A DNA stretch of 64,000 bases, from contig CP075364.1 in the NCBI GenBank assembly GCA_019454105.1, positions 933,362 to 997,361 of the forward strand, given 5' to 3'. The notes under the pieces are model-generated. The model was given only the letters and a program-made list of their open reading frames with translations, searched no databases and was not told where the DNA came from. Positions 1-64,000 of this stretch are shown here, piece by piece. This DNA comes from Fimbriimonadaceae bacterium (GTDB lineage: Bacteria; Armatimonadota; Fimbriimonadia; Fimbriimonadales; Fimbriimonadaceae). The number at the start of each line of letters is the position of its first letter. The stretch's first letter is position 1. The position numbers were made by a program, and so were the translations under genes.

Positions 1-1058
1 AGCCTCTCACGCCCATAAGCCAAAAGGTACGTCAAGGCCCGGACCGCCATCAGGAACTGGCCATGGAACGAACTGACCCGACCGACGCTGAGAGGTCTGG
101 CTCGGTCGAACTTCGGGGCCCCGTCCTCGTCCCTCTTGAGCACCGGAGCCGGAAGGAACGGCTCGAGGTGGCTCTTGACACCGATCGCGCCACAACCCGG
201 GCCACCACCGCCATGAGGGGTGCTAAAAGTCTTGTGCAAGTTCAAGTGCATGCAGTCGAAACCGTGATCGCCTGGCCGAGTGGTGCCGACCATCGCGTTC
301 ATATTGGCCCCGTCGCAAAACACCTGGCCACCGGCCGCGTGGACCATTTCGCAGATTTTCGCGATGCTCCGTTCGAAAAGCCCCAAAGTCGATGGGTTCG
401 TGACCATGAAGGCGGCAACGCTGTCGTCCAGGGCCCGTTCGAGCGCCTCCAGGTCGCAGTCTCCTTGCGCGTCGGTCGGGATCGTTCGAACCTCGTAGCC
501 GCATCGGGCCGCGCTCGCTGGGTTGGTGCCGTGTGCCGAGTCGGGCACGAGAACCACGCGCCGGGAATCGCCCTGTCCCCGGCTCTCATGATAGGCCTTG
601 ACAAGCATCAGGCAAGTGAGCTCCCCGTGCGCCCCTGCGACCGGTTGCATCGAGATCTCGTCGAACCCAGTGATCTCCTTCAAGAAGTCGTGCACCCCGG
701 CGATGACCTCCAGGGCTCCCGGCACGGTGGACTCCGGTTGCAGCGGATGCAGCATGGCGAACCCGCTCAGCCCTGCGGTCCGCTCATTGATCTTCGGGTT
801 GTACTTCATCGTGCAGGAGCCGAGCGGATAGAAGCCGGTCTCGATCCCATAGTTCAGGTGGCTCAGGTTCGTGAAGTGACGAAGCAGCTCCAGCTCGCTC
901 ACTTCGGGCCATTCGACCGCCGTCCTCTGACGCCCGACCGCTGACGCGAGATCCACTTCTGGTGTGTCTGCTTCAGGCAGGTTGCAACCGATCCTTCCCT
1001 TCCGGGTCTTCTCGAAGATGAGTCGGGGCTCAGGAACGGACTTCGTGCGGCTCGCCAT
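1..1058 (-). CDS. gcvPB: Glycine dehydrogenase (decarboxylating) subunit 2, truncated by window edge
   Basis: C-terminal-half subunit of the two-subunit P-protein of the glycine cleavage system. It decarboxylates glycine on PLP and passes the aminomethyl group to lipoyl-GcvH in the cytoplasm. The frame is open from ATG 1058 to the window edge (352 codons seen). The family usually has about 480-520 residues, so the C-terminal part lies outside the window. The run F-Y-P-L-G-S-C-T-M-K-Y-N-P and the PLP-lysine context H-L-N-L-H-K-T-F-S (Lys about residue 276) followed by a glycine-rich stretch are diagnostic. A -10-like TAAACT ends 11 bases before the ATG. The partner gcvPA and gcvH lie downstream in the window on the same strand but are separated by a plus-strand gene; gcvT is not in the window. 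Confidence 0.95.
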   Translation of the reverse strand, partial: MASRTKSVPEPRLIFEKTRKGRIGCNLPEADTPEVDLASAVGRQRTAVEWPEVSELELLRHFTNLSHLNYGIETGFYPLGSCTMKYNPKINERTAGLSGFAMLHPLQPESTVPGALEVIAGVHDFLKEITGFDEISMQPVAGAHGELTCLMLVKAYHESRGQGDSRRVVLVPDSAHGTNPASAARCGYEVRTIPTDAQGDCDLEALERALDDSVAAFMVTNPSTLGLFERSIAKICEMVHAAGGQVFCDGANMNAMVGTTRPGDHGFDCMHLNLHKTFSTPHGGGGPGCGAIGVKSHLEPFLPAPVLKRDEDGAPKFDRARPLSVGRVSSFHGQFLMAVRALTYLLAYGRER

Positions 1059-1069
1059 AAAGACGACTT

Positions 1070-1075
1070 AGTTTA
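1070..1075 (-). promoter_or_regulatory. -10-like element of gcvPB
   Basis: TAAACT on the minus strand, 11 bases before the gcvPB ATG. This implies a leader of only a few bases. No clear -35. Confidence 0.4.
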
Positions 1076-1149
1076 CCGACCGTCGGGCTGGGTCGTCTCG
1101 TGACCTGGCCACCTGTCCTGGGCCAGCCACAGGCCAAAGAAGTCAAGGG

Positions 1150-1155
1150 TAGAGT
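1150..1155 (+). promoter_or_regulatory. -10-like element of the cytochrome/PQQ dehydrogenase gene
   Basis: TAGAGT, 7 bases before the GTG at 1163. It supports that GTG rather than an upstream in-frame start. Confidence 0.4.
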
Positions 1156-1162
1156 TCACCCT

Positions 1163-2680
1163 GTGCCGAACCTGATCCCGACCTCCCTTGCGGGCGCTTT
1201 CCTTTTGACTGTGGCTCTCAGCCCTTCAAGCTGCGTTCCAACGCAGGCCGAGGATCAGCCCAACCCGGCGGCGAGCGGGATTCTTGAGCCACACCCCACC
1301 GGCGGCAAAGAACCCAAGGTCTGGTCCATCGCCCAGACCTCGCCTGGCGCCACCCGACTCTGGGCGGAAAACTGCGCGTCGTGCCATGGTCAGGACGGAG
1401 GCGGCGGTGGGGCTCGCACACTCCTGACCCGTGAGCTCTTCCATCAGGATCTTGACCGTAGGTTCTTTGATGCGACAAAGAACGGTGATCCCGAGACGGG
1501 CATGCCGGCCTTCGGCGAGACCCTCGCCGACAACCAGATCTGGGCCCTCGTCGTCCATATTCGCGAGCTCCAGGGAAGGGCCTTGGCCCGCCAGGGAGAG
1601 GGCGTGGCTCGAGACGGGCTGCATCGAGGCAAGCGCGCCACCTTTCGGATCGAAGACGTCGTGACCTCTGGCTTGCGCACCCCATGGGGCGTAGCCTGGC
1701 TCTCAGACGGCCGGATGCTGGTCACGAACCGAGAGGGCTACCTGCTCCTCGTCGATCAAGGGCGATCGGTGAAAGTAGAGGGTATCCCACCGACCGCGGA
1801 CGTAGGCCAGGGCGGGCTCATGGCTGTCACCGTCCACCCGCAGGCGGCTCAGAACGGTTGGGTCTATTTGGCCCTCAACGACCGGCATCCCGACGGCCGC
1901 CGCTCCATCACCAAGATCGTCCGTGGAAAGGTAACGGTCGATGGCGATCAGGCCAAATGGAAGGACAACCAGACGATCTGGCAAGCTCCAGAAGACACTT
2001 ACGGCTCCGGCCCGCTCCACTTTGGCTCCCGGATCGTTTTTGACGGCAAAGGCCACATCTTCTTCTGCATCGGCGAACGCGGAAACGGCAACCTCGCCCA
2101 AGACCTCAGCAAGCCCAACGGCAAGGTCTTCCGGCTCAAGGACGACGGCAAGGTGCCCGAGGACAATCCGTTCGTCGGACGCGAAGGGGCGATCCCAGCC
2201 GTCTGGTCGTTTGGGCACCGGAACCCGCAGGGCATGGCTTTCGGCGCGGACGGCAGACTCTGGATCACCGAGCACGGGCCCCGAGGCGGCGACGAGCTGA
2301 ACGAGATCGTCAAGGGGGCCAACTATGGTTGGCCGGTCGTGTCCTTCGGCATCGACTATAGTGACGCGCCGTTCCGGGTGCCCTGGCCCTCGGAAGACGC
2401 CGGGTTCACCATGCCGGTCTACCGCTGGATCCCGAGCACTGGGGTCTGCGGCCTCGCGACGGCCAAGAGTCGCCAGTTCCCGGGTTGGGAAGGCGACCTG
2501 CTCGCTGGCGGACTCGCGGGCCAGTGTGTGGACAGAATCCGGGTCAGAGACGGGAAGTTCGTCGAAGTCGAGCGGGTGATGTCGGGTCTCGGTCGAGTGC
2601 GCGACGTCGCCCTCGGCCCGGACGGCCTCGTCTACGTCGTCCTCAACACACCGGACAAGGTCGTGCGGCTGGTTCCGTGA
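1163..2680 (+). CDS. Secreted cytochrome c fused to a PQQ-type glucose/sorbosone dehydrogenase domain
   Basis: Predicted periplasmic quinoprotein dehydrogenase of 505 residues. A hydrophobic export segment (about residues 8-22) is followed by a cysteine that could be lipidated, although the lipobox is poor. A small cytochrome c domain comes next, with one haem site C-A-S-C-H at about residues 71-75. From about residue 165 to the end is a six-bladed glucose/sorbosone dehydrogenase propeller (G-L-R-T-P-W-G-V-A-W-L near its start, F-G-H-R-N-P-Q-G-M later). The natural substrate cannot be read from sequence; sugars are typical for the family, with electrons passed through the haem. GTG 1163 was chosen because TAGAGT lies 7 bases upstream; an in-frame start also exists at 1100. 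It sits between gcvPB and gcvPA on the opposite strand. Confidence 0.85.
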   Translation: MPNLIPTSLAGAFLLTVALSPSSCVPTQAEDQPNPAASGILEPHPTGGKEPKVWSIAQTSPGATRLWAENCASCHGQDGGGGGARTLLTRELFHQDLDRRFFDATKNGDPETGMPAFGETLADNQIWALVVHIRELQGRALARQGEGVARDGLHRGKRATFRIEDVVTSGLRTPWGVAWLSDGRMLVTNREGYLLLVDQGRSVKVEGIPPTADVGQGGLMAVTVHPQAAQNGWVYLALNDRHPDGRRSITKIVRGKVTVDGDQAKWKDNQTIWQAPEDTYGSGPLHFGSRIVFDGKGHIFFCIGERGNGNLAQDLSKPNGKVFRLKDDGKVPEDNPFVGREGAIPAVWSFGHRNPQGMAFGADGRLWITEHGPRGGDELNEIVKGANYGWPVVSFGIDYSDAPFRVPWPSEDAGFTMPVYRWIPSTGVCGLATAKSRQFPGWEGDLLAGGLAGQCVDRIRVRDGKFVEVERVMSGLGRVRDVALGPDGLVYVVLNTPDKVVRLVP

Positions 2681-2750
2681 AGGCTCCCTTCCGCGAGGGT
2701 CAACGCGAGCCCGAGTGACCTCTTGATCGAACAGGCGCGCTGAGCCCCCG

Positions 2751-4079
2751 TCACAAGACCGACTTCAGGGCCCGGGCGAATCCGTCGATCTGCTCCTTGG
2801 TCCGCACCTCGGTGACGGCCACAAGCAGGTCGTTCTCCATGCCCGGATAGTGCTCGCCCAACGGTAGGCCCGCCAGGAAGCCCCTCTCCAGAAGCTCGTT
2901 ACGAACCTCTCCCGCGTTCCGGGGCAAGGAGAGCACGAACTCCCCGAACACCCTGCCCGGGAACTTGAGTCGCCCCCCCGACTCGGTGAGCCGACCGATC
3001 GCGTATTGCGTGTTCCGGATCGTGGACTCGGCCACTCGCCGGATGCCGTTCTTCCCCACCGCCGCCATGTAGACGGTCGCGGCGAGGGCCATCAGGGCCT
3101 CGTTCGTGCAGATGTTCGAGGTCGCCTTCTCCCGTCGAATGTCCTGTTCCCGCGTCCGGAGGGTCATGGTGAACCCGCTCCGGCCCTGGGCGTCCTGGGT
3201 GCGCCCCACGATCCTGCCCGGGATCTGGCGGACGAACTCCTTCTTGCAGGCGAAGAGCCCCAGGAGCGGGCCGCCATAGCCCATCGGGATGCCAAGGGGC
3301 TGGCCCTCACCGGTGACGACGTCCGCGTCGAACTCGCCGGGCGGCGGTAGCATCCCGCACGCGGTCGGGTCGGCGGAGACGATGAACATAGCCCCAGCCT
3401 TCCGGGCCGCATGCTTGGCTTGCTCCAGATCCTCGATGACGCCAAAGAAGTTCGGATACTGAATCAAAACACACGCCACGTCAGAATCAACGGCGGAACA
3501 ATCCACCGTCTCACCTTCGCGGGTGGGAAGCTCTCTCACAGTGACGCCCAGCGACCAGCAGTAGGTCTCCAGAACCTGCCTGTAGTGCGGGTGGACGGCC
3601 TGGCTTACCGCCACCACGGTCCTCTTGGTGATTCCGGTCGCCATCACCGCCGCCTCGGCCAGGGCCGTCGCACCGTCGTACATGCTCGCGTTGGCCAGAT
3701 CCATCCCATAGAGCTCCGCCACCATGGTTTGAAACTCGTAGATGGTTTGGAGGTACCCCTGACTCAGCTCGGGCTGGTAAGGCGTATAGGCGGTCAGGAA
3801 CTCGCCCCGGCTAACGACGGCACCGACGCTGGCAGGTACATAGCGGTCATAGACCCCGGCCCCAAGAAAGCAAACCACTTTGGTCGCGTCCCGGTTTTTG
3901 TCGGCGAGCCCTTTGAGGTGTTCGAACAACTGCCGCTCGTCCATCGCCCGCGGAACGTCCAGCGGCCCATTGAGCCGGAGCTCCTCTGGGATCTCGCAGA
4001 AAAGATCGTCGATCGAGTCCGCCCCGATCTTGGCGAGCATCTCGCGGACGTCTTCTTCGGTGTGGGGAGTGTAGGGCAT
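2751..4079 (-). CDS. gcvPA: Glycine dehydrogenase (decarboxylating) subunit 1
   Basis: N-terminal-half subunit of the split P-protein, 442 residues, close to the usual 440-450. The start M-P-Y-T-P-H-T-E-E-D-V-R-E-M-L and the internal Y-T-P-Y-Q-P-E-L-S-Q-G and M-Y-D-G-A-T-A motifs are typical of GcvPA. It pairs with GcvPB to decarboxylate glycine and load the lipoyl arm of GcvH. It lies 101 bases downstream of gcvH on the same strand, but a hairpin and a TAGAAT element between them suggest its own transcript. The next gene downstream is convergent, so gcvPB is not in the same operon. Confidence 0.96.
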   Translation of the reverse strand: MPYTPHTEEDVREMLAKIGADSIDDLFCEIPEELRLNGPLDVPRAMDERQLFEHLKGLADKNRDATKVVCFLGAGVYDRYVPASVGAVVSRGEFLTAYTPYQPELSQGYLQTIYEFQTMVAELYGMDLANASMYDGATALAEAAVMATGITKRTVVAVSQAVHPHYRQVLETYCWSLGVTVRELPTREGETVDCSAVDSDVACVLIQYPNFFGVIEDLEQAKHAARKAGAMFIVSADPTACGMLPPPGEFDADVVTGEGQPLGIPMGYGGPLLGLFACKKEFVRQIPGRIVGRTQDAQGRSGFTMTLRTREQDIRREKATSNICTNEALMALAATVYMAAVGKNGIRRVAESTIRNTQYAIGRLTESGGRLKFPGRVFGEFVLSLPRNAGEVRNELLERGFLAGLPLGEHYPGMENDLLVAVTEVRTKEQIDGFARALKSVL

Positions 4080-4103
4080 GCCTTTTGATGGGCCTCTGAC
4101 CCG

Positions 4104-4109
4104 ATTCTA
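4104..4109 (-). promoter_or_regulatory. -10-like element of gcvPA
   Basis: TAGAAT on the minus strand with 24 bases to the gcvPA ATG. It lies just after the gcvH terminator-like hairpin, so gcvPA would have a short leader of about 17 bases. Confidence 0.4.
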
Positions 4110-4118
4110 TCGAACAAA

Positions 4119-4145
4119 GGCCCCCCGCGTCAGCCGCAGGGGGCC
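4119..4145 (-). terminator. Terminator-like hairpin after gcvH
   Basis: Seven-base GC stem (GGCCCCC with GGGGGCC) with a 13-base loop. On the minus strand it is followed by TTTGTT. It lies about 36 bases after the gcvH stop and before the gcvPA promoter. Confidence 0.6.
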
Positions 4146-4180
4146 GATCAGCCTGGGGCCAGTGCACAGGCAGCTTTGGG

Positions 4181-4552
4181 CTAGCCGAGCAAGGCTTGAT
4201 AGCCCTCGGCGTCCAGCAGGCCCTCGGGAGGCCCTGCGACCTTGACTTTCACAAGCCAGCCGGAGCCGTACGGGTCGGCGTTCACCAACTCGCTCTGGGC
4301 CCCGAGAGCCTCGTTGGCCTCGATCACCTCGCCCGCGACAGGCGAATAGATGTCGGAAACCGTCTTGACGCTCTCGACCGAGCCGAAGGTGTCCCCCGCC
4401 TGCAGGGCCCGCCCCGGGGTCGGCAGATCGACAAAAACGATGTCGCCAAGCTCGGACTGGGCATGGTCGGTGATCCCGATGGTGGCGGTGTCACCCTCCA
4501 GGCGCACCCACTCATGGCTTTTCGTGTAATGAAGGTCGGACGGAACGTTCAC
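4181..4552 (-). CDS. gcvH: Glycine cleavage system H protein
   Basis: Lipoyl carrier protein of the glycine cleavage system, 123 residues against about 125-130 for the family. It carries the aminomethyl intermediate from GcvP to GcvT. The opening L-H-Y-T-K-S-H-E-W-V and the lipoylation site S-V-E-S-V-K-T-V-S-D (Lys63) are diagnostic. GTG 4552 was chosen: the open frame runs much further upstream, but that stretch does not resemble GcvH and overlaps the divergent gene. The leader upstream contains a small hairpin (4591-4609) and pairing C- and G-tracts. Confidence 0.95.
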   Translation of the reverse strand: MNVPSDLHYTKSHEWVRLEGDTATIGITDHAQSELGDIVFVDLPTPGRALQAGDTFGSVESVKTVSDIYSPVAGEVIEANEALGAQSELVNADPYGSGWLVKVKVAGPPEGLLDAEGYQALLG

Positions 4553-4590
4553 GGAGCCAGTTTTACCTGCAGAAGCCAAGCGTCTCCAGG

Positions 4591-4609
4591 TGGAGTCGAA
4601 CCCACTCCA
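4591..4609 (-). other. tRNA T-arm-like hairpin in the gcvH leader
   Basis: On the minus strand, a 6-base stem (TGGAGT with ACTCCA) closes a 7-base loop, GGGTTCG. It lies about 39 bases upstream of the gcvH GTG. No matching acceptor or anticodon arms were found, so it is not called a tRNA. Confidence 0.4.
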
Positions 4610-4657
4610 ACAACGAAACCATTCCTCGCCCCCCATATTCGAGTTGAAAGGGGGAGG

Positions 4658-4663
4658 TAGAAT
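4658..4663 (+). promoter_or_regulatory. -10-like element of the interrupted gene at 4673
   Basis: TAGAAT, 9 bases before ATG 4673, in a locally AT-rich stretch. It marks 4673 as the likely original start. Confidence 0.45.
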
Positions 4664-4672
4664 AGTATTAAA

Positions 4673-5203
4673 ATGATCAATACACTTTTTACACTCATCG
4701 CCCTCAACGCAGGCACCGGCGAATGGCAACGAGAATTTTAGTTGACTGACTTCCCGAAGGAGTCGCATCACGTTCGAACCGACAACAACTACGGATCGAC
4801 GCCAAAAGTCGTCGAGGGATACGACGGCGCAGCCACACAGGAGATTCAGTGTGAAGGTTCCGCCGTGCAACTCAATTGGCATCAGAGGGTCGAGCTCCTC
4901 TACGGTCCGCTCCAAGTGACGGTAACCTATTCCTACCAGCCCAACTTCACGGTTCCCCCAACCAAAGGGCGCGTTCATACCGTGGAGTGGGAGGGAGACT
5001 TCTTTGGTGAAGTGTGGCTACGGAACGGCGCACAGGTTCAGCTGACCGGAGATCCCGAAAGTGACTGGGCTATTCTGGAGGGCCTTGTCAGCGGCGAGAA
5101 CATGGCGGCTAGAGGCGACAGGATCTGGCGGGGAGTGAACAAAATCAAGCTGGTGGATCTCGCACAACCGCCTTCTCCTGGTGGAGGCCATGAACCGAAC
5201 TAA
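4673..5203 (+). pseudogene. Unrecognised gene with an in-frame TAG after codon 22
   Basis: From ATG 4673 the frame encodes a hydrophobic start (M-I-N-T-L-F-T-L-I-A-L-N-A) and meets TAG at 4739-4741. It then continues in the same frame for 153 further codons to 5203. A TAGAAT element 9 bases upstream supports the 4673 start. The part after the stop can also be read from TTG 4742, but no ribosome site precedes it. No family is recognised; the sequence is rich in aromatic and beta-type residues. Options are a pseudogene, read-through, a sequencing error, or a separate gene starting at 4742. It overlaps the next gene by 14 bases. Confidence 0.5.
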
Positions 5204-6242
5204 GTGGGCTTGTGCTTTGGGCTTCTGCATGCTGTTGGTGCTGAGCCCCTTGCTCACAGCACAGACGGCACCTCTTGCCCACTCACCCGAGGGTTCACGG
5301 AACCGGAGCGTGTTGCTCGCCACCTCGGAATCCGAGATCTCTGAATGGAACAAGGTCTGCGCAGAAGCAGAGGGCTCGGAGGACAAGAGATGGGAAAAGC
5401 TGGGGACTGTCTATGACCTGGGCGACGGCGTGGTAGGCGTCGTCGCTCGGAGCGTCTTCGATCCGGGCGCGCTTTCCCGCCGCGCGACCGTCCTGGGTGA
5501 CCTCGCCGGCCGTATCCGCAAGACGCGCAAGGCCCACACCCTCGAGGAACTTGGCCCAGAAACCGGGCAGGCAGTTCGCGACTTGATCCTCTCTGGCTCG
5601 ACCCCCCAAGCTATCGCGGCCATGAGCAGGAAGGAGACGGAGATCGGCTTTCAGCTCACTGTGCAGTACATCCTGGACGTACCTGGCTATGGGACATTGA
5701 CTGTCGACGCAGATCCTAAGGGCCTCGAGCCCCGAGTTGCCGCTGTGACCAAGACAGCGATCGATCAAGCCATTCAAAGTGAAGGGCCGACTCTCCTCGA
5801 CACCCATTGGTCTTGGCGCCCGCACGCTCGCCTTCACTTTCACCGCACCGGAGACCTTGAGAACCAGTTCCGTCTGGCGGCTCGCCTCTTTGAAGTTCTT
5901 GAGCCAGAAGCAGCCAAGAGTCGTCAAGAGGTCCTTTCGAGCGCGACGGCACTGAATGAGGCACTCAGGACAGCCACCGGCCTCGACATCCGGGGAGGCA
6001 CAACGGAAATCCCGGCTTCCGACCTCTCGGCCGACGCGCGGACACTCCTGCTCGAAAGGCTCAGAACCCTGCAAACGAGCACAGGGTTTCCGCCTGGAAA
6101 GGCCCTGCCTCCTGGCCTAAGCGCCAACGAGGTTTTGTCGCGGGCAACAGTTCGAAGCATCCGAGTGCGGCCCTCACTGATCGTTGAAACCGAGTTTCAA
6201 GGCAATCGCGAGCGGTTCGTCCGCGAACTTTCCTTCCATTGA
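5190..6242 (+). CDS. Secreted protein of unknown function
   Basis: Product of 350 residues with a clear signal peptide (R-T-K-W then a leucine-rich core ending near A-Q-T-A). The mature part is mixed alpha/beta with no motif I recognise. ATG 5190 was preferred over GTG 5181 because a signal peptide starts directly there; a GGAGG lies very close upstream. The start overlaps the end of the interrupted gene before it, so the two probably form one transcript. The gene ends 49 bases before carB2. The function is unknown. Confidence 0.7.
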   Translation: MNRTKWACALGFCMLLVLSPLLTAQTAPLAHSPEGSRNRSVLLATSESEISEWNKVCAEAEGSEDKRWEKLGTVYDLGDGVVGVVARSVFDPGALSRRATVLGDLAGRIRKTRKAHTLEELGPETGQAVRDLILSGSTPQAIAAMSRKETEIGFQLTVQYILDVPGYGTLTVDADPKGLEPRVAAVTKTAIDQAIQSEGPTLLDTHWSWRPHARLHFHRTGDLENQFRLAARLFEVLEPEAAKSRQEVLSSATALNEALRTATGLDIRGGTTEIPASDLSADARTLLLERLRTLQTSTGFPPGKALPPGLSANEVLSRATVRSIRVRPSLIVETEFQGNRERFVRELSFH

Positions 6243-6274
6243 CCTGGCTTTCGCAAGCAGACCCGAAAAGCAGG

Positions 6275-6280
6275 CATACT
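6275..6280 (+). promoter_or_regulatory. -10-like element of carB2
   Basis: CATACT, 11 bases before ATG 6292. It supports 6292 rather than the in-frame start at 6184 inside the previous gene. Confidence 0.4.
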
Positions 6281-6291
6281 CGGGCCGACCG

Positions 6292-7926
6292 ATGAAGCCC
6301 ACCGTCGTCGTCCTTGGATCCGGCCCCATCCGGATCGGCCAGGGGATCGAGTTCGATTACTCCTGCGTCCACTGTGTTTGGGCCCTCCAAGAGCTGGGAT
6401 ACCGCGCGGTCATCGTCAACAACAACCCGGAGACGGTCAGCACCGACTTCGACACGGCCGACGCCCTCTACTTCGAGCCCGTCACCCTTCACGATGTGGC
6501 AGCAGTCGTCCGCCACGAGAGGGCAGAAGGCGTCGTCGTCCAGTTCGGCGGCCAAACCGCCATCAATCTGGCCCAGCCCCTTGAGCAGGCCGGAATCCGA
6601 GTGCTCGGAACATCGCCGCGGTCGATCGCCATGGCCGAGGACCGGGGCCAGTTCGACCGGATTCTGGCCGACCTCGGCGTCCGGCGACCTCCTGGGGCCG
6701 CCGTCAACAGCCTGGATGACGGCCTCCGAGCCGCCGACCGGATCGGGTACCCGGTTTTGGTCCGTCCCAGTTTCGTGCTCGGAGGGCGGGCCATGGAGAT
6801 CGTTCGCGACTCCTCGTCGTTCGCCGAGTTCTACCGTGAGGCTGAATCGGCCAGCCCCGGGCAGCCGGTGCTCGTGGACAGTTACCTGGCCGGCACCGAG
6901 GCCGAGATCGACGTGGTCAGCGACGGGGAGGACACCCTTGTCCCAGGCTTGATGGAGCACATCGAGCGGGCCGGAGTCCACAGCGGCGACTCGATGGCCG
7001 TCTACCCGCCGATCGGACTGAACCCCGAAGTCCAGTGGGAAATGGTCGAGACAGGACGCCTGATTGCCCGGGAGCTCAAGGTGAAGGGCCTCATGAACAT
7101 TCAGTTCGCGGTGGTGGACGGACAAGTCTATGTGATCGAAGTCAACCCCCGGGCCAGCCGCACGGTGCCTTACTTGAGCAAGGTGACCGGCGTCCCGATG
7201 GTGCAGCTCGCCACCCGGGCCATGGTCGGGCGCTCCCTGGCCCAAGAAGGCTATGGATCGGGCCTTTGGGCTCGTCACGAGGGCCAAAGCCGCGTCATCG
7301 GGAGACAGGAGTTCTTGGCCCTGGGAGAACCCATTTCTCCCGTCTACGCGGTCAAAGCTCCTGTGTTCTCGTTCCAAAAACTGGGCAAAGTCGATCCGGC
7401 ACTTGGGCCGGAGATGAAGTCGACCGGCGAAGTGCTCGGCATTGACCGAACCTTCGAAGGAGCCCTCTACAAGGCCCTGGTGGCCTCGGGCGTGACCTTT
7501 AGGAGCCGAGGTCAGGTCATTCTCACCGTCGCTGAGGGCGATAAGGCCCATGCCGTGGGTATCGGAAAGCTGCTCGTCGACCAGGGCTACAGCATCGGGG
7601 CGACCCAAGGCACGCACGACGTGCTCTCGCGGTCCGGGATCCCGAGCGAACCGCTCAAGAAGATCCAAGAAGGGTCGCCGAACCTGCTGGACAGACTCAT
7701 GGCGGGTCAAGTGAGCCTGATGGTCAACACTCCCGGGCCTGCCGGTCAAGAGACGGAGCACGCCCAAAGGATCCGTCGGGCCTGCATCGAGACCGGGGTC
7801 GCCTGTGTCACCAATATCGACACGGCCACAGCCCTGGTCAGAGCCTTGACCCTATACGCCTCACCCCTGGAGGCTTCTTGCATGACCCTCGGCGAGTACC
7901 TGGCGACCCCACAAAAGGTAAATTGA
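6292..7926 (+). CDS. carB2: Carbamoyl-phosphate synthase large chain, stand-alone C-terminal half
   Basis: Product of 544 residues, half the usual CarB length of about 1070, aligned with its second half. The N-terminal part (about 1-395) is the ATP-grasp synthetase domain that phosphorylates carbamate. It shows L-G-S-G-P-I-R-I-G-Q-G-I-E-F-D-Y, N-N-N-P-E-T-V-S-T-D and E-V-N-P-R-A-S-R-T. Residues from about 405 to the end form the MGS-like allosteric domain. ATG 6292 fits the domain start and the CATACT element; no N-terminal half lies upstream. Split carB genes are known in some archaea and in Aquifex. The missing half (carB1) must be elsewhere for carbamoyl phosphate to be made for arginine and pyrimidines. 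The next gene follows after 4 bases. Confidence 0.93.
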   Translation: MKPTVVVLGSGPIRIGQGIEFDYSCVHCVWALQELGYRAVIVNNNPETVSTDFDTADALYFEPVTLHDVAAVVRHERAEGVVVQFGGQTAINLAQPLEQAGIRVLGTSPRSIAMAEDRGQFDRILADLGVRRPPGAAVNSLDDGLRAADRIGYPVLVRPSFVLGGRAMEIVRDSSSFAEFYREAESASPGQPVLVDSYLAGTEAEIDVVSDGEDTLVPGLMEHIERAGVHSGDSMAVYPPIGLNPEVQWEMVETGRLIARELKVKGLMNIQFAVVDGQVYVIEVNPRASRTVPYLSKVTGVPMVQLATRAMVGRSLAQEGYGSGLWARHEGQSRVIGRQEFLALGEPISPVYAVKAPVFSFQKLGKVDPALGPEMKSTGEVLGIDRTFEGALYKALVASGVTFRSRGQVILTVAEGDKAHAVGIGKLLVDQGYSIGATQGTHDVLSRSGIPSEPLKKIQEGSPNLLDRLMAGQVSLMVNTPGPAGQETEHAQRIRRACIETGVACVTNIDTATALVRALTLYASPLEASCMTLGEYLATPQKVN

Positions 7927-7930
7927 CCGC

Positions 7931-8431
7931 ATGTCTGAGGACATGCAGGGTGAAAGCAACGATTTTGATCGTCCGCCTGCGTTCTTCCCATACGATGAGG
8001 ACGGCCTTGACGAAAGAACGCCTGAAGACTTTGGCGAGTTGGTCGAGGTTCAGGTGGAGGCTGTCTTCGCGGCCCAAGCCGGTGACCAGATCCAGCGCTT
8101 CGTCCTTCTCACTGACGGCGAGCGAAAGCTCCCGATCGTGATTGGCCCCTTTGAGGCCACGGCCATCACCTTGGTGCTCGAAGGCCAGACTCCCGATCGG
8201 CCGATGACCCACGATTTGGTCAGGAACATTCTCGAAAGGTTGGAGACTTCCATCGAAAAGGTCGTGATCGACGACCTGTGGGGAAATACCTACTACGCCA
8301 AGATATGGCTTCAACAAGGGGATCAAGAGATGGAGATCGACAGTCGGCCGTCCGACGCGATTGCCCTTGCCGTCAGGTTCGACGCGCCGATCTATGTGGC
8401 GGAAGGCATCCTCGACCGAGCTTCCCAATAA
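7931..8431 (+). CDS. Bifunctional nuclease family (DUF151) protein
   Basis: Product of 166 residues with an acidic N-terminal extension of about 35 residues, then the BFN/DUF151 domain (about 40-160). Family marks are L-P-I-V-I-G-P-F-E-A, the D-L-W-G-N-T-Y-Y-A-K segment and S-R-P-S-D-A-I-A-L-A-V-R. In plants and some bacteria the domain has been linked to nuclease activity, but the bacterial role is poorly defined. An AAAGG stretch precedes the ATG, which begins 4 bases after the carB2 stop, so co-transcription is likely. Confidence 0.88.
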   Translation: MSEDMQGESNDFDRPPAFFPYDEDGLDERTPEDFGELVEVQVEAVFAAQAGDQIQRFVLLTDGERKLPIVIGPFEATAITLVLEGQTPDRPMTHDLVRNILERLETSIEKVVIDDLWGNTYYAKIWLQQGDQEMEIDSRPSDAIALAVRFDAPIYVAEGILDRASQ

Positions 8432-8555
8432 GCCGCTTCGCTCAAACCCAGCGCTCCTACTGTGACAGATCCGCATCGCGGGGTGGAACACCTTGCCCAG
8501 GAGGCCTTGGGCCTCGAAGAGAACGAGACCTGTGAGTCCGGAGGATCAACCCAGT

Positions 8556-8927
8556 ATGAAGCGGTTCCAAAAGAAGAACAACAAGCGCAAGGGTTTCACC
8601 CTTGTTGAAATCATGATCGTCGTCCTGATCATCGGCATCTTGCTGGCGATCGCAGTCCCCAACTTCATCACGGCCCGCCAGAACAGCCGCGCCCAAACCG
8701 TCGTGGCCACTCTGGAAGGCGTCGAAGGCGCCAAGGACCAGTGCGCCATGGACAAGGGCCTTGTCGAAGGCGACGAGTGCAGCGACGACGACATGGGCAA
8801 CTTCATCAAGAACTACCCGCCGAAGTTCCCGGTCGAAGGCGACTTCGCCAAGAACGCCATCGGATCGGCTGCCACCTTCAAGGGCAAGACCGCCGACGAG
8901 TGGCGGACCGACAAGAGCGGCCTCTAA
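8556..8927 (+). CDS. Type IV pilin / major pseudopilin (prepilin-type cleavage signal)
   Basis: Product of 123 residues. A basic leader of 13 residues ends in Gly, followed by F-T-L-V-E-I-M-I-V-V-L-I-I-G (Gly13/Phe14, Glu at +5). This is a classic class III signal for prepilin peptidase and N-methylation, followed by the alpha-1 helix. The globular part is short and has two cysteines about 11 residues apart (D-Q-C-A-M-D and D-E-C-S-D-D) that could form a disulfide. A GGAGG at 8540-8544 fixes ATG 8556. It heads a run of minor-pilin-like genes and would be the shaft subunit. A strong hairpin follows its stop. Confidence 0.93.
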   Translation: MKRFQKKNNKRKGFTLVEIMIVVLIIGILLAIAVPNFITARQNSRAQTVVATLEGVEGAKDQCAMDKGLVEGDECSDDDMGNFIKNYPPKFPVEGDFAKNAIGSAATFKGKTADEWRTDKSGL

Positions 8928-8952
8928 GGCCCTCTCGACGACATGACGCGGT

Positions 8953-8981
8953 GCGGACGGGCGGGCTTTCTGCCCGTCCGC
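8953..8981 (+). terminator. Strong hairpin after the pilin gene
   Basis: Perfect 10-base stem GCGGACGGGC with GCCCGTCCGC and a 9-base loop, starting 25 bases after the pilin stop. There is no T-run. It may act as a partial terminator or as a 3' stabiliser giving more pilin mRNA than downstream minor-pilin mRNA. Confidence 0.6.
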
Positions 8982-9023
8982 GCTCCGCTTGACCAGGCCC
9001 TTGGCCGACCCTCATCACGAGCG

Positions 9024-9482
9024 ATGCGAAACCGACGAAGGCTCCAACTTGGTGCCCAGCTGATTGAGGCACAGTTCGCCATCTTCTTGGCGTTCACTTG
9101 CGCCACGATCTACGTGGCATCCATCCCAACGGCCAACCGAAGCCGGGACATGGCCGACAAGAGCAACGTCGCCGTCGCTCTCGCCCAAAAGCAACTCGAG
9201 GCTATCAAAGGCGTCGACCCCTCGCTCAGCGCGGCAGTGCTCTTCTCGGCCGGACTGATCGACAGTGCGACTCCGGTCTCGCCGAACAAGTGGTCGTTCA
9301 CCAACGTCGACAATGCCGCGTTCGACAATCCGGCCCGAGTCCTCAAGAACGGGCAAGGATTCATCACGATCGAACAAGTCGATATCGAGCTTCGGCGCGT
9401 CACAGTCGAGGTCCGATGGAACGAACAAGCCCGGGCACGTATGATCCGAGTCGGCACCCTCGTGGCTGACATGAACAACTAG
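9024..9482 (+). CDS. Minor pilin-like protein, GspI/PilV type
   Basis: Product of 152 residues. A basic leader ends in Gly10, followed by A-Q-L-I-E-A-Q-F-A-I-F-L, giving Ala at +1 and Glu at +5, then a hydrophobic helix. The later part (A-V-A-L-A-Q-K-Q-L-E-A-I-K) resembles the A-x-x-A-x-x-x-L-E pattern of GspI/PilV. ATG 9024 was chosen because it starts the basic leader; the open frame continues upstream through the hairpin region without pilin features. It probably sits in the tip complex initiated by GspI-J-K-like pilins. It is followed 11 bases later by the GspJ-like gene. Confidence 0.75.
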   Translation: MRNRRRLQLGAQLIEAQFAIFLAFTCATIYVASIPTANRSRDMADKSNVAVALAQKQLEAIKGVDPSLSAAVLFSAGLIDSATPVSPNKWSFTNVDNAAFDNPARVLKNGQGFITIEQVDIELRRVTVEVRWNEQARARMIRVGTLVADMNN

Positions 9483-9493
9483 TCCGAATTGCC

Positions 9494-10084
9494 ATGCCTA
9501 ACATCAAGAACAAGCGATATCGGCGCGGCGCCCTTCTGGTCGATGCAGTCGTCGCGGCCGGGATCAGCGTCTTGGCCATTGGTGGGGCCACAGCCACGTT
9601 CATCTCAGGTAGCAGCAACTGGTTGAGAGGGCTTGGCCGCATCGGAGCTGAGAGCCAAAGCCGGCTGGGAGTCCGGATGGTCGTCAACGAACTCCGCGAA
9701 GCCATCACGGTGACGGTGGACGCCAACGGTCTCGGACTGACCTTCACCAAACCCCAAGTCGACGGACAGGGCAACTTCGTCATGGACGTCCATGGGCATC
9801 CGGTCAGCGACGGCCAGACCCGGCGCATTTTCGTCCAGAACCAGCAGCTTCTCTATCAGGTCGGTTCCAACACCCGTCGGATCGGACGCGGGATCGTCCT
9901 CATCGACCCCTACAAGCCTGGCACCGACAAGAGCTATCGGGTCTTCACCCCGGGCCAAGGGGCCATCACCCGCCAGCTCACCGTTTTGCTCGTCACGCGC
10001 TCCGTCGATACGGAGGGCAACAACTATTATGGTCGAAAACGAGAAACAGTCTTCCTCAGGAACATTCCTGACACGACACGTTAA
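9494..10084 (+). CDS. Minor pilin-like protein, GspJ/PilW type
   Basis: Product of 196 residues. The leader M-P-N-I-K-N-K-R-Y-R-R-G is followed by A-L-L-V-D-A-V-V-A-A-G, giving Gly12 at -1, Ala at +1 and Asp in place of Glu at +5, then a hydrophobic segment to about residue 40. The rest looks like a beta-rich globular domain (R-M-V-V-N-E-L-R-E-A-I-T as in GspJ/PilW). Its place between the I-like and K-like genes is that of gspJ in type II secretion operons. No strong Shine-Dalgarno is seen, so translation may be coupled to the gene before. Confidence 0.72.
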   Translation: MPNIKNKRYRRGALLVDAVVAAGISVLAIGGATATFISGSSNWLRGLGRIGAESQSRLGVRMVVNELREAITVTVDANGLGLTFTKPQVDGQGNFVMDVHGHPVSDGQTRRIFVQNQQLLYQVGSNTRRIGRGIVLIDPYKPGTDKSYRVFTPGQGAITRQLTVLLVTRSVDTEGNNYYGRKRETVFLRNIPDTTR

Positions 10085-10099
10085 CGCTTAAGAAGCATC

Positions 10100-12016
10100 A
10101 TGAAGTTCACACGCACACGGCGGCTTCGGAACAAGCGCGGCGCGGCCCTCGTCACGACCTTCGGGGTCATGACGCTGTTGGCCCTGGCCGCGGCTTCGTA
10201 CATTGAGACCTCGACCCAGAGCATGCGCGAAGCGAGGCACACCCTCCGCGAGGCCCAAGTCACCCACCTATGTGAGGCCGGCCTCCAGTCGGCCCAGCGG
10301 GCGCTTTGGCGGCCGTTCAGGCAGAGCCAGCAGTTCACCTTGATGACTCAAGCATGCAACGGGGCCTCGCCGACTAGCCCACGAGTCGTTCAGAACGGGA
10401 CGATCCCGGGCGTCGGGCGATTCACGAGCGGCGTCATCAACTTCACCCAGGTGAACCCGTATCTGGCGACCGTGACGATCCGCTCCGTGGGGTTCATCGA
10501 TTTGAATTCGAACGGAGTGCTCGACGCGACAGAGCCCTTCAAGGAAGTCAATTCTGTCAGCAGGTTCGAGCTGGCCAGGAGCCAGGTCTTCGACTACACC
10601 TACTTCATCAACAACTATGGGTGGATGGACGGGTTTGGCGTCAACGACCTGATTGTCAACGGCGACATGCGAGCCAACGGCAACTTCGACTTTTTGAACG
10701 GTTCGCCGACCATCAATGGGTCGGTCTACGCCGCGAGCAACGAGAAACTGAGCCCAAAAGCTCCTGGTTTCATCAACACGCCGCCGGTCAAGTGGTCCGA
10801 CAACACCTACGCCACCAACCACGCCAACGGGGCGACCCCCCACCGTTTGCGGTGGCGCCAGGTCTATAACTCGGGGGTCCACGGTGCCCCAGGAACGACC
10901 TCGTTCGAAAAATGGCGCGACCTCGTGTTCAAGTCCGAGGGTCAATGGATGGCCGGGTACGACGGGTCGAACGGGTATGTGCCCCCAGGAACCTTCGGGG
11001 CCGTCATCGCTGACTCGCGAGGGACGAACTCATGGGTTCGCACATCCACCGGTAGTGCCGGGACGAAGACCCTCATCGACACCAAGCCGACCAAAGAGGT
11101 CGTCATGCCCGACTTGAGCGAGCTGTCGCGCTATCAGCAGCTGAGCAGCGACTTTAGCAACGACCCAGGGACGTATCAGAAACAAAACTTCGCGGACGGC
11201 ACCGCCAACCCAAACTACGGCCAGCCGGCCTATGTCGAAGTCTGGAACTCGTCCACGAACTCCTATCAGCGGATCAGCAACAATCAAGGCCAGGTGACCG
11301 GTTCGGCCGTCCTTATCGGCACCGATGCCAGACCGATCAGGGTCTACGGGCCCGTCACGTTCACCCAAGACGTCGTCATCAAGGGCCGGGTGACCGGTCA
11401 GGGCACGCTCTATGCCGGTCGAAACGTCCACGTCGTCGGGTCGGTCCGCTATTCGAACGGGCCCGACTTCACAGGGAACAACCCCAACCAGATCGACCTC
11501 ATCAACGAGAAACGAGACATGCTCGGGCTCGCTGCCAGAGGCTCGGTGATCATGGGCGACCCGACGAAGTTCGGCAACCCTTATCCCCTCTATTACATGC
11601 AGCCCCCGTTCACCAAGGGCCGGTATGACGACAACAACAACTGGATCCCGCCGTTCAACGCCATGGAGTTCGACAGCACCGGTCGAAGACGGTATCAAAG
11701 CACGATTGCCGACGCCACGATGACCAGCATCGCCGAGAGCGTCAACCAGATCGACGCGGTCCTTTACACGAACTTTGTCGGTGGCGGGAACGTCGGGGCA
11801 GGCGGTGGAGGCATGACCTTGAACGGAACGATCATCTCTCGCGACGAAGCCATCGTCACGTGGAGCCTGCCGCTTCGCCTGAACTACGACAACCGGATCC
11901 GCGAGCGCGGGCCAGACCAGCCGCCGCTCATCGACCTCAATCTCCCCCGGCAGCCCACGATCATGCGCAGCACCTGGCAGGACAAGGGCTTCTACGCGGC
12001 CGGTAACCAGAGCTGA
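10100..12016 (+). CDS. Large minor pilin-like protein, GspK/PilX type
   Basis: Product of 638 residues, much longer than GspK (about 320). The leader ends in Gly14, followed by A-A-L-V-T-T-F-G-V-M-T-L-L. Position +5 is Thr, and a missing Glu at +5 is the hallmark of tip pilins GspK and PilX. The helix is followed by T-S-T-Q-S-M-R-E-A-R-H-T as in PilX_N proteins. The long remainder (about 80-638) is rich in Asn, Gly and Tyr; it includes a region of G-N-F/G-S-V-Y turns and T-G-Q-G-T-L-Y-A-G-R-N-V-H-V-V-G-S-V like a polymer-forming beta-solenoid. It is probably the exposed tip or adhesin of the filament. Confidence 0.72.
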   Translation: MKFTRTRRLRNKRGAALVTTFGVMTLLALAAASYIETSTQSMREARHTLREAQVTHLCEAGLQSAQRALWRPFRQSQQFTLMTQACNGASPTSPRVVQNGTIPGVGRFTSGVINFTQVNPYLATVTIRSVGFIDLNSNGVLDATEPFKEVNSVSRFELARSQVFDYTYFINNYGWMDGFGVNDLIVNGDMRANGNFDFLNGSPTINGSVYAASNEKLSPKAPGFINTPPVKWSDNTYATNHANGATPHRLRWRQVYNSGVHGAPGTTSFEKWRDLVFKSEGQWMAGYDGSNGYVPPGTFGAVIADSRGTNSWVRTSTGSAGTKTLIDTKPTKEVVMPDLSELSRYQQLSSDFSNDPGTYQKQNFADGTANPNYGQPAYVEVWNSSTNSYQRISNNQGQVTGSAVLIGTDARPIRVYGPVTFTQDVVIKGRVTGQGTLYAGRNVHVVGSVRYSNGPDFTGNNPNQIDLINEKRDMLGLAARGSVIMGDPTKFGNPYPLYYMQPPFTKGRYDDNNNWIPPFNAMEFDSTGRRRYQSTIADATMTSIAESVNQIDAVLYTNFVGGGNVGAGGGGMTLNGTIISRDEAIVTWSLPLRLNYDNRIRERGPDQPPLIDLNLPRQPTIMRSTWQDKGFYAAGNQS

Positions 12017-12026
12017 CGGAGAAACA

Positions 12027-12467
12027 ATGACCATGAAAAAGTCACTTCTTTGCATCCTAGTCCTGGCGGCGAGCGCCTGGCCAGCCTTCGCGTTCATCGA
12101 AGAACCGCCGAACGGGGCCAAGCCGGTGCCCGAGCGGAGCCAAGAGCAACTGGCCAAGGAACAAGCCCTCCATCAGGGGCTCGTCCCAGAGATCGGCCAA
12201 GTCCCTGAGAACACCGAGGAAAAGCAGGTCGATGACAGCGCCCTCCTTGGCACCGACAATGGGTCGATGGCCTCGGCCGAGCAGCGCATGGCCCTGGAAT
12301 CCATGGCCACGGCCAAGAAGGTCCAGGAACGGTCGAAAGCCCCGAACTCGACCGGCCTCTGGGGACTCGTTTGCCTCCTCGCCGGATTCACGATCATCCT
12401 CGCGTTCCGCCAAGTCGCCAACAAGGTCGTTCCTCCAGCGGAGCCACCGACCAAGATCACCTGGTAG
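12027..12467 (+). CDS. Small exported membrane-anchored protein of the pilin cluster
   Basis: Product of 146 residues with a signal peptide (M-K-K-S-L-L-C-I-L-V-L then A-F-A), a charged Glu/Gln-rich middle and one C-terminal membrane helix (about 112-132, L-W-G-L-V-C-L-L-A-G-F-T-I-I-L-A-F). No family recognised. A GGAG at 12018-12021 gives good spacing to ATG 12027; the in-frame ATG at 12033 starts the typical signal peptide. It begins 10 bases after the GspK-like gene and ends at a strong terminator, so it is the last gene of the pilin operon. It could be an assembly accessory, which is inferred only from position. Confidence 0.75.
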   Translation: MTMKKSLLCILVLAASAWPAFAFIEEPPNGAKPVPERSQEQLAKEQALHQGLVPEIGQVPENTEEKQVDDSALLGTDNGSMASAEQRMALESMATAKKVQERSKAPNSTGLWGLVCLLAGFTIILAFRQVANKVVPPAEPPTKITW

Positions 12468-12491
12468 CAGCCAGCGCCTACCAAACTCGTC

Positions 12492-12528
12492 AGGCCCCTG
12501 GGCGCGTCAGCGCTTTCCAGGGGCCTTT
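12492..12528 (+). terminator. Rho-independent terminator of the pilin operon
   Basis: Perfect 10-base stem AGGCCCCTGG with CCAGGGGCCT, a loop holding a smaller GCGC hairpin, then TTTG. It lies 24 bases after the last gene. Confidence 0.75.
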
Positions 12529-12599
12529 GTCGTGACGGTGCAACGGAGCACAAGAAAAACTCGGTATGTTCGCGTGATGCTCCGCACGGAGGCGATGCT

Positions 12600-14237
12600 G
12601 TGAAGAGGTTTGGCGTCCTCCTCTTCTTTTTGGTCCTCGGGCTCGTCGCGGTTTCCGCGTTCTTGCTGAACGACCAAGCTCAGAAGAGTCGAAAGGAGGC
12701 CGAAAATCAGAAGAAGGCCCAGAAAGTCGAGCGAGGTGAGATCCTCGTCCAAGTGATCGAGACCGGAACGCTCCAGGCGGTCAAATCCGTTGAGGTCAAA
12801 AGCCGGGTCTCCGGACGCGTGGCTCAGCTTCTGGTCGATGAGGGCGACCGTGTCGCCGCCGGTCAGTTGGTCGCGATCATCGATCCGCAAGAGACTCAGT
12901 TTCAAGTGGATCAGAACCAGGCCCAGGTGCGCGGGGCCGAAAGCGGGAGGCAACGGCTTGACGTCGAGATCGCTCAGAGGCGGGTCACCGCCGAAAATGC
13001 TTTGGCGAAAGCCCGCTCGGCACTCCGCCAGTTGGAGGCTGAGCTTCAAGTCCAACCCGGACTGACCAAGAGCAGCATCGCGGCGGCCGAGTCGGCCGCC
13101 GCGCAAGCTCGGCAATCACTCGACCAGCTCGTCCGCGTGACCCATCCGAATGCCCGGACCGCGACCGACTTGGCCGTCCGGGACGCAGAGTTGAGCCTTG
13201 AGACTGCCAAGAACGAGGCAGCCCGAAGCGAAAGGCTTTTAGAACGGGGTTACATTTCTCGTCGAGAGCAAGAGAACGCCGCCCTCCAAGTCCAGCTTGC
13301 GGCCACGCGGCTGAAGAACGCTCAGGAAAACCGCGATCGTCTCGCTTTCAGCCACGAGATCGAGCGAAAGCAGGCCGAGGAGCGGCTCCGTCAAGCCCAG
13401 TCACAACTCGACCAAGCCAAGTTGCAGGGGGTTCAAGACACGGTCAAGAGAGAGCAATACTTGCGGGCACAACGGGAGGTCAGCGACGCCCAAGCCCAAC
13501 TCAGGGACGTACAAGCCCTCGCCGCGTCCCGCGCCCAGCAGTCGGCCCAGATCGATCAGCTCCGTAGCGTCCTGGCCGATGGCCAACGGCAGTTGCGAGA
13601 AACCAGAGTCGTGGCCCCGATCTCCGGCATCGTCACCAATCGACCTGTGCAAGTCGGAGAGCTCGTCTCGAGCCTGAACAGCTTCAGCGCGGGCACCACC
13701 ATCTTTCGCATCGAAGACCGAGCCACGATGGTCGTGAAGCTCCAGATCAATGAGATCGATGTCGCCCGACTCCGCGAGGGCATGGAAGCGTCGATGGTGG
13801 TGGACGCTTTTCCCGACCGCTCGGTGCGGGGGAAGGTCTCCAAGATCGCCCCAGCCAGTTCCGCTTCGGGTTCTCAGCCCTTGGTCGGGGACGCGGTCGT
13901 GAAGTACGCGGTCGAAGTCACGATCCTTGATCCGGCCAGCGACCTGAAATCCGGGATGTCGGCCAAGTGCACGATGAAGATCGTCGACAAGAAGGGCGTC
14001 TTGCGCGTGCCGGTGGACTATGTCGGCAAGGACGACAAAGGCCACTTCTTGATGCTCGCTCCAGACAAGAAGGGACAAGAGCCCAAACGGGTCGCCGCCG
14101 TCCTTGGAGAAAAGTCGGGAGCCTTCACCGAGATCGTTTCGGGTGCGAAAGAAGGCGACGTCCTTGTCAAACCTGATTTCTCGGGGCCGAAGCGTAAGGG
14201 AATGATGCAGTTCGGCCCTGACGACGAGGAAAACTAG
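12600..14237 (+). CDS. MacA/HlyD-type periplasmic adaptor protein
   Basis: Membrane-fusion (adaptor) subunit of 545 residues. An N-terminal membrane anchor (about 5-22) is followed by the first half of a lipoyl/barrel-sandwich domain (G-T-L-Q-A-V-K-S-V-E-V-K-S-R-V-S-G-R). A long coiled coil of about 240 residues rich in Gln, Glu, Arg and Ala follows (about 95-335), then the second lipoyl half (V-V-A-P-I-S-G-I-V-T-N-R) and beta-barrel domains. The start is GTG 12600 with GGAGG at 12589-12593. The unusually long coiled coil suggests reach across a wide periplasm. It is followed after 2 bases by a MacB-like permease, so the pair should export a peptide, lipid or drug. Confidence 0.9.
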   Translation: MKRFGVLLFFLVLGLVAVSAFLLNDQAQKSRKEAENQKKAQKVERGEILVQVIETGTLQAVKSVEVKSRVSGRVAQLLVDEGDRVAAGQLVAIIDPQETQFQVDQNQAQVRGAESGRQRLDVEIAQRRVTAENALAKARSALRQLEAELQVQPGLTKSSIAAAESAAAQARQSLDQLVRVTHPNARTATDLAVRDAELSLETAKNEAARSERLLERGYISRREQENAALQVQLAATRLKNAQENRDRLAFSHEIERKQAEERLRQAQSQLDQAKLQGVQDTVKREQYLRAQREVSDAQAQLRDVQALAASRAQQSAQIDQLRSVLADGQRQLRETRVVAPISGIVTNRPVQVGELVSSLNSFSAGTTIFRIEDRATMVVKLQINEIDVARLREGMEASMVVDAFPDRSVRGKVSKIAPASSASGSQPLVGDAVVKYAVEVTILDPASDLKSGMSAKCTMKIVDKKGVLRVPVDYVGKDDKGHFLMLAPDKKGQEPKRVAAVLGEKSGAFTEIVSGAKEGDVLVKPDFSGPKRKGMMQFGPDDEEN

Positions 14238-14239
14238 AG

Positions 14240-15466
14240 TTGGGACACTGGGAATCGTTCCGAGTCGCCCTCGACATGCTCAGGCTGCACAAACTGAGGG
14301 CGTTTCTGACGATGCTCGGGGTGATCATCGGCGTCATGAGCGTCACCCTGATCGTGATGGTCTCCGGCGGCTTTCGCTACTTCCTCACCTACGAGATCAA
14401 GAAGCTCGGAAGCGACACGATCATCATCTTCTTTGACCCCGGCCGCAACGAGAGACGGGGGCTGGGGATGATCGACGGCCTGACCGACGACGACGTGAGT
14501 CTCATCTCTGAGCGCGCCTCGTCGGTCGAGCTCGCTTCAGGAATCCTCCAACTCCCCGAACAGCCCGTCCGAGCCGACGACCGCACTGTCAAGAACCCCC
14601 GCATCCTCGCAACCGACCAGAACCAGTCCAAGCTCAGCCGAGTCGGCATCAACAAGGGACGAGCCTTGAGCAAGAGCGACATCGACATGCGGACCAACGT
14701 TTGCGTCGTCGGGTTCGAAATCGCCGAGCGCCTCTTTCCAGGCAAGGATCCGATCGGTCAACTGGTGACCCTTTCCGGCATCACCCTTGAGATTGTCGGG
14801 GTCATGTCCCGCGTCGACATCATGGGTCAATCCAACGGGCGCGACATGTGGGTGCCCATCACGACTGCGCACCAAAAATGGGTCGGAGGCGACAAGCTCA
14901 CCTATATCACGGCCCGCCCGAAGCCTGGATACACGGTTGAACAAACGATGGACGACGTCTGGCAGGTGATGATGCAGAAGTCAGGCAACCGGCCCGTCTA
15001 CCGGGTCGACTCCCGAGAGAGCATCATCGCCGTGCTGGGGGGACTCGTGGTCGGTGCGGGAGTCATCCTGTCCGGTGTGGCCGCACTCTCCTTGCTCGTG
15101 GGGGGCATCGGCATCATGAACATCATGCTCGTGAGCGTCACCGAACGAACTCGCGAAATTGGACTGCGCAAGGCGGTGGGAGCCACACGGAGCGCGGTTC
15201 TCGCCCAGTTCTTGGTCGAGTCTGCCGTCCTTTCGCTGGTCGGCGGACTGATCGGCATGGGGATCGCGTTCTTGATCGGCCAAGTGGTGACTCTGGCAAC
15301 GGCCCAAGCCAAGTGGCCGTCGGCAAGCGGACTCCCGATGCCCTTCCCTATCGAGGTCGGTCTGATGGCGGCGGGCTTCAGCGCCATGATCGGCATCGTC
15401 TTCGGGGCTTATCCGGCAGCGCGGGCGGCCCTTCTGTCGCCGATCGAGGCCCTTCGCACCGAATGA
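14240..15466 (+). CDS. MacB-like ABC transporter permease (no fused ATPase)
   Basis: Inner-membrane permease of 408 residues. An N-terminal helix (about 19-42, R-A-F-L-T-M-L-G-V-I-I-G-V) precedes the MacB periplasmic core domain (about 45-250). An FtsX domain with three helices follows, with the signature R-T-R-E-I-G-L-R-K-A-V-G-A-T (about 295-308). The start is TTG 14240; GAGGA lies 9 bases upstream. The gene begins 2 bases after the adaptor gene. MacB in proteobacteria carries its own ATPase domain; here, as in many other phyla, the ATPase must be a separate protein, and none is encoded next to this pair. Confidence 0.9.
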   Translation: MGHWESFRVALDMLRLHKLRAFLTMLGVIIGVMSVTLIVMVSGGFRYFLTYEIKKLGSDTIIIFFDPGRNERRGLGMIDGLTDDDVSLISERASSVELASGILQLPEQPVRADDRTVKNPRILATDQNQSKLSRVGINKGRALSKSDIDMRTNVCVVGFEIAERLFPGKDPIGQLVTLSGITLEIVGVMSRVDIMGQSNGRDMWVPITTAHQKWVGGDKLTYITARPKPGYTVEQTMDDVWQVMMQKSGNRPVYRVDSRESIIAVLGGLVVGAGVILSGVAALSLLVGGIGIMNIMLVSVTERTREIGLRKAVGATRSAVLAQFLVESAVLSLVGGLIGMGIAFLIGQVVTLATAQAKWPSASGLPMPFPIEVGLMAAGFSAMIGIVFGAYPAARAALLSPIEALRTE

Positions 15467-15469
15467 GCC

Positions 15470-16120
15470 TCATTTGACTCTGAATGTCTCGAGAATCTGC
15501 TTTGTCGGGATCTCGGGGGCGGCGTCGTCGCCCGCGTTCATGAACATGAACCGGAAATGCCGGTCGCCATCGACAAGTCCATAAACGTTGAGCGTGGTCA
15601 TTATCTCTGAGCTGTTCCCAAGAAAGCCGAAACTCTCTGTCCAAGCCGTCTTGCATCGCTTGGCAGTGCCCACCGGGAGCTCAACGTCTTTGATCACTGG
15701 CTCCGTGAGCAGTTTCCTCGACCGCTTCACATTGTCGATCAACTCAAGGACCGCCGTTTCCGCCGAGATATTGCCCCGCTTGCCGACTTCGGCGATGAGA
15801 ATCTGCACCGCCATCGAACTCGCATCAAAGTTCATGTTCGTCGCGACGACGACCGACTCGGCTTTCTTAAAGTCTCCTAAGATCGATCGAGCGAAATCAG
15901 GCTTGCTTGAACTCGAGGAGCTCGCTTCCCCGTTGTCTTGGACCGTGACCTTCCACCCTTCTGGGAGTAAGAACGAGTAACCGAGGTGCGACACCGGGGG
16001 CTCCGTCCACCCTGGCCTCGGGGCAGGGGGAGCGGCGCGGGTCAGCCTCGGTGCTTCAGAGGGCGGCTGACAACCCCACAAAAGCGCGAAGACCAATCCG
16101 CCACAAGCCGCTCTCGCCAT
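15470..16120 (-). CDS. Lipoprotein of unknown function
   Basis: Product of 216 residues. The signal L-V-F-A-L-L-W-G-C places a lipidated Cys at 17, followed by a Pro/Ala-rich linker. A single globular domain begins near L-G-Y-S-F-L-L-P-E-G-W-K, reminiscent of small PsbP/DUF1795-type folds, with a Ser-rich loop (about 65). ATG 16120 was chosen because it starts the lipoprotein signal; the open frame extends into the ABC gene. It lies 22 bases downstream of that gene on the same strand and is probably co-transcribed. It ends 3 bases from the convergent permease gene. Confidence 0.72.
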   Translation of the reverse strand: MARAACGGLVFALLWGCQPPSEAPRLTRAAPPAPRPGWTEPPVSHLGYSFLLPEGWKVTVQDNGEASSSSSSKPDFARSILGDFKKAESVVVATNMNFDASSMAVQILIAEVGKRGNISAETAVLELIDNVKRSRKLLTEPVIKDVELPVGTAKRCKTAWTESFGFLGNSSEIMTTLNVYGLVDGDRHFRFMFMNAGDDAAPEIPTKQILETFRVK

Positions 16121-16142
16121 GGCCAAAAGGTACCTCTGCGGC

Positions 16143-17279
16143 TCAGCGAATTGCCACTTCTGTCTGCTTGTCGAAGAAATGGAGTTTGTCAAGATCGAGG
16201 GCGAACTTCGCTGACTCACCAGCGTGGATCCGGGTCGCCGGATCGAGCGACGCGGTCAGACTCAGCCCGCGAGCGTCCAGATAGGCCGTGTCCTCTGGGC
16301 CAAGCTTTTCCAGAACGTCCACTTGCGCGTCGAATGAGTTGTCGGGGGTCACCGCCACAGGGCACTTCGCCCCGGCGTCGTAGATCGCCTCGGGACGGAT
16401 GCCGAGCGTCACTTGTCCCCCCTGCCTCTCCCTCACCGGATGCCCGGCCGGAAGTCCGATCTTCAGCGGTCCGAGATCAATGTGCCCGTTGCTGACCGTC
16501 CCATCGACGAAGTTCATCGGCGGAGAACCAATGAAGCCGGCGACGAACCGGTTGGCGGGCTGATTGTAGACTGTCTCTGGAGGGTCGCACTGCTGAAGCA
16601 GTCCGTTGTGCATCACCGCGATCCTTTGGCCCATGGTCATGGCTTCGACCTGATCGTGGGTGACATAGATCGTGGTCACCCCTAAGTCACGATGGAGCCG
16701 GATGAGCTCGGCGCGGGTCTGGATTCTGAGTTTGGCGTCCAAGTTCGAAAGCGGCTCGTCCATGAGGAAGACCCTTGGCTTCCGGGCGATCGCCCGGCCC
16801 AGGGCCACACGTTGCCTTTGCCCGCCTGAAAGCTCCTTGGGACGGCGGTGCAGAAGCTGGTCGATGGCCAGCATCCGGGCGACCTCGTGGACACGATCGT
16901 CGATCTCCTTTCGCTTGGCTTTGGCCTCGGTGAAGTGCGTCACTTGCCAGAAGAACCCTTTGAGTTCACGCAACTTGAGCCCGAACGCGATGTTGTCGTA
17001 CACCGTCATGTGCGGATAGAGAGCGTAGTTTTGGAAGACCATGGCGATGTCACGGTCTTTGGGGGGCACGTCGTTCACCCGGGTCTCCCCGATAAAGAGG
17101 TCGCCTTCTGTCGACTCCTCAAGGCCTGCGATCATGCGCAGCGCCGTCGTCTTGCCGCACCCCGAAGGGCCGACGAGAACCATGAACTCCCCGTCCTTGA
17201 CTTCGAGCGTCAGGTTGTCGACCGCCTTGACGTCCTTGCCGAATACCTTCGTGATGCCTTGGAACCTGACCGCTGCCAA
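16143..17279 (-). CDS. Sugar-type ABC transporter ATP-binding protein (MalK/UgpC/MsmX family)
   Basis: ATPase of 378 residues for a carbohydrate-type importer. Walker A G-P-S-G-C-G-K-T-T, Q-loop F-Q-N-Y-A-L-Y-P-H-M, signature L-S-G-G-Q-R-Q-R, Walker B F-L-M-D-E-P-L-S-N-L-D and H-switch T-H-D are all present. A C-terminal TOBE region (about 235-378) is typical of MalK. A variant insertion F-W-Q-V-T-H-F-T-E-A lies in the helical domain. TTG 17279 was chosen because TAGAAT lies 10 bases upstream and the family starts there; an alternative TTG is at 17309. No binding protein or permease is nearby, so like MsmX it may serve several importers. Confidence 0.92.
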   Translation of the reverse strand: MAAVRFQGITKVFGKDVKAVDNLTLEVKDGEFMVLVGPSGCGKTTALRMIAGLEESTEGDLFIGETRVNDVPPKDRDIAMVFQNYALYPHMTVYDNIAFGLKLRELKGFFWQVTHFTEAKAKRKEIDDRVHEVARMLAIDQLLHRRPKELSGGQRQRVALGRAIARKPRVFLMDEPLSNLDAKLRIQTRAELIRLHRDLGVTTIYVTHDQVEAMTMGQRIAVMHNGLLQQCDPPETVYNQPANRFVAGFIGSPPMNFVDGTVSNGHIDLGPLKIGLPAGHPVRERQGGQVTLGIRPEAIYDAGAKCPVAVTPDNSFDAQVDVLEKLGPEDTAYLDARGLSLTASLDPATRIHAGESAKFALDLDKLHFFDKQTEVAIR

Positions 17280-17289
17280 CTTGGCGGAG

Positions 17290-17295
17290 ATTCTA
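17290..17295 (-). promoter_or_regulatory. -10-like element of the MalK-type ATPase gene
   Basis: TAGAAT on the minus strand, 10 bases before TTG 17279 and just downstream of a strong terminator hairpin. Confidence 0.45.
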
Positions 17296-17310
17296 GCACT
17301 GTCGCGCAAC

Positions 17311-17343
17311 CCCCGGCGACCGGGCCTCTCCCGGTCGCCGGGG
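17311..17343 (-). terminator. Terminator-like hairpin after the subtilase gene
   Basis: Perfect 14-base inverted repeat (CCCCGGCGACCGGG with its complement) and a 5-base loop, 11 bases after the subtilase stop. It has no T-run but separates two minus-strand genes. Confidence 0.65.
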
Positions 17344-17354
17344 CCTATCGCCCC

Positions 17355-19232
17355 TTATTGTTGGAGGACTTCCACCCAGTCAGACCAATCCGAAGTTCCA
17401 AGGAAGTTGACGGCCCTGACTCGGTAGCGGAACAAAGCATTGAACGGAACGTCTTGCTGGAACTCGGCCCGGGTCGGAGGCACCGTGCCTGAGTTGAACC
17501 AGGTGTTGTCCGAGAACCGTTGCCTGGAGAACTCATACCAGAGAGTGTTGGCCGAACCAGGCGAATAGCTCAACTCCACCCGCCTCGTGCCTTGGGCGAT
17601 TTGCGCGTTGAAACCCACGGGGATCGAAGGCAACCCGGCGTCGGCGACCGACTCGACGACGACTGTCTTGGAACCTAGCTGAGCCCTCAGGTCAGGAGCC
17701 ACGACCGTGATGGTGTGAGTCCCTGGGATCAAGCTGACTGTGACCTGTTTTCCGGTCCCCAACGACCCTTGAATGTCCGACCTCCAGGCCATCAGGTTCC
17801 CTCGGTCACCGTCGAAGTGGTCCCATGCGATGCCTCGGAGCGTTGTCGGGAAGTTCGCCCGGACGATCCCGCCCGGGCCAGGGAGCGTCACGGCGATTCT
17901 CGGTGGTTCGTCGGCTCGAGATTGGAACGGGAACAAGGCTGCCTGAAGGTCAAGAGCACCCCCACTGACCGTCTGTCCCGCCATCGAGAGCAGGGGACGG
18001 ACCGTGGTCAGGAGGTGGCCTTTGACCTGACGATAGTTCCAAGAGGGCCTGAGCGACATGAGCAGGGCCGCCGCGCCCGCGACGTGGGGAGTCGCCATCG
18101 AGGTTCCGCTCTGAGAGGCGTATCCGCCCCGATAAGTGCTCAAGATGTTTTCCCCAGGCGCACCCAGGTCGACATTGAGAAGGCCCCAGTTCGAAAAGCT
18201 TGCTCGCTCGTCCCGATTGTTCAGCGCGGCCACCGAAATGATGTTGTCGAGGTTGAATCCAGCCGGATACATCGGGAACTGGTCCATATCGAGGTTGTTG
18301 TTCCCTGCCGCCGCGACGACCAGGTGACCAGCCGCGTGAGTCCGCTCGACTGCTTCGAACAGAGCCTGGGAGTAGTTGTACAGTCCCCAAGAGTTGCTGG
18401 AGAGCTTGATCCCTTTGCCGATACAATAGTCCAGCGCCATGATCGCGGCCGAGATCGTGTTGGCGCCACCAATGAACCTCAGCGGGACGATCTTGGCGTT
18501 CCAAGCGGTTCCGGCCACACCGATCCCGTTGTCGGTCACGGCCCCGATCGTGCCGGAGCAGTGGGTTCCGTGGCCGTCGGTCACGTCGTTCGGGTCATTG
18601 TCGTCCTGGTACCAGTCCCAGCCGCGGACATCGTCGATGTAGCCGTTGTTGTCGTCGTCGATGCCGTTGTTCGGGATCTCGTCTGGGTTTGTCCAAATAT
18701 TGGCGGCAAGGTCCGGGTGGGCCCACTCGACGCCGGTGTCGAGCACGCCGACCGGAGTTGAAGACGCGTCGCGCACGAAGTCCCAAGCCTGGGTGGCACG
18801 TGAGTCAGCGCCGGCTTTTCCAAGCCAGTGCTCGACGGCGCCGCCACTGTTCGCGAAGCCCCACTGGTCACCAAACAACGGGTCGTTCGGAACTCGCAAC
18901 GGCCTCACGATAAAGTCAGGCTCGGCGTAAACGACCCCTGGCGTCTGTCTCAAGGTCCGAAGGGCAAACGGCACACCCCGGCGAGCTTCCAGCACGAAGA
19001 AGCCCGGCATGGACCGGACGCTTCCCACCACCTCGCAACCGGCCCGGTTCGTCAAGGCCCTCACGTCGGCATGTGGCGCGATGCGGGCAAGCACCGTGTA
19101 GGGGCTGGACTCGATCCAAGGATAGGAGGACGAGAACTCGGCGTTCTTTCTGAGAATCCGGGTTGGAAGCTGGGCTTCAACCCCGACGGCCAACATGGCG
19201 CAGCACAAAACAAGGGGCATCGTTCGAATCAC
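17355..19232 (-). CDS. Secreted subtilisin-family (S8) serine protease
   Basis: Product of 625 residues: signal peptide (1-20), an inhibitor-like propeptide (about 40-115, including A-R-R-G-V-P and V-Y-A-E-P-D-F), then the S8 catalytic domain with the triad Asp165 (V-L-D-T-G), His221 (D-G-H-G-T-H) and Ser378 (G-T-S-M-A-T-P-H-V-A-G). An acidic loop D-D-D-N-N-G-Y-I-D-D (about 192-201) after the catalytic Asp may bind calcium. The C-terminal part (about 440-625) looks like two beta-sandwich domains, the last one fibronectin type III-like (W-S-D-W-V-E-V). The start is GTG 19232 with TAAACT 6 bases upstream. It would act outside the cell or at the surface. Confidence 0.92.
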   Translation of the reverse strand: MIRTMPLVLCCAMLAVGVEAQLPTRILRKNAEFSSSYPWIESSPYTVLARIAPHADVRALTNRAGCEVVGSVRSMPGFFVLEARRGVPFALRTLRQTPGVVYAEPDFIVRPLRVPNDPLFGDQWGFANSGGAVEHWLGKAGADSRATQAWDFVRDASSTPVGVLDTGVEWAHPDLAANIWTNPDEIPNNGIDDDNNGYIDDVRGWDWYQDDNDPNDVTDGHGTHCSGTIGAVTDNGIGVAGTAWNAKIVPLRFIGGANTISAAIMALDYCIGKGIKLSSNSWGLYNYSQALFEAVERTHAAGHLVVAAAGNNNLDMDQFPMYPAGFNLDNIISVAALNNRDERASFSNWGLLNVDLGAPGENILSTYRGGYASQSGTSMATPHVAGAAALLMSLRPSWNYRQVKGHLLTTVRPLLSMAGQTVSGGALDLQAALFPFQSRADEPPRIAVTLPGPGGIVRANFPTTLRGIAWDHFDGDRGNLMAWRSDIQGSLGTGKQVTVSLIPGTHTITVVAPDLRAQLGSKTVVVESVADAGLPSIPVGFNAQIAQGTRRVELSYSPGSANTLWYEFSRQRFSDNTWFNSGTVPPTRAEFQQDVPFNALFRYRVRAVNFLGTSDWSDWVEVLQQ

Positions 19233-19238
19233 GGCACG

Positions 19239-19244
19239 AGTTTA
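19239..19244 (-). promoter_or_regulatory. -10-like element of the first subtilase gene
   Basis: TAAACT on the minus strand, 6 bases before GTG 19232. Confidence 0.4.
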
Positions 19245-19364
19245 CAGCCTTCGGAGAGTTTCTTCAACCACAGCTTTGCCAGGTAGTCGGGTCGACATGG
19301 CCCCATCAAAGACGCAAGCCTCATACATCGACTCGTCAGGTATTCTTCTGCTTCGTACGACGCC

Positions 19365-20372
19365 ATGCTCCGCAGATGCACGCTCGTCACAAGGGGTGAG
19401 TCCACACCTTTCGAATGGCTTCCCCCTCAGGTGGAGCCGTGGATGCCACATGACTGCAGATACTTTGGTGAAGTGCTTTCGGAAGCGCTCACTCGGCTCG
19501 AAGGAAGCCATTGGCGCTTCATCGTCACGTGGAACACCGATCAACTTCCGTTCGTTGGGCCCGATGTCGTCGTCGTGTTGTTGGGAGACGAGTGGTCGAG
19601 AGTGCCGACTTACTTGGAATCAGTCCATGCTGTTTTCAAAACCATGAATTCCGTTCACGAGGTCCCCGACCTTCGCAATCTGAGCGGACTCCAACAGGCG
19701 GTAGAAGCCGTCAAATCAGTGCGGAACAAGACGTTCAAAGTGCTGACGGGCCAAGGGAGCCGTGGTCGCGACCTGTCTCGGCTCTTCTCGCTGCCCCTTG
19801 GGTATTACAAGCAGGTCGAGATCCCCATCGTCCCTATCGAGAAGCGCAACATCGACGTCTTTTTCTCGGGACACATCGGCCAGCTCCCAAGCCTGATCCG
19901 GCCCCGGACCTTGAGGCCCAAGGAGATCGCCCGGCACGAGATGTACCAAATCGTGAACCATATCCGAAAAGAGCGAAGCGACCTGGTGGTCCATGTCGAG
20001 CCGCAAGCGGAGTTCGGAACTGGGCTGTCCCCCGAGATGTACTCGCGCAAACTCATGGACTCCAAGATCTGCCTCAGCCCGCGCGGCAGCCATCCCGAAA
20101 CCCTGCGGCTCTACGAGGGCGCCCGGGCGGGATGCGTCGTGATCGCCAACCGGCTCCCCAACGCCTGGTACTACAAGGACAGTCCCGTGATCCAAGTTGA
20201 CCGATGGTCCGAGGCAGCGAGCCCGATCTTTTCTCTTTTGGCCGACCGCGAAGCCCTCGTACGGACGCACCAAGAGACGCTCGCGTGGTACCGGGAGGTC
20301 GTTTCGCCCGAAGCGATCGGCAAGTACATCGCGGACCAAGTGGCGGCCCTCCCCCGGCTGGGCAACGTCTGA
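19365..20372 (+). CDS. Exostosin-like glycosyltransferase (GT47-type)
   Basis: Product of 335 residues without a signal peptide. The C-terminal half carries the exostosin-family signature: K-I-C-L-S-P-R-G-S-H-P-E-T-L-R-L-Y-E-G, then G-C-V-V-I-A-N. In this family the segment shapes the nucleotide-sugar site. The N-terminal half has the R-N-I-D-V-F-F-S-G-H-I-G motif. It probably adds a sugar to a surface polysaccharide in the cytoplasm; the donor is unknown. A TATTCT lies 18 bases before ATG 19365. It is alone on its transcript unless it runs into the next plus-strand gene 47 bases on, which has its own TATACT. Confidence 0.72.
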   Translation: MLRRCTLVTRGESTPFEWLPPQVEPWMPHDCRYFGEVLSEALTRLEGSHWRFIVTWNTDQLPFVGPDVVVVLLGDEWSRVPTYLESVHAVFKTMNSVHEVPDLRNLSGLQQAVEAVKSVRNKTFKVLTGQGSRGRDLSRLFSLPLGYYKQVEIPIVPIEKRNIDVFFSGHIGQLPSLIRPRTLRPKEIARHEMYQIVNHIRKERSDLVVHVEPQAEFGTGLSPEMYSRKLMDSKICLSPRGSHPETLRLYEGARAGCVVIANRLPNAWYYKDSPVIQVDRWSEAASPIFSLLADREALVRTHQETLAWYREVVSPEAIGKYIADQVAALPRLGNV

Positions 20373-20406
20373 TCGATTGAGGCGGCCCGCACCCCAGGGT
20401 TCAGGC

Positions 20407-20412
20407 TATACT
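20407..20412 (+). promoter_or_regulatory. -10-like element of the glmL-like gene
   Basis: TATACT, 7 bases before ATG 20420. A good -10 match with almost no room for a leader. Confidence 0.5.
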
Positions 20413-20419
20413 CGCCCCC

Positions 20420-22261
20420 ATGTCCCAGGACATCCGGCGCATTGTCGCGACTGACTGCGGTTCAACGACGACGAAAGCGATCCTCATTGAGAGGAACGAC
20501 AGTGGCGAGTATCGCCTCGTGGCCCGGGGCGAAGCCCCGACGACGGTCGAGAAGCCGTTCGAAGACGTGACCGTCGGAGTCCTCAACTCTATCACCGAAA
20601 TGGAGGAGATCACGGGCGAGAGCGTCCCAGAAGGGTTCCCGGTTGGACGCCGTACTCTCATCAAGGACGACCGCGTGTGGCGCCTCCAAAAGAACGGGAG
20701 TCCCACTGACACGCGGAGCAAGCCGGACGAAGCAAGCGACCTGTATGTCTCGACCTCCAGCGCCGGCGGCGGACTCCAGATGATGGTGGCGGGCGTGGTC
20801 AAGTCGATGTCGGCCGAGTCGGCTGAGCGGGCCGCCCTCGGTGCCGGAGCCATCCTTATGGACACTCTCGCCGTGGACGATGGCCGCAAGGACTTCCAGA
20901 AAGTGCAACGGCTTCGACAACTGCGCCCCGACATCATCCTCATGAGCGGAGGGACAGACGGAGGCACCAAGGTCCACCTCGTCGATATGGCCGAGGTCAT
21001 TCACCGGGCCGACCCCAAGCCACGCTTCGGCGATATGCAGCTCCCGGTCATCTTTGCTGGCAACAAGGAAGTGCGAGAAGAGGTCAAAGAAGTGCTCGGC
21101 GAGTCGATAGCGGTCAAGGTCGTCGACAACATCCGACCGACCCTGGAAGAAGAGAACCTTGACCCTGCCCGCGATGAGATCCACGAGCTCTTCTTGGAGC
21201 ACGTCATGCAGCAGGCTCCGGGCTACAACAAGCTCCTCGATTGGACCAGTGAGGAGGTCATGGCGACGCCAAACGCGGTCGGCAAGCTCATGGAGAGCTA
21301 TGCCCGCCAAGAGAACATCAACATCCTCGGTGTCGATATCGGCGGCGCGACCACTGACGTCTTCTCCGTCTTCGAAGGCATCTACAACCGCACCGTCTCG
21401 GCCAACCTCGGCATGAGCTACTCGATCTGCAACGTGCTCAAAGAAGCTGGTACCGAGAACATCGCCCGCTGGATCCCGATCAAGCTCGATCCGTTCGAGG
21501 TTCGCAACCGCCTCCGGAACAAAATGATCCGGCCGACCACCATCCCCCAGACGTACGAAGACCTTCTGATCGAACAGGCTGTCTCTCGTGAGGCCCTCCG
21601 ATTGGCTTTCGAGCACCACAAGTCTTTGGCCCGCAGCCTCAAGGGCACACAGCAACAGCGCGACGTCGGCCAGATCTTTGAGCAGACCTCCACGGGCGAG
21701 ACCCTCATCAAGATGATGAATCTCGACATGATCATCGGTTCTGGCGGCGTCCTCTCGCACGCCCCGAATCGCGCCCAATCCGCCCTGATGATGCTGGACG
21801 CCTACGAGCCCGAGGGAGTGACGATGATCACGGTGGACTCGATCTTCATGATGCCCCATCTCGGGGTGCTCAGCGAGCACTTCTATGAAGCGGCGAGGCA
21901 AGTCTTCGAATACGACTGCATTGTCAAGTGCGGGCACTGCATCGCCCCCACCGGGACGGTCAAACCAGGAGAGACCGCCGTGACGGTTCGGGGAGCGACC
22001 ATCAACGAAGCGGTTCCAGCAGGAAAGATCAAGGTCATCCCCCTCGGCCGCGGCGAGTTCATCGACGTCACCATCGAACCGCACCGGAACCTCGATGTCG
22101 GGGCCGGCAAGGGCAAGTCCCGCTCCATGAAGCTCGAAGGCGGCACGGTCGGCGTCATGATCGACGCTCGCGGCAGGCCGTTCCAGCTCCCGCAAACCGA
22201 CAGCGAGAGGATCGAGAAGCTCCGTGAGTGGCTTCAGGCCATGGGCTTGCCGATGCCCTAA
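20420..22261 (+). CDS. glmL: Glutamate mutase accessory (GlmL/MutL) family protein
   Basis: Product of 613 residues, longer than the roughly 460 of clostridial MutL. It has an ASKHA-type ATPase fold. The phosphate loop D-C-G-S-T-T-T-K-A lies at about residues 12-20 and a second motif G-V-D-I-G-G-A-T-T-D-V-F lies near residue 306. Conserved V-I-G-S-G-G-V-L-S-H-A-P follows near 440. In Clostridium the gene sits between the small and large subunits of B12-dependent glutamate mutase and is thought to be a reactivase-like partner. No mutase subunits are in this window, so its client is unknown. The pduO adenosyltransferase in this window could supply the cofactor. It converges with a small membrane-protein gene after 4 bases. 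Confidence 0.88.
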   Translation: MSQDIRRIVATDCGSTTTKAILIERNDSGEYRLVARGEAPTTVEKPFEDVTVGVLNSITEMEEITGESVPEGFPVGRRTLIKDDRVWRLQKNGSPTDTRSKPDEASDLYVSTSSAGGGLQMMVAGVVKSMSAESAERAALGAGAILMDTLAVDDGRKDFQKVQRLRQLRPDIILMSGGTDGGTKVHLVDMAEVIHRADPKPRFGDMQLPVIFAGNKEVREEVKEVLGESIAVKVVDNIRPTLEEENLDPARDEIHELFLEHVMQQAPGYNKLLDWTSEEVMATPNAVGKLMESYARQENINILGVDIGGATTDVFSVFEGIYNRTVSANLGMSYSICNVLKEAGTENIARWIPIKLDPFEVRNRLRNKMIRPTTIPQTYEDLLIEQAVSREALRLAFEHHKSLARSLKGTQQQRDVGQIFEQTSTGETLIKMMNLDMIIGSGGVLSHAPNRAQSALMMLDAYEPEGVTMITVDSIFMMPHLGVLSEHFYEAARQVFEYDCIVKCGHCIAPTGTVKPGETAVTVRGATINEAVPAGKIKVIPLGRGEFIDVTIEPHRNLDVGAGKGKSRSMKLEGGTVGVMIDARGRPFQLPQTDSERIEKLREWLQAMGLPMP

Positions 22262-22265
22262 GAAT

Positions 22266-22610
22266 TCACCATCGGACGCCTGCCAAGGCCGCCACGAGCG
22301 CGATGATCAAGGCCAGGCCCGTCCCATAGGCGAACATCAGGATCCTGAACGCAGGTCGGCCACGCCGGTGGCAGAAGTTGATCACCCGTTCGACAGGATC
22401 CTCCTGGCCGTTCTTCATCCGCCGAGGAACCCAAAGTCGGGTGTCGCCCTCGCCAAAGTAGAACCCGAACCGCCAACGGCCCGGGTCGGACCAAATCCCC
22501 TGGTTGGCCTCGCGCCTTTCATCAAGAAAGGCGACACAAACCCGCGAGGCCACGAGCGTAAAGCGCGTGGACTTGATCACGTCCGGCCAGTCGAAGCGGC
22601 TCACCGCCAT
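22266..22610 (-). CDS. Small single-helix membrane protein, unknown
   Basis: Product of 114 residues. A soluble basic N-terminal part (about 1-88, with W-S-D-P-G-R-W-R-F-G-F-Y-F) is followed by one C-terminal membrane helix (about 90-112, F-R-I-L-M-F-A-Y-G-T-G-L-A-L-I-I-A). No family recognised. ATG 22610 is preferred to GTG 22613; AGGGG lies just upstream. It follows glyA on the same strand after 47 bases and may share its transcript. Confidence 0.55.
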   Translation of the reverse strand: MAVSRFDWPDVIKSTRFTLVASRVCVAFLDERREANQGIWSDPGRWRFGFYFGEGDTRLWVPRRMKNGQEDPVERVINFCHRRGRPAFRILMFAYGTGLALIIALVAALAGVRW

Positions 22611-22657
22611 CACCCCTATTCTCGGCGTCCAAACCGCCGATCACCACGGGTCGGGCC

Positions 22658-23929
22658 TCAATCAAGGTGAATCGGGTGGGCCTGGCAGAGCTCCACCACA
22701 GACTCCTTGACGCTCGCAAGCTTGCCCTCGTCCTCTCGGGAGCGAAGCGCGTCGGCGATCAGGCTCGCGATCTTGGCCATTTCGGGCTCCTTCATGCCTC
22801 GGGTCGTCACCGCGGGCGTTCCCAACCGGATCCCTGAGGTCACGAATGGCTTCTCCGGATCGTTCGGGATCGCGTTCCGGTTCGTGGTGATGTTCGCCCT
22901 CTCGAGCGTCTCTTGCGCCACCTTGCCGGTCACTTGGAAGCTGCGCAAGTCGACCAGCATCAGATGGGAGTCGGTACCCCCGGAAACAATCCTGAACCCT
23001 TCGGCCGTCAAGGCATCGGCCAAGGCTTGGGCGTTCGCTTTGACTTGCCGGGCGTACTCTCGGAATTCCGGTTGCAAGGCTTCGCCGAACGCCACTGCCT
23101 TCGCTGCGATCACATGCATCAGCGGCCCGCCCTGGATCCCCGGGAACACGCTCATCCGAATGTCCTTGTCATATTCTTCTTTGTTGTAAAGAATGATGCC
23201 ACCCCGAGGACCGCGCAGGCTTTTGTGAGTGGTGGAGGTCACAAAGTCGGCGTGTGGAACGGGGTTCGGGTACTGCCCACCGGCGATCAGCCCAGAATAG
23301 TGGGCCATGTCGCACATGTGAAGCGCCCCGACCTCCTTGGCCACTTGGCCGATGAACTCGAAATCAATGACTCGGCTGTAGGCGCTCGCCCCGCTCACGA
23401 TCAGCTTCGGCCTGGACTCTTCCGCCAGCTTTCGGAGGCCGTCATAGTCGATCGTTTCGTCTTCTCGGAGACCATAGGAGACGATCTCGTACATTTGGCC
23501 GCTGAACGCCACAGGAGAACCGTGGGTCAGGTGGCCCCCGTCGGCCAGGCTAAGGCCCATAAGCCGGTCGCCCGGTTTCAAGAATGCGTGATAGACCGCC
23601 ATGTTCGCCTGAGCCCCACTGTGGGGTTGGACATTGGCGAACTCCGCCCCATAGACCTGCTTAAGCCGGTCGATCGCCAGGCGCTCCACCTGGTCGACGA
23701 ACTCGCAACCGCCGTAGTAGCGACGGCCTGGATAGCCCTCGGCATACTTGTCCGTCATCACCGAACCCATCGCCTGCCGGACGGCCAGGCTGGCGATGTT
23801 CTCGCTAGCGATCAACTCGAGGTTGCTCTCTTGACGCCGGGTCTCGCCTTGGATCGCCGCCCATACGGCAGGATCCCTCTCCGGCAAGGGCACTCGGTGC
23901 TCGGCGACAGAGGGCTTCAACGTGGTCAC
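22658..23929 (-). CDS. glyA: Serine hydroxymethyltransferase
   Basis: PLP enzyme of 423 residues that interconverts serine and glycine, using tetrahydrofolate as one-carbon acceptor. The PLP-lysine motif [14 protein letters not shown], the early N-L-E-L-I-A-S-E-N and [14 protein letters not shown] are diagnostic. GTG 23929 was chosen because TACAAT lies 6 bases upstream; the open frame extends 7 codons further back through that element. It belongs with the glycine cleavage genes in one-carbon metabolism, although it is not adjacent to them. Confidence 0.97.
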
Positions 23930-23935
23930 CTCAGG

Positions 23936-23941
23936 ATTGTA
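23936..23941 (-). promoter_or_regulatory. -10-like element of glyA
   Basis: TACAAT on the minus strand, 6 bases before GTG 23929; the element lies inside the longer open frame and so argues for the shorter protein. Confidence 0.45.
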
Positions 23942-24039
23942 TCCGCTCAATGGCCCGAACGCCCCACCCAGATGGAGTCCCCTACCAGACTTGGGCCCGT
24001 AGATAGGCTAGATTCATCCATCTTTCCGCCTGTCTGATT

Positions 24040-24054
24040 ATTAGTGGCGCTAAT
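24040..24054 (+). promoter_or_regulatory. Palindromic operator-like site upstream of the PEP-CTERM gene
   Basis: ATTAGTGGCGCTAAT, a 15-base near-perfect palindrome (one mismatch pair). It overlaps a TAATAT that could be a -10. It lies in the divergent region between glyA and the PEP-CTERM gene and could bind a dimeric regulator. Confidence 0.35.
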
Positions 24055-24097
24055 ATTGTTGTCGATAGGGCGGGTCTTGCCGCCCCGGGACTTTCCT

Positions 24098-24649
24098 ATG
24101 AACCGTATCCTCAGTCTTGCCTTTGGGCTGTGTCTTGCCGCCGTAGGATCGGCACAATCCATCAATTCGTTCCTCGTCGTTGAAGAGATTCAGGGCATCG
24201 ACGTCCAGGTCGCCAATTCGGGACTCGACCACACCGTCAGCGTCCTCTCCGCCCCGAAGTTCAAGTACCAGGGCAACTGGTACGACATCAAGGACGTTTT
24301 CGGCTACTGGAGCCTGAGCGTCGACGACGACCTCACCGTCGTCAACCAGAACCAGGGGGTTTGGACGGCGAACAACAACAACGCGAGCACCGGTGGCATC
24401 GCGGGCTGGAGAACCAACCCGAACACCGGCCTCACCGCCAACACCAGCTTCATGTTCCAATACGACGCGCTGAGCTTCGATAAGGTCGAAGGAGCCGGTT
24501 ACCACGTCCGCCTCAGCAGCGGAAACTTCCCCGGCACCACTGGCGACACTGGCTACATCACGACGGTGCCCGAGCCTGCCACCATGCTGGCGCTCGGAAC
24601 GGGCCTCGCCGCCCTCGCTGCCCGCCGTCGCAAGAACAAGTCCTGCTAA
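24098..24649 (+). CDS. PEP-CTERM sorting-domain protein
   Basis: Secreted protein of 183 residues. It has a signal peptide (M-N-R-I-L-S-L-A-F-G-L-C-L-A-A-V-G-S-A), a beta-rich body with no known domain, and a C-terminal sorting signal V-P-E-P-A-T-M-L-A-L-G-T then a hydrophobic stretch and A-A-R-R-R-K. Such tails are recognised by exosortase-type enzymes, none of which is in the window. ATG 24098 begins the signal peptide. The stop overlaps the stop of the convergent gene by 4 bases (CTAA). Confidence 0.85.
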   Translation: MNRILSLAFGLCLAAVGSAQSINSFLVVEEIQGIDVQVANSGLDHTVSVLSAPKFKYQGNWYDIKDVFGYWSLSVDDDLTVVNQNQGVWTANNNNASTGGIAGWRTNPNTGLTANTSFMFQYDALSFDKVEGAGYHVRLSSGNFPGTTGDTGYITTVPEPATMLALGTGLAALAARRRKNKSC

Positions 24650-25935
24650 ATCGACTCCAAAGCAGACTCAAGATCCCTGAGGATGTCGCGCTCGTCTTCG
24701 AGCCCGATGGAGAGGCGGATCCCGCCAGGCGAGATGCCAGCTTTGAGCTGCTCGTCCGGCGGGATCGCGCTGTGCGTCATGGAAGCCGGGTGCTCCACCA
24801 GAGTGCGAATCTGGCCCAAGGAGACTGCGAGCGTCACTGACAGGGCGTTCGCCGCCAGATGGTCGCACACTTGGACAGCGGCTCGGTAGCACTCATCCGC
24901 CTTGCCCACGACCTCGAAGAAGATCATGGCCCCCGGTGAGAAGTCGCCGTCAATGTCCCGCATTTGCCTCAGTGCCAGGGCCTTTTGGGGGAAAGAGTCC
25001 AGTCCCGGATAGTGAACACGGGAGACCTTCGGATGAAGGTCGAGGAACTCGGCCACCCGCAGGGCCGTCTTCTGTTGGTGCTCGATCCTCATCGCCAATG
25101 TCGGGATCCCGTAGGTCAGGATGTGCCAAGCCGCGTCAGGGGTCATGGAACCTCCAAAGTCTTTGCGGTAGAGCAGGAGGTCAGTTTCGAACCGCCTTGG
25201 CCCGACGATCGCCCCGCCCATCGTCGCTCCAAACCCGCTCACATGCTTGGTCAGACTGTGGACCACGAAGTCGATTCCATGGGTCAGGGGCCGCTGGGCA
25301 TAGGGCGAGGCGAAGGTGTTGTCAATGACCGTATAGATCCTCCGGTCCTCGGGCCGGTCGGCGTTAAGCTGCCGGACCAAACCTGCGACCGCCTCGAGGT
25401 CGACCAGCTCCATCGTCGGGTTCGATGGGGATTCGAAGTAGAGCACCCTAGTCTCGGGCCGGACGGCCTCCACCACATCGTCAAGGCAGTTGAAGCGCAC
25501 CGGCGTGCTGGCGACCCCGAACCGGCTCAACCAATTGACGATGTGGCTATAGGTGCACCCGTAAATCGCCGGGTGGTAGACCATGTGGTCGCCAGACCGG
25601 ACATGGATCCCGATCGCGGCCGCGATCGCCCCCATCCCCGTGCCAAAGCAGACCGCGCACTCGCCCTTCTCGGCAAAGGCCAAAGTTTCCTCAAGAAGGC
25701 CGACACAGGGCTCGTCCAACCGGTCATAAATGTAGATCGGCTTGGCGGTGTCACGGTCGACGTCCGGATTCGCGAACTGCTTGAATCCTTCCGCTCCTCG
25801 GGTCGCGCTCCGAAGCCGAAAGGCGACTGCGGTCGTGATCGGTGGAAGGATATGATCCTGGAAGTCCCATTTTTCGCTTCGGAACTTTCCGTGGATCAGG
25901 ACTGATCGGTCTCGGTACGCCTCGTCGCGCGCCAT
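24646..25935 (-). CDS. Trans-sulfuration family PLP enzyme (cystathionine/methionine gamma-lyase-like)
   Basis: Product of 429 residues of the Cys/Met metabolism PLP family. The PLP lysine sits in V-H-S-L-T-K-H-V-S-G, and G-T-G-M-G-A-I, Y-G-C-T-Y-S and V-I-D-N-T-F-A-S-P match the fold. Members act as methionine gamma-lyase, cystathionine gamma-lyase or synthase, or O-acetylhomoserine sulfhydrylase; sequence alone does not separate these here. The start is ATG 25935 with CAAAAT 6 bases upstream. Confidence 0.9.
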   Translation of the reverse strand: MARDEAYRDRSVLIHGKFRSEKWDFQDHILPPITTAVAFRLRSATRGAEGFKQFANPDVDRDTAKPIYIYDRLDEPCVGLLEETLAFAEKGECAVCFGTGMGAIAAAIGIHVRSGDHMVYHPAIYGCTYSHIVNWLSRFGVASTPVRFNCLDDVVEAVRPETRVLYFESPSNPTMELVDLEAVAGLVRQLNADRPEDRRIYTVIDNTFASPYAQRPLTHGIDFVVHSLTKHVSGFGATMGGAIVGPRRFETDLLLYRKDFGGSMTPDAAWHILTYGIPTLAMRIEHQQKTALRVAEFLDLHPKVSRVHYPGLDSFPQKALALRQMRDIDGDFSPGAMIFFEVVGKADECYRAAVQVCDHLAANALSVTLAVSLGQIRTLVEHPASMTHSAIPPDEQLKAGISPGGIRLSIGLEDERDILRDLESALESI

Positions 25936-25941
25936 GACTTG

Positions 25942-25947
25942 ATTTTG
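25942..25947 (-). promoter_or_regulatory. -10-like element of the trans-sulfuration enzyme gene
   Basis: CAAAAT on the minus strand, 6 bases before ATG 25935. A weaker -10, included because its spacing matches the other genes. Confidence 0.3.
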
Positions 25948-26028
25948 GCACGCGTTAGGCGGGAGTTTTAGAAATCTTAACTTATGACGGCAAAGGCGAG
26001 CAGGAGCCTTGCATTCTTCGTCGGGAGA

Positions 26029-26274
26029 CTACTTTTTGCCTTGATTTCCGTATCGGCGCATGAATTTCTCGACCCGGCCAGCGGTGTCGACGATCTTCTT
26101 CGTCCCTGTGTAGAACGGATGGCTGAACGCGCTGATCTCGAGCCGGACCACATAATGCTCCAAGCCGTCGATAGTCCGGGTCTCGCCCGACTTCATCGTC
26201 GAAATGCCCTGCCATTCGTGCTCGCCATCAACGAACAGGACAGGGTGGTTGACGGGATGGAGACCTTCCTTCAT
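26029..26274 (-). CDS. rpmE2: Ribosomal protein L31, type B
   Basis: Large-subunit protein of 81 residues. The start M-K-E-G-L-H-P, the middle T-R-T-I and the end [21 protein letters not shown] are typical L31. No cysteine is present, so this is the zinc-independent type B form, which some bacteria induce under zinc limitation. No Zur-like palindrome was noticed upstream. A CATAAT element lies 23 bases before the ATG. Confidence 0.93.
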
Positions 26275-26297
26275 GGCTCGACTCGAAACGGCCTTCC

Positions 26298-26303
26298 ATT
26301 ATG
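26298..26303 (-). promoter_or_regulatory. -10-like element of rpmE2
   Basis: CATAAT on the minus strand, 23 bases before ATG 26274, leaving a short leader that contains GGAAGG. Confidence 0.35.
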
Positions 26304-26322
26304 CGACAAGCGTCATTGAGGG

Positions 26323-27159
26323 TCAGGGACCCCGGCGCAACAAGGCTGTGAAGCCTCCAGAACCTGGGCCCCGGTGCGGCCAGTCCCGATAGCAAGGAAA
26401 CGGCGCCAGCAAGCTCTCACAGCCCGCCAAGGCACAAACGGCCACGGCGGCCCAGTCTGGGAACTTGGAGAGGAACCAGGAGACGACCTCCTCGTTTTCT
26501 TCCGGCGAGAAGGTGCAGGTCATATAGGCCAGATGCCCCCCAGAGACGACCCGCTCAGAGGACTCAGCCAACAGCCGCCTTTGCCTCATCGCGCAGCCGT
26601 TCACGATCGATGGATGAAAGCAGCCCAGGTTCGGCCTCCCTTTCGCCAATATCGACTGCCCCGAGCAGGGAGCGTCGACGATGACCAAGTCGAACTCGCC
26701 TTCCAGTGCACCAGGGCGCAGACAAGTCACCTCAGCTGGAACCTTTAATCTGGATAAATTTTCAGCGAGCTTCCGAGCCCGCCGAGCATCGATCTCGTTC
26801 GAGACGAGCCGTCGGGGCCTCAATCCTGACCAGGCGAGGATCGACTTCCCTCCAGGGGCGGCGCACACGTCCAGGGCCGACTCGACCCTTTCGAGCGACA
26901 AGAACGGGACGGCCATGAAGACCGAAGAAGGATCGAGACGATAGCGGTCCGCCGCCGCCTCAGAGTCCCGAGCCATCAGCCCGACGAACGCCGGGAACCA
27001 GACGGGCGCCTCCTTTTCGCCGGAACCCCCAGAGTTGACCTCGGCCACCCATGGCCTGTGTCCCGACCTCAAGGCAGCCTCCCACTCAGCCGCCTCGGGT
27101 TCCGGCAGTCTGAGCCTGCTGGCGACCCGGGCTACCGGGCTCAGTTTCGGTGCCCTCAT
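26323..27159 (-). CDS. RsmB/NOP2/Sun-family RNA m5C methyltransferase
   Basis: SAM-dependent methyltransferase of 278 residues. Motif I D-V-C-A-A-P-G-G-K-S, motif IV V-D-A-P-C-S-G-Q-S (catalytic region) and motif VI M-T-C-T-F-S-P-E-E-N-E are intact. The second Cys in T-C-T-F is the usual nucleophile. It is short for RsmB (about 430) because the NusB-like N-terminal domain is absent; it is closer in size to the catalytic core of RsmF-like proteins. The open frame extends far upstream across ppdK antisense, but ATG 27159, 7 bases after TAGACT, fits the family. It is divergent from ppdK. Confidence 0.87.
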   Translation of the reverse strand: MRAPKLSPVARVASRLRLPEPEAAEWEAALRSGHRPWVAEVNSGGSGEKEAPVWFPAFVGLMARDSEAAADRYRLDPSSVFMAVPFLSLERVESALDVCAAPGGKSILAWSGLRPRRLVSNEIDARRARKLAENLSRLKVPAEVTCLRPGALEGEFDLVIVDAPCSGQSILAKGRPNLGCFHPSIVNGCAMRQRRLLAESSERVVSGGHLAYMTCTFSPEENEEVVSWFLSKFPDWAAVAVCALAGCESLLAPFPCYRDWPHRGPGSGGFTALLRRGP

Positions 27160-27166
27160 CGCGGTC

Positions 27167-27172
27167 AGTCTA
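27167..27172 (-). promoter_or_regulatory. -10-like element of the RsmB-family gene
   Basis: TAGACT on the minus strand, 7 bases before ATG 27159. Confidence 0.4.
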
Positions 27173-27270
27173 TCCCGGGGAAGCGCACCCAGCGACGGTA
27201 ACATGAACCTGATCCAGGCCCCGGGCGCCAAGGCCGCCGCCGCGGGCGGCCATGACCGCACCAAACCATC

Positions 27271-29964
27271 ATGAGTGAAAAGCACGTCTACCTGTTCCAA
27301 GAAGGCGACGCCTCCATGCGCGACCTCCTCGGCGGCAAAGGGGCCAACTTGGCCGAAATGAGCAAGATTGGGCTCCCGGTGCCTCCCGGGTTTACGGTCA
27401 CCACCGCCACTTGCAACGCTTACTATGCGAACGGCGGACGCTTCCCTGAAGGGTTGATGGACCAGGTCCGGGCCGCCGTCGCCAAACTCGAATCCGACTT
27501 GGGCAAAGGCTTCGGCGACGCCGCCAATCCCCTCTTGGTCTCCGTCCGCTCTGGGGCCAAGTTTTCGATGCCGGGAATGATGGACACGATCCTTAACCTC
27601 GGCCTCAACGAGAACACCCTGGTCGGGTTGATCGCGGCCAGCGGCAACGAAAGGTTCGTCTATGACGCCAACCGGCGGTTCATCATGATGTTCTCCGACG
27701 TCGTCCTCGGCGTTGAAAAGAAGAAGTTCGAGCGGCTCTTTGACGCCAAGAAGGCTGAACTCGGCATCCAGCAGGACACCGATGTGCCTGCGGCCGCCTT
27801 GCGGGAGGTTTGCCACGAGTTTCTCGCCCTGGTGCTCAAGGAGACCGGCCACGGTTTCCCCTCCGACCCATGGAAGCAGCTCGAGCTTGCGGTCGAAGCA
27901 GTCTTCAAGAGCTGGAACAACGATCGCGCGATCGTCTACCGACGGACCGAGAAGATCCCCGATGACATTGGCACTGCCGTGAACATCCAAGCCATGGTCT
28001 TCGGCAACCTCGGTGAAGACTGCGGCACCGGCGTCGCCTTCACTCGCGACCCGAGCACTGGCGAAAAGACCCTCTATGGCGAGTACCTGATGAACGCTCA
28101 GGGAGAGGACGTGGTCGCCGGAGTGAGGACCCCGGTGCCGATCTCGCAACTTGCCGAGCAAAACCCAGCCGTGTATCAAGAGTTCGTCGCCATTTGTGAC
28201 CGACTCGAGCTGCACTACAAGGACATCCAAGATCTGGAGTTCACCATTGAGCGCGGCAGGCTCTTCATGCTCCAATGCAGGAGCGGCAAACGCACTGGCC
28301 CCGCCGCCGTCCGCATCGCGGTCGAGATGGTCGAAGAGGGCCTGATCTCCAAGGAGGAGGCCCTCCAGAGAGTCACGGCCTCGCACCTGGACCAGCTTCT
28401 GCACCCACGAGTCGACGACGTGTACGTCTCCGACCGGGGGATCAAACCTGTGGCCAAAGGCCTCGCCGCCTCCCCCGGAGCCGCCGTGGGCATCGCCGTC
28501 TTCGATGCGGACACCGCCGAAAAGCTCGGCAAGATCGGGAAGAAGGTGCTCTTGGTGCGCGACGAGACCAACCCCGACGACGTCCACGGCATGCTCCAAG
28601 CCCAAGGGATCCTGACCGCGCGAGGCGGTAAGACCAGCCATGCTGCCGTCGTCGCCCGCGGCTTTGGCATCCCCTGTGTCGCAGGCTGCGAAGAGATCCA
28701 TGTCGACGAGCACGAGAAGCTGTTCAAAGTCGGCGACTCGGTCGTCCGGGAGGGCGAACTTGTCACCATCAACGGGTCCACCGGCGAGGTGTTCGCCCAA
28801 GAGCTGGCCCTGATCGCTCCCGACGTCAGCGGCCACTTCGGCACCCTTATGGGCTGGTGCGACGAGTTCCGCCGGCTCAAGGTCAGGACGAACGCGGACA
28901 ACCCCCGCGACTCCCGCCAAGCCCTCGACTTTGGGGCGGAAGGGATCGGTCTTTGCCGGACCGAGCACATGTTCTTTGAGCCCGACCGGCTCCCGATCGT
29001 GCGCGACATGATCCTCGCCTCAGACGAAGACGAGCGCGAGGCGGCACTGGCGAAGCTCCTTGCGGTCCAGCAAGCCGACTTTGAGGGCATCTTCCAAGTG
29101 ATGGACGGCAAGCCGGTGACCATCCGATTGATCGACCCGCCGCTCCACGAGTTCCTGCCCAGCTTCGACCAGCTCCTCTCCGAAGTCGTCGAGTTGCGGC
29201 TCGCGGCCCAAATGACGGGCGGCACCGCCCTGAAGCGCTTGCTCGAAGAGAAGGAGGCCCTCCTCAAGACGGTCGAAGGAATGCGCGAAGCGAACCCGAT
29301 GATGGGTCTGCGCGGCGTCCGCCTTTCGGTCGTCTTCCCTGGCATCGTCGCCATGCAGACCCGCGCCGTCATGCGCGCCGCCTGCAAGCTCGTCAAACAC
29401 GGGGTCGACGTCCAGCCGGAGATCATGATCCCGTTGGTCGGCCATGTGAACGAGCTCCGGGTCGTCCAGAAGCAGCTTGAGAAGGTGGCGGAAGAGACCC
29501 AAGCCGAGGCCGAGGTCCGAGTCCCCTTCCTCTTCGGCACCATGATCGAGATTCCCAGGGCCGCCTTGACCGCCGACGAGATCGCCGAGTTCGCCCAGTT
29601 CTTCAGCTTCGGCACGAACGACCTCACTCAGATGACTTTCGGATTTTCTCGCGACGACGCCGAAGGCAAGTTCCTCCAGCAATACGTGGAGGACAAGATC
29701 CTCCCGACGAACCCGTTCGAGACGATCGACCAACGCGGGGTGGGCAGGCTCATGAGGCTGGCCGTCGAAGAGGGCAAGAAGGTGAGGTCTGGGCTCAAGT
29801 GCGGGATCTGCGGCGAGCACGGCGGCGACCCCGAATCGATCTATTTCTGCCACGAGATCGGACTCGACTATGTGTCGTGTTCTCCGTTCCGGGTTCCGAT
29901 CGCCAGGCTCAGCGCCGCCCAAGCCGCGATCCGAGACCGGGTGAAGGTCACGTTGGACAAGTAG
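27271..29964 (+). CDS. ppdK: Pyruvate, phosphate dikinase
   Basis: Product of 897 residues that reversibly converts pyruvate, ATP and phosphate to PEP, AMP and diphosphate. N-terminal ATP-grasp domain (G-G-K-G-A-N-L-A-E-M; S-G-A-K-F-S-M-P-G-M-M-D-T), central phospho-histidine domain with R-G-G-K-T-S-H-A-A-V-V-A-R-G (His457), and C-terminal PEP-binding barrel with K-C-G-I-C-G-E-H-G-G (catalytic Cys) are complete. The length and order match PPDK rather than PEP synthase. The 111-base divergent region to the methyltransferase gene must hold its promoter, but no clear -10 close to the start was seen. It converges with yajQ after 6 bases. Confidence 0.97.
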   Translation: MSEKHVYLFQEGDASMRDLLGGKGANLAEMSKIGLPVPPGFTVTTATCNAYYANGGRFPEGLMDQVRAAVAKLESDLGKGFGDAANPLLVSVRSGAKFSMPGMMDTILNLGLNENTLVGLIAASGNERFVYDANRRFIMMFSDVVLGVEKKKFERLFDAKKAELGIQQDTDVPAAALREVCHEFLALVLKETGHGFPSDPWKQLELAVEAVFKSWNNDRAIVYRRTEKIPDDIGTAVNIQAMVFGNLGEDCGTGVAFTRDPSTGEKTLYGEYLMNAQGEDVVAGVRTPVPISQLAEQNPAVYQEFVAICDRLELHYKDIQDLEFTIERGRLFMLQCRSGKRTGPAAVRIAVEMVEEGLISKEEALQRVTASHLDQLLHPRVDDVYVSDRGIKPVAKGLAASPGAAVGIAVFDADTAEKLGKIGKKVLLVRDETNPDDVHGMLQAQGILTARGGKTSHAAVVARGFGIPCVAGCEEIHVDEHEKLFKVGDSVVREGELVTINGSTGEVFAQELALIAPDVSGHFGTLMGWCDEFRRLKVRTNADNPRDSRQALDFGAEGIGLCRTEHMFFEPDRLPIVRDMILASDEDEREAALAKLLAVQQADFEGIFQVMDGKPVTIRLIDPPLHEFLPSFDQLLSEVVELRLAAQMTGGTALKRLLEEKEALLKTVEGMREANPMMGLRGVRLSVVFPGIVAMQTRAVMRAACKLVKHGVDVQPEIMIPLVGHVNELRVVQKQLEKVAEETQAEAEVRVPFLFGTMIEIPRAALTADEIAEFAQFFSFGTNDLTQMTFGFSRDDAEGKFLQQYVEDKILPTNPFETIDQRGVGRLMRLAVEEGKKVRSGLKCGICGEHGGDPESIYFCHEIGLDYVSCSPFRVPIARLSAAQAAIRDRVKVTLDK

Positions 29965-29970
29965 CCCCGC

Positions 29971-30465
29971 CTACCGATAGTTGGCGAAATCCACTGAATA
30001 GGGCAGGTCAAGGCCCTTCACGAACTGGATGACCTTTTGAAGGTCGTCCTTCGATTTCGCCGACACCCGGACCTGTTCCCCTTGGATTTGGGCGTTCACT
30101 TTGAGCCCCTTGTCCTTGATCTGCTTGACCAGCGCCTTGGCGTGGTCTTGGGCAAGTCCTTGCTTGAAGGTCACCTTCTGCCGCACGGACACGCCCGCGC
30201 CTGGCTCGGGCTTGCCATATTCCGTCATCTTGGCCTCCACACCCCGTTTGACAAGCTTGCTGAAGACGATGTCGCGCACTTGCTCGAGGCGGAACTCGTC
30301 CTCGGCCGTCAGGGTGATCTCCTTGCCGTCGAATTCGATCTTGGCGTTGCTGCCTCGAAAGTCGTACCGGTTCTCCAGTTCTTTCGCCGCTTGATTGTGG
30401 GCGTTCTTCACCTCGTTGAGGTCCACGGAAGAGACGATGTCGAAGCTGTACTCTTGGGATGCCAT
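29971..30465 (-). CDS. yajQ: YajQ family nucleotide-binding protein
   Basis: Product of 164 residues (DUF520), the usual size. Start S-F-D-I-V-S-S-V-D-L-N-E-V-K-N-A and F-D-G-K-E-I-T-L, with V-I-Q-F-V-K near the C-terminus, match YajQ. Members bind nucleotides or RNA, and one Xanthomonas homologue is reported as a cyclic-di-GMP effector; the role here is unknown. It follows the glycosyltransferase gene on the same strand after 44 bases, with a possible TAACCT 12 bases before its ATG. Confidence 0.93.
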   Translation of the reverse strand: MASQEYSFDIVSSVDLNEVKNAHNQAAKELENRYDFRGSNAKIEFDGKEITLTAEDEFRLEQVRDIVFSKLVKRGVEAKMTEYGKPEPGAGVSVRQKVTFKQGLAQDHAKALVKQIKDKGLKVNAQIQGEQVRVSAKSKDDLQKVIQFVKGLDLPYSVDFANYR

Positions 30466-30509
30466 CCTACGGTTTCCAGGTTACCGGGCGAAGCGTGGTG
30501 CCCTGCCCC

Positions 30510-31898
30510 TTAGGCCCTTTCTTCGGCCTCCGACTCCCCGCCGGCAAGAGCCTCGTCCGGATCGATCCGGACTGGGGGCACGGCCACGGGCGACATCGGC
30601 CGCTGGACATAACCGCCAGTGAGCGCCTTGTCCCGAACCCGGAGCCGCTCGGCCCGCTCCTCTGCGCCTGGAGCCACGGGCCATAGGGTCCTGTCGACCC
30701 AGTAGCTTCCCATGAACTCGCTCCAGACCCGCTCGTAGACGGCCGCCGTCTTCTTCGCGATGCCAGCCCAATTGAAGTCAGTGTCCAACCGCTTCCTCGC
30801 GTTTGCCTTGAGCCGCACCGCTCTCTCCGGGTTCCTGAGGACATCCACCACCGCCCAGGCCAAAGATCCGCTGTCTCCCGCAAAGCAGCTCGTGCCCGTC
30901 TCGCCGTGAAGGACGACTTCTTTCAAGCCGCCCGCGTCGCTCGCGACCACGGCCGAGCCGGCTGCCATGCCTTCGAGCGCGACGATTCCGAACGGCTCAT
31001 AGAGCGATGGAAAGACCGCCACGTCCGCCACTCGATAGAGTTGGTGCAACGAGCGGTTCGCCATGAACCCGGTGAAGAGCACTTTGTCTTGCAGTCCGAA
31101 CCACCTGACGAACCTTTCCAGATTCTCCCGGTTGCCGCCGCCCACGATCACGAACTTCGTCTGAGGTTCCTCTGCCAGGATCGCACTGGCGGCGTTGAGG
31201 AGCACGTGAATCCCCTTTTCGCGGACGAACCGGCCCACGAACATCACGATCTTCTCCTCCGGGAGGGCCAGTTTGGCCCGCCACGAGGCGATCTCGGCCT
31301 GAGTCGCCTCGAACTCGAACTTCTCGGGAGCGACGCCGTTATAGATCACGTCGATCTTGTCGAACGGACAATTGAAGTAGCGGTTGACCTCGCCCTTCAT
31401 AAACTCGCTGCACACGATCACCCGCCAGGCCTCGTAGGTCAGCCAGTACTCCTGCTCGTGAATGTACTTGCTCACCGGGCTGTGCACTCCGCCGTGACGC
31501 CCCCATTCGGTCGCGTGGACCGTCGCCACGATCGGCAACTGGTACTCGTACTTGAGTTCCCTGGCCGCGTCGAGCGAGAGCCAGTCATGGGGATGGAAGA
31601 GGGTGGGCTGGCCGCCAGGCCGCCAGTCTTCGAGCAGCCTCCTGACCCGGAGATCGGTGGCCCGGTTCAGGAGCTGGATCTCGTGGACGAAGTTGTGGGG
31701 CTCCTCTGCCAGGTGAACGCGGTGGACGTTGACCCCGCTCGGCTCTGTTTCCTCGTCCGGGGCCTGCGGCGTCGCTTTCGTGACCACGTGGACCTCGATC
31801 CCGAGCTTCACCAGTTCTTGGGAGAGGTCGAAGACGTGCGGGCTGATTCCCCCCACGATGCGGGGAGGGTATTCCCAAGAAAGCATGATCACGCGCAT
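30510..31898 (-). CDS. GT4-family glycosyltransferase (glycogen synthase-like)
   Basis: Product of 462 residues with two Rossmann-type domains (GT-B). The N-terminal E-Y-P-P-R-I-V-G-G-I-S-P-H-V and the C-terminal F-P-S-L-Y-E-P-F-G-I-V-A-L-E-G-M-A-A-G motif place it in GT4, near ADP/UDP-glucose-dependent glycogen synthase or maltosyltransferase-type enzymes. A C-terminal tail (about 405-462) is charged and unlike the family. Product could be glycogen, maltodextrin or a surface glycan. ATG 31898 follows TAGAAT by 7 bases; the open frame extends upstream through that element. It is divergent from kdsB. Confidence 0.88.
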   Translation of the reverse strand: MRVIMLSWEYPPRIVGGISPHVFDLSQELVKLGIEVHVVTKATPQAPDEETEPSGVNVHRVHLAEEPHNFVHEIQLLNRATDLRVRRLLEDWRPGGQPTLFHPHDWLSLDAARELKYEYQLPIVATVHATEWGRHGGVHSPVSKYIHEQEYWLTYEAWRVIVCSEFMKGEVNRYFNCPFDKIDVIYNGVAPEKFEFEATQAEIASWRAKLALPEEKIVMFVGRFVREKGIHVLLNAASAILAEEPQTKFVIVGGGNRENLERFVRWFGLQDKVLFTGFMANRSLHQLYRVADVAVFPSLYEPFGIVALEGMAAGSAVVASDAGGLKEVVLHGETGTSCFAGDSGSLAWAVVDVLRNPERAVRLKANARKRLDTDFNWAGIAKKTAAVYERVWSEFMGSYWVDRTLWPVAPGAEERAERLRVRDKALTGGYVQRPMSPVAVPPVRIDPDEALAGGESEAEERA

Positions 31899-31905
31899 CG
31901 GGGCC

Positions 31906-31911
31906 ATTCTA
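31906..31911 (-). promoter_or_regulatory. -10-like element of the GT4 glycosyltransferase gene
   Basis: TAGAAT on the minus strand, 7 bases before ATG 31898. Confidence 0.45.
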
Positions 31912-31958
31912 AGCCATTCTCTCATTCTTCGCTGAACCGCCCCTGCCATCGGACAGGG

Positions 31959-31964
31959 TAGCCT
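31959..31964 (+). promoter_or_regulatory. -10-like element of kdsB
   Basis: TAGCCT, 6 bases before TTG 31971. It supports the TTG start. Confidence 0.35.
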
Positions 31965-31970
31965 CGCGCC

Positions 31971-32693
31971 TTGCGGTGTCTGATCGTGATCCCGGCAAGG
32001 ATGGGGAGCGTCCGCTTTCCGGGCAAACCGCTCGTGGACCTTTGCGGCAAACCCATGGTGCAGTGGGTCTATGAAGCGGCCCAGGCGTCCGGCGTCGCCG
32101 ACAACGTGGTGGTCGCGACGCCTGACCAGGAGATCGTCGATGCGGCGGCCCACTTCGGGGCCTGGGCGGTCACGACAGCCCCCGACCACCCGACCGGCAC
32201 CGACCGGATCGCCGAAGTGGCCCGAAACTTGGACGCGGAGATCTATATCAACGTCCAAGGCGACGAGCCGCTTATCCGGCCAGAAAGCATAGCCGCCTGC
32301 GCCCAAGTCCTCCTCGACGACGATTCAGCCGAATTGTCGAGCGTTTACGCCGAGTGCGCCGAAGACGAGCTTGATGACCCGAGCGTCGTCAAAGTAGCCA
32401 CGGACCTGGAGGGCTGGGCCCTCACGTTCTCCCGATATCCGCTTCCCTTCCCTCGACAACCGAGACGCGAGCCAGTCAAGAAGCACGTCGGGCTTTACGG
32501 CTACCGCAAAGACCCGTTGATCGCGTTCGCGACCTGGAGCCAGACCCCGCTCGAATATGCCGAAAGCCTCGAGCAACTCCGGTTTCTGGAGCACGGCTAT
32601 CGATTCAAGATGGCCCGGGCGGAGGCAACGCCGGTCGCCGTGGACACTCCGGAGCAGGCTGAACAGGTTCGAAGAATCCTGGCCGGGACCTGA
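31971..32693 (+). CDS. kdsB: 3-deoxy-manno-octulosonate cytidylyltransferase (CMP-KDO synthetase)
   Basis: Product of 240 residues that activates KDO with CTP for lipopolysaccharide core synthesis. Signature P-A-R-M-G-S-V-R-F-P-G-K-P-L at the N-terminus, H-P-T-G-T-D-R-I-A-E and N-V-Q-G-D-E-P-L-I are present. The start is TTG 31971, directly followed by the usual C-L-I-V-I-P-A-R. With kdsA elsewhere in the window it indicates a KDO-bearing outer membrane. No TTG-proximal Shine-Dalgarno is seen. Confidence 0.95.
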   Translation: MRCLIVIPARMGSVRFPGKPLVDLCGKPMVQWVYEAAQASGVADNVVVATPDQEIVDAAAHFGAWAVTTAPDHPTGTDRIAEVARNLDAEIYINVQGDEPLIRPESIAACAQVLLDDDSAELSSVYAECAEDELDDPSVVKVATDLEGWALTFSRYPLPFPRQPRREPVKKHVGLYGYRKDPLIAFATWSQTPLEYAESLEQLRFLEHGYRFKMARAEATPVAVDTPEQAEQVRRILAGT

Positions 32694-32750
32694 GCACAGG
32701 CATTTCCCATTGGGGCTCTGGGGGGCCAGGACGGAACAATCCCCCATAAG

Positions 32751-35417
32751 ATGCGGTGGTTCGGGGTTTATCTTGTCCTGCTTTCGCTGCTGCTCTCCAA
32801 CCTATCAGTGACGGGACAGACTTTGGTCTGGCGGGCCACGATCGAATCGAACGGCCCTTCTGCCGACCAAGGGGGGGTCCTCAAGACCGATGCGGCGGGC
32901 CGTGTCCTGTCAGTCGGACACAAGGTCGTTCGGGGAAGCGCCGATTCTGCTGGCGACATTCAGTTCATATGGCGCAACGGCTCCGTAAACCTCTCGGGCG
33001 TGTACCGAAGCCCCAGCGGTCAACCGGTCCGGCTCTACGACGCAGGAATCGACACCAAGGGCGGCACCTACTTGCTTTACCGGGACTTGGGGTTGGCGAA
33101 CTACGGGCTTGGCTTGACCTTGGCCAAGTTCTCTCCGGCGACCGGCAGGCCGCTCTGGACCGTCTCTCTGGCCGAAACAGCCGGGGGAGCACTTGTTGGC
33201 GGCAGGATGGCGATCGACTCGACCGACCACATCGCCATCGGTACCACAGATTCTTCGCCAGTGCGTCCAAGCCGTTTCCGCTTGGCAAGGGTCACGTCGG
33301 ACGGCCGGCTCTTACTGAACCGGTTGCTCGACCGGTCGAGCAACCTCTTTGACCAATTTTCGGCCATCGCGGTTGACACGACTGGCAACGTTTACTTAAC
33401 CGGAAGCGCGGGGCCCGATCCGCGCACCGACCGAAACGCCGTATCCACCACTCAGATCCTCACCTACCGTGTCAGGGCGACCAACGCCTCGATCTTCTGG
33501 ACTCGTCCCTACCCGACTTTCGGGGCGTTCAGTGACATGAAGCTGGCGCTCGATCCGTTCGGCGATGTGATCGTTGGTGCCCTCAGGATCGACGGCACGA
33601 CGCTCGTGACTTCGTTTGCTGCGCTCAAGCTTGCAGGAAACGGTGGGACCACGCTGTGGCATAGAACCTACTCGGCCCCCCAAGGAGGCGATATGACTCT
33701 GACCGATATGGCGGTGCGTGCCGACGGCTCGGTCGTCCTTGCCGGCGATTCATCTGACCCTGTCACTTTCAACCAAGGCGGCCTGGTCGTGGCATGGAAC
33801 CGGTTTGGATCTCCCCTCTGGGCCCGAAACCTTCCTGGAAGCGAGCTCTGGGGCCCCAACGACGTCACAGAGACTTGGTTCAACGACCGCCTGGCGGTCG
33901 ACTCGGCGGGCCATGTCTACTTCGGATCGACAGAGATCGGTTTCGAGGTCTACGGTCGTCTGACCAGCGGCCTCGTGCTGACCCGGCTCAATGGAGCGAC
34001 AGGAGAGATCGTCTGGCGTCGGCCCTATCGGCCGAACGCCACCGGGAGCCAGTCCACCTCAGCAGTCGTGTTGGCCAAGGGAATTCCGATCATTGCCGGA
34101 ACCATCGAGTCTGGGACGATCGAGAACCCGATGATCCAGCACTTCGTTCAAGGAGTCCAGCCTTCGAACGGTACCTCGGCCTGGACTAGCCGGAGCGTGG
34201 TCGGTGTCGGGCCTCAATCAGACCGAATCGAAGCGATCGACGTGGCGGCGAACGGGAACACGGCATGGGCCGGAAGCCAAGGCGGGGCCTTCGCAGTCGG
34301 GCTCGTCAGTCCCACCGGGGGCAGGGTTTGGACCTTCGTCTTCGACGATCAAGAAAAGTTTGGCCCCAAATCAGTCTTCGAGGGCGCCACCCAAGTCAGA
34401 TTCGATCTCGAAGGGCACGTGGTCGCCTTCGGACAGAACCGAGGAGTGGCCGTGGCCGTCCGGCTCAACCGTGTGAATGGGACGCCCCTCTGGACCCGAT
34501 CGCTCGAGACCGCGCCAGCGGGCAGCCTCCTGGTCGATAAGTTCGGCCACATCCTCGTTGGGGTGACCGGAAGTCCGCCCGAGGTCGTCAAGCTTCACAA
34601 GGTCAACGGAAACATCGTCTGGCGAAGACCGTTCGACGCTTCTGGCACGAACGAGGATCTCGTCGCCATGGCGGTCGGTCCGAACGGTGAGGTCTATGCG
34701 ACCGGAAGGAGCTGGGACGAGTCGCTCGGCCCGCCTCATAACCCCAACATGAGGTTCTTCACCGCCAAGTACGACATGCAGACGGGGCAAAGGCTCTGGG
34801 CCCGTGTCCAATCGCCGCCCGTCACGCGCGATGTCCGTCCGACCGCGATCGAAGTCGACCGACTTGGGTTCGTGGTGGTGGCCGGAAGCTGGACTACGGC
34901 CAGGGGATTGGACGCTGTGGTGCTGCGGTACCGGGCTTCCGACGGAGTCCCCAACTGGGTCGTCAGCCGGGACATCGGGAATCAAGACCAGTTCGTCACC
35001 GCCATGGCCCTCTCGCCGGACGGGCAGATCTTCACAGCCGGGACGACGACCGACCCAGTCTCCCTCCTTCACCGGGCCTGGGTCGCGAAGATGAGCCCGT
35101 CCGGAGGGCAGACGCTGTGGCAGACCTTGGGGCCTGCCTATGGCATGAGCGCTCGGCCTTCGGGGATCGCCCTGGCTGCGAACGGCGACGTCCACGTGGT
35201 GGGCACAACGACGCCGGACCGATCCAGCAGTCAGCTCTTCACGACCAGGCTCCTGGGGACGACCGGCGCTGTCTCGGCGGGTCTTCTCATGCCCGGAGCC
35301 GCGATCCAGCCAACAGGTCCGTCCGTCCGGCTCCTCGCCAACGGAAGGCTCCAGATCGGGGCCACGATGATCGGGGCCAAGGGAGATTCAGCCGCCACCC
35401 TGATGCAATTCCGTTAA
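32751..35417 (+). CDS. Secreted beta-propeller repeat protein
   Basis: Exported protein of 888 residues. Signal peptide (F-G-V-Y-L-V-L-L-S-L-L-L-S) is followed by about 15-18 PQQ/SBBP-like blades. The recurring unit has a V-D-x-x-G-x-V-Y/V-x-x-G core and L-N-x-x-x-G-x-x-x-W-x-R-x-Y ends (for example L-N-G-A-T-G-E-I-V-W-R-R-P-Y). No catalytic residues or C-terminal sorting signal were seen. It may be a surface or outer-membrane binding protein. It has AACAAT 10 bases before ATG 32751, a weak promoter candidate. It ends 59 bases before rel. Confidence 0.8.
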   Translation: MRWFGVYLVLLSLLLSNLSVTGQTLVWRATIESNGPSADQGGVLKTDAAGRVLSVGHKVVRGSADSAGDIQFIWRNGSVNLSGVYRSPSGQPVRLYDAGIDTKGGTYLLYRDLGLANYGLGLTLAKFSPATGRPLWTVSLAETAGGALVGGRMAIDSTDHIAIGTTDSSPVRPSRFRLARVTSDGRLLLNRLLDRSSNLFDQFSAIAVDTTGNVYLTGSAGPDPRTDRNAVSTTQILTYRVRATNASIFWTRPYPTFGAFSDMKLALDPFGDVIVGALRIDGTTLVTSFAALKLAGNGGTTLWHRTYSAPQGGDMTLTDMAVRADGSVVLAGDSSDPVTFNQGGLVVAWNRFGSPLWARNLPGSELWGPNDVTETWFNDRLAVDSAGHVYFGSTEIGFEVYGRLTSGLVLTRLNGATGEIVWRRPYRPNATGSQSTSAVVLAKGIPIIAGTIESGTIENPMIQHFVQGVQPSNGTSAWTSRSVVGVGPQSDRIEAIDVAANGNTAWAGSQGGAFAVGLVSPTGGRVWTFVFDDQEKFGPKSVFEGATQVRFDLEGHVVAFGQNRGVAVAVRLNRVNGTPLWTRSLETAPAGSLLVDKFGHILVGVTGSPPEVVKLHKVNGNIVWRRPFDASGTNEDLVAMAVGPNGEVYATGRSWDESLGPPHNPNMRFFTAKYDMQTGQRLWARVQSPPVTRDVRPTAIEVDRLGFVVVAGSWTTARGLDAVVLRYRASDGVPNWVVSRDIGNQDQFVTAMALSPDGQIFTAGTTTDPVSLLHRAWVAKMSPSGGQTLWQTLGPAYGMSARPSGIALAANGDVHVVGTTTPDRSSSQLFTTRLLGTTGAVSAGLLMPGAAIQPTGPSVRLLANGRLQIGATMIGAKGDSAATLMQFR

Positions 35418-35425
35418 TCCTGGTC

Positions 35426-35431
35426 TATACT
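35426..35431 (+). promoter_or_regulatory. -10-like element of rel
   Basis: TATACT, 45 bases before ATG 35477. Unlike most genes here, rel would have a leader of about 38 bases. Confidence 0.45.
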
Positions 35432-35440
35432 TTTCCTGGC

Positions 35441-35465
35441 CCCGCTGATCTTTCTGTTCGGCGGG
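35441..35465 (+). promoter_or_regulatory. Hairpin in the rel leader
   Basis: CCCGCTGA pairs with TCGGCGGG (one G-T pair) around a 9-base loop. It would form at the very 5' end of the rel mRNA and ends 11 bases before the ATG. It could affect translation or end transcription from the gene before. Confidence 0.45.
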
Positions 35466-35476
35466 TGCTTTCGGAT

Positions 35477-37699
35477 ATGGCCTCCGTCCCCGAGCCCGCG
35501 GTCGAGACGCAGACGCCGCCCGATCTGGCCGCTCTGCTTGAGTCGGTGCGCCTTCATCATCCCGAAGACGACCTTCGAACGGTCGAACGCGCCTACCAAG
35601 TCGCGGCCCAAGCCCACATCGGTCAGGTCAGAGTTTCTGGAGATCCATACATCAGCCATCCCGTGGCCGTCGCCCAGATCGTGGCCGACCTCAGGATGGA
35701 CATCGACTCGGTCGTCGCATCGCTGCTGCACGACGTGGTCGAGGACACTTCGGTCTCCATCGAGTCCATCGCCCTGGAGTTCGGAGCCGAGGTGGCCCAC
35801 TTGGTCGAAGGCGTGACCAAGCTCAAAATGAACAACCAGGCCGGAGAAAGCCCGAGTCAACGGGCCGCCGCCGAAACGACCCGGGCGGCAGAGAGCCTCC
35901 GCAAGATGCTCCTCGCCATGGCCCAAGACATCCGGGTCATGGTCATCAAGCTCGCTGACCGGCTCCACAATATGAGGACGGTCGGCAGCCTGCCGCCTGA
36001 AAAGCAGACCCGGATCGCCAACGAGACCCTGGACATCTATGCGCCTCTGGCCGCCCGCCTTGGTATCTGGCAAGTGAAATGGCAGCTCGAAGACCTGGCC
36101 TTCAAGGCCCTGCACCCCAAGGAGTTCGCGGAGATCAGCGAGTTGGTGGCCAAGAGCCGGACGACTCGTGAGGACGAGCTTCATCGGGCGACGGAGCAGC
36201 TCCAGGAGCAGCTCGTCGAGCGGGGTCTGGGCCACGCGGTCATCACTTCACGGCCCAAACACCTCTTCAGCATCTTCAACAAGATCGTCAAACAGGGATT
36301 CCAGTTCGAGGAGATCTATGACCTCCAAGCGATGCGGGTGCTGGTGAACGAGCCGTACGAGTGCTATCTCGTCCTTGGGCTCGTGCACGATCTCTGGTTG
36401 CCAATGCCCGGCTTATTCACCGACTTCATCGCGATGCCCAAGCCGAACGGCTACCAGTCCCTCCATACGAAGGTGATCGGGCCCGGCGGAGAGCCCCTCG
36501 AGATCCAGATCCGCACCCACGAGATGCACGAGATCGCCGAGTTCGGCGTCGCGGCACATTGGACTTACAAGGAGGGCAACACCAAGGACGACGTCGCTGC
36601 CCTGAGCGACCTCCGCAAGCAACTTTTTGACTGGTCGAGCGACTCGCGTACATCAAGCGACTTCCTCCGTACGGTCACTACCGACCTCTTCAGCGAGCAA
36701 GTCTTCGTCTTCACGCCCAAAGGGGACGTCCTCGACCTTCCGCGGGACTCGACTCCGGTCGACTTTGCCTTCAGGGTCCATTCCGACATCGGCCTCCGGC
36801 TCGTCGGGGCCAAGGTGAACGGCACCATGGTGCCCCTTCATCACCGGCTCCAGAACGGCGACGTCGTCGAGCTCATCACCCGTAGTAACGCCCAACCTAG
36901 CCTCGACTGGCTCGAGTTCATCAAGAGCCAGCACACCCGGTCGAAGCTCCGCGCCTACTTCCGAAGGCGAAACCGCTCAGAAAGCGTGGCCCGAGGTCGC
37001 GAGGCTGTCGATCGTGGCCTCAAGGCGGCCGGGATCGACCCCCGGCTCTGGCTCGGCGACGACCGACTCAACGACCTGGCCAAGGAGTTCAAAGACTGCG
37101 AGAAGGGCGAGGACGTCCTTGCTAGGGTCGGCGAAGGTCTCGTGAGCGTCCAGAGCTTCGTCGAGAAGGTCCGGAAAGTGTTCAAGGACCAGCAGCCCGA
37201 GCTTGGGATCAAGACACGGGCCGCAGCCAGGGAGGCCACTCTCATCGAGGGCGGCATCGACAACGTGATGTACCGCCGGGCCAAGTGCTGTCTGCCGGTC
37301 CCTGGGGAGGACGTGGTTGGCTATGTCGCCCGAGCAAGGGGCATCGTCATCCATCGGCGGGTATGTCCGAACGCCATGAGGCTGATGGAAACGGAGGCGG
37401 AGCGGACGATTCCTTTGGACTGGCCCGAAGACGGCGCCGCCCACTCCGTGCTCCTCAAGATCGTTGCCGTGAACCGACAAGGGCTCTTGATGGACATTTC
37501 GACGATCTTGGGAGAGACCAAGACCAACGTCAGCGGGCTTGAGGTCCGCACGCTGCCGAACCATACGGCTGAAATGGACCTCACGATCGACGTGACCGAC
37601 ACCACCCACCTCCAATCGGTGATGAACAAGATCGGCAACTTTTCAGACGTGATCTCGATCTTGCGCGTGTTCGACCAAAAGACACCGCAGAAGTCTTAG
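35477..37699 (+). CDS. rel: Bifunctional (p)ppGpp synthetase/hydrolase
   Basis: RelA/SpoT-type alarmone enzyme of 740 residues. The HD hydrolase domain has H-P-V-A-V-A and L-L-H-D-V-V-E-D-T (about 60-100). The synthetase domain follows with M-P-K-P-N-G-Y-Q-S-L-H-T-K-V (about 318-331). Then come TGS (F-T-P-K-G-D-V-L-D-L-P, about 412), a C-terminal helical/zinc-finger-like region with K-C-C-L-P-V-P-G, and ACT. Both catalytic halves look intact, so it should make and break (p)ppGpp. The frame is open for 120 codons upstream inside the previous gene; ATG 35477 fits the family start. Its stop overlaps that of the convergent gene by 4 bases (TTAG). Confidence 0.95.
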   Translation: MASVPEPAVETQTPPDLAALLESVRLHHPEDDLRTVERAYQVAAQAHIGQVRVSGDPYISHPVAVAQIVADLRMDIDSVVASLLHDVVEDTSVSIESIALEFGAEVAHLVEGVTKLKMNNQAGESPSQRAAAETTRAAESLRKMLLAMAQDIRVMVIKLADRLHNMRTVGSLPPEKQTRIANETLDIYAPLAARLGIWQVKWQLEDLAFKALHPKEFAEISELVAKSRTTREDELHRATEQLQEQLVERGLGHAVITSRPKHLFSIFNKIVKQGFQFEEIYDLQAMRVLVNEPYECYLVLGLVHDLWLPMPGLFTDFIAMPKPNGYQSLHTKVIGPGGEPLEIQIRTHEMHEIAEFGVAAHWTYKEGNTKDDVAALSDLRKQLFDWSSDSRTSSDFLRTVTTDLFSEQVFVFTPKGDVLDLPRDSTPVDFAFRVHSDIGLRLVGAKVNGTMVPLHHRLQNGDVVELITRSNAQPSLDWLEFIKSQHTRSKLRAYFRRRNRSESVARGREAVDRGLKAAGIDPRLWLGDDRLNDLAKEFKDCEKGEDVLARVGEGLVSVQSFVEKVRKVFKDQQPELGIKTRAAAREATLIEGGIDNVMYRRAKCCLPVPGEDVVGYVARARGIVIHRRVCPNAMRLMETEAERTIPLDWPEDGAAHSVLLKIVAVNRQGLLMDISTILGETKTNVSGLEVRTLPNHTAEMDLTIDVTDTTHLQSVMNKIGNFSDVISILRVFDQKTPQKS

Positions 37700-38559
37700 T
37701 GTTCTGCTGTGGCTGTGGCCCGCAATTGAGACCGACCCTCGACCTTCGCCGCGACAGTTCCCGAATCGAGCCAAAGGAGGAGGCCCGCTTGAGAACCTTG
37801 AATCGAGCCACTTGGAACCTGGATCTCGGGCAGTTCCCCACAGACCCCTCCCTTGATGGCTAAGACAGAGGCTTGGGAGCCCGAGAAGGTCGCTTCGTCG
37901 TCGTCGACTTCGACCACGCCGCTGAAGCAATAGACGACCCCGTCGACCAAGACAGGGGCCTCGCCAAAAACCGGGACGCCAAGGCTCATGGAGCCAGGAA
38001 CTTGGGCTGAGACCCACCAGCGACCCGGCCCTATCTGCCGCACGGAGGTGTGCGACGGCCCCGACTGGGCGAAGCTCCACGTGTCCAACGAAGTGTGATC
38101 CACTTTCAGTTGGAACTGTCCTGCCTGGAGCCTCGAAGCAGGTGAATGCGTGAGGAATGCCCCGTGCCTCACCGACAACGAGCCCAGGAGTCCCCATGTC
38201 GATCCTCTCAGAAAGTCGAGCTGAAAGTCGCTGACCGTATAGCCGTTGGCCGAAGCCTCAAAGCAGAAAGAACCGGCCAAACTCGATCGGCCCACCGCCT
38301 GCAGGTCAAGAGCTCCTTGAACGCCGATCTTGGCGGGCCGGGCCGTGCCCTTTCCGACCTTTTCCGACAAGGTTAACGAACCATCAGACTCTGAAGCTTG
38401 GTTCCTTTCTCCGACCAGCCACCCAAGGAGGTCCATGCGGCAAATCATCCGGCCCTCAAAAGCACTGGAGTCACTGTCAAAGGTGAACTCGTAGCTTTGG
38501 GCCGGTAGCCAAGAAACAGCCCCCAGCACCAGGACGGCGCTCCACAGCCTCAAGCTCAT
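37696..38559 (-). CDS. Secreted protein of unknown function
   Basis: Product of 287 residues with a signal peptide (L-W-S-A-V-L-V-L-G-A-V-S-W-L-P-A-Q-S) and a beta-rich mature part with many Gly, Ser and Val residues. F-E-F/F-T-F-D-S-D-S near the N-terminus and W-W-V-S-A-Q-V-P-G-S hint at a jelly-roll-like domain of the kind found in Armatimonadota and Planctomycetes secreted proteins, but no family is recognised. There is no C-terminal sorting motif. It lies 88 bases after lepB on the same strand. Confidence 0.7.
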   Translation of the reverse strand: MSLRLWSAVLVLGAVSWLPAQSYEFTFDSDSSAFEGRMICRMDLLGWLVGERNQASESDGSLTLSEKVGKGTARPAKIGVQGALDLQAVGRSSLAGSFCFEASANGYTVSDFQLDFLRGSTWGLLGSLSVRHGAFLTHSPASRLQAGQFQLKVDHTSLDTWSFAQSGPSHTSVRQIGPGRWWVSAQVPGSMSLGVPVFGEAPVLVDGVVYCFSGVVEVDDDEATFSGSQASVLAIKGGVCGELPEIQVPSGSIQGSQAGLLLWLDSGTVAAKVEGRSQLRATATAEH

Positions 38560-38647
38560 GGTTGGATCGTTCCACGACCCTGAGGATCTTGGTTGCCTGG
38601 GTTCTAGAAAACCCGTCAGTCACCCGGCCAGTAGCCCAGCGGGCTTG

Positions 38648-39586
38648 TCAGTTGGTCAGGCCCCACCGGTGCACCGGCAGGAAAATGAACCAGGATTTAG
38701 CGATGATGTCCTCGCGCTTGACGAGCCCCCAGCCCCGGCCGTCAAACGACCCGTTCCGGTTGTCGCCCATGAACAGATAGTGACCCGGGGGCACGGCAGC
38801 CGGGGGCGCCTCCAGCCATCGCAATCGCGTCTGTCTGTCGTCCATCGGCGGCGTGAAGGGTTCGGCGGCCGCCGTCACCGACATCGGCGCGTTCACACTC
38901 GAAGACACCAAGTCGGGATACTGAATCGCGTCCGGTGCGTACTGCACGGGGACATACCGGTCTCCGTCCTTCACCAGCTTGAAGTTTGGCGAGACCACCG
39001 AGGCCCACTGCTCCTTCGGCAAGACTTTCGTTGCCGTGTTGTCCGTGTAGTCGACCCACGGTTCGGGAATCTGTTGCCCGTTCACGTACAGCTGCTTGTC
39101 CTTCCACTCGACTGTGTCTCCGGGCAGGCCGATCAGGCGCTTGATGAAGCTGGTGTCCGCCGGTTGGCCCGGAAAAAGAGCATAGGGCGGTGGCTTGAAG
39201 ACCACAATGTCGAACCTCTTCGGGTCGCTCGTCCTGTAAACCCACTTGTTGGCGACGATGAACTCCCCAGGATTGATCGTGCTCACCATCGAGCCGGTAG
39301 GAATGTTGAAGGTCTGGATCCCGAACGGGCGCACGAGCATGAAGACGACGATGGCGGCATAAACTACGGCGTCGGAGATCTCATTGGTGATCTTCGCCAC
39401 GGTGTAGAGCCCAGTCCTGAGGTGCCGAGGCGTCGACTTCAGATAATGGGAGAGGGCCAGGCGGACGATGGTGCCGGCCACACCGACCCACACGATCGCG
39501 CTGATGGGAGTCCTGGCCAGCCTGTCGACGAACTGGAGCATGTTGCTTGGCTCCTGCTGAGCCAGGAAGTCCAGCGGGCCGAGCAC
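38648..39586 (-). CDS. lepB: Signal peptidase I
   Basis: Membrane protease of 312 residues that cleaves Sec and Tat signal peptides. Two N-terminal helices (about 27-44 and 72-90) precede box B with the nucleophile Ser99 (I-P-T-G-S-M), box D with the general base Lys149 (F-I-K-R-L-I-G-L-P-G-D) and box E G-D-N-R-N-G-S-F-D-G-R-G. The start is GTG 39586, 3 bases after the rplS stop, so it is cotranscribed with rplS and trmD, a common bacterial arrangement. The N-terminal first 15 residues are not family-like, so a later start is possible. Confidence 0.94.
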   Translation of the reverse strand: MLGPLDFLAQQEPSNMLQFVDRLARTPISAIVWVGVAGTIVRLALSHYLKSTPRHLRTGLYTVAKITNEISDAVVYAAIVVFMLVRPFGIQTFNIPTGSMVSTINPGEFIVANKWVYRTSDPKRFDIVVFKPPPYALFPGQPADTSFIKRLIGLPGDTVEWKDKQLYVNGQQIPEPWVDYTDNTATKVLPKEQWASVVSPNFKLVKDGDRYVPVQYAPDAIQYPDLVSSSVNAPMSVTAAAEPFTPPMDDRQTRLRWLEAPPAAVPPGHYLFMGDNRNGSFDGRGWGLVKREDIIAKSWFIFLPVHRWGLTN

Positions 39587-39589
39587 GGC

Positions 39590-39940
39590 TTAGCGGCGTT
39601 CCTCGATCCGGGCAGCCTTGCCGACCTTGTCTCGAAGGTAATAAAGCTTGGCCCTTCGAACCTTGCCCCGGCGGGTGATCTCGAACTTGGCCACCAGCGG
39701 CGAGTGGACCGGGAACGTCCTCTCGACTCCGATCCCGCTGGAGATCTTCCGGATGGTCACGTTCTTTTGGATCCCGCCGTGCCGGACGGCGATCACGGTG
39801 CCTTCGAAGACCTGGATGCGCTCTTTGCCGCCTTCCCGAACCTTGACGTGCGCCTTCACGGTATCGCCAGGCCTAATGTCCGGCTGTTCTTCTTTCATGT
39901 AGGGCTGCACCACGCTTTCAAGGATCGCTTGCTTGTTCAT
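39590..39940 (-). CDS. rplS: Ribosomal protein L19
   Basis: Large-subunit protein of 116 residues at the 30S-50S interface. [25 protein letters not shown] and [13 protein letters not shown] are diagnostic. GGAG precedes the ATG. A TATAAT overlapping the trmD stop gives it a second promoter and a leader of about 35 bases, possibly to raise L19 above TrmD. Confidence 0.97.
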
Positions 39941-39982
39941 CGTCCCCGCTCCAGGGTCGGCCTTTCGGTTGGCCGGAAGCGG

Positions 39983-39988
39983 ATTATA
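39983..39988 (-). promoter_or_regulatory. Internal -10-like element between trmD and rplS
   Basis: TATAAT on the minus strand overlapping the trmD stop codon, 42 bases before the rplS ATG. Confidence 0.45.
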
Positions 39989-40703
39989 GCAATCCGAGGT
40001 CGTCTGGCCTTAGGTCTGCTCGGCTAAAAAGATCCGGCCTTTCTTCCCGAGTCCTCGCCAGCTGTCGAGACCGCCGCCACCGGGCGACCGCCGCGTGGTC
40101 GCCGGAAGTCAGGACCTCGGGAACGCGGCTCCCAAGGAACTCGGCTGGTTTGGTGTAGAGCGGGAATCCTAGCAGCCCGTCGGCGTGCGAGTCGTCCTCA
40201 TGGCTCCGAGGGTCGCCCAAAACTCCTGGGAGCAGCCGCACGACCGCGTCCGCCATAACGAGTGCTGGAAGCTCCCCTCCGGTCAAGACATAGTCGCCGA
40301 TCGAATAGGCCTCAGTCACAAGCCTTTCGCGGACGCGCTCGTCGATGCCTTCATAGTGCCCGCAAACGAAGACCAGCCGTTCCTCATGGGCCCACCTTTG
40401 GGCCTCACGCTGGCCGAAGAGCGGCGCGGCAGGGTCGGTCAGCACTACCGGACAGCTTCGTGAACCTGGTGCGCCGATCTCCAGGCTTTCGAGGGCCGCG
40501 TGCACGACCGGCGCCATCATCACCATTCCCGGACCTCCACCATAAGGGCTGTCGTCGACCGTGCGGTGCTTGTCGGTCGCGAAATCGCGAGGGTTCGTGG
40601 CCCAGAACTCTGCCAGACCAGCCGCTTGCGCCCGGGCAAGAATACTGTGGCCCACCGCCCCAAGCACCATCTCAGGGAAAAGGGTCACAAAGTCGATCCG
40701 CAC
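39984..40703 (-). CDS. trmD: tRNA (guanine37-N1)-methyltransferase
   Basis: Product of 239 residues. The start [11 protein letters not shown] and the trefoil-knot segment [14 protein letters not shown], then [14 protein letters not shown], are diagnostic. It methylates G37 next to the anticodon to prevent frameshifts. The start is GTG 40703 with TAGTCT 8 bases upstream. It heads the trmD-rplS-lepB run and is divergent from the HAD gene. Confidence 0.97.
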
Positions 40704-40711
40704 AGAGAGAA

Positions 40712-40717
40712 AGACTA
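40712..40717 (-). promoter_or_regulatory. -10-like element of trmD
   Basis: TAGTCT on the minus strand, 8 bases before GTG 40703. Confidence 0.4.
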
Positions 40718-40755
40718 CCTCTAGGATCGACTCAAGCCGAGCGGCCCCAGCGACC

Positions 40756-40761
40756 TATAAT
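40756..40761 (+). promoter_or_regulatory. -10 element of the HAD phosphatase gene
   Basis: Perfect TATAAT, 8 bases before ATG 40770. The clearest example of the close -10 arrangement in this window. Confidence 0.6.
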
Positions 40762-40769
40762 GAGAGTTG

Positions 40770-41549
40770 ATGCCGCCACTCGACCAGGTTCAAGCTGTCT
40801 TTTTCGACCTGGACGACACTTTGTGCGGCTATTGGGACGCGGCCAAGACCGGGCTCAGGGCCGCGTTCGACCTGCATCCTGCCCCTGGGAAGACGACCGA
40901 GGAGATGCTCGCGGCTTGGGCCAACGAGTTCCGCCGCTTTGCCCACGAGCTGAAGACGTCACACTGGTACGAGATCTATCTCACCCAAGGCGGGGTCACA
41001 CGTGTCCAACTCATCAACGAGACCCTGCAAAGCCTCGGGATCGACGATCCCGAGCTAGCCTGGCGGATCGGCGACGCCTACGGTCGCGAGCGCGACGCCC
41101 GGCTCAAGCTGTTCCCCGAGGCGATCGAGATCCTTGACGCGCTCAAGGGCCGGTTCCCTCTCGGACTGATCACGAACGGGCCTGCCGACATCCAGCGCCA
41201 AGAGATCGAGACCCTCGGGATCGGCGACTACTTCGACCATGTGTTCATCGAAGGCGAACTGGGACTCGGCAAGCCTCACCCGACCGTAATGCGCCGGGCC
41301 GAGCGGTCGGTCGGGCTCAATGGCCGGCAGATCCTCTTTGTCGGCAACAGCTATGCCCATGACATCGTCCCCGCCCATGAAGCGGGTTGGGCCACCGCAT
41401 GGGTGCGAAGGCCGAGCGACGTCCCGCCCAGTTCGCGGACGGGACAACCCGAGGAAAAGCCCGAAGGCGGCCCCGATCCCGACCTCGTCATGAACGACCT
41501 GCGCCCGCTCTTGGGCGCGCTCGTCGGCGCCGGGGCCCAGCGAGGCTAA
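40770..41549 (+). CDS. HAD-superfamily hydrolase (YjjG/N-acylneuraminate-9-phosphatase-like)
   Basis: Phosphatase of 259 residues. Motif I F-F-D-L-D-D-T-L (nucleophile Asp), motif II L-I-T-N-G, the motif III lysine in L-G-K-P-H-P and motif IV V-G-N-S-Y-A-H-D-I are intact. The alpha-helical cap lies between motifs I and II. Family members dephosphorylate nucleotides or sugar phosphates; the substrate is unknown. The C-terminus has a Pro/Gly-rich extension (about 215-240) outside the core fold. ATG 40770 is preferred to TTG 40767 on the basis of TATAAT spacing. Confidence 0.88.
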   Translation: MPPLDQVQAVFFDLDDTLCGYWDAAKTGLRAAFDLHPAPGKTTEEMLAAWANEFRRFAHELKTSHWYEIYLTQGGVTRVQLINETLQSLGIDDPELAWRIGDAYGRERDARLKLFPEAIEILDALKGRFPLGLITNGPADIQRQEIETLGIGDYFDHVFIEGELGLGKPHPTVMRRAERSVGLNGRQILFVGNSYAHDIVPAHEAGWATAWVRRPSDVPPSSRTGQPEEKPEGGPDPDLVMNDLRPLLGALVGAGAQRG

Positions 41550-41555
41550 ACCCCT

Positions 41556-43052
41556 TCAAACAGTCGAGGCCAACCCGTACACGCCTTCGTACTTGCGCGT
41601 GATGCCGCTCAAGTAAGGTTTGGGATCCAATGGGCCACCGCAAACCCGCTGAATGAGTTCGCTCGGCGGGTATTTGCTGCCGTGCCGGTAGACCTTGTCC
41701 TGGAGCCAGCCGAGGATCGGGGCGAACTCTCCGTCGGCCATGAGCCGGTCGGTGTCGCCCAGATCGGCCTGGAGCTTCTCCCAGATCTGGTAGCTCAAGA
41801 TGTTCCCCATCGAGTACGTCGGGAAGTAACCGATCATGCCCCCGGACCAGTGGACGTCCTGGAGGCACCCGAGCGAGTCGGTCGGCGGGGTGATCCCCAA
41901 GTACTGGCGGTACTTCTCGTTCCAGACCTCGGGCAGGTCTTTGACAGCTAGCGAACCCTCCAACATGCCGCACTCGATCTCGAACCTCACCATGATGTGG
42001 AGGTTGTAGGTCACTTCGTCCGCCTCGACCCGGATGAAGCTCGGCTCCACGCGGTTGACGGCCCGGTAAAAGTCGTCGAGGCTCAAACCTGGCAAGGCCG
42101 GGAACGATCGCTTGAGCTCAGGAAGGTACCGTGACCAGAAAGCCTTGGAACGGCCGACGATGTTCTCCCAAGTCCGGCTTTGGCTCTCATGGACGCCCAG
42201 GGACACGCCGCCGGACAGAGGTGTCCGGTCCCACTCTTGAGGCGAGCCTTGCTCGTAAACGCCGTGGCCCGCTTCGTGCAGCGACCCAAAGATCGCTGAG
42301 CCGAGGAACTCCTGGTACCGGGTAGTGAGACGCACGTCGTTGACCGAGAAATTGGTGCAGAACGGGTGCGGCGCAGTGTCTTGGCGCCCACGCTTCATGT
42401 CGAAACCAATGGCCTCGACGAGCATCTCGGTGAACCGCCTTTGGGCGTCGACGTCCCAGTCACCGAAAAGGAACCTATTGTCGATCGCCGGAGCTTCCTT
42501 GATCCTTGCCACCAGGTCTACCATCGGTTGGCGGATGCCGTCGAACATCGCGTCCCATCCTTTCTTCGTCGCCCCTTCTTCGTAGAGGTCCGTCAGCGCG
42601 TCATAGATGTGATCGGTGTAGCCAAGATGCTCGGCCTCTTGCCGGTTGAGTTCGACGATTCTTTCGAGGGACGGTCGAAACTTGGCGAAGTCATTGTCGG
42701 CCCGGGCCCGAACCCAAATCTCGTGGGCCTCGCTGCTGACCCGGCTCTTCTCCTCAACCAGCGAGGCCGGAATCTTCGTGCTCTTCTCAAGCCTCCTCGA
42801 AACCACGCGCACCAAAGCCTTCTCGTCCTCGCTCGTGGCCTCCTTGGCCGCTTCCTGAGCCAGCCTCTGAGTCTCGTCGCTGACCAGAAGCTCGTGCAAG
42901 AGTCGGCTCAGAATGCTCACGTGGGCCGCGCGGGCTTCACCGGCAGCTTGCGGCATGTAAGTCTGGTGATCCCAATCCATCAGCGCCGTGGCTGCTTCAA
43001 AGGCGTTCACTTCGGCCATGCGCCGTTGCAGGGCTTCTACTTTCGGGGACAT
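41556..43052 (-). CDS. Carboxypeptidase Taq (M32 family)
   Basis: Zinc carboxypeptidase of 498 residues, the usual length. The metal site H-E-A-G-H (about residue 258) with a downstream Glu in G-V-S-L-G-V-H-E-S-Q-S-R, D-W-D-H-Q-T-Y-M-P near the N-terminus and the I-R-V-E-A-D-E-V-T-Y-N-L-H-I segment are diagnostic for M32. It removes C-terminal residues from peptides in the cytoplasm, with broad specificity except after proline in the Thermus enzyme. No clear -10 was found near ATG 43052. It is divergent from queD. Confidence 0.96.
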   Translation of the reverse strand: MSPKVEALQRRMAEVNAFEAATALMDWDHQTYMPQAAGEARAAHVSILSRLLHELLVSDETQRLAQEAAKEATSEDEKALVRVVSRRLEKSTKIPASLVEEKSRVSSEAHEIWVRARADNDFAKFRPSLERIVELNRQEAEHLGYTDHIYDALTDLYEEGATKKGWDAMFDGIRQPMVDLVARIKEAPAIDNRFLFGDWDVDAQRRFTEMLVEAIGFDMKRGRQDTAPHPFCTNFSVNDVRLTTRYQEFLGSAIFGSLHEAGHGVYEQGSPQEWDRTPLSGGVSLGVHESQSRTWENIVGRSKAFWSRYLPELKRSFPALPGLSLDDFYRAVNRVEPSFIRVEADEVTYNLHIMVRFEIECGMLEGSLAVKDLPEVWNEKYRQYLGITPPTDSLGCLQDVHWSGGMIGYFPTYSMGNILSYQIWEKLQADLGDTDRLMADGEFAPILGWLQDKVYRHGSKYPPSELIQRVCGGPLDPKPYLSGITRKYEGVYGLASTV

Positions 43053-43108
43053 GTCTTATCATGGCCCACCCCTCCCCGACGGACCAGGCCCCAAGGAATC
43101 ATCAAGGC

Positions 43109-43114
43109 CATACT
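43109..43114 (+). promoter_or_regulatory. -10-like element of queD
   Basis: CATACT, 12 bases before ATG 43127; it argues for that start over the longer open frame. Confidence 0.35.
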
Positions 43115-43126
43115 CGTGCCGCGACC

Positions 43127-43555
43127 ATGGTGACGATCAACAAGGAGTTCCGATGGGAGATGGGCCACCGCCTCCCGGGCCATCCTCTTTGCCAGAACGT
43201 TCATGGCCACTCCTATCGTTTGGTCGTCGAGGTCACGGGCGAACCCGACGAAAGCGGCATGGTCGTGGACTTCGGCGATCTTGCCGCGCTGGTCAAGCCG
43301 TTGTTGGACCAGCTCGACCATTGTTTCATGCTGGATCCTGACGACGCGGTGATGCGGGACCTCCTAGAAGCGAACGGGTTCAAAACCACCTGCGTGCCCT
43401 TCCGATCGACCGCCGAGAACATCGCCGTCTGGTTTCTGGAGCGGCTCGGGCCGAGTCTCCAAGACCGGCCGAACGTGTGTGGCGCCAGCGTCACCGTCCA
43501 CGAGACGGCCACCTCGGCCGCCACCGTTTCCTGGGCGCGTCCCTCGCCAAGCTAG
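43127..43555 (+). CDS. queD: 6-carboxytetrahydropterin synthase / 6-pyruvoyl tetrahydropterin synthase family
   Basis: Product of 142 residues. Zinc ligands lie in W-E-M-G-H-R-L and N-V-H-G-H-S-Y. V-D-F-G-D-L and L-D-H-C-F-M-L, then S-T-A-E-N-I-A-V-W with the catalytic Glu region, match the family. In bacteria it most often converts dihydroneopterin triphosphate to 6-carboxytetrahydropterin for queuosine and 7-deazapurine synthesis. No other que genes are in the window. The start at 43127 agrees with the family; 22 codons upstream are also open. Its stop shares four bases (CTAG) with that of aspA. Confidence 0.88.
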   Translation: MVTINKEFRWEMGHRLPGHPLCQNVHGHSYRLVVEVTGEPDESGMVVDFGDLAALVKPLLDQLDHCFMLDPDDAVMRDLLEANGFKTTCVPFRSTAENIAVWFLERLGPSLQDRPNVCGASVTVHETATSAATVSWARPSPS

Positions 43556-44949
43556 CGGCCAGGGATCCCGGGCTCGGTCAGCAAGGCCGGGTCAAGAGCT
43601 TTGGCCAAGGTCGCCTCGTCAAGCAGCCCCTTGTCCCGCACGACCTCAGGGATCGACTTGCCTTCCGCCAAGGCTGTCTTGACCACGTCCGCGGCCGCCT
43701 TGTAGCCGATGTGGGCGTTGAGGGCCGTGGCGAGCGAAGGCGAAGTCTCGGCGTACCGACGGCAAGTCTCCACATTCGCGGTGATGCCAAGCACGCAGTT
43801 GTCGATGTACGTATCAATAGCGTTGGTCAGGATCTGCAAGGCGAACTGGGCCGAAAATGCCATGCCCGGCATCATCACATTAAGTTCGAGTTGGCCCGCC
43901 CGAACGCAGTCGTCGATCGACTGGCACTGCCCAAGTACCTGGAACAAGACGACGTTCATGTTCTCGGCCATGCTCGGATTGACCTTGCCTGGCATGATCG
44001 AGGAGCCCGGCTGGACCGGAGGGAGCACGATCTCGGCAAGGCCGGTCAGTGGCCCAGAGCAGAGGAGCCGTAGGTCGTTCGTGATGCGCGTCAATTCGTT
44101 GCAGAACAGCCTCAACCCACCGGCCAGCGCGGCCATGCAAAACTGGCTCTGCATCGCCTCGCGCATGTCCGCCGTCGCCCGGAAGGGTAGGCCCGTGTAC
44201 TCACCGAGCTTTTCGACGGCTCGGAACCGATATTCCGGATGCGTGTTGAGGCCCGTGCCCGCCGCGCTGCCACCGATGCCGAGTTCTTCAAGCTCCCAGG
44301 CCGCTTCCGCGAGCCACCTTCGGGAGCGGCGCACAGCCACCGCGTAGGCCATGAACTCTTGTCCAAGCCGGATGGGAACGGCGTCTTGGAGGTGAGTACG
44401 GCCGCTCTTGAGGACGCCGTCGAACTCGACCGCCTTCTGGGCAAAAGCGTCGGCGAGGCGGTCGGCCTCGACCAAGAGATCCTCCAGCATCAGCCGGGCC
44501 ATGACCCTCATCGCCGTCGGGAAGGTGTCGTTCGTCGACTGACCATAGTTGACATGGTCGTTGGGGTTGACCTTCTGGTACTCGCCCTTGCTTCCGCCAA
44601 GGATCTCCTCGGCCCGGTTGGCAAGCACCTCGTTGACGTTCATGTTGAAGCTCGTCCCCGCCCCCATGTGGAACACATCGACCGGAAACTGATCGCGCAT
44701 TTGGCCGGAGAGAACCTCGTCTGCTGCCTGAACGATAGCCGACGCCTGTTCCGGGCTCAACAGGCCCAGTTCACCGTTCGCCTCGGCGCACGCCTTTTTC
44801 AGCATCACATAGGCGTCGATCATGCGCGGATGCTCGGTCAGGCCCGAAATCCTGAAAAGCTGTCGGCTTCGCTCGGCTTGGCTGCCCCAATAGGCGTCAG
44901 ATGGGACGTGGACTTCCCCCAATGAGTCCTTTTCGATCCTGGTGCTCAC
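43552..44949 (-). CDS. aspA: Aspartate ammonia-lyase (fumarase/aspartase superfamily)
   Basis: Product of 465 residues. Signature G-S-S-I-M-P-G-K-V-N-P, the opening R-I-E-K-D-S-L-G-E-V-H-V-P and V-N-P-N-D-H-V-N-Y-G-Q-S-T-N-D are present. It would release ammonia from aspartate to give fumarate. After the signature the sequence follows aspartase (A-E-N-M-N-V-V-L-F-Q-V-L-G, then A-G-Q-L-E-L-N) rather than fumarase. GTG 44949 was chosen: it begins the family match and a CACACT lies 6 bases upstream. Confidence 0.88.
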   Translation of the reverse strand: MSTRIEKDSLGEVHVPSDAYWGSQAERSRQLFRISGLTEHPRMIDAYVMLKKACAEANGELGLLSPEQASAIVQAADEVLSGQMRDQFPVDVFHMGAGTSFNMNVNEVLANRAEEILGGSKGEYQKVNPNDHVNYGQSTNDTFPTAMRVMARLMLEDLLVEADRLADAFAQKAVEFDGVLKSGRTHLQDAVPIRLGQEFMAYAVAVRRSRRWLAEAAWELEELGIGGSAAGTGLNTHPEYRFRAVEKLGEYTGLPFRATADMREAMQSQFCMAALAGGLRLFCNELTRITNDLRLLCSGPLTGLAEIVLPPVQPGSSIMPGKVNPSMAENMNVVLFQVLGQCQSIDDCVRAGQLELNVMMPGMAFSAQFALQILTNAIDTYIDNCVLGITANVETCRRYAETSPSLATALNAHIGYKAAADVVKTALAEGKSIPEVVRDKGLLDEATLAKALDPALLTEPGIPGR

Positions 44950-44955
44950 GCCCTC

Positions 44956-44961
44956 AGTGTG
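44956..44961 (-). promoter_or_regulatory. -10-like element of aspA
   Basis: CACACT on the minus strand, 6 bases before GTG 44949. Poor hexamer, matching spacing. Confidence 0.25.
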
Positions 44962-45031
44962 GCACGGAGCAGAAGCCAGGTCCTGCCAGCCGCCCGTAAT
45001 TCTGCTCGGGCCACAAGGATCCGGCCAGTGA

Positions 45032-45037
45032 TACAAT
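45032..45037 (+). promoter_or_regulatory. -10-like element of the second subtilase gene
   Basis: TACAAT, 6 bases before GTG 45044. Confidence 0.45.
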
Positions 45038-45043
45038 CGATCC

Positions 45044-46960
45044 GTGCTCGTCCTCGGCCTCGCGCTCGTCTTCGGGAGTTCTCCACAACCGTTGCGAGAG
45101 TTCCCGAACCACCCCACCCGGCTCCTCGTGAAGGGCCCGGCTCAGACCATCCTCCAGGCGAGCCGTGGACTCAAGGCGAAGGTCGTTAAGAGCCTTCCTG
45201 AGATCGGATGGACGATCGTCGAGTCCCGACCCGGAGCACTCCTCCCAACTCGGAACCTTCTTTCCCGGGTTCCGGGCGTCATCCGGGTCGATTTCGACCG
45301 GTGCTCCCGCCCGGCCTATGTTCCCAACGACCCTCTGTGGCCGCAACTGTGGCATTTTCGCACGATTAAGGCTGACCTCGCCTGGGACACTTCCAAGGGT
45401 AGCCCAGTGACAGTGGCGGTGATCGATACGGGCCTCAACCGGAATCACGAAGACCTCGCCGCCAATGTTTGGGTGAATCCTGGCGAGATCCCGAACAACG
45501 GGCTTGACGACGACAACAACGGCTACATCGACGACGTCAACGGTTGGGACTTCGCCTATAACGACAACAACGCCGATGACGTTTACGGCCACGGGACGCC
45601 ATGCGCGGGCATCGTCGCCGCCGTCCAAGACAATGGGATCGGAATGACCGGCGTCGCTCCGAGGGCCAAGATCATGGGGCTCAAGGCGTGCCTTGACGAG
45701 GGCTACCTTTACGACTCCTTCTTGATCCCCGCCTACCTCTATGCGGCCAACATGGGCGCGCGCGTCTTCTCGATGAGCTATTACAGCGACCGGGTGAGCG
45801 CGGCCGAAAAGGACGCCATGGACTATGCGGTCGGGCACGGCGTGTTGCCTGTGGCGGCTGCTGGCAACTCGGCGACGTCGATTCCTCACTACCCGGGGGG
45901 ATATCTGAACGTCCTGAGCGTGGCCGCCGTGGACAGTTCCGTCAAGCGCTCGTCTTTCTCGAACTTTGGGTCTTGGGTCGATGTGGCCGCTCCGGGAGAG
46001 GGTCTCCTTGCGACCGGCGCGAGCGGCGGTTACGTCGGCTTCGGAGGGACGAGCGGAGCCTGTCCCCACGTCGCCGGGCTCGCCGGTCTGCTCTTTGGGG
46101 CCAAACCGACCGCGACCGCGGCCGAAGTCCGGGCGGCGATCGAGGACACCTCCCAGTTGTTGAACGAGCCTCCTTTCGGCGAGTTTTCGAATTACGGGCT
46201 GGTCGATGGCGACCAAGCCCTCCGGGCGTTACTGACCACGCCGGCACCTCCCAAAGCCGCTGCAGTGAAGGCTGTCGGGCGTCTGGGCCAGAGAATCGCT
46301 CCTTCGGGAATCGACCCGTCGCGCTACATCGTCTCCCGCGTTTATGGACGGGGATTCGAGGGCCTCAGCCAACTTCGGGTGATGCAAGGCCAAGTCCAGG
46401 CGAGCCTCTTGAGCCGGGGACGGGACTGGTTCGACTATCGCCACCAAACGACGCTGCCGGGCGATGTGACGATTTGGGACGGCGACAACTTGGTGGCCAG
46501 CGTGCCGAACCCGCTGGGCTCTCGAGTGGTATGGCCATTGGCGGAGTCGGTCGTCACCGGCGACAAGTCTCAGCCGTTCTGGCAAGCCGTGGCCGACGAT
46601 GGCCTGACCCTGGACTCCAATCGGGAGGGCGATGGGGTCGTCCGCTTGACCGGCGTGTTTCGCAACGTCACTCCCGTGAGCAACGCCCAGCTTCGACTGA
46701 GGCGCCGGTACCTGCTCGCCTCGGGCACCGAAAACGTCTACCTCTACGATTGGAACAGCGGTTCTTACCCCTATGGCCAGTGGATCAAGGTCTTCACGGG
46801 GTCGTGTCCGACCAGCTTTACGACAACGACCGTGAACCTCGGCTCCAATAGCCCTTACATCGATCCCGAGGGGAGCGTCTATATGCAGGTCGAGACCACG
46901 GGCGGGGCTTCGGGTCAAGGCATCCGCCTCGACAGTTGCAGGATCCAACAGGCCCCTTAG
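45044..46960 (+). CDS. Secreted subtilisin-family (S8) serine protease, second copy
   Basis: Product of 638 residues. A very short export signal (L-V-L-G-L-A-L-V-F-G-S) precedes a propeptide-like region (about 25-100). The catalytic domain has Asp128 (V-I-D-T-G), His183 (Y-G-H-G-T-P) and Ser337 (G-G-T-S-G-A-C-P-H-V-A-G). The usual Met after the nucleophile is Gly and the His-loop reads H-G-T-P instead of H-G-T-H. It shares the acidic D-D-D-N-N-G-Y-I-D-D loop with the subtilase at 17355. The C-terminal 230 residues are beta-rich; the last part resembles secreted-protein sandwich domains. The stop shares four bases (TTAG) with feoB. Confidence 0.9.
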   Translation: MLVLGLALVFGSSPQPLREFPNHPTRLLVKGPAQTILQASRGLKAKVVKSLPEIGWTIVESRPGALLPTRNLLSRVPGVIRVDFDRCSRPAYVPNDPLWPQLWHFRTIKADLAWDTSKGSPVTVAVIDTGLNRNHEDLAANVWVNPGEIPNNGLDDDNNGYIDDVNGWDFAYNDNNADDVYGHGTPCAGIVAAVQDNGIGMTGVAPRAKIMGLKACLDEGYLYDSFLIPAYLYAANMGARVFSMSYYSDRVSAAEKDAMDYAVGHGVLPVAAAGNSATSIPHYPGGYLNVLSVAAVDSSVKRSSFSNFGSWVDVAAPGEGLLATGASGGYVGFGGTSGACPHVAGLAGLLFGAKPTATAAEVRAAIEDTSQLLNEPPFGEFSNYGLVDGDQALRALLTTPAPPKAAAVKAVGRLGQRIAPSGIDPSRYIVSRVYGRGFEGLSQLRVMQGQVQASLLSRGRDWFDYRHQTTLPGDVTIWDGDNLVASVPNPLGSRVVWPLAESVVTGDKSQPFWQAVADDGLTLDSNREGDGVVRLTGVFRNVTPVSNAQLRLRRRYLLASGTENVYLYDWNSGSYPYGQWIKVFTGSCPTSFTTTTVNLGSNSPYIDPEGSVYMQVETTGGASGQGIRLDSCRIQQAP

Positions 46961-49113
46961 ACCAACCGAATCCCGACTTGGTAAACGATGACCGCCGCGA
47001 TGTAAGCGAGCGTGGTCATGGAGACGAACGAGAACGCGGCCCATTTCCAGGAGCCGGTCTCGCGCTTGATGGTCGCGAGGGTCGCCAGGCACTGGGCGCA
47101 AAGGGCGAAGAAGACCATCAAGCTGGCGGCGCTGGCCAGCGTCAAGAGGGGGCGTCCGTCGGGCCACTTCGCCTGGGCCAGCGCGCTCCGGAGGTCAGAT
47201 GACTCCTCATCCGCGTCCCCGCCGAGGCTGAAGATGATGCCCAGGGCCGACACGACGACCTCACGGGCTGGAAACGCGGCCAGCACAGCGGTGGTGATGC
47301 GCCAATCAAATCCCGCCGGGACGAAGGCAGGCTCGATCGCCCGCCCGAACTGACCCAGGTAGGAGTCTCGAACGCGCTGGGCTTGGACGTAGTTCTCCTC
47401 TGTCCGGGCTTCTTTGAAGCTGTCCGGCTGGGACTGGTAGGCGGCTTGGTACTGAGAGTCCATCGCTTCGCTCTTCGGGAAGGAAAGCAGGGCCCAGATG
47501 ACGATCGACATGACGAAGATGATCGTGCCTGCAGTCTGGAGGAACACTTTGACCCGTGTCGTGACAGTCAGGGCCACGTCCCGCCACCGGGGCCATTGAT
47601 ACCGGGGCAGTTCGAGCACGAAGGGCAGCCGCTTCGTTTTGAAGACGCTCCGATTGAGGATCCACACCATCGGGACCGCGACGGCCAGACCGACAAAATG
47701 CATCACGAACAGCACGGCTCCCGCCACCGCCGGTCCGAACTGGGGCTCTACGAAAGCTCCGATCAAGAGGACATAGACCGGCAAACGGGCGGAGCAGCTC
47801 ATGAACGGCGCGACCAAGGCTGTCGCCATGCGGGACCTTGAGTCGGGCATGACCCGGGCCGCCATGATTCCAGGGACGGCGCAAGCGAAGGACGACAGCA
47901 AGGGGATGAAGGCCCGACCGTTCAACCCACACCAACCCAAGATACGGTCCATCAAAAAAGCAGCACGCGCCAGATAGCCGGTCCCCTCCAGGATTCCAAT
48001 GAAGCAGAAGAGGATCGCGATCTGGGGCAAAAAGACGACGACGGCGCCGATCCCCGCCAGGACTCCGTCCACGACGAGAGACTGCAAGAGCGGCGCACCG
48101 GCCAAAGCCGGGCTCACCGCGGACTGCACCGACTGGATGCCGTTCTCGATCCATCCCATGATCGGCGAAGCGAACGTGTAGATGCTCTGGAAGACCAAGT
48201 ACATCAACCCAAAAAAGATCACCAGACCAAAGAACCGGTGAGTGAGCACTCGGTCGATGGCGTCAGACACGGCCCGAACCCTGGAGTCGGATGATTGGAG
48301 CACCGCCCGTCTCACCTTTGCCGCCCAGGCATAGCGGGTCTGGGCGTCTACGGTCCGACCCTGGATCGACTCACCAAGCACCAATTGCCTTTCTTCTTGG
48401 AAGGCCCGAACGATGTCGGGATTGCCCTCAAGCTTTCGGTTCCAAGCCGATTCAGGGTTCAGCAAGGTTTCCCGAACTTCGCTCCGGTTCGCGTCGATCC
48501 CGGCCCTGGCAAGAGCGTCGTGGAGTCTGAACACCGCCTCACGGACGACTGTTGGGAACCCGAGGTCGATGTCGGGGACAGTCCGCTCGACGATGGCCCG
48601 GGCGACAGCGTCCTGGAGCTCGGAGAGTCCTTGCTTGCGATGGGCGACGACGTTCACGACCGGAACCCCGAGGCGCGCTTCGAGGGCGGCCACGTCGATC
48701 CCCGAGCGCTCGCGGGCCAGCATGTCGGTCATCGTGAGGGCGACGACCGTCGGCAAACCGGCCGCCAGCGTCTGACTGAACAGGAACAGGTTCCGCTCGA
48801 GGTTGCTGGCATCGAGGACGAAGACGATGACATCGGGCGGACGGCCCTCGGTGCCTGCCATCGCCCTGGCGGCGAGTTCCTCGTCGAGCGAGACGGGCCG
48901 CATGCTGTAAAGACCGGGAACGTCGACGACCTCGTATCGCAAGCCTTGGTGACTGTAGGTCCCTGTGACCTTTTCGACCGTGACACCGGGATAGTTGCCC
49001 ACCTTTTGGCTCATCCCTGTGAGGGCGTTGAAGAGAGTGGTCTTCCCCGAGTTCGGGTTGCCTACCAGAGCGACGCAAGCGGTCGAAGTGGGGGCTGGCT
49101 TGGTCTTAGCCAC
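46957..49113 (-). CDS. feoB: Ferrous iron transport protein B
   Basis: Fe(II) permease of 718 residues. The cytosolic G domain has G1 G-N-P-N-S-G-K-T-T, G2 Y-P-G-V-T-V-E-K and G3 D-V-P-G-L-Y-S. The membrane part has about 8 helices with the gate motifs R-A-A-F-L-M-D-R-I and C-A-V-P-G-I-M-A-A-R and M-S-C-S-A-R-L-P-V-Y. The G4 motif is T-M-T-D (127-130) where N-x-x-D is usual. Start GTG 49113 overlaps the end of feoA by 8 bases; a TTG at 49131 is the alternative. Iron import would be driven or gated by GTP binding together with FeoA. Confidence 0.95.
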   Translation of the reverse strand: MAKTKPAPTSTACVALVGNPNSGKTTLFNALTGMSQKVGNYPGVTVEKVTGTYSHQGLRYEVVDVPGLYSMRPVSLDEELAARAMAGTEGRPPDVIVFVLDASNLERNLFLFSQTLAAGLPTVVALTMTDMLARERSGIDVAALEARLGVPVVNVVAHRKQGLSELQDAVARAIVERTVPDIDLGFPTVVREAVFRLHDALARAGIDANRSEVRETLLNPESAWNRKLEGNPDIVRAFQEERQLVLGESIQGRTVDAQTRYAWAAKVRRAVLQSSDSRVRAVSDAIDRVLTHRFFGLVIFFGLMYLVFQSIYTFASPIMGWIENGIQSVQSAVSPALAGAPLLQSLVVDGVLAGIGAVVVFLPQIAILFCFIGILEGTGYLARAAFLMDRILGWCGLNGRAFIPLLSSFACAVPGIMAARVMPDSRSRMATALVAPFMSCSARLPVYVLLIGAFVEPQFGPAVAGAVLFVMHFVGLAVAVPMVWILNRSVFKTKRLPFVLELPRYQWPRWRDVALTVTTRVKVFLQTAGTIIFVMSIVIWALLSFPKSEAMDSQYQAAYQSQPDSFKEARTEENYVQAQRVRDSYLGQFGRAIEPAFVPAGFDWRITTAVLAAFPAREVVVSALGIIFSLGGDADEESSDLRSALAQAKWPDGRPLLTLASAASLMVFFALCAQCLATLATIKRETGSWKWAAFSFVSMTTLAYIAAVIVYQVGIRLV

Positions 49114-49354
49114 TGCGCTCGACCTGTTCAAAGTCCAGGCCTTGGGTCTCGCGCCGCCTGAGGCACAGCCGCGCTCCTCGAACGTCGATCTCCACTGGGT
49201 CGCCCAGAGGAGCGACCTTGACGACGCTGAACTCGGTGCCAGGCGTCAGTCCAAGGTCCAGCAACCGACAGACGTGGTCGCCGTCACCGGTGACGCAAGT
49301 GACCCGGCAAACCATTCCCCGGCAAAACTTGGGCTTCTTGGAGCTTTTGCTCAC
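49106..49354 (-). CDS. feoA: Ferrous iron transport protein A
   Basis: Cytosolic SH3-like protein of 82 residues that assists FeoB. G-D-x-D-H-V-C-R-L-L-D-L-G-L-T-P-G-T-E-F and V-A-P-L-G-D-P-V-E-I are typical. Its ATG (49354) overlaps the stop of the previous gene as ATGA, and its end overlaps feoB, so the three should be translated together. Three cysteines near the N-terminal half are unusual for so small a FeoA. Confidence 0.93.
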   Translation of the reverse strand: MSKSSKKPKFCRGMVCRVTCVTGDGDHVCRLLDLGLTPGTEFSVVKVAPLGDPVEIDVRGARLCLRRRETQGLDFEQVERSG

Positions 49355-50052
49355 CGCTTCACCTCAAAGACCTTTTCGTCAATGTCTACGCCGGTCTTCA
49401 GGTCGATCTCCCAGACACGGCTGGCCGAGACCGCCCCCGCGCCAGGAAGCTGCTTGATGGCCAGCCGCTTCAAGTCTCCTTCGGGCGTGATCCAGAGCTC
49501 CAGAGTGGCGCTGACTGCCTCTCCTGCGAATTTGCGCCACTGGCCAATGACCTTTTTAACGGTCATTCCCCCGGTCTCCGCCTCACCGACCGCTTCAAGC
49601 CCGACCCACTGGTCGCGCAACAAGGACAAATCGCGCCTGTCGGCAATGGCGACGTCCAGCATCACGTTCCTCTCCGCCAGGCTCCCAGAGGCGACCCTGT
49701 ACATGTCTCCAAGGGTCATCCCATCGGCTACAGCCTCATAGAGCCGTCCTTCGGTGTCCAGAGCGGGCCGCTCCACCGGCTTGTCATAAGCGAACCGGAT
49801 CCCGTCAGAAACCACCATGAACCGCCTTCCTTTGGCCAAGTTCACCGTCTGCAAGATCCTCAGGCGAAGAGGCCTCTCGAGGTCGAGCTCGGTCGTGATC
49901 TTGAACTTCTCGTCGCCCACCTCGACGACGGACTCCGAGCGGCCGCTGATGCGGCCTGCGCCGTGGTATTTCGAGAACATCTTGCTGACCAACTCTCCTG
50001 CCTCGGTCAAGGCGGAATCTTGGTTCAATGTGAAGAATAGCAGGCTCGTCAC
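49351..50052 (-). CDS. Predicted periplasmic LolA/DUF2092-like protein
   Basis: Product of 233 residues. The pattern of long beta-strands (Y-H-G-A-G-R-I-S-G-R, L-D-L-E-R-P-L-R-L-R-I, F-M-V-V-S-D-G-I-R-F-A-Y-D) and the C-terminal W-I-T-P-E-G-D-L-K-R-L-A-I suggest the LolA-like fold of DUF2092 proteins. The call is from pattern, not a verified match. The start GTG 50052 forms GTGA with the pduO stop; no good signal peptide follows, so localisation is uncertain. It may be tied to the iron or B12 genes on either side, but no function is known. Confidence 0.6.
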   Translation of the reverse strand: MTSLLFFTLNQDSALTEAGELVSKMFSKYHGAGRISGRSESVVEVGDEKFKITTELDLERPLRLRILQTVNLAKGRRFMVVSDGIRFAYDKPVERPALDTEGRLYEAVADGMTLGDMYRVASGSLAERNVMLDVAIADRRDLSLLRDQWVGLEAVGEAETGGMTVKKVIGQWRKFAGEAVSATLELWITPEGDLKRLAIKQLPGAGAVSASRVWEIDLKTGVDIDEKVFEVKR

Positions 50053-50597
50053 GCGCCCACTTCCTCTCGCCAAGGGACGTCTTCGATTCCCGCCGCCGCG
50101 TTCGCGCTCCTCGCGCAGACAAAGAGCCAATCTGAAAGCCGGTTCACAAACTGGAGGACGTCAGAGCGCACGGTTTGAGTTTGGTGCAGTTCGACCAAAG
50201 TCCGCTCGGCCCTCCGGCAGACCGTCCTCGCCCAGTGAAGCTGCGAGGCCAACAACGAGCCGCCTGGCAGGATGAAGTTCCTGAGTTCGGCCAAGTTCGC
50301 CGTTTGCTGGTCGATGGACGCTTCGAGCACAGCCGTCAGAGGCCCCAAATGGGCTTCTTTCTTCAAGCGGCCGTCTTCTGGACAAGCCACCTCGGCCCCG
50401 CACGCGAACAAGGCGTCTTGAACCCGCAAGAGCAAGATTGAGAGTTCGGCGTCGGCCGAAAGTCGCGTCAACCCAAGGCACGCGTTAAGCTCGTCCAATG
50501 ATCCGACCGCTTGGATCACCACGTCCGACTTGCCCACCCGCGAACCGCCGATCAGCCCCGTCGTACCATCGTCCCCGGTCTTGGTGTAGAGCCTCAC
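50049..50597 (-). CDS. pduO: Cob(I)alamin adenosyltransferase, PduO type
   Basis: Product of 182 residues that makes adenosylcobalamin from ATP and cob(I)alamin. The N-terminal T-K-T-G-D-D-G-T-T-G-L ATP-binding motif, F-I-L-P-G-G-S and A-R-T-V-C-R-R-A-E-R, and the C-terminal V-N-R-L-S-D-W-L-F are diagnostic. ATG 50597 overlaps the wecG-family stop by 4 bases and its own stop overlaps the next gene. The cofactor could serve a GlmL-linked mutase or other B12 enzymes. Confidence 0.95.
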   Translation of the reverse strand: MRLYTKTGDDGTTGLIGGSRVGKSDVVIQAVGSLDELNACLGLTRLSADAELSILLLRVQDALFACGAEVACPEDGRLKKEAHLGPLTAVLEASIDQQTANLAELRNFILPGGSLLASQLHWARTVCRRAERTLVELHQTQTVRSDVLQFVNRLSDWLFVCARSANAAAGIEDVPWREEVGA

Positions 50598-51343
50598 TTA
50601 CCGCTCCTCAGCACCATCCAAGCAAACCGTGGAAGCAGCTTCGCTTTGGCCATTTTCTTCGGATTGAGCAACGTGCGCCATAGCCATTCGAGTTTCAAGG
50701 CTTGTACCAGCCGGGGAGCCCGGCGAACCCGACCACTGAAGACATCGAACGATCCCCCGACCCCGATGGCGACCTTGGCTCGGATCAATGGCATCGTCTT
50801 CGCAATGAACTTTTCTTGGCGGGGAATGCCCATCGCGACGAAGAGCACGTCGGGACGAAAGGCGGCGACCTCCTCGGCGACCAGGTCGTCGTCGGTCGGC
50901 GGAAAGTAACCGTGGCGCGTGCCGACGATGTTGCATCCTGGGTGCCGGAGGCGGAGCCGCTCGGCGGCCAGCTCGGCCACACCAGGCTCTGAGCCCAAAA
51001 TGAAGATCCGGTACCCCTTCTCAGAACTCAGACCGCAGAGCCTGTCGACCAGGTCCACGCCGCTGACCCGCTCTTTGACAGCATGCCCGCATCGGTTGAG
51101 CGCCCAGACGACACCGTTGCTGTCCGGTGTCACCAGCGTGGACTCTCGATAGATCGCCGCGAGTTCAGGATCGTCTTGGGCGAGGACGATCCCGGAGGCG
51201 TCAGCGGTAGCCACCAGGTTCGATTCCTCACCCTCGATGAGGGACTCGAGCACAGAAAGGGACTCCTCCATTCCGAGGAGCGAGACGGGGACGCCGAGCA
51301 CCAGCCCAGTCGGCACAGAAGTCGCGGCACGATGGCCGGTCAT
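50594..51343 (-). CDS. WecG/TagA/CpsF-family glycosyltransferase (GT26)
   Basis: Product of 249 residues. Motifs A-T-A-D-A-S-G-I-V, T-P-D-S-N-G-V-V-W-A, the R-I-F-I-L-G-S-E-P-G-V-A-E-L-A segment and V-L-F-V-A-M-G-I-P-R-Q-E-K-F define the family, which transfers UDP-N-acetylmannosamine(uronate) to lipid-linked sugars. It would act at the inner face of the membrane in surface-glycan synthesis. ATG 51343 follows TAGAAT by 6 bases. It is the first gene of an overlapping run ending in feoB. Confidence 0.93.
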   Translation of the reverse strand: MTGHRAATSVPTGLVLGVPVSLLGMEESLSVLESLIEGEESNLVATADASGIVLAQDDPELAAIYRESTLVTPDSNGVVWALNRCGHAVKERVSGVDLVDRLCGLSSEKGYRIFILGSEPGVAELAAERLRLRHPGCNIVGTRHGYFPPTDDDLVAEEVAAFRPDVLFVAMGIPRQEKFIAKTMPLIRAKVAIGVGGSFDVFSGRVRRAPRLVQALKLEWLWRTLLNPKKMAKAKLLPRFAWMVLRSGK

Positions 51344-51349
51344 AAGTGG

Positions 51350-51355
51350 ATTCTA
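51350..51355 (-). promoter_or_regulatory. -10-like element of the wecG-feoB run
   Basis: TAGAAT on the minus strand, 6 bases before ATG 51343, directly after a strong hairpin. Confidence 0.5.
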
Positions 51356-51359
51356 CCGG

Positions 51360-51387
51360 GCCCGGGCCAGGTTCGACTGGCCCGGGC
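51360..51387 (-). terminator. Terminator-like hairpin between two minus-strand operons
   Basis: Perfect 11-base stem (GCCCGGGCCAG with its complement) around GTTCGA, 7 bases after the PEP-CTERM gene stop. No T-run follows. Confidence 0.6.
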
Positions 51388-51394
51388 ATCAGGT

Positions 51395-52126
51395 TCAGGA
51401 CTTCCAGCGTCGTCGGAGCAGGGCGCCGAGCGCCACCCCCGTCGCGACGAGGACCGCCGGTTCGGGCACCGCTTCGACACCAAAATTGAAGGTGACCACG
51501 TCGCTCGTCAGGAGATGTCCGTCCTTGAACGCCATGGCCCGAACGTCCATTTCGTAGATCCCGGACGCGGTGAAGGCCCAGTTATAGTGCGCATGGCCGC
51601 CTTCGAGATCAAAGATCTTGTCGTCTCCCAAGATGCCATCGGAAGTCGCCATCCAGACAGTGGGGTCACCGAGATCGCCGGTCGTCCAGACCGAGAACTG
51701 CCCAGGCCCGCGCAGGTCCACCAATTGAAGGGCGATCCATCGACCCTGGCCATTGATCCGAGGGTCCGATTCGAAGTACGAGTCGAAGAAGTCTCCGGGC
51801 ATTTCTTCGGAACCGACACCTAAGAAGGGGACGAGGGGGTTTTCGATTTGAGGGATCACCCAGACGTCATCGCCAGGGTTCCCACCGAGAAAACTGAATC
51901 GAGGGTCGTTCGGGATGGTCAGCCTCGAGTCAGCCGACAAGTAGAAGAGGACCTCCTCCGGCTCCAGTTCATTCATGCCTACTTCGTCATGGACGTGCAA
52001 GTGCCAACCGTCTTCGTAACCGATGCCGATGTCATAGGGGCCTTCCGTGATCACGTGGTTGTATTGGGCATGGGCGACGGCCGAGGCCAATGCCACGTAA
52101 GCGAGCAGCGGTGTCTTGATATTCAT
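51395..52126 (-). CDS. Surface-anchored (choice-of-anchor M type) protein with PEP-CTERM tail
   Basis: Secreted protein of 243 residues. It has a signal peptide (L-L-A-Y-V-A-L-A-S-A-V-A-H-A-Q) and an alpha-beta body. Near residue 180 is the motif G-G-H-A-H-Y-N-W-A-F-T-A-S-G-I-Y, which defines the surface-anchored protein domain first described in actinobacteria (TIGR03769-like). The C-terminus V-P-E-P-A-V-L-V-A-T-G plus hydrophobic helix and L-L-R-R-R-W is a PEP-CTERM sorting signal. The preceding gene (52144-52869) is a paralogue without that tail. ATG 52126 starts the signal peptide; AAGAAG lies upstream. Confidence 0.8.
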   Translation of the reverse strand: MNIKTPLLAYVALASAVAHAQYNHVITEGPYDIGIGYEDGWHLHVHDEVGMNELEPEEVLFYLSADSRLTIPNDPRFSFLGGNPGDDVWVIPQIENPLVPFLGVGSEEMPGDFFDSYFESDPRINGQGRWIALQLVDLRGPGQFSVWTTGDLGDPTVWMATSDGILGDDKIFDLEGGHAHYNWAFTASGIYEMDVRAMAFKDGHLLTSDVVTFNFGVEAVPEPAVLVATGVALGALLRRRWKS

Positions 52127-52143
52127 GGGTTCTTCTTGCGGAA

Positions 52144-52869
52144 TCACGGCGTCAGGACGCCCGAACGGGTTCGGTCTACGCCTGTCGCTTCGACTCCAAA
52201 ATGAAACGTGACAGGCGGGCTGGTCAGGGTCTGGCCGTTCTTCCGGGCCGAGACTTGAAACGTGGCGAAGTACAGACCCGGTTGGGTGAAACCCCAGTTG
52301 ACGTGCGAGTGCCCGCCTTCGAGCAGATAGAAGGCGTCCTGGGCAGAGATCCCGTCCTTGGTCGTGATCCAAGCGATCGGGTTGCCGAACCCGTCGGTCT
52401 GCCACACCGCGAGGTCACCCGGGCCGCTCAGGCCCACGAGGCTCCAGGTGATCCATCTGCCTGTGCGGTTGACGCGAGGATCGGAGTTCAAATAGGAGTC
52501 GAAGAAGTTGCCGGGCAAGTCCTCGGCCGAAAAACCGAGGTACAGCCGGGTCACGTCCTGCGTCTGGGGCAAGATCCAAACCTGGGCCCCTGGTGACGAG
52601 AAGAAGCTCCACTGAGACCCGGTGGGCCAGTTCCGGCGGGCCGAAGCCCCGGCGAAACTGAGCGCCCAGCGGGGGGCATAAACGCCTCCGAAGTCGGTGT
52701 CGACCACCGACACGGACCATTGCGAAGCGTAGTCCACCGAGAGTTCCACGTGCTCCGTAGTCAGGATCTTGTTGTACGGCGCGCGGTTGGCCAGTTGAGC
52801 AGGCACAGTCAGTGGCAACAATGTTGCAATCAGAATTCCGGGCAAGTTCGATCGAACGGGAGTTGGCAT
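52144..52869 (-). CDS. Surface-anchored (choice-of-anchor M type) protein without PEP-CTERM tail
   Basis: Product of 241 residues, paralogous to the gene after it. It shares the F-F-D-S-Y-x-x-S-D-P-R-x-N-x-x-G-R-W-I stretch and the L-E-G-G-H-S-H-V-N-W-G-F-T-Q-P-G-L-Y motif. It has a signal peptide (I-L-I-A-T-L-L-P-L-T-V-P-A-Q) but ends at V-E-A-T-G-V-D-R-T without a sorting helix, so it should be released or held by partners. It starts 4 bases after the prepilin-like gene and is followed by its paralogue after 17 bases, so all three are one operon. Confidence 0.78.
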   Translation of the reverse strand: MPTPVRSNLPGILIATLLPLTVPAQLANRAPYNKILTTEHVELSVDYASQWSVSVVDTDFGGVYAPRWALSFAGASARRNWPTGSQWSFFSSPGAQVWILPQTQDVTRLYLGFSAEDLPGNFFDSYLNSDPRVNRTGRWITWSLVGLSGPGDLAVWQTDGFGNPIAWITTKDGISAQDAFYLLEGGHSHVNWGFTQPGLYFATFQVSARKNGQTLTSPPVTFHFGVEATGVDRTRSGVLTP

Positions 52870-52873
52870 GAGT

Positions 52874-53605
52874 TCATTCCTCTGGTGGTCGGGCGAAGTT
52901 GACGTTGTCCTGCGCCCAGGCGAGAACGCGGGCGGCTGAGATCGATTTCACGTGGGTGTCCGCGTAGAGGTAGTTGGCGGAGCCCTCCGCGCGGTTGTCG
53001 GTCCCGCACGTCACCAAGCCTTGGCGGTGGCGATCGGGCTTGATATCGTCCAGGATCCGGCTCCAGTTCCTATTGAAAGGGGTGCGAATCCAATTGCGCG
53101 AGTGGGTGTGGTCGTTGTCCCAACCCTTGCCCACGCTCCGGCAGTTCGTCCTCTCGTCGGAGGTCGTGAAGGTCGTGATCGTCGCGCTCGGTTGGGGGAG
53201 CAGGTCGCGGTTGAGGAACTGTTCTTCTCCGTCGGCTGGAACCACGATGAACTCGTTCATCGTGTAGCTCGTCCCTTTCTGCTCGAGCCTCTCTCTTTTC
53301 CAAGGGTCACTTGGGCAGATTCGCACCTCGTCGACATTGGAAAGATATGGCTTGAGCTGGTAGATCCACGATCCTTCTTCCACACTCAGACCATGGCTGG
53401 ATCCCGGGAACCGGCCTTCCCATTCGTCGCAGTACATGGCGAGACCGATGCCGATCTGGCGGACGTTGCAACTGCAGCCCGTCTTCCTTGCGGCCGTCTT
53501 GGCCGAGCTGAACACCGGGAACAGGACGGCAGCGAGCACAGCGATGATCGCGACCACCACGAGCAGTTCGATCAACGTGAAGCCGCTCCTGCCTTTCTGC
53601 AACAT
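52874..53605 (-). CDS. Prepilin-like protein with H-X9-DG-type C-terminal motif
   Basis: Product of 243 residues. The leader M-L-Q-K-G-R-S-G is followed by F-T-L-I-E-L-L-V-V-V-A-I-I-A, giving cleavage after Gly8 and Glu at +5. The extended motif L-F-P-V-F and the C-terminal N-Y-L-Y-A-D-T-H-V-K match the large group of DUF1559/H-X9-DG prepilin-like proteins expanded in Planctomycetes and Armatimonadota, here with D-T-H instead of D-G-H. Three cysteines (G-C-S-C-N) follow the helix. It is probably a substrate of the prepilin peptidase with an unknown surface role. ATG 53605 is 6 bases from CATAAT; it heads an operon with two surface-anchored proteins. Confidence 0.88.
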   Translation of the reverse strand: MLQKGRSGFTLIELLVVVAIIAVLAAVLFPVFSSAKTAARKTGCSCNVRQIGIGLAMYCDEWEGRFPGSSHGLSVEEGSWIYQLKPYLSNVDEVRICPSDPWKRERLEQKGTSYTMNEFIVVPADGEEQFLNRDLLPQPSATITTFTTSDERTNCRSVGKGWDNDHTHSRNWIRTPFNRNWSRILDDIKPDRHRQGLVTCGTDNRAEGSANYLYADTHVKSISAARVLAWAQDNVNFARPPEE

Positions 53606-53611
53606 AACTGC

Positions 53612-53617
53612 ATTATG
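53612..53617 (-). promoter_or_regulatory. -10-like element of the prepilin-surface protein operon
   Basis: CATAAT on the minus strand, 6 bases before ATG 53605. Confidence 0.45.
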
Positions 53618-53676
53618 GACGATCCCTGCGAGTTTTGCAAGGTCAGTCCTGGCTGAACTCAACCCTTTTGATCGCG

Positions 53677-53682
53677 TAGAAT
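53677..53682 (+). promoter_or_regulatory. -10-like element of sdhB
   Basis: TAGAAT, 9 bases before ATG 53692. Confidence 0.45.
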
Positions 53683-53691
53683 GAAGCAAAG

Positions 53692-54462
53692 ATGCCGACA
53701 ACTGTGAGACTGAAGGTTCACCGACAGACCGAAAAGGGCGCCCCAAGCTACTGGGACGTTTTCGAGGTTCCCTACCGGGACAAGATGAACGTCGTTTCGG
53801 CCTTGATGGAGGTTCGGAAGAACCCGAAGACGGCCGAGGGCAAGACGGTGGAGCCACCGGCCTGGGAAGCGGCCTGTCTCGAAGAGGTCTGTGGCTCGTG
53901 CTCGATGAACATCAATGGTTCTATACGGCAGGCGTGCTCGGCCCTGATCGAGGACGTCGGGCGGAGGGTCGGAGACACCTACGAGGTCACACTCGAACCG
54001 ATGAAGAAGTTCCCGCTTGTGCGCGACCTCCTTGTCGACCGCTCCAAGATGTTCGAGAACCTCATCAAAGTGCGGGGCTGGGTGCCGATCGACGGTTCGT
54101 TTGATCGGGGAATGGCCCCGCCCCAAGACGACCACGTGCGTCGCCTGCGCTACGAGCTCTCGCGGTGCATGTCTTGTGGATGCTGCCTTGAAGCCTGCCC
54201 CCAAGTGAGCGAGAAGACGAACTTCGTCGGCCCGGCCGCGATCGGACAGGCGCTGCTTTTCAATCTCCATCCCGTCGGAAAGTCGCTGGCGGACGAAAGG
54301 CTCGAGTTCTTGACCACCGAAAAAGGCATCACGAACTGCGGCAACGCCCAGAACTGCGTCAAGGTTTGCCCCAAAGAGGTGCCGCTCACGACGGCCATCG
54401 CCGAGCTCAACCGGCAAACGACCGTGTACAAGATCCGGCGGTGGTTGGGCATCGCTGGCTAG
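53692..54462 (+). CDS. sdhB: Succinate dehydrogenase / fumarate reductase iron-sulfur subunit
   Basis: Product of 256 residues. The [2Fe-2S] domain has C-L-E-E-V-C-G-S-C-S-M and R-Q-A-C-S. The [4Fe-4S]/[3Fe-4S] domain has R-C-M-S-C-G-C-C-L-E-A-C-P and N-C-V-K-V-C-P-K-E-V-P. It carries electrons from SdhA flavin to quinone or back. The cysteine pattern is of the B. subtilis-like type. The sdhA and sdhC genes are not on either side: upstream is a divergent prepilin gene, downstream is dsbD. The gene has its own TAGAAT. Confidence 0.94.
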   Translation: MPTTVRLKVHRQTEKGAPSYWDVFEVPYRDKMNVVSALMEVRKNPKTAEGKTVEPPAWEAACLEEVCGSCSMNINGSIRQACSALIEDVGRRVGDTYEVTLEPMKKFPLVRDLLVDRSKMFENLIKVRGWVPIDGSFDRGMAPPQDDHVRRLRYELSRCMSCGCCLEACPQVSEKTNFVGPAAIGQALLFNLHPVGKSLADERLEFLTTEKGITNCGNAQNCVKVCPKEVPLTTAIAELNRQTTVYKIRRWLGIAG

Positions 54463-54515
54463 GGCTTCCCGAACCTCCGGAACCTGGATACGCCAGACGA
54501 GAGTTCTAGTCTGAG

Positions 54516-54521
54516 TAGAAT
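54516..54521 (+). promoter_or_regulatory. -10-like element of dsbD-kdsA
   Basis: TAGAAT, 14 bases before ATG 54536. Confidence 0.4.
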
Positions 54522-54535
54522 CCCGAGGCTCCCGG

Positions 54536-56182
54536 ATGACATTCCGCTCTCTTCCCTTCGTCCTCGCCCTGCTCCTCTCGGTCTTTGGCACCGGTCAAAC
54601 CGCGACGCTCAAGGCGGTGCCAGGCCAGGCGGTCGCGCCGGGAGCGTCGGTCGAGGCCGTCCTTGAGATCGATCTCCCTGACAGCTTCCTCGCGTCCAAA
54701 ATCGAAGTCTTGGCGGGCCCAGGGGCGGCTGATGTCACGGCCCAAGTGCCCGTGGCCCCAGAAGGGGGCTTCAAGGGCCGCGTCACGATTCCGGTGAAGT
54801 TGGAGACTGCGGCGGAAGGCAGCGCCAGCCTTGTGGCGCAAGTCTGGTCTGCGCCAGACCCGGAGCCCCTAGAACTGACGGCTCTTTTGGCCCCCGCGGA
54901 CAAGGCCCAGCAAGAAGGACTTGCCGGCTGGCTGTTGAAGAACTTCGAAGCGAGGAACTACGTGATGATCGTCATGGCGGCGATCCTTGTCGGGTTGCTC
55001 CTTTGCCTCACGCCCTGCGTCTATCCCATGATCCCGATCACAGTCGGCTACTTCTCGAACCAGTCGGCCGCCAACCGGGGAGCCAAGCTTTTGTTGGGCG
55101 CGATGTACACCCTGGGGATCGCGATCACCTATGGAGCGGTCGGGGGGATATTCGCCGTGATCGGCCAAGGGGTTGGCACGCTATTCACCCAGCCTTGGTT
55201 TTTGTTCTCCCTGGCTGCCCTTATGGTGGTCCTCGCGCTATCGATGTTCGACGTCTATGAGATCGGTGTGCCTCGCTTCATTGGGAAGCACCTGAAGGGC
55301 CGCTCAGGGCCAGTGGGCGCCTTGATCATGGGCCTGCTCATGGGATTTGCCGCCGCGCCGTGTGCCGGCGCGCTTGTCAGCGCCGTTGCGATCGGTGTCG
55401 CCGACACGCGGTCAGTGCCGCTGGGAGTGACGGTCTTCACCGCCATAGGGCTCGGCCTTGGACTGCCCTTCTTCGCCTTGGCGAGCCTTTCGACCGGTGC
55501 GAGCCGTGCCCTGCCCAAGTCAGGCGGCTGGCTCAAGACGGTCAAGGCTATCCTCGGGCTGGTCGTTCTCTGGCTCGGAGCGGACTACTTGTTCAAGGGG
55601 CTTGGCTGGCGTTCGGACGACGCCAAGACTTTCTTTGGCTGGGTCGTTTTCTACGTCGGCGGCGCCCTCTACCTTCTCTTCTTCGACAGGACCGAGCCGA
55701 GCCGACTGGTGCAAGGGCTCAAGGGAACGGCCGTCCTCGGGCTCGGGCTCTTGGCCGGGATCGCCTGGCAGTCGAGATCAGCCGCCCTGTTCGAACAGAG
55801 CGTTCAAGCCGGCGGTGGGAGCGTCACCACCAAGATCCAGTGGATCCCTTGGACCGAGGCCGCGTTCGAGGAAGCCAAGAAATCGGGCAAACCGATCTTT
55901 ATCGATGCTTGGGCTGAGTGGTGCACCGAGTGCAAGGTTATCGAAAAGAAGGTGCTCAACACCCCGGAGGGCATACGAGCCCTCCAAGACGTGGTGACCA
56001 TGAAGATCGACTGGAGCACCGGCCAGGATCCCGAGTACATCGAGTCCACGGCCAAGAAGTTCGATATCGTCGGGCTGCCGCACCTGATGTTCTTCAAGCC
56101 AGGCGGCACTCCGGTGAAGACAGTGAACGAACTGGGCTCGGTGGAAGAGCTCAAAAAGCTCCTCGAAGAGGCGAGTCGGTGA
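54536..56182 (+). CDS. dsbD: Thiol:disulfide interchange protein DsbD
   Basis: Inner-membrane protein of 548 residues that passes electrons from cytoplasmic thioredoxin to the periplasm. Signal peptide (1-20), periplasmic N-terminal domain (about 20-125), eight-helix transmembrane domain with the Cys pair in L-T-P-C-V-Y-P and A-A-P-C-A-G, and a C-terminal thioredoxin-like domain with W-C-T-E-C-K (about residue 460). The N-terminal domain lacks an obvious Cys pair, so the last step may differ from E. coli. Its stop overlaps the kdsA GTG as GTGA. Confidence 0.92.
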
Positions 56183-57018
56183 ACACTGTCTTCGTTGACG
56201 GGTTGGCGATCGGTGACGGATCCTTGACGGTCATCGCCGGGCCCTGTCTGGCCGAAACACCCGAACTCTGTCACGAAGTCGCCGAGACCATGGCCTCCGT
56301 GTGCGCGGAGCTCAAAGTCGGATACGTGTTCAAAGCTTCTTTCGACAAGGCTAACCGAACGTCGCACGGCACCTCGCGGGGAGGGGGAATCGAGGCGGGC
56401 CTTACCATCCTTCAGGACGTCAAAGATCGACTTGGTATGCCGGTCACCACGGACGTTCACCTGCCGGAACAAGCCTCGATCGCCGCTTCGGTCGTCGACC
56501 TCTTGCAGATCCCGGCATTTCTTTGTCGGCAAAGCGACCTCCTGCAGGCCGCAGCAGAAACTGGGAAGCCGGTGAACGTCAAGAAGGGCCAGTTCTTGGC
56601 GCCATGGGACACGAAAAACATCGTCGAGAAACTCCGAAGTTTCCAGGCGGCCGGGGTCATGCTCACTGAGCGAGGCACGAGCTTTGGCTACAACGCCCTG
56701 GTTGTCGACATGCCGGGCCTTGAGACAATGCGGGGCTTTGGCGTGCCGGTCTGCTTCGACGCGACCCACTCGGCGCAACGCCCAGGTGGCGCGGGGACGG
56801 TCAGCGGTGGCGTCAGGGAGTCCGTGCCGGCCATGGCCCGGGCCGCGGCCGCGGTCGGGATCGATGCGCTCTTCCTGGAAGTGCACCCCGATCCAGATCG
56901 GGCGCTCAGCGACTCGGCGACCCAGTGGCCGTTGGCTGAGGCAGAAAGGCTTCTGCGCCAGGTGGTTCGAGTCCACCTGGCGCAGAAGGGTTGTGGAGAG
57001 AGTCCGGCGCGTCTTTAA
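56179..57018 (+). CDS. kdsA: 3-deoxy-8-phosphooctulonate synthase
   Basis: Product of 279 residues that condenses PEP with arabinose 5-phosphate to KDO 8-phosphate. [25 protein letters not shown] and [13 protein letters not shown] are diagnostic. Cys23 in A-G-P-C corresponds to the metal ligand of class II enzymes such as Aquifex; E. coli has Asn there, so this one should need a divalent metal. GTG 56179 overlaps the dsbD stop. The C-terminal 20 codons contain a 16-base perfect palindrome and the tail is longer than in Aquifex. Confidence 0.96.
56950..56988. terminator. Perfect 16-base palindrome in the 3' end of kdsA
   Basis: A 16-base arm from 56950 to 56965 pairs fully with 56973-56988 around TTCGAGT. 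The inner part (TGCGCCA, GGTGG, TTCGAGT, CCACC, TGGCGCA) has the dimensions of a tRNA acceptor stem plus T-arm. On the minus strand it lies 34 bases after the Spy-like stop and is followed by CCTTTC, so it may terminate that convergent gene. Confidence 0.65.
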
Positions 57019-57021
57019 GAC

Positions 57022-57486
57022 TTAGGGACTGGTCGGCTTGTTGCCGGGCTTGCCGCCTGGTTTGTTGCCTTGGCGACCCTGGCCGAAGCCTTGCTTCTTC
57101 ATCTCGGCTTGCATGAGGTCGCGGTATTGCTTGCTCTTCTCGGGCCCGAGGATCTTCTCAAGGCTCGTGCGGTAGTCCTGTTGCATTTTCCGCATCTCCT
57201 CGCGTCGGGCAGCGTCCCGGTTGTTGCCCTGGTTCTTGTCGCGGAGGGCCTTCATTTGGTCGGCGCGCTTCTTGTCCAGTGCCGCGATCTCTTGGTTCTG
57301 CTTCTGCGAAAGATTGAGCTTCTTGAGCACAGCTTGGTGGGTCGCCTCCATCTTCTTGGCCATCGCGGCCCGGTCGCCCTGGCCAGCGGCTCCGCCGCGC
57401 GGGCCGGCCCCCTGGGCGGGAGCGATCGCTGCCACGAGCATGGTGGCGCAGGCAAGGGAGGCAAGAACGGCGTTTCGTGCTTTCAT
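57022..57486 (-). CDS. Spy/CpxP-like periplasmic protein
   Basis: Exported protein of 154 residues. After a signal peptide (A-S-L-A-C-A-T-M-L-V-A-A) comes a helical core of Lys/Arg/Glu/Gln-rich segments (L-K-K-L-N-L-S-Q-K-Q-N-Q-E and L-D-K-K-R-A-D-Q-M) like the L-T-x-x-Q repeats of Spy. The end is a low-complexity Gly/Lys/Pro tail. Spy-like proteins act as chaperones or stress sensors in the periplasm. It starts with ATG 57486 and converges with kdsA after 3 bases. Confidence 0.72.
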   Translation of the reverse strand: MKARNAVLASLACATMLVAAIAPAQGAGPRGGAAGQGDRAAMAKKMEATHQAVLKKLNLSQKQNQEIAALDKKRADQMKALRDKNQGNNRDAARREEMRKMQQDYRTSLEKILGPEKSKQYRDLMQAEMKKQGFGQGRQGNKPGGKPGNKPTSP

Positions 57487-57533
57487 CGTATTCCTCTGGT
57501 TGAGTACCGCTCAGCAGGGACGAAAGAGTTCCC

Positions 57534-58289
57534 TCATAGTTCAATTGGGGTCCCGCCTGTCGCCAGGATCCGGGTTGAGCGCGCCTTTTCGACCAGTTCG
57601 CGGACTTCCGGACGCGTCGACTCGGTGAATTCGGTCGGCTTACCGAGAAAGACGATCTTCCCTGCATCAAGAAACGCGATCCGGTCGGCGACCCGCACCA
57701 CCGAGGTCAGATCATGGCTCACGACAAGACTCGTGGCCCCAGTCCGCTGGCGGGTCTGGACGATGAGTTGGTCGATCGCGTAGGCCGTCACTGGGTCGAG
57801 CCCACTGGTCGGTTCGTCATAGAGCAAGAGCCTCGGCTCGGTGGCCAAGGCCCGCGCCAGACCGACCCGCTTTCGCATGCCGCCGCTCAACTCGGCCGGA
57901 AGGAGCTTCTCAATGCCGGAGAGGCCGACCTCCTCCAAGAGCCGCTTCACCAATTCCCGGCCTTCGGCAGGCTTGATCGGTTTGCGTCGCCTGGCCCCGA
58001 AAAGGACGTTGTCCTCAACGGTCAGCGAGTCGAACAGGGCCGCGTACTGAAAGACCAGCCCAAGCTTCCCATGGGCCCTTTCGGGCTCCTTCTTGACACT
58101 GACCCCGTCGATCAACACGTCGCCTTCCGAGATCGGGAGCAATCCCGCCACGCACTTGAGGAGCGTGGTCTTTCCGCCCCCGCTGCTCCCCATGACGACC
58201 AGGATCTCGCCGTCCTCGATCGTGAGGTCGACCCCATCGAGCACCCATCGCTCGTCGTAACGTTGCCGAAGCCCCTGGATTTCGACCAT
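57534..58289 (-). CDS. mlaF: MlaF-type ABC transporter ATP-binding protein
   Basis: ATPase of 251 residues for an Mla-like phospholipid transporter. Walker A G-S-S-G-G-G-K-T-T, Q-loop F-Q-Y-A-A-L-F-D-S-L-T-V-E-D-N-V, signature L-S-G-G-M-R-K-R-V and Walker B L-L-L-Y-D-E-P-T-S-G-L-D fit MlaF/Mkl. Its permease (MlaE) and MCE-domain partner (MlaD) are not in the window. The ATG overlaps the stop of the acyl-ACP-reductase-like gene (TGATG), so the two are translationally coupled. Confidence 0.9.
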   Translation of the reverse strand: MVEIQGLRQRYDERWVLDGVDLTIEDGEILVVMGSSGGGKTTLLKCVAGLLPISEGDVLIDGVSVKKEPERAHGKLGLVFQYAALFDSLTVEDNVLFGARRRKPIKPAEGRELVKRLLEEVGLSGIEKLLPAELSGGMRKRVGLARALATEPRLLLYDEPTSGLDPVTAYAIDQLIVQTRQRTGATSLVVSHDLTSVVRVADRIAFLDAGKIVFLGKPTEFTESTRPEVRELVEKARSTRILATGGTPIEL

Positions 58290-59353
58290 CAGGCCGGGAC
58301 GAGCGACTCGCGGGCCGCCCGGGCCCGGTCAATGGCCTCTTGCGAGACCTCTTTCTCAAAACTTCTGAATCCGGCCAGCTCGAAGCCGTGCTTTTGGGCC
58401 CAGTCTTGGGTCGTGCGGACTTGATCCACGCCGACGTCCTTGCCCAAGGTGAACGATTCCACTCGATGCTCAAGGGCCAAGAGCATGGTCTCGCTCATAC
58501 AAGCGTAGGCCGTTCCGGGAGGAAAGCCAAAGTCGAATCCGAAGTCGACTGGCCCGGGGACTTTGACGACCCCTCCCTCGATCACGAGGACATCCGGCCG
58601 CTCTTCTGCCACCCTCACGCTCACGTCCCGGGGTCGGGCGACGTCGCACACGACCGCACCGGGTTTCAGGTGCCTCGGCTCCACAAGGGCCCCACCTGCC
58701 GAGGTGACGGTGACGACCGCGTCGGCTTCTTCCAGGACCGATAGGTCGGTCGTTGGGCGAGTTCGGGGAATCTCGCTCGAAATCGTCTCGGTGCGAGCCT
58801 GGTCGCGGCCGATCAGCCAGGTCGATCCGAACCGGTTCGCGAGGATTCGGGCGCACGTCTTGCCGATGCTGCCTGTGGCGCCGACCACGGCAAGGGTGCC
58901 TGAGCCGACGTCCACGCCCACCATTCGACACGCCTTCAACGTCCCTTCGATCGCAGTCGCCACCGTGTAGCTGTTGCCGGTCGTGACTTTGATCTTGAGC
59001 CGGCTCGCGACGGTCAACCCGCCATCGCCGACCACGCTCGTGAAGGCCCCGAGGCCCAGAATGTCCGCGCCTAGCTCCTCAGCCATCTGCCCACAGCGCA
59101 CGATCCGGTCGTAAACGTCCTCCAGAGGCATGGTCTGGGTCATCATGCGCGGGGTCATCGGACACCCGATGAACCATCCTTCAGTCTCGGCGCCTGTCAA
59201 AGAGACGATGCCGGTGATCTTGCTGACCACCTGGGGCTTGGTCAAGACCAAGAGCTTCTCGATGAGCCCTTCTGGCATCCAGCGCGCCCAAGAGTACTTC
59301 TTGGCGGCCTGCCTCGCAGTCAGAGGATGGATGACGAAGGCGAAGCGCGTCAC
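58289..59353 (-). CDS. Acyl-ACP reductase (cyanobacterial AAR)-like protein
   Basis: Product of 354 residues related to the cyanobacterial long-chain acyl-ACP reductase that makes fatty aldehydes. Shared marks are L-G-A-F-T-S-V-V-G, T-T-G-N-S-Y-T, the Rossmann motif A-V-V-G-A-T-G-S-I-G-K-T-C (about 154) and G-G-V-V-K-V-P-G. Cys285 in Y-A-C-M-S-E-T-M-L lines up with the catalytic Cys region F-A-C-F-A-E-A-M-L. The N-terminal part differs. GTG 59353 follows TAAAAT by 8 bases. No aldehyde-deformylating oxygenase is nearby. A different reductase substrate, or a role in membrane-lipid synthesis, is possible. Confidence 0.75.
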   Translation of the reverse strand: MTRFAFVIHPLTARQAAKKYSWARWMPEGLIEKLLVLTKPQVVSKITGIVSLTGAETEGWFIGCPMTPRMMTQTMPLEDVYDRIVRCGQMAEELGADILGLGAFTSVVGDGGLTVASRLKIKVTTGNSYTVATAIEGTLKACRMVGVDVGSGTLAVVGATGSIGKTCARILANRFGSTWLIGRDQARTETISSEIPRTRPTTDLSVLEEADAVVTVTSAGGALVEPRHLKPGAVVCDVARPRDVSVRVAEERPDVLVIEGGVVKVPGPVDFGFDFGFPPGTAYACMSETMLLALEHRVESFTLGKDVGVDQVRTTQDWAQKHGFELAGFRSFEKEVSQEAIDRARAARESLVPA

Positions 59354-59361
59354 AGAAATCG

Positions 59362-59367
59362 ATTTTA
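59362..59367 (-). promoter_or_regulatory. -10-like element of the AAR-like/mlaF operon
   Basis: TAAAAT on the minus strand, 8 bases before GTG 59353. It sits 22 bases from the divergent CATAAT of the GNAT gene. Confidence 0.45.
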
Positions 59368-59389
59368 CCGCCCTATGTCGCCTGCGGCC

Positions 59390-59395
59390 CATAAT
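59390..59395 (+). promoter_or_regulatory. -10-like element of the GNAT/nitrilase operon
   Basis: CATAAT, 8 bases before ATG 59404. Confidence 0.45.
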
Positions 59396-59403
59396 CTTGA
59401 TCG

Positions 59404-60018
59404 ATGACCTTGCGAGCCATGACCCCCGCCGACCTCCCTGGGGCTGTGGCGCTGCAGCGGGCCTGCTTCCCGCCCCCGTTCCCGGCCGACCTCCTCTGGA
59501 GCGAAGCTCACCTCCAAGCCCACCTGGACCGGTTTCCCCAGGGCCAGTTCGTCGCCCTGGCGGGAGAGCAGGTCATTGGCAGCGCGAGCGCGCTTCTGAT
59601 CAGTGAACGGAACTGGGAAGCTCACGCCGATTGGGAGACGACAACAGGGGGACACTATTTTGAGGCTCACGATCCCCGGGGAACGACCTTGTTCGGGGCC
59701 GACATCAGCGTCGATCCAGCATGGCGAGGCCAAGGCGTCGGGCGGGCCCTCTATCAGGCGCGGTTCGATCTGGTCCGGAACCTTGGCGTCGTCAGGTTCG
59801 GCACGGCTTGTCGGATTCCCGACTGGCTCGAATGGTCGGTCGCCCATCGCGAAAGCTCGAAACAAGCCTACGCTTTGGCTGTGGTCAAGGGCGAGACCCG
59901 CGATCGGACCCTCACGCCGCTTCTTCGAATGGGCCTCCGCTATCGGGGGATCGTCGAAGGGCACATGGACGACGACGAATCGGGGGACGCGGCCGCGATC
60001 CTGGAGTGGACGCCATGA
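59404..60018 (+). CDS. GNAT-family N-acetyltransferase
   Basis: Product of 204 residues. The acetyl-CoA motif V-D-P-A-W-R-G-Q-G-V-G-R-A-L-Y at about residues 103-117 is well kept. A 40-residue insertion (E-A-H-A-D-W-E-T-T-T-G-G-H-Y-F) precedes it. Proteins of this type are found fused to the N-terminus of carbon-nitrogen hydrolases in other bacteria; here the hydrolase follows as a separate gene that overlaps the stop as ATGA. The substrate is unknown. Confidence 0.85.
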   Translation: MTLRAMTPADLPGAVALQRACFPPPFPADLLWSEAHLQAHLDRFPQGQFVALAGEQVIGSASALLISERNWEAHADWETTTGGHYFEAHDPRGTTLFGADISVDPAWRGQGVGRALYQARFDLVRNLGVVRFGTACRIPDWLEWSVAHRESSKQAYALAVVKGETRDRTLTPLLRMGLRYRGIVEGHMDDDESGDAAAILEWTP

Positions 60019-60869
60019 GGGCCGCCGCGGTCTCCTGGAAGATCCGGCAGCTTCGGGACGTGGATGGCTTCTTCGCTCATATGGCCGAGCTTTTGGAGCT
60101 CTGCGATGGGGCCGACCTCGTGGTCATGCCCGAGAACAACGGCTTGGAGCTCCTGTCGCTCTGCCCCCATGCGGCCCCCAGGGAGTCTGGACTGGCCACC
60201 TATGCCCTGCTCAAGGACAGGCTTGGCGAGTTCGCCGCCTTGGCTTCCCGATATCGATGCACCCTGATCGCGGGCACCTACCTGGTCCCTAGCGGAGATC
60301 AGTGGGTGAACTCGGCCCTGGTCGCCTTTCCAGACGGAGGCTTGACGCTCGACGTGCCAAAGGTCGTCCTGACCCAGTACGAAGCGCACGAATGGGGCGT
60401 CTCGCCAGGCTCCGGACTGCGCCAGCTTCCGGATCCCAGATTCGGCGTGACGGTCTGTTACGACTGCGAGTTCCCCGAGTCAGGACGTCGACTGGCCGAA
60501 TCCGGGGTCTTGGTCCAGTGCGTCCCTGCCTTTACCGAGACCCGCCGAGGCTTTCAACGGGTTCGATGGTCCTGTCTCGCCCGTGCGGTCGAGAACCAGG
60601 TCTTTGTCGTCCACAGCAGCCTCGTCGGTTCACTGGGGCGAGAACCGGTGCCTTCGGCAGTGGGGTCGAGCGCCGTCATGGCCCCGAGCGTCGAGCCCTT
60701 TCCAGAACAAGCCGTCCTGGCCGAGACGCCTTGGAACAAAGAGGGAGCCGCCATCGCGGAATTGGACTTTGACGAACTGCTTTGTGCCAGAGAAGCGGGC
60801 GACGTGAGGAACTGGCACGACCGCCTGAAGTCTAGTTGGCCCCTGACTTCGTGTTCTTTATCTCAGTGA
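60015..60869 (+). CDS. Carbon-nitrogen hydrolase (nitrilase superfamily)
   Basis: Product of 284 residues. The catalytic Glu40 (M-P-E-N-N), Lys116 (V-P-K-V-V-L-T) and Cys148 (V-C-Y-D-C-E-F-P-E) triad is intact. It probably hydrolyses an amide or nitrile in the cytoplasm. ATG 60015 overlaps the GNAT stop (ATGA), so the two are coupled. The last 38 bases overlap the end of the convergent lipoprotein gene. Confidence 0.88.
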   Translation: MRAAAVSWKIRQLRDVDGFFAHMAELLELCDGADLVVMPENNGLELLSLCPHAAPRESGLATYALLKDRLGEFAALASRYRCTLIAGTYLVPSGDQWVNSALVAFPDGGLTLDVPKVVLTQYEAHEWGVSPGSGLRQLPDPRFGVTVCYDCEFPESGRRLAESGVLVQCVPAFTETRRGFQRVRWSCLARAVENQVFVVHSSLVGSLGREPVPSAVGSSAVMAPSVEPFPEQAVLAETPWNKEGAAIAELDFDELLCAREAGDVRNWHDRLKSSWPLTSCSLSQ

Positions 60870-61323
60870 CCCAAGCCATGACCAGGCTCTGCGACTTGTC
60901 GGCAGCGGGACCGATCCAGACCTCGATCGGATGCCCGTTCTTCGTGAGCCCCTTCACCCGCATCATTTCTGAGTTGCCGACTTGGCTTGGTTCGTCGATA
61001 TTGCGAAAGACGTGGTCAAAAACGGCTTTGACCTCGGCCGGAGAGTAGAACTTCATGGCGACGACTTCCCGGTTCGCGGACTGCTCGACTTTGATCGCGT
61101 CCGGCTTGTCGGACAAGAACGACCCAGGATAGACGGGGACTCCGGCCTTGGCGATGCCTTCCATATCGGTCGGCTGTTCGAGCGGCTGGCTCGCGCGGCG
61201 CTGCTGGATTTGCCGCAATTCGGCCGCGACCTCTGGCCTCATTTGAGGCTCGCCGTCGCAGCCGCACACGGCCAATGAGGAACCGATGGCGAACCACAGC
61301 CAATGACCGAACTTCGGACTCAT
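60832..61323 (-). CDS. Small lipoprotein of unknown function
   Basis: Product of 163 residues. The signal W-L-W-F-A-I-G-S-S-L-A-V-C-G-C gives a lipidated Cys at 20 or 22. The mature part has a V-P-V-Y-P-G-S-F segment as in several bacterial lipoproteins, and an alpha-beta C-terminal domain (F-Y-S-P-A-E-V-K-A-V-F-D-H-V). No defined family was recognised. GAAAGGAG and CATAAT both precede ATG 61323. It overlaps the convergent hydrolase gene by 38 bases. Confidence 0.7.
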   Translation of the reverse strand: MSPKFGHWLWFAIGSSLAVCGCDGEPQMRPEVAAELRQIQQRRASQPLEQPTDMEGIAKAGVPVYPGSFLSDKPDAIKVEQSANREVVAMKFYSPAEVKAVFDHVFRNIDEPSQVGNSEMMRVKGLTKNGHPIEVWIGPAADKSQSLVMAWVTEIKNTKSGAN

Positions 61324-61331
61324 CTCCTTTC

Positions 61332-61337
61332 ATTATG
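61332..61337 (-). promoter_or_regulatory. -10-like element of the lipoprotein gene
   Basis: CATAAT on the minus strand, 8 bases before ATG 61323, with AAGGAG in the gap. Either a leaderless start or a start using this Shine-Dalgarno from another promoter is possible. Confidence 0.35.
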
Positions 61338-61407
61338 ACTTGCGACGAAAGAACGTTCCACCAGCGGGACTTGCAACCAGGGGGTCACGTCGGGCGTATG
61401 GCTGGGC

Positions 61408-61575
61408 ATGAGCGTTCTCGCCCGCGTCGTCGCCTGGATCCTGAGCCTTGCCGCCCTCGTGACGTCGATCGAGGCTATCGTCCGTCTTGTCAGGTTCGCG
61501 TGGTCGCTCGTGATCCGACTGAGCCAAGTGTTCCGAATGAGCCCGAGGCTTTGGAGCCGGTTCGCGGTCTCTTAG
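61408..61575 (+). CDS. Possible small membrane protein (55 residues)
   Basis: ATG 61408 to TAG 61573-61575 encodes 55 residues: M-S-V-L-A-R-V-V-A-W-I-L-S-L-A-A-L-V-T, then an arginine-rich amphipathic helix. It would be a single-helix membrane peptide. No ribosome site or close -10 is clear. Its stop overlaps the stop of the L,D-transpeptidase gene by exactly 4 bases (TTAG), the same arrangement as five certain convergent pairs in the window, which mildly supports it. Confidence 0.35.
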   Translation: MSVLARVVAWILSLAALVTSIEAIVRLVRFAWSLVIRLSQVFRMSPRLWSRFAVS

Positions 61576-62318
61576 CTTTTGGAACCGCTCTGGCCGGCTA
61601 TTGTGTCCTGGTCGGAAAAGTCCTGTCGAACCTCGACGGACGTGCCGACCTTCACCCAGTTGTAGAACCACCGGGCCGCGTTTGGACCCCAGAGCGGCAT
61701 CCGGATGCACCCGTGCGAAGCCGGATAGCGCGGCACGCTCGAGTATCCATGGATGAAAACGTGTCCGTTGATCTGGACGCTCCAAGGCATCGGGCTGTTG
61801 TTGTAAAGCCTCGAATAATGCATCCGCGACTTATAGGGCCCAGCCTTGAACGATCCTGAGGGAGTCCGGTGGCCTTTCCTGCCGCTGCTGATGGGGGTCT
61901 CCATGACCAGCCGCTCGCCTTGCCAGGCGCGGAGGGTCTGTTGCTTCAAGCTGACTTCGACTCGCTGCTCGGGCCATCGAACAGTGACTTGGCGGTCGTC
62001 TCGGGTCACGGTGGCCCATTCAGTCGTCGGATCAAAGTCGACCTTTGAACCGAGTTCCTCGAAGGCTCTGAGGGCGACAACTTTTGTGCCGTCGAACAGC
62101 TTCGCGATCTCGGTGTCCTTGAGAGTCCGGCCCCCGACCGAAACAACCCTCGTCTTCGAGTCCCATTCGACGGGGTACCCGAGCCAACTCGCCGTTTCGC
62201 GCAAAGGCGTGAACAGGACTCCCGGCTTCGAGGCGAAAGAGACTCCGTCGATGATCGACGGTTCTTGCCCCATGGGGACGATCGCCGACCCAGCAACCAA
62301 GAGAGCGAACAAGCTCAT
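61572..62318 (-). CDS. L,D-transpeptidase (YkuD) with copper-amine-oxidase-like N-terminal domain
   Basis: Exported enzyme of 248 residues. A short signal (M-S-L-F-A-L-L-V-A-G-S-A) is followed by a domain like the N-terminal stalk of copper amine oxidase (about 20-108, V-L-F-T-P-L-R-E-T-A-S-W-L-G-Y), which often binds cell-wall material. Next is the YkuD domain with H-G-Y-S-S and the catalytic S-H-G-C-I-R-M (Cys about 209). It would form 3-3 crosslinks in peptidoglycan or tether surface proteins. ATG 62318 is 10 bases from CATAAT. Confidence 0.9.
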   Translation of the reverse strand: MSLFALLVAGSAIVPMGQEPSIIDGVSFASKPGVLFTPLRETASWLGYPVEWDSKTRVVSVGGRTLKDTEIAKLFDGTKVVALRAFEELGSKVDFDPTTEWATVTRDDRQVTVRWPEQRVEVSLKQQTLRAWQGERLVMETPISSGRKGHRTPSGSFKAGPYKSRMHYSRLYNNSPMPWSVQINGHVFIHGYSSVPRYPASHGCIRMPLWGPNAARWFYNWVKVGTSVEVRQDFSDQDTIAGQSGSKS

Positions 62319-62328
62319 GACTCGTCAT

Positions 62329-62334
62329 ATTATG
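62329..62334 (-). promoter_or_regulatory. -10-like element of the L,D-transpeptidase gene
   Basis: CATAAT on the minus strand, 10 bases before ATG 62318. Confidence 0.4.
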
Positions 62335-62371
62335 GTGACTCGCTTGACAATCCCCACTCAAGTTGGCCGTC

Positions 62372-62377
62372 CATACT
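62372..62377 (+). promoter_or_regulatory. -10-like element of the M24 peptidase gene
   Basis: CATACT, 6 bases before ATG 62384. A TTGACA lies 22 bases upstream, longer than the usual 17-base spacer. Confidence 0.45.
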
Positions 62378-62383
62378 GGATCC

Positions 62384-63586
62384 ATGAGTCTCTCCAAAGC
62401 CCCCGCCGCACCGATCCAGACCGAAAAGCTCGCCCAAGCCGTGAGGCTTGTACGGGAGGCCGGGCTGGACGCCTGGCTCACCTTTGTACGCGAGACCGGG
62501 GCCGGAAGCGACCCTGTCCTTCCTCTTGTTTGTGACAGCGGCCTTACTTGGCAGAGCGCGTTGATCGTAGCGGCCTCGGGTGAGCGGATCGCGGTGGTGG
62601 GCAACTATGACGCTGAACCGCTCCAGGCTTCGGGGGTTTGGACTGAGGTCGTGCCCTATGTCCAGTCCATCCGTGAGCCGCTTCTGGCGGCCCTCGAACG
62701 GACGGTCAGACCCGAAGGCAAGATCGGCGTCAATTTCTCCACTTCTGACGACAAGGCCGACGGCTTGACGCACGGTATGCGCCTCCTCTTGGACGGATAT
62801 CTGGCCGGCACCCGATTGGCCGGGTCGATCGTTTCGGCCGAGCCCGTCGTCACCCGTCTGCGCGGAGAAAAGACTCGGACCGAGATCGAGAAGATCCGAG
62901 GCGCCATCGCCCAAGGGGACCGAATCTTCTCCGAGATCGCCGGCTTTGCCAAAGTTGGGCGGTCCGAGCTGGAAGTGTTCGAGTTCGTCCACCGTCTGAT
63001 GGCAGAGCGCGGGTTGGGGTTCGCTTGGGACCCCAGCGGCGACCCGATCGTGAACTCGGGCCCTGACTCGATGATCGGCCATGGCAAACCTTCTTCCAGG
63101 ATCCAGATCTCGCCGGGACACGTGTTCCATGTGGACCTCGGTGTCGTCTCGGAGGGTTACAGTTCCGACGTTCAGCGGTGCTGGTTCGTCGGAGACTCGG
63201 TTCCCAACGATGTTCAGGAGGGCCTCGACGCCGTCAACCGCGCCATTACCGCCGCCGCCGAGGCGCTGCGGCCAGGAGTCTTGGGGCACGAGGTTGATGC
63301 CGTTGCCCGAGGCTCGATCGTCGCGAGCGGCTATCCGGAGTACCTCCATGCGGTTGGGCACCAAGTCGGGCGATTGGCCCACGACGGGGGTGCGGTGCTT
63401 GGGCCGCGATGGGAACGATATGGGAGCACCGTCACCACGCCGGTCAGACTGGGCGAGGTCTATACCCTGGAACTAGGCGTCACGTTGCCGGGCCGGGGAT
63501 ACCTCGGCATCGAGGAAATGGTGGTCGTCAAAGACTCGGGATGCGAGTTCCTCACCGTGCGGCAACAGGCGATGCCGGTTCTCTAA
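62384..63586 (+). CDS. M24-family (Xaa-Pro) metallopeptidase
   Basis: Cytoplasmic peptidase of 400 residues. The creatinase-like N-terminal domain (about 1-160) precedes the pita-bread catalytic domain. The metal ligands are visible in order: Asp in F-H-V-D-L-G-V, Asp in G-Y-S-S-D-V, His in H-A-V-G-H-Q-V-G, Glu in Y-T-L-E-L-G and Glu in G-I-E-E-M-V. It should cut X-Pro dipeptides or N-terminal X-Pro bonds. ATG 62384 agrees with CATACT. Its stop shares four bases (CTAA) with the next gene. Confidence 0.92.
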   Translation: MSLSKAPAAPIQTEKLAQAVRLVREAGLDAWLTFVRETGAGSDPVLPLVCDSGLTWQSALIVAASGERIAVVGNYDAEPLQASGVWTEVVPYVQSIREPLLAALERTVRPEGKIGVNFSTSDDKADGLTHGMRLLLDGYLAGTRLAGSIVSAEPVVTRLRGEKTRTEIEKIRGAIAQGDRIFSEIAGFAKVGRSELEVFEFVHRLMAERGLGFAWDPSGDPIVNSGPDSMIGHGKPSSRIQISPGHVFHVDLGVVSEGYSSDVQRCWFVGDSVPNDVQEGLDAVNRAITAAAEALRPGVLGHEVDAVARGSIVASGYPEYLHAVGHQVGRLAHDGGAVLGPRWERYGSTVTTPVRLGEVYTLELGVTLPGRGYLGIEEMVVVKDSGCEFLTVRQQAMPVL

Positions 63587-64000
63587 CTGAGAAGTCGGGT
63601 TGGGTTCTCCAGGAAGGACCGCACCGCGTTCACAAACTTAGCCCCGATGGCCCCGTCCACGACCCGATGGTCGAACGAACCGGTGATGTTCATCCGCCAG
63701 CGGACTTCAAGCTCGTCGCTGTCGGTGACCACGGGCTTGCGCCGGGCGCTGCTGATGGCCAGGATTCCTGCGTTGGGCGTGTTGACGATCGCCGCAAAGA
63801 CGTCCACGTCCAACATCCCCATATTGCTGATCGAAAAGGTCGATCCGGAGAGTTCGTCCAAGGAGAGCTTGTTCTCCCGGGCCCGACCCGCCAAGTCACG
63901 CACGCTTTGTGCGATCTGCCGAAGCGACAATTGGTCGGCGTTCTTAAGAACAGGCACGGTGAGGCCGTCATCCACCGCCACCGCGACCCCGATATGGACG
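63583..64000 (-). CDS. 2-oxoacid dehydrogenase E2 (dihydrolipoamide acyltransferase), C-terminal part
   Basis: Open to the window edge; 138 C-terminal codons are seen. The catalytic motif D-H-R-V-V-D-G-A-I-G-A-K-F, and F-S-I-S-N-M-G-M-L-D-V-D and A-V-A-V-D-D-G-L-T-V-P-V upstream, define the acyltransferase domain. It would be the core of a pyruvate, 2-oxoglutarate or branched-chain dehydrogenase complex; the lipoyl and E1/E3-binding domains lie outside, so the substrate cannot be decided. Confidence 0.93.
   Translation of the reverse strand, partial: VHIGVAVAVDDGLTVPVLKNADQLSLRQIAQSVRDLAGRARENKLSLDELSGSTFSISNMGMLDVDVFAAIVNTPNAGILAISSARRKPVVTDSDELEVRWRMNITGSFDHRVVDGAIGAKFVNAVRSFLENPTRLLS

Follow-up and report, generated by a model that had tools for sequence, protein, structure and literature searches.

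An acyl-ACP-reductase-like protein of Armatimonadota and C1, its recurrent genomic companion

AAR-type reductases have been described from pathways that make alkanes and natural products. The acyl-ACP reductase (AAR) of Synechococcus elongatus has a catalytic cysteine (C294) and a loop reading GATGDIG, binds the NADPH phosphate through R189, R193 and R314, and docks aldehyde-deformylating oxygenase (ADO) through R73, R79, K80 and Y247, as described in PMC7089970. PigE, of prodigiosin biosynthesis, joins an N-terminal thioester reductase domain (4PPM, NF053554) to a class III transaminase; Cys-based thioester reduction and passage of the aldehyde to the transaminase have both been proposed for it (PMC8341465). 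TamH (tambjamine) and KecF (koreenceine) also carry an AAR-type reductase domain, within fusions encoded in natural-product clusters: TamH with TamA makes a C12 aldehyde and amine in vitro and is NADH-specific (PMC9594044), and a transaminase-reductase activity is predicted for KecF (PMC6498172). The TAD domain of carmabin (9E4S/9E50) is NAD-bound and part of an assembly-line protein.

Here we describe an AAR-type reductase of Armatimonadota that is phylum-wide and mostly single-copy, and that comes without ADO or a biosynthetic cluster, a pattern which implies that the enzymatic conversion of acyl groups to aldehydes is part of general metabolism in these bacteria. Its constant companion, a protein of about 300 amino acids that we call C1, belongs to no Pfam or NCBIfam family, yet 192 of the 201 Armatimonadota genomes that we examined have it. 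A literature search joining 'Armatimonad' with 'acyl-ACP reductase' found no paper, and neither 'acyl-ACP reductase' nor 'thioester reductase' occurred among the matches listed in a search on thioester reductases in these taxa.

The reductase gene (Table 1) lies in the window, the whole 64,000-nucleotide stretch of Fimbriimonadaceae DNA that was analysed, and is present as a single copy in its genome. Its GTG start agrees with the homology start in relatives (query residues 1-354), and the protein stops at 354 amino acids with no fused class III transaminase; unlike PigE, TamH and KecF, it stands alone. By sequence its best match is the PigE N-terminal domain (NCBIfam NF053554, 2.8e-54, 184.8 bits over profile positions 47-354 of 837, under the curated cut-off of 850), followed by cyanobacterial AAR proper (TIGR04058, 1.2e-30, 107 bits, under the cut-off of 449.7); the same two proteins are matched in the PDB (4ppm at 4.4e-31, 6jzq at 4.0e-27). 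By structure, the AlphaFold2 model (pLDDT 91.5) is closest to AAR 6jzy, with TM 0.77/0.79 over 349 columns, and second closest to the carmabin TAD domain, at 16-18% identity. Likeness to cyanobacterial AAR (6JZQ/6JZU/6JZY) covers the whole-length fold, the loop, the catalytic Cys and the NADPH-phosphate residues, with the sequences about 25% identical across the aligned fold.

Table 1. Features of the reductase locus, in window coordinates
Feature	Position	Strand	Remarks
AAR-like acyl-thioester reductase gene	58289..59353	minus	GTG start, 354 aa, stop TGA 58289-58291; sequence, profile and fold matches
Catalytic Cys C285 codon (TGT)	58499..58501	minus	Corresponds to C294 of S. elongatus AAR
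Dinucleotide loop GATGSIG, G158-G164	58862..58882	minus	G158, G161 and G164 each 48/48 in alignment A2
TGATG, reductase stop overlapping mlaF-like start	58287..58291	minus	1-nt overlap (gap -1)
MlaF-like ABC ATPase gene, 251 aa	57534..58289	minus	ABC_tran (Pfam); likely cotranscribed with reductase here; lineage-specific neighbour
Small protein gene after mlaF	57022-57486	minus	Signal-peptide-like start; no Pfam or NCBIfam match

The original prediction had read the gene as AAR-like, with a Rossmann motif and a Cys, and comparison with characterised AARs bears this out. The superfamily Cys, at the start of a C-terminal helix, is C285 of the window reductase, in the context AYACMSETM; it is kept in 80/80 rows of the Armatimonadota set, in 18/18 intact rows from the phylum of Desulfotomaculum copahuensis (below, the second phylum) and in all 48 rows of alignment A2, its positions being matched to those of AAR through the PDB match. 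R183, R187 and K305 align with the NADPH-phosphate residues R189, R193 and R314; in A2, R183 is conserved in 46/48 rows, R187 is Arg or Lys in 45/48 and K305 is Lys or Arg in 48/48. The prediction had also named a quinate/shikimate-dehydrogenase-like reductase lacking the Cys as the outcome that would overturn it. We rejected that identity: the Pfam Shikimate_DH match is partial (30.9 bits, residues 152-250), covering the NAD-binding part without the N-terminal substrate domain, the PigE and AAR profiles are stronger, and Foldseek places quinate dehydrogenase at TM 0.33-0.35 against 0.77 for AAR. The gene product is thus an AAR/COG5322-type acyl-thioester reductase homologue, and its identity at superfamily level was rightly called.

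Reductase matches were present in 190 of the 201 sampled Armatimonadota genomes (137 of the 141 good ones). For C1 the count among good genomes was 139 of 141, and five Armatimonadota genomes lacked both. C1 was found by gene clustering in 80 loci as the protein directly upstream of the reductase; tblastn places it in 45 of the 80, and adjacency is not constant. Among the matches listed for Armatimonadota, which cover 150 of the 190 reductase genomes and 150 of the 192 C1 genomes, C1 lies on the same strand no more than 300 bp upstream of the reductase in 80/123 genomes and within 3 kb in 8 more, with a median gap of 47 bp. In the second phylum, C1 occurs in 117 of 149 genomes; among the matches listed there (87 standalone reductase rows from 86 genomes, fusions and matches that were weaker or partial being left out) the 300-bp arrangement holds in 75/86 genomes, with a median gap of 37 bp. 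All 86 of these genomes, each with a strong standalone reductase, have a C1 match, that of G221 being a contig-end fragment. In a tree of 52 rows whose long-branch rows are of unsure placement, the C1-linked reductases of both phyla form one clade (94/85), apart from the cyanobacterial, PigE and fusion rows. Of the 18 rows that bear the label Armatimonadota, 17 group together (100/99); the remaining one is L087, titled Bacillota. The family differs from cyanobacterial AAR in its link to C1 as well as in the lack of ADO.

In the window genome itself, where C1 follows directly on a RidA gene, 432 kb separate it from the reductase, which shows that the two need not share an operon. The two genes are still adjacent in 24 of 34 genomes of its own family, which marks the split as secondary. 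The RidA family gene (PF01042) is 5 bp upstream of C1 (L187, G000:C1:1417000-1433000), and a RidA neighbour recurs in 18/80 wider loci; such a neighbour is suggestive of imine chemistry, on which we do not build since only some of the loci show it. No C1 match was found in plasmids, and none of 140 pattern matches in viral contigs is a relative.

By sequence, C1 matches nothing in Pfam, NCBIfam or the PDB; 'quinate 5-dehydrogenase' is, we presume, in use as a product name for it. Scans of all 38 members of its alignment against Pfam and NCBIfam gave no family common to more than 3 of the 38, with a best E-value of 0.0097. Its predicted model (pLDDT 92.6) is two-domain and appears closest in fold to AAR. 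In VIA-align, AAR gives Z 14.2 (rmsd 4.4, 250 aligned, 9% identity) and the first nine ranks all go to AAR and TAD chains (Z 14.2 to 12.9), ahead of glutamate dehydrogenase at Z 10.3; carmabin TAD is again the second-best fold, at 7-9% identity. Foldseek alone places AAR 12th, after sugar-binding proteins, and hhalign profile-profile comparison found no homology between C1 and the reductase (probability 0.2% and 0.15%). This likeness, carried by predicted models with no signal at sequence level, we read as a possible sharing of fold.

The catalytic Cys and the glycine-rich loop are missing from C1, which has an invariant polar set of its own. Numbered as in the L069 protein, R33, D92, E101, R129, D147, Y184, D210 and N263 are identical in 83/83 orthologues, and K97 and D128 are each present in 82/83; most of these residues also hold in 13 paralogues. 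Matched by order of secondary structure, T262-N263 may correspond to the reductase Cys helix and D128-R129 to its glycine-rich loop. A polar site so strongly conserved speaks for C1 itself binding or converting something. The paralogues lie near varied genes without a common theme; for the divergent second-phylum paralogues L207-L218, recurring neighbours noted by eye are SfsA-like, UROD/MetE-like and PHP-type proteins.

Fusions of a class III transaminase to an AAR-type reductase, resembling TamH and KecF, were found in 22 of 149 second-phylum genomes (called from open-frame length and confirmed in 22/22). The transaminase comes first in 21 and the order is that of PigE in one; all 22 keep the Cys. 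Of the 117 genomes with C1, 96 have no fusion, and 75 of these have a strong standalone reductase; of the 21 that do carry a fusion, 2 have one (Fisher p 5e-9, uncorrected for kinship). Here the strong set of 77 genomes excludes split or weaker copies such as that of G289. In G313, C1 adjoins the fusion gene. Four of five divergent C1-linked reductases (L202, L203, L204 and L184) have Trp for Cys, and these Cys-less proteins fall within the C1-linked clade. A Cys-bearing fusion is encoded in the genomes of L202-L204 and in 16 others that have no intact standalone copy; the genome of L184 (G328) showed no fusion, and at L206 the C1-linked reductase keeps its Cys beside a fusion. Decayed reductase relatives occupy the C1-linked slot in L189-L191 and L224; n29 was read as a decayed reductase from a single profile comparison covering three sequences (E 0.00037, probability 36%). 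The occurrence of Cys-bearing fusions in genomes with lost or Cys-less copies suggests that reductase activity was replaced and is not dispensable. On the simplest reading, it is needed with C1 but may come from a fusion that hands the aldehyde to its transaminase. Three paralogous proteins of about 585 amino acids stand in tandem beside the fusion gene in L202, L203 and L204, an arrangement common to these three genomes.

Occurrence, linkage, residue conservation, predicted folds and secondary replacement by Cys-bearing fusions lead us to propose, with confidence evenly divided for and against, that reductase and C1 form a conserved module and act together, the reductase making an aldehyde that C1 receives, stabilises or converts. 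Catalysis, a physical complex, channelling, substrate and product are the inferred part of this proposal. By analogy with AAR, and from the conserved residues and predicted fold, the acyl group of acyl-ACP or acyl-CoA would move to C285 of a soluble reductase, NAD(P)H at the GATGSIG loop would give a hydride, and the aldehyde would be released. C1, as the ancestral and general partner of the reductase in place of Mla, would take up the reactive aldehyde and stabilise it or convert it further, as ADO does for AAR. The reductase fold and residues, the near-universal presence in Armatimonadota, the linkage in both phyla, the C1 match in each of the 86 second-phylum genomes, the gene order shared with some Armatimonadota, the single clade, the Cys kept in every fusion, the anticorrelation of fusion and standalone genes and the C1-fusion neighbourhood in G313 all favour this. 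On the other side stand the lack of homology between the two sequences, the Foldseek rank of AAR, the distant C1 of the window genome, the 31 of 117 C1-bearing genomes without a strong standalone reductase (16 of them have no fusion as well, so C1 can do without a reductase), and the Cys-less and decayed copies; the data indicate no substrate. Tentatively, and as something we would rather doubt than expect, the two proteins may each supply half of a core pathway to aldehydes that is as yet undescribed and may work as a channelling complex, retained by almost all Armatimonadota and by much of the second phylum, with C1 as a new enzyme family of AAR-like fold that bears an Asp/Lys/Glu/Arg site in place of the Cys/NADPH site; replacement by fusions would then hint at an amine end product.

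The two genes might instead be passengers of an ancient housekeeping string (coaX, dusB, greA, lysS), adjacent by position and separate in function, which we consider unlikely. The typical second-phylum order is coaX, dusB, a helix-turn-helix (HTH) protein, C1, reductase, greA, lysS; parts of the string recur in some Armatimonadota loci, which suggests descent from a common arrangement, and such a slot among housekeeping genes weakens guilt by association. The parting of the genes in the window lineage with the loss of neither, and C1 without the reductase in some genomes, fit the same explanation. Adjacency nevertheless persists in many Armatimonadota loci after the housekeeping neighbours have gone, C1 sits beside a transaminase-reductase fusion in G313, and no second-phylum genome with a strong standalone reductase is without a C1 match. 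The HTH protein is about 180 amino acids long and conserved towards its C-terminus; its gene separates dusB from C1 in L087 and in most loci of the second phylum (L167-L182 and others), and its Pfam and NCBIfam hits are no more than weak HTH ones.

Further from our preferred module of cooperating reductase and C1 is the idea that C1 is the functional core and its AAR-fold neighbour chiefly a structural or regulatory subunit whose reductase chemistry is dispensable. The Trp-for-Cys copies, the decayed genes in the slot and the retention of C1 where the reductase has gone speak for it. We still judge it improbable, given a Cys invariant in every intact row of both phyla and the Cys-bearing fusions that accompany three of the four Cys-less copies and the 16 genomes without an intact one.

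The original prediction had also drawn a link to Mla-type lipid transport from the TGATG overlap of the reductase stop with the start of an Mla-type ATPase gene. The overlap is as described. On its sequence, the ATPase can be called MlaF-like and no more: it scores 157.8 bits against the MlaF model PRK11831, whose cut-off is 441, and its full-length single-domain matches in the PDB include Mla ATPases and also other families. As a general rule the link fails and was rejected. An mlaF gene follows the reductase within 700 bp in 12/30 own-family loci and in 14/80 wider loci (77 of them with at least 600 bp downstream, and partly from the same genomes as the 30), often with overlapping or touching codons, against a reductase found in 190/201 genomes. 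The only MlaE found in the window genome, at 2,130,351-2,130,983, is some 1.1 Mb away from the reductase locus. With adjacency in a minority of loci and MlaE distant, the pairing is a lineage-level arrangement. That aldehyde feeds membrane lipids trafficked via Mla, with the mlaF coupling functional, seems to us quite improbable: overlapping or near-overlapping genes in those 12 loci and MlaE in 32/34 family genomes, the own genome included, fit it, but most relatives lack the mlaF neighbour. A search for plasmalogen genes, put forward with the same prediction, weakened the case for a PlsA-type supply in the window genome: PF09989, which we take to be a PlsA-type plasmalogen gene, is absent there and from four other family genomes examined, and is present in 26/61 sampled Armatimonadota genomes. 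Small proteins like the one encoded after mlaF in the window also come after mlaF in several relatives.

Fatty-aldehyde or alkane formation as in cyanobacteria is very improbable, even with the shared fold and catalytic residues and a tunnel end (Y23/Y26 of AAR) lined by hydrophobic or aromatic residues in most rows, since ADO (PF11266) was found in 0/101 Armatimonadota genomes with Synechococcus elongatus as positive control, the C1-linked reductases form a separate clade, and three of the four ADO-contact positions are changed (R73 to Pro in 46/48 rows, R79 variable and often acidic, Y247 to Arg in 48/48), K80 alone staying Lys or Arg in 45/48. Alkane synthesis is accordingly rejected, in agreement with the original remark that no ADO is nearby and that alkanes are not implied. 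Two records with phage names also hold AAR-type genes. The AAR-like reductase encoded by a faecal 'bacteriophage' record marked UNVERIFIED (MT835709.1, L233), with no C1 nearby, shares 40% identity with the reductase of the window, and a 1.5-kb record named cyanophage AS-1 contig_25 (DQ115832.1, L232) encodes an AAR-type protein.
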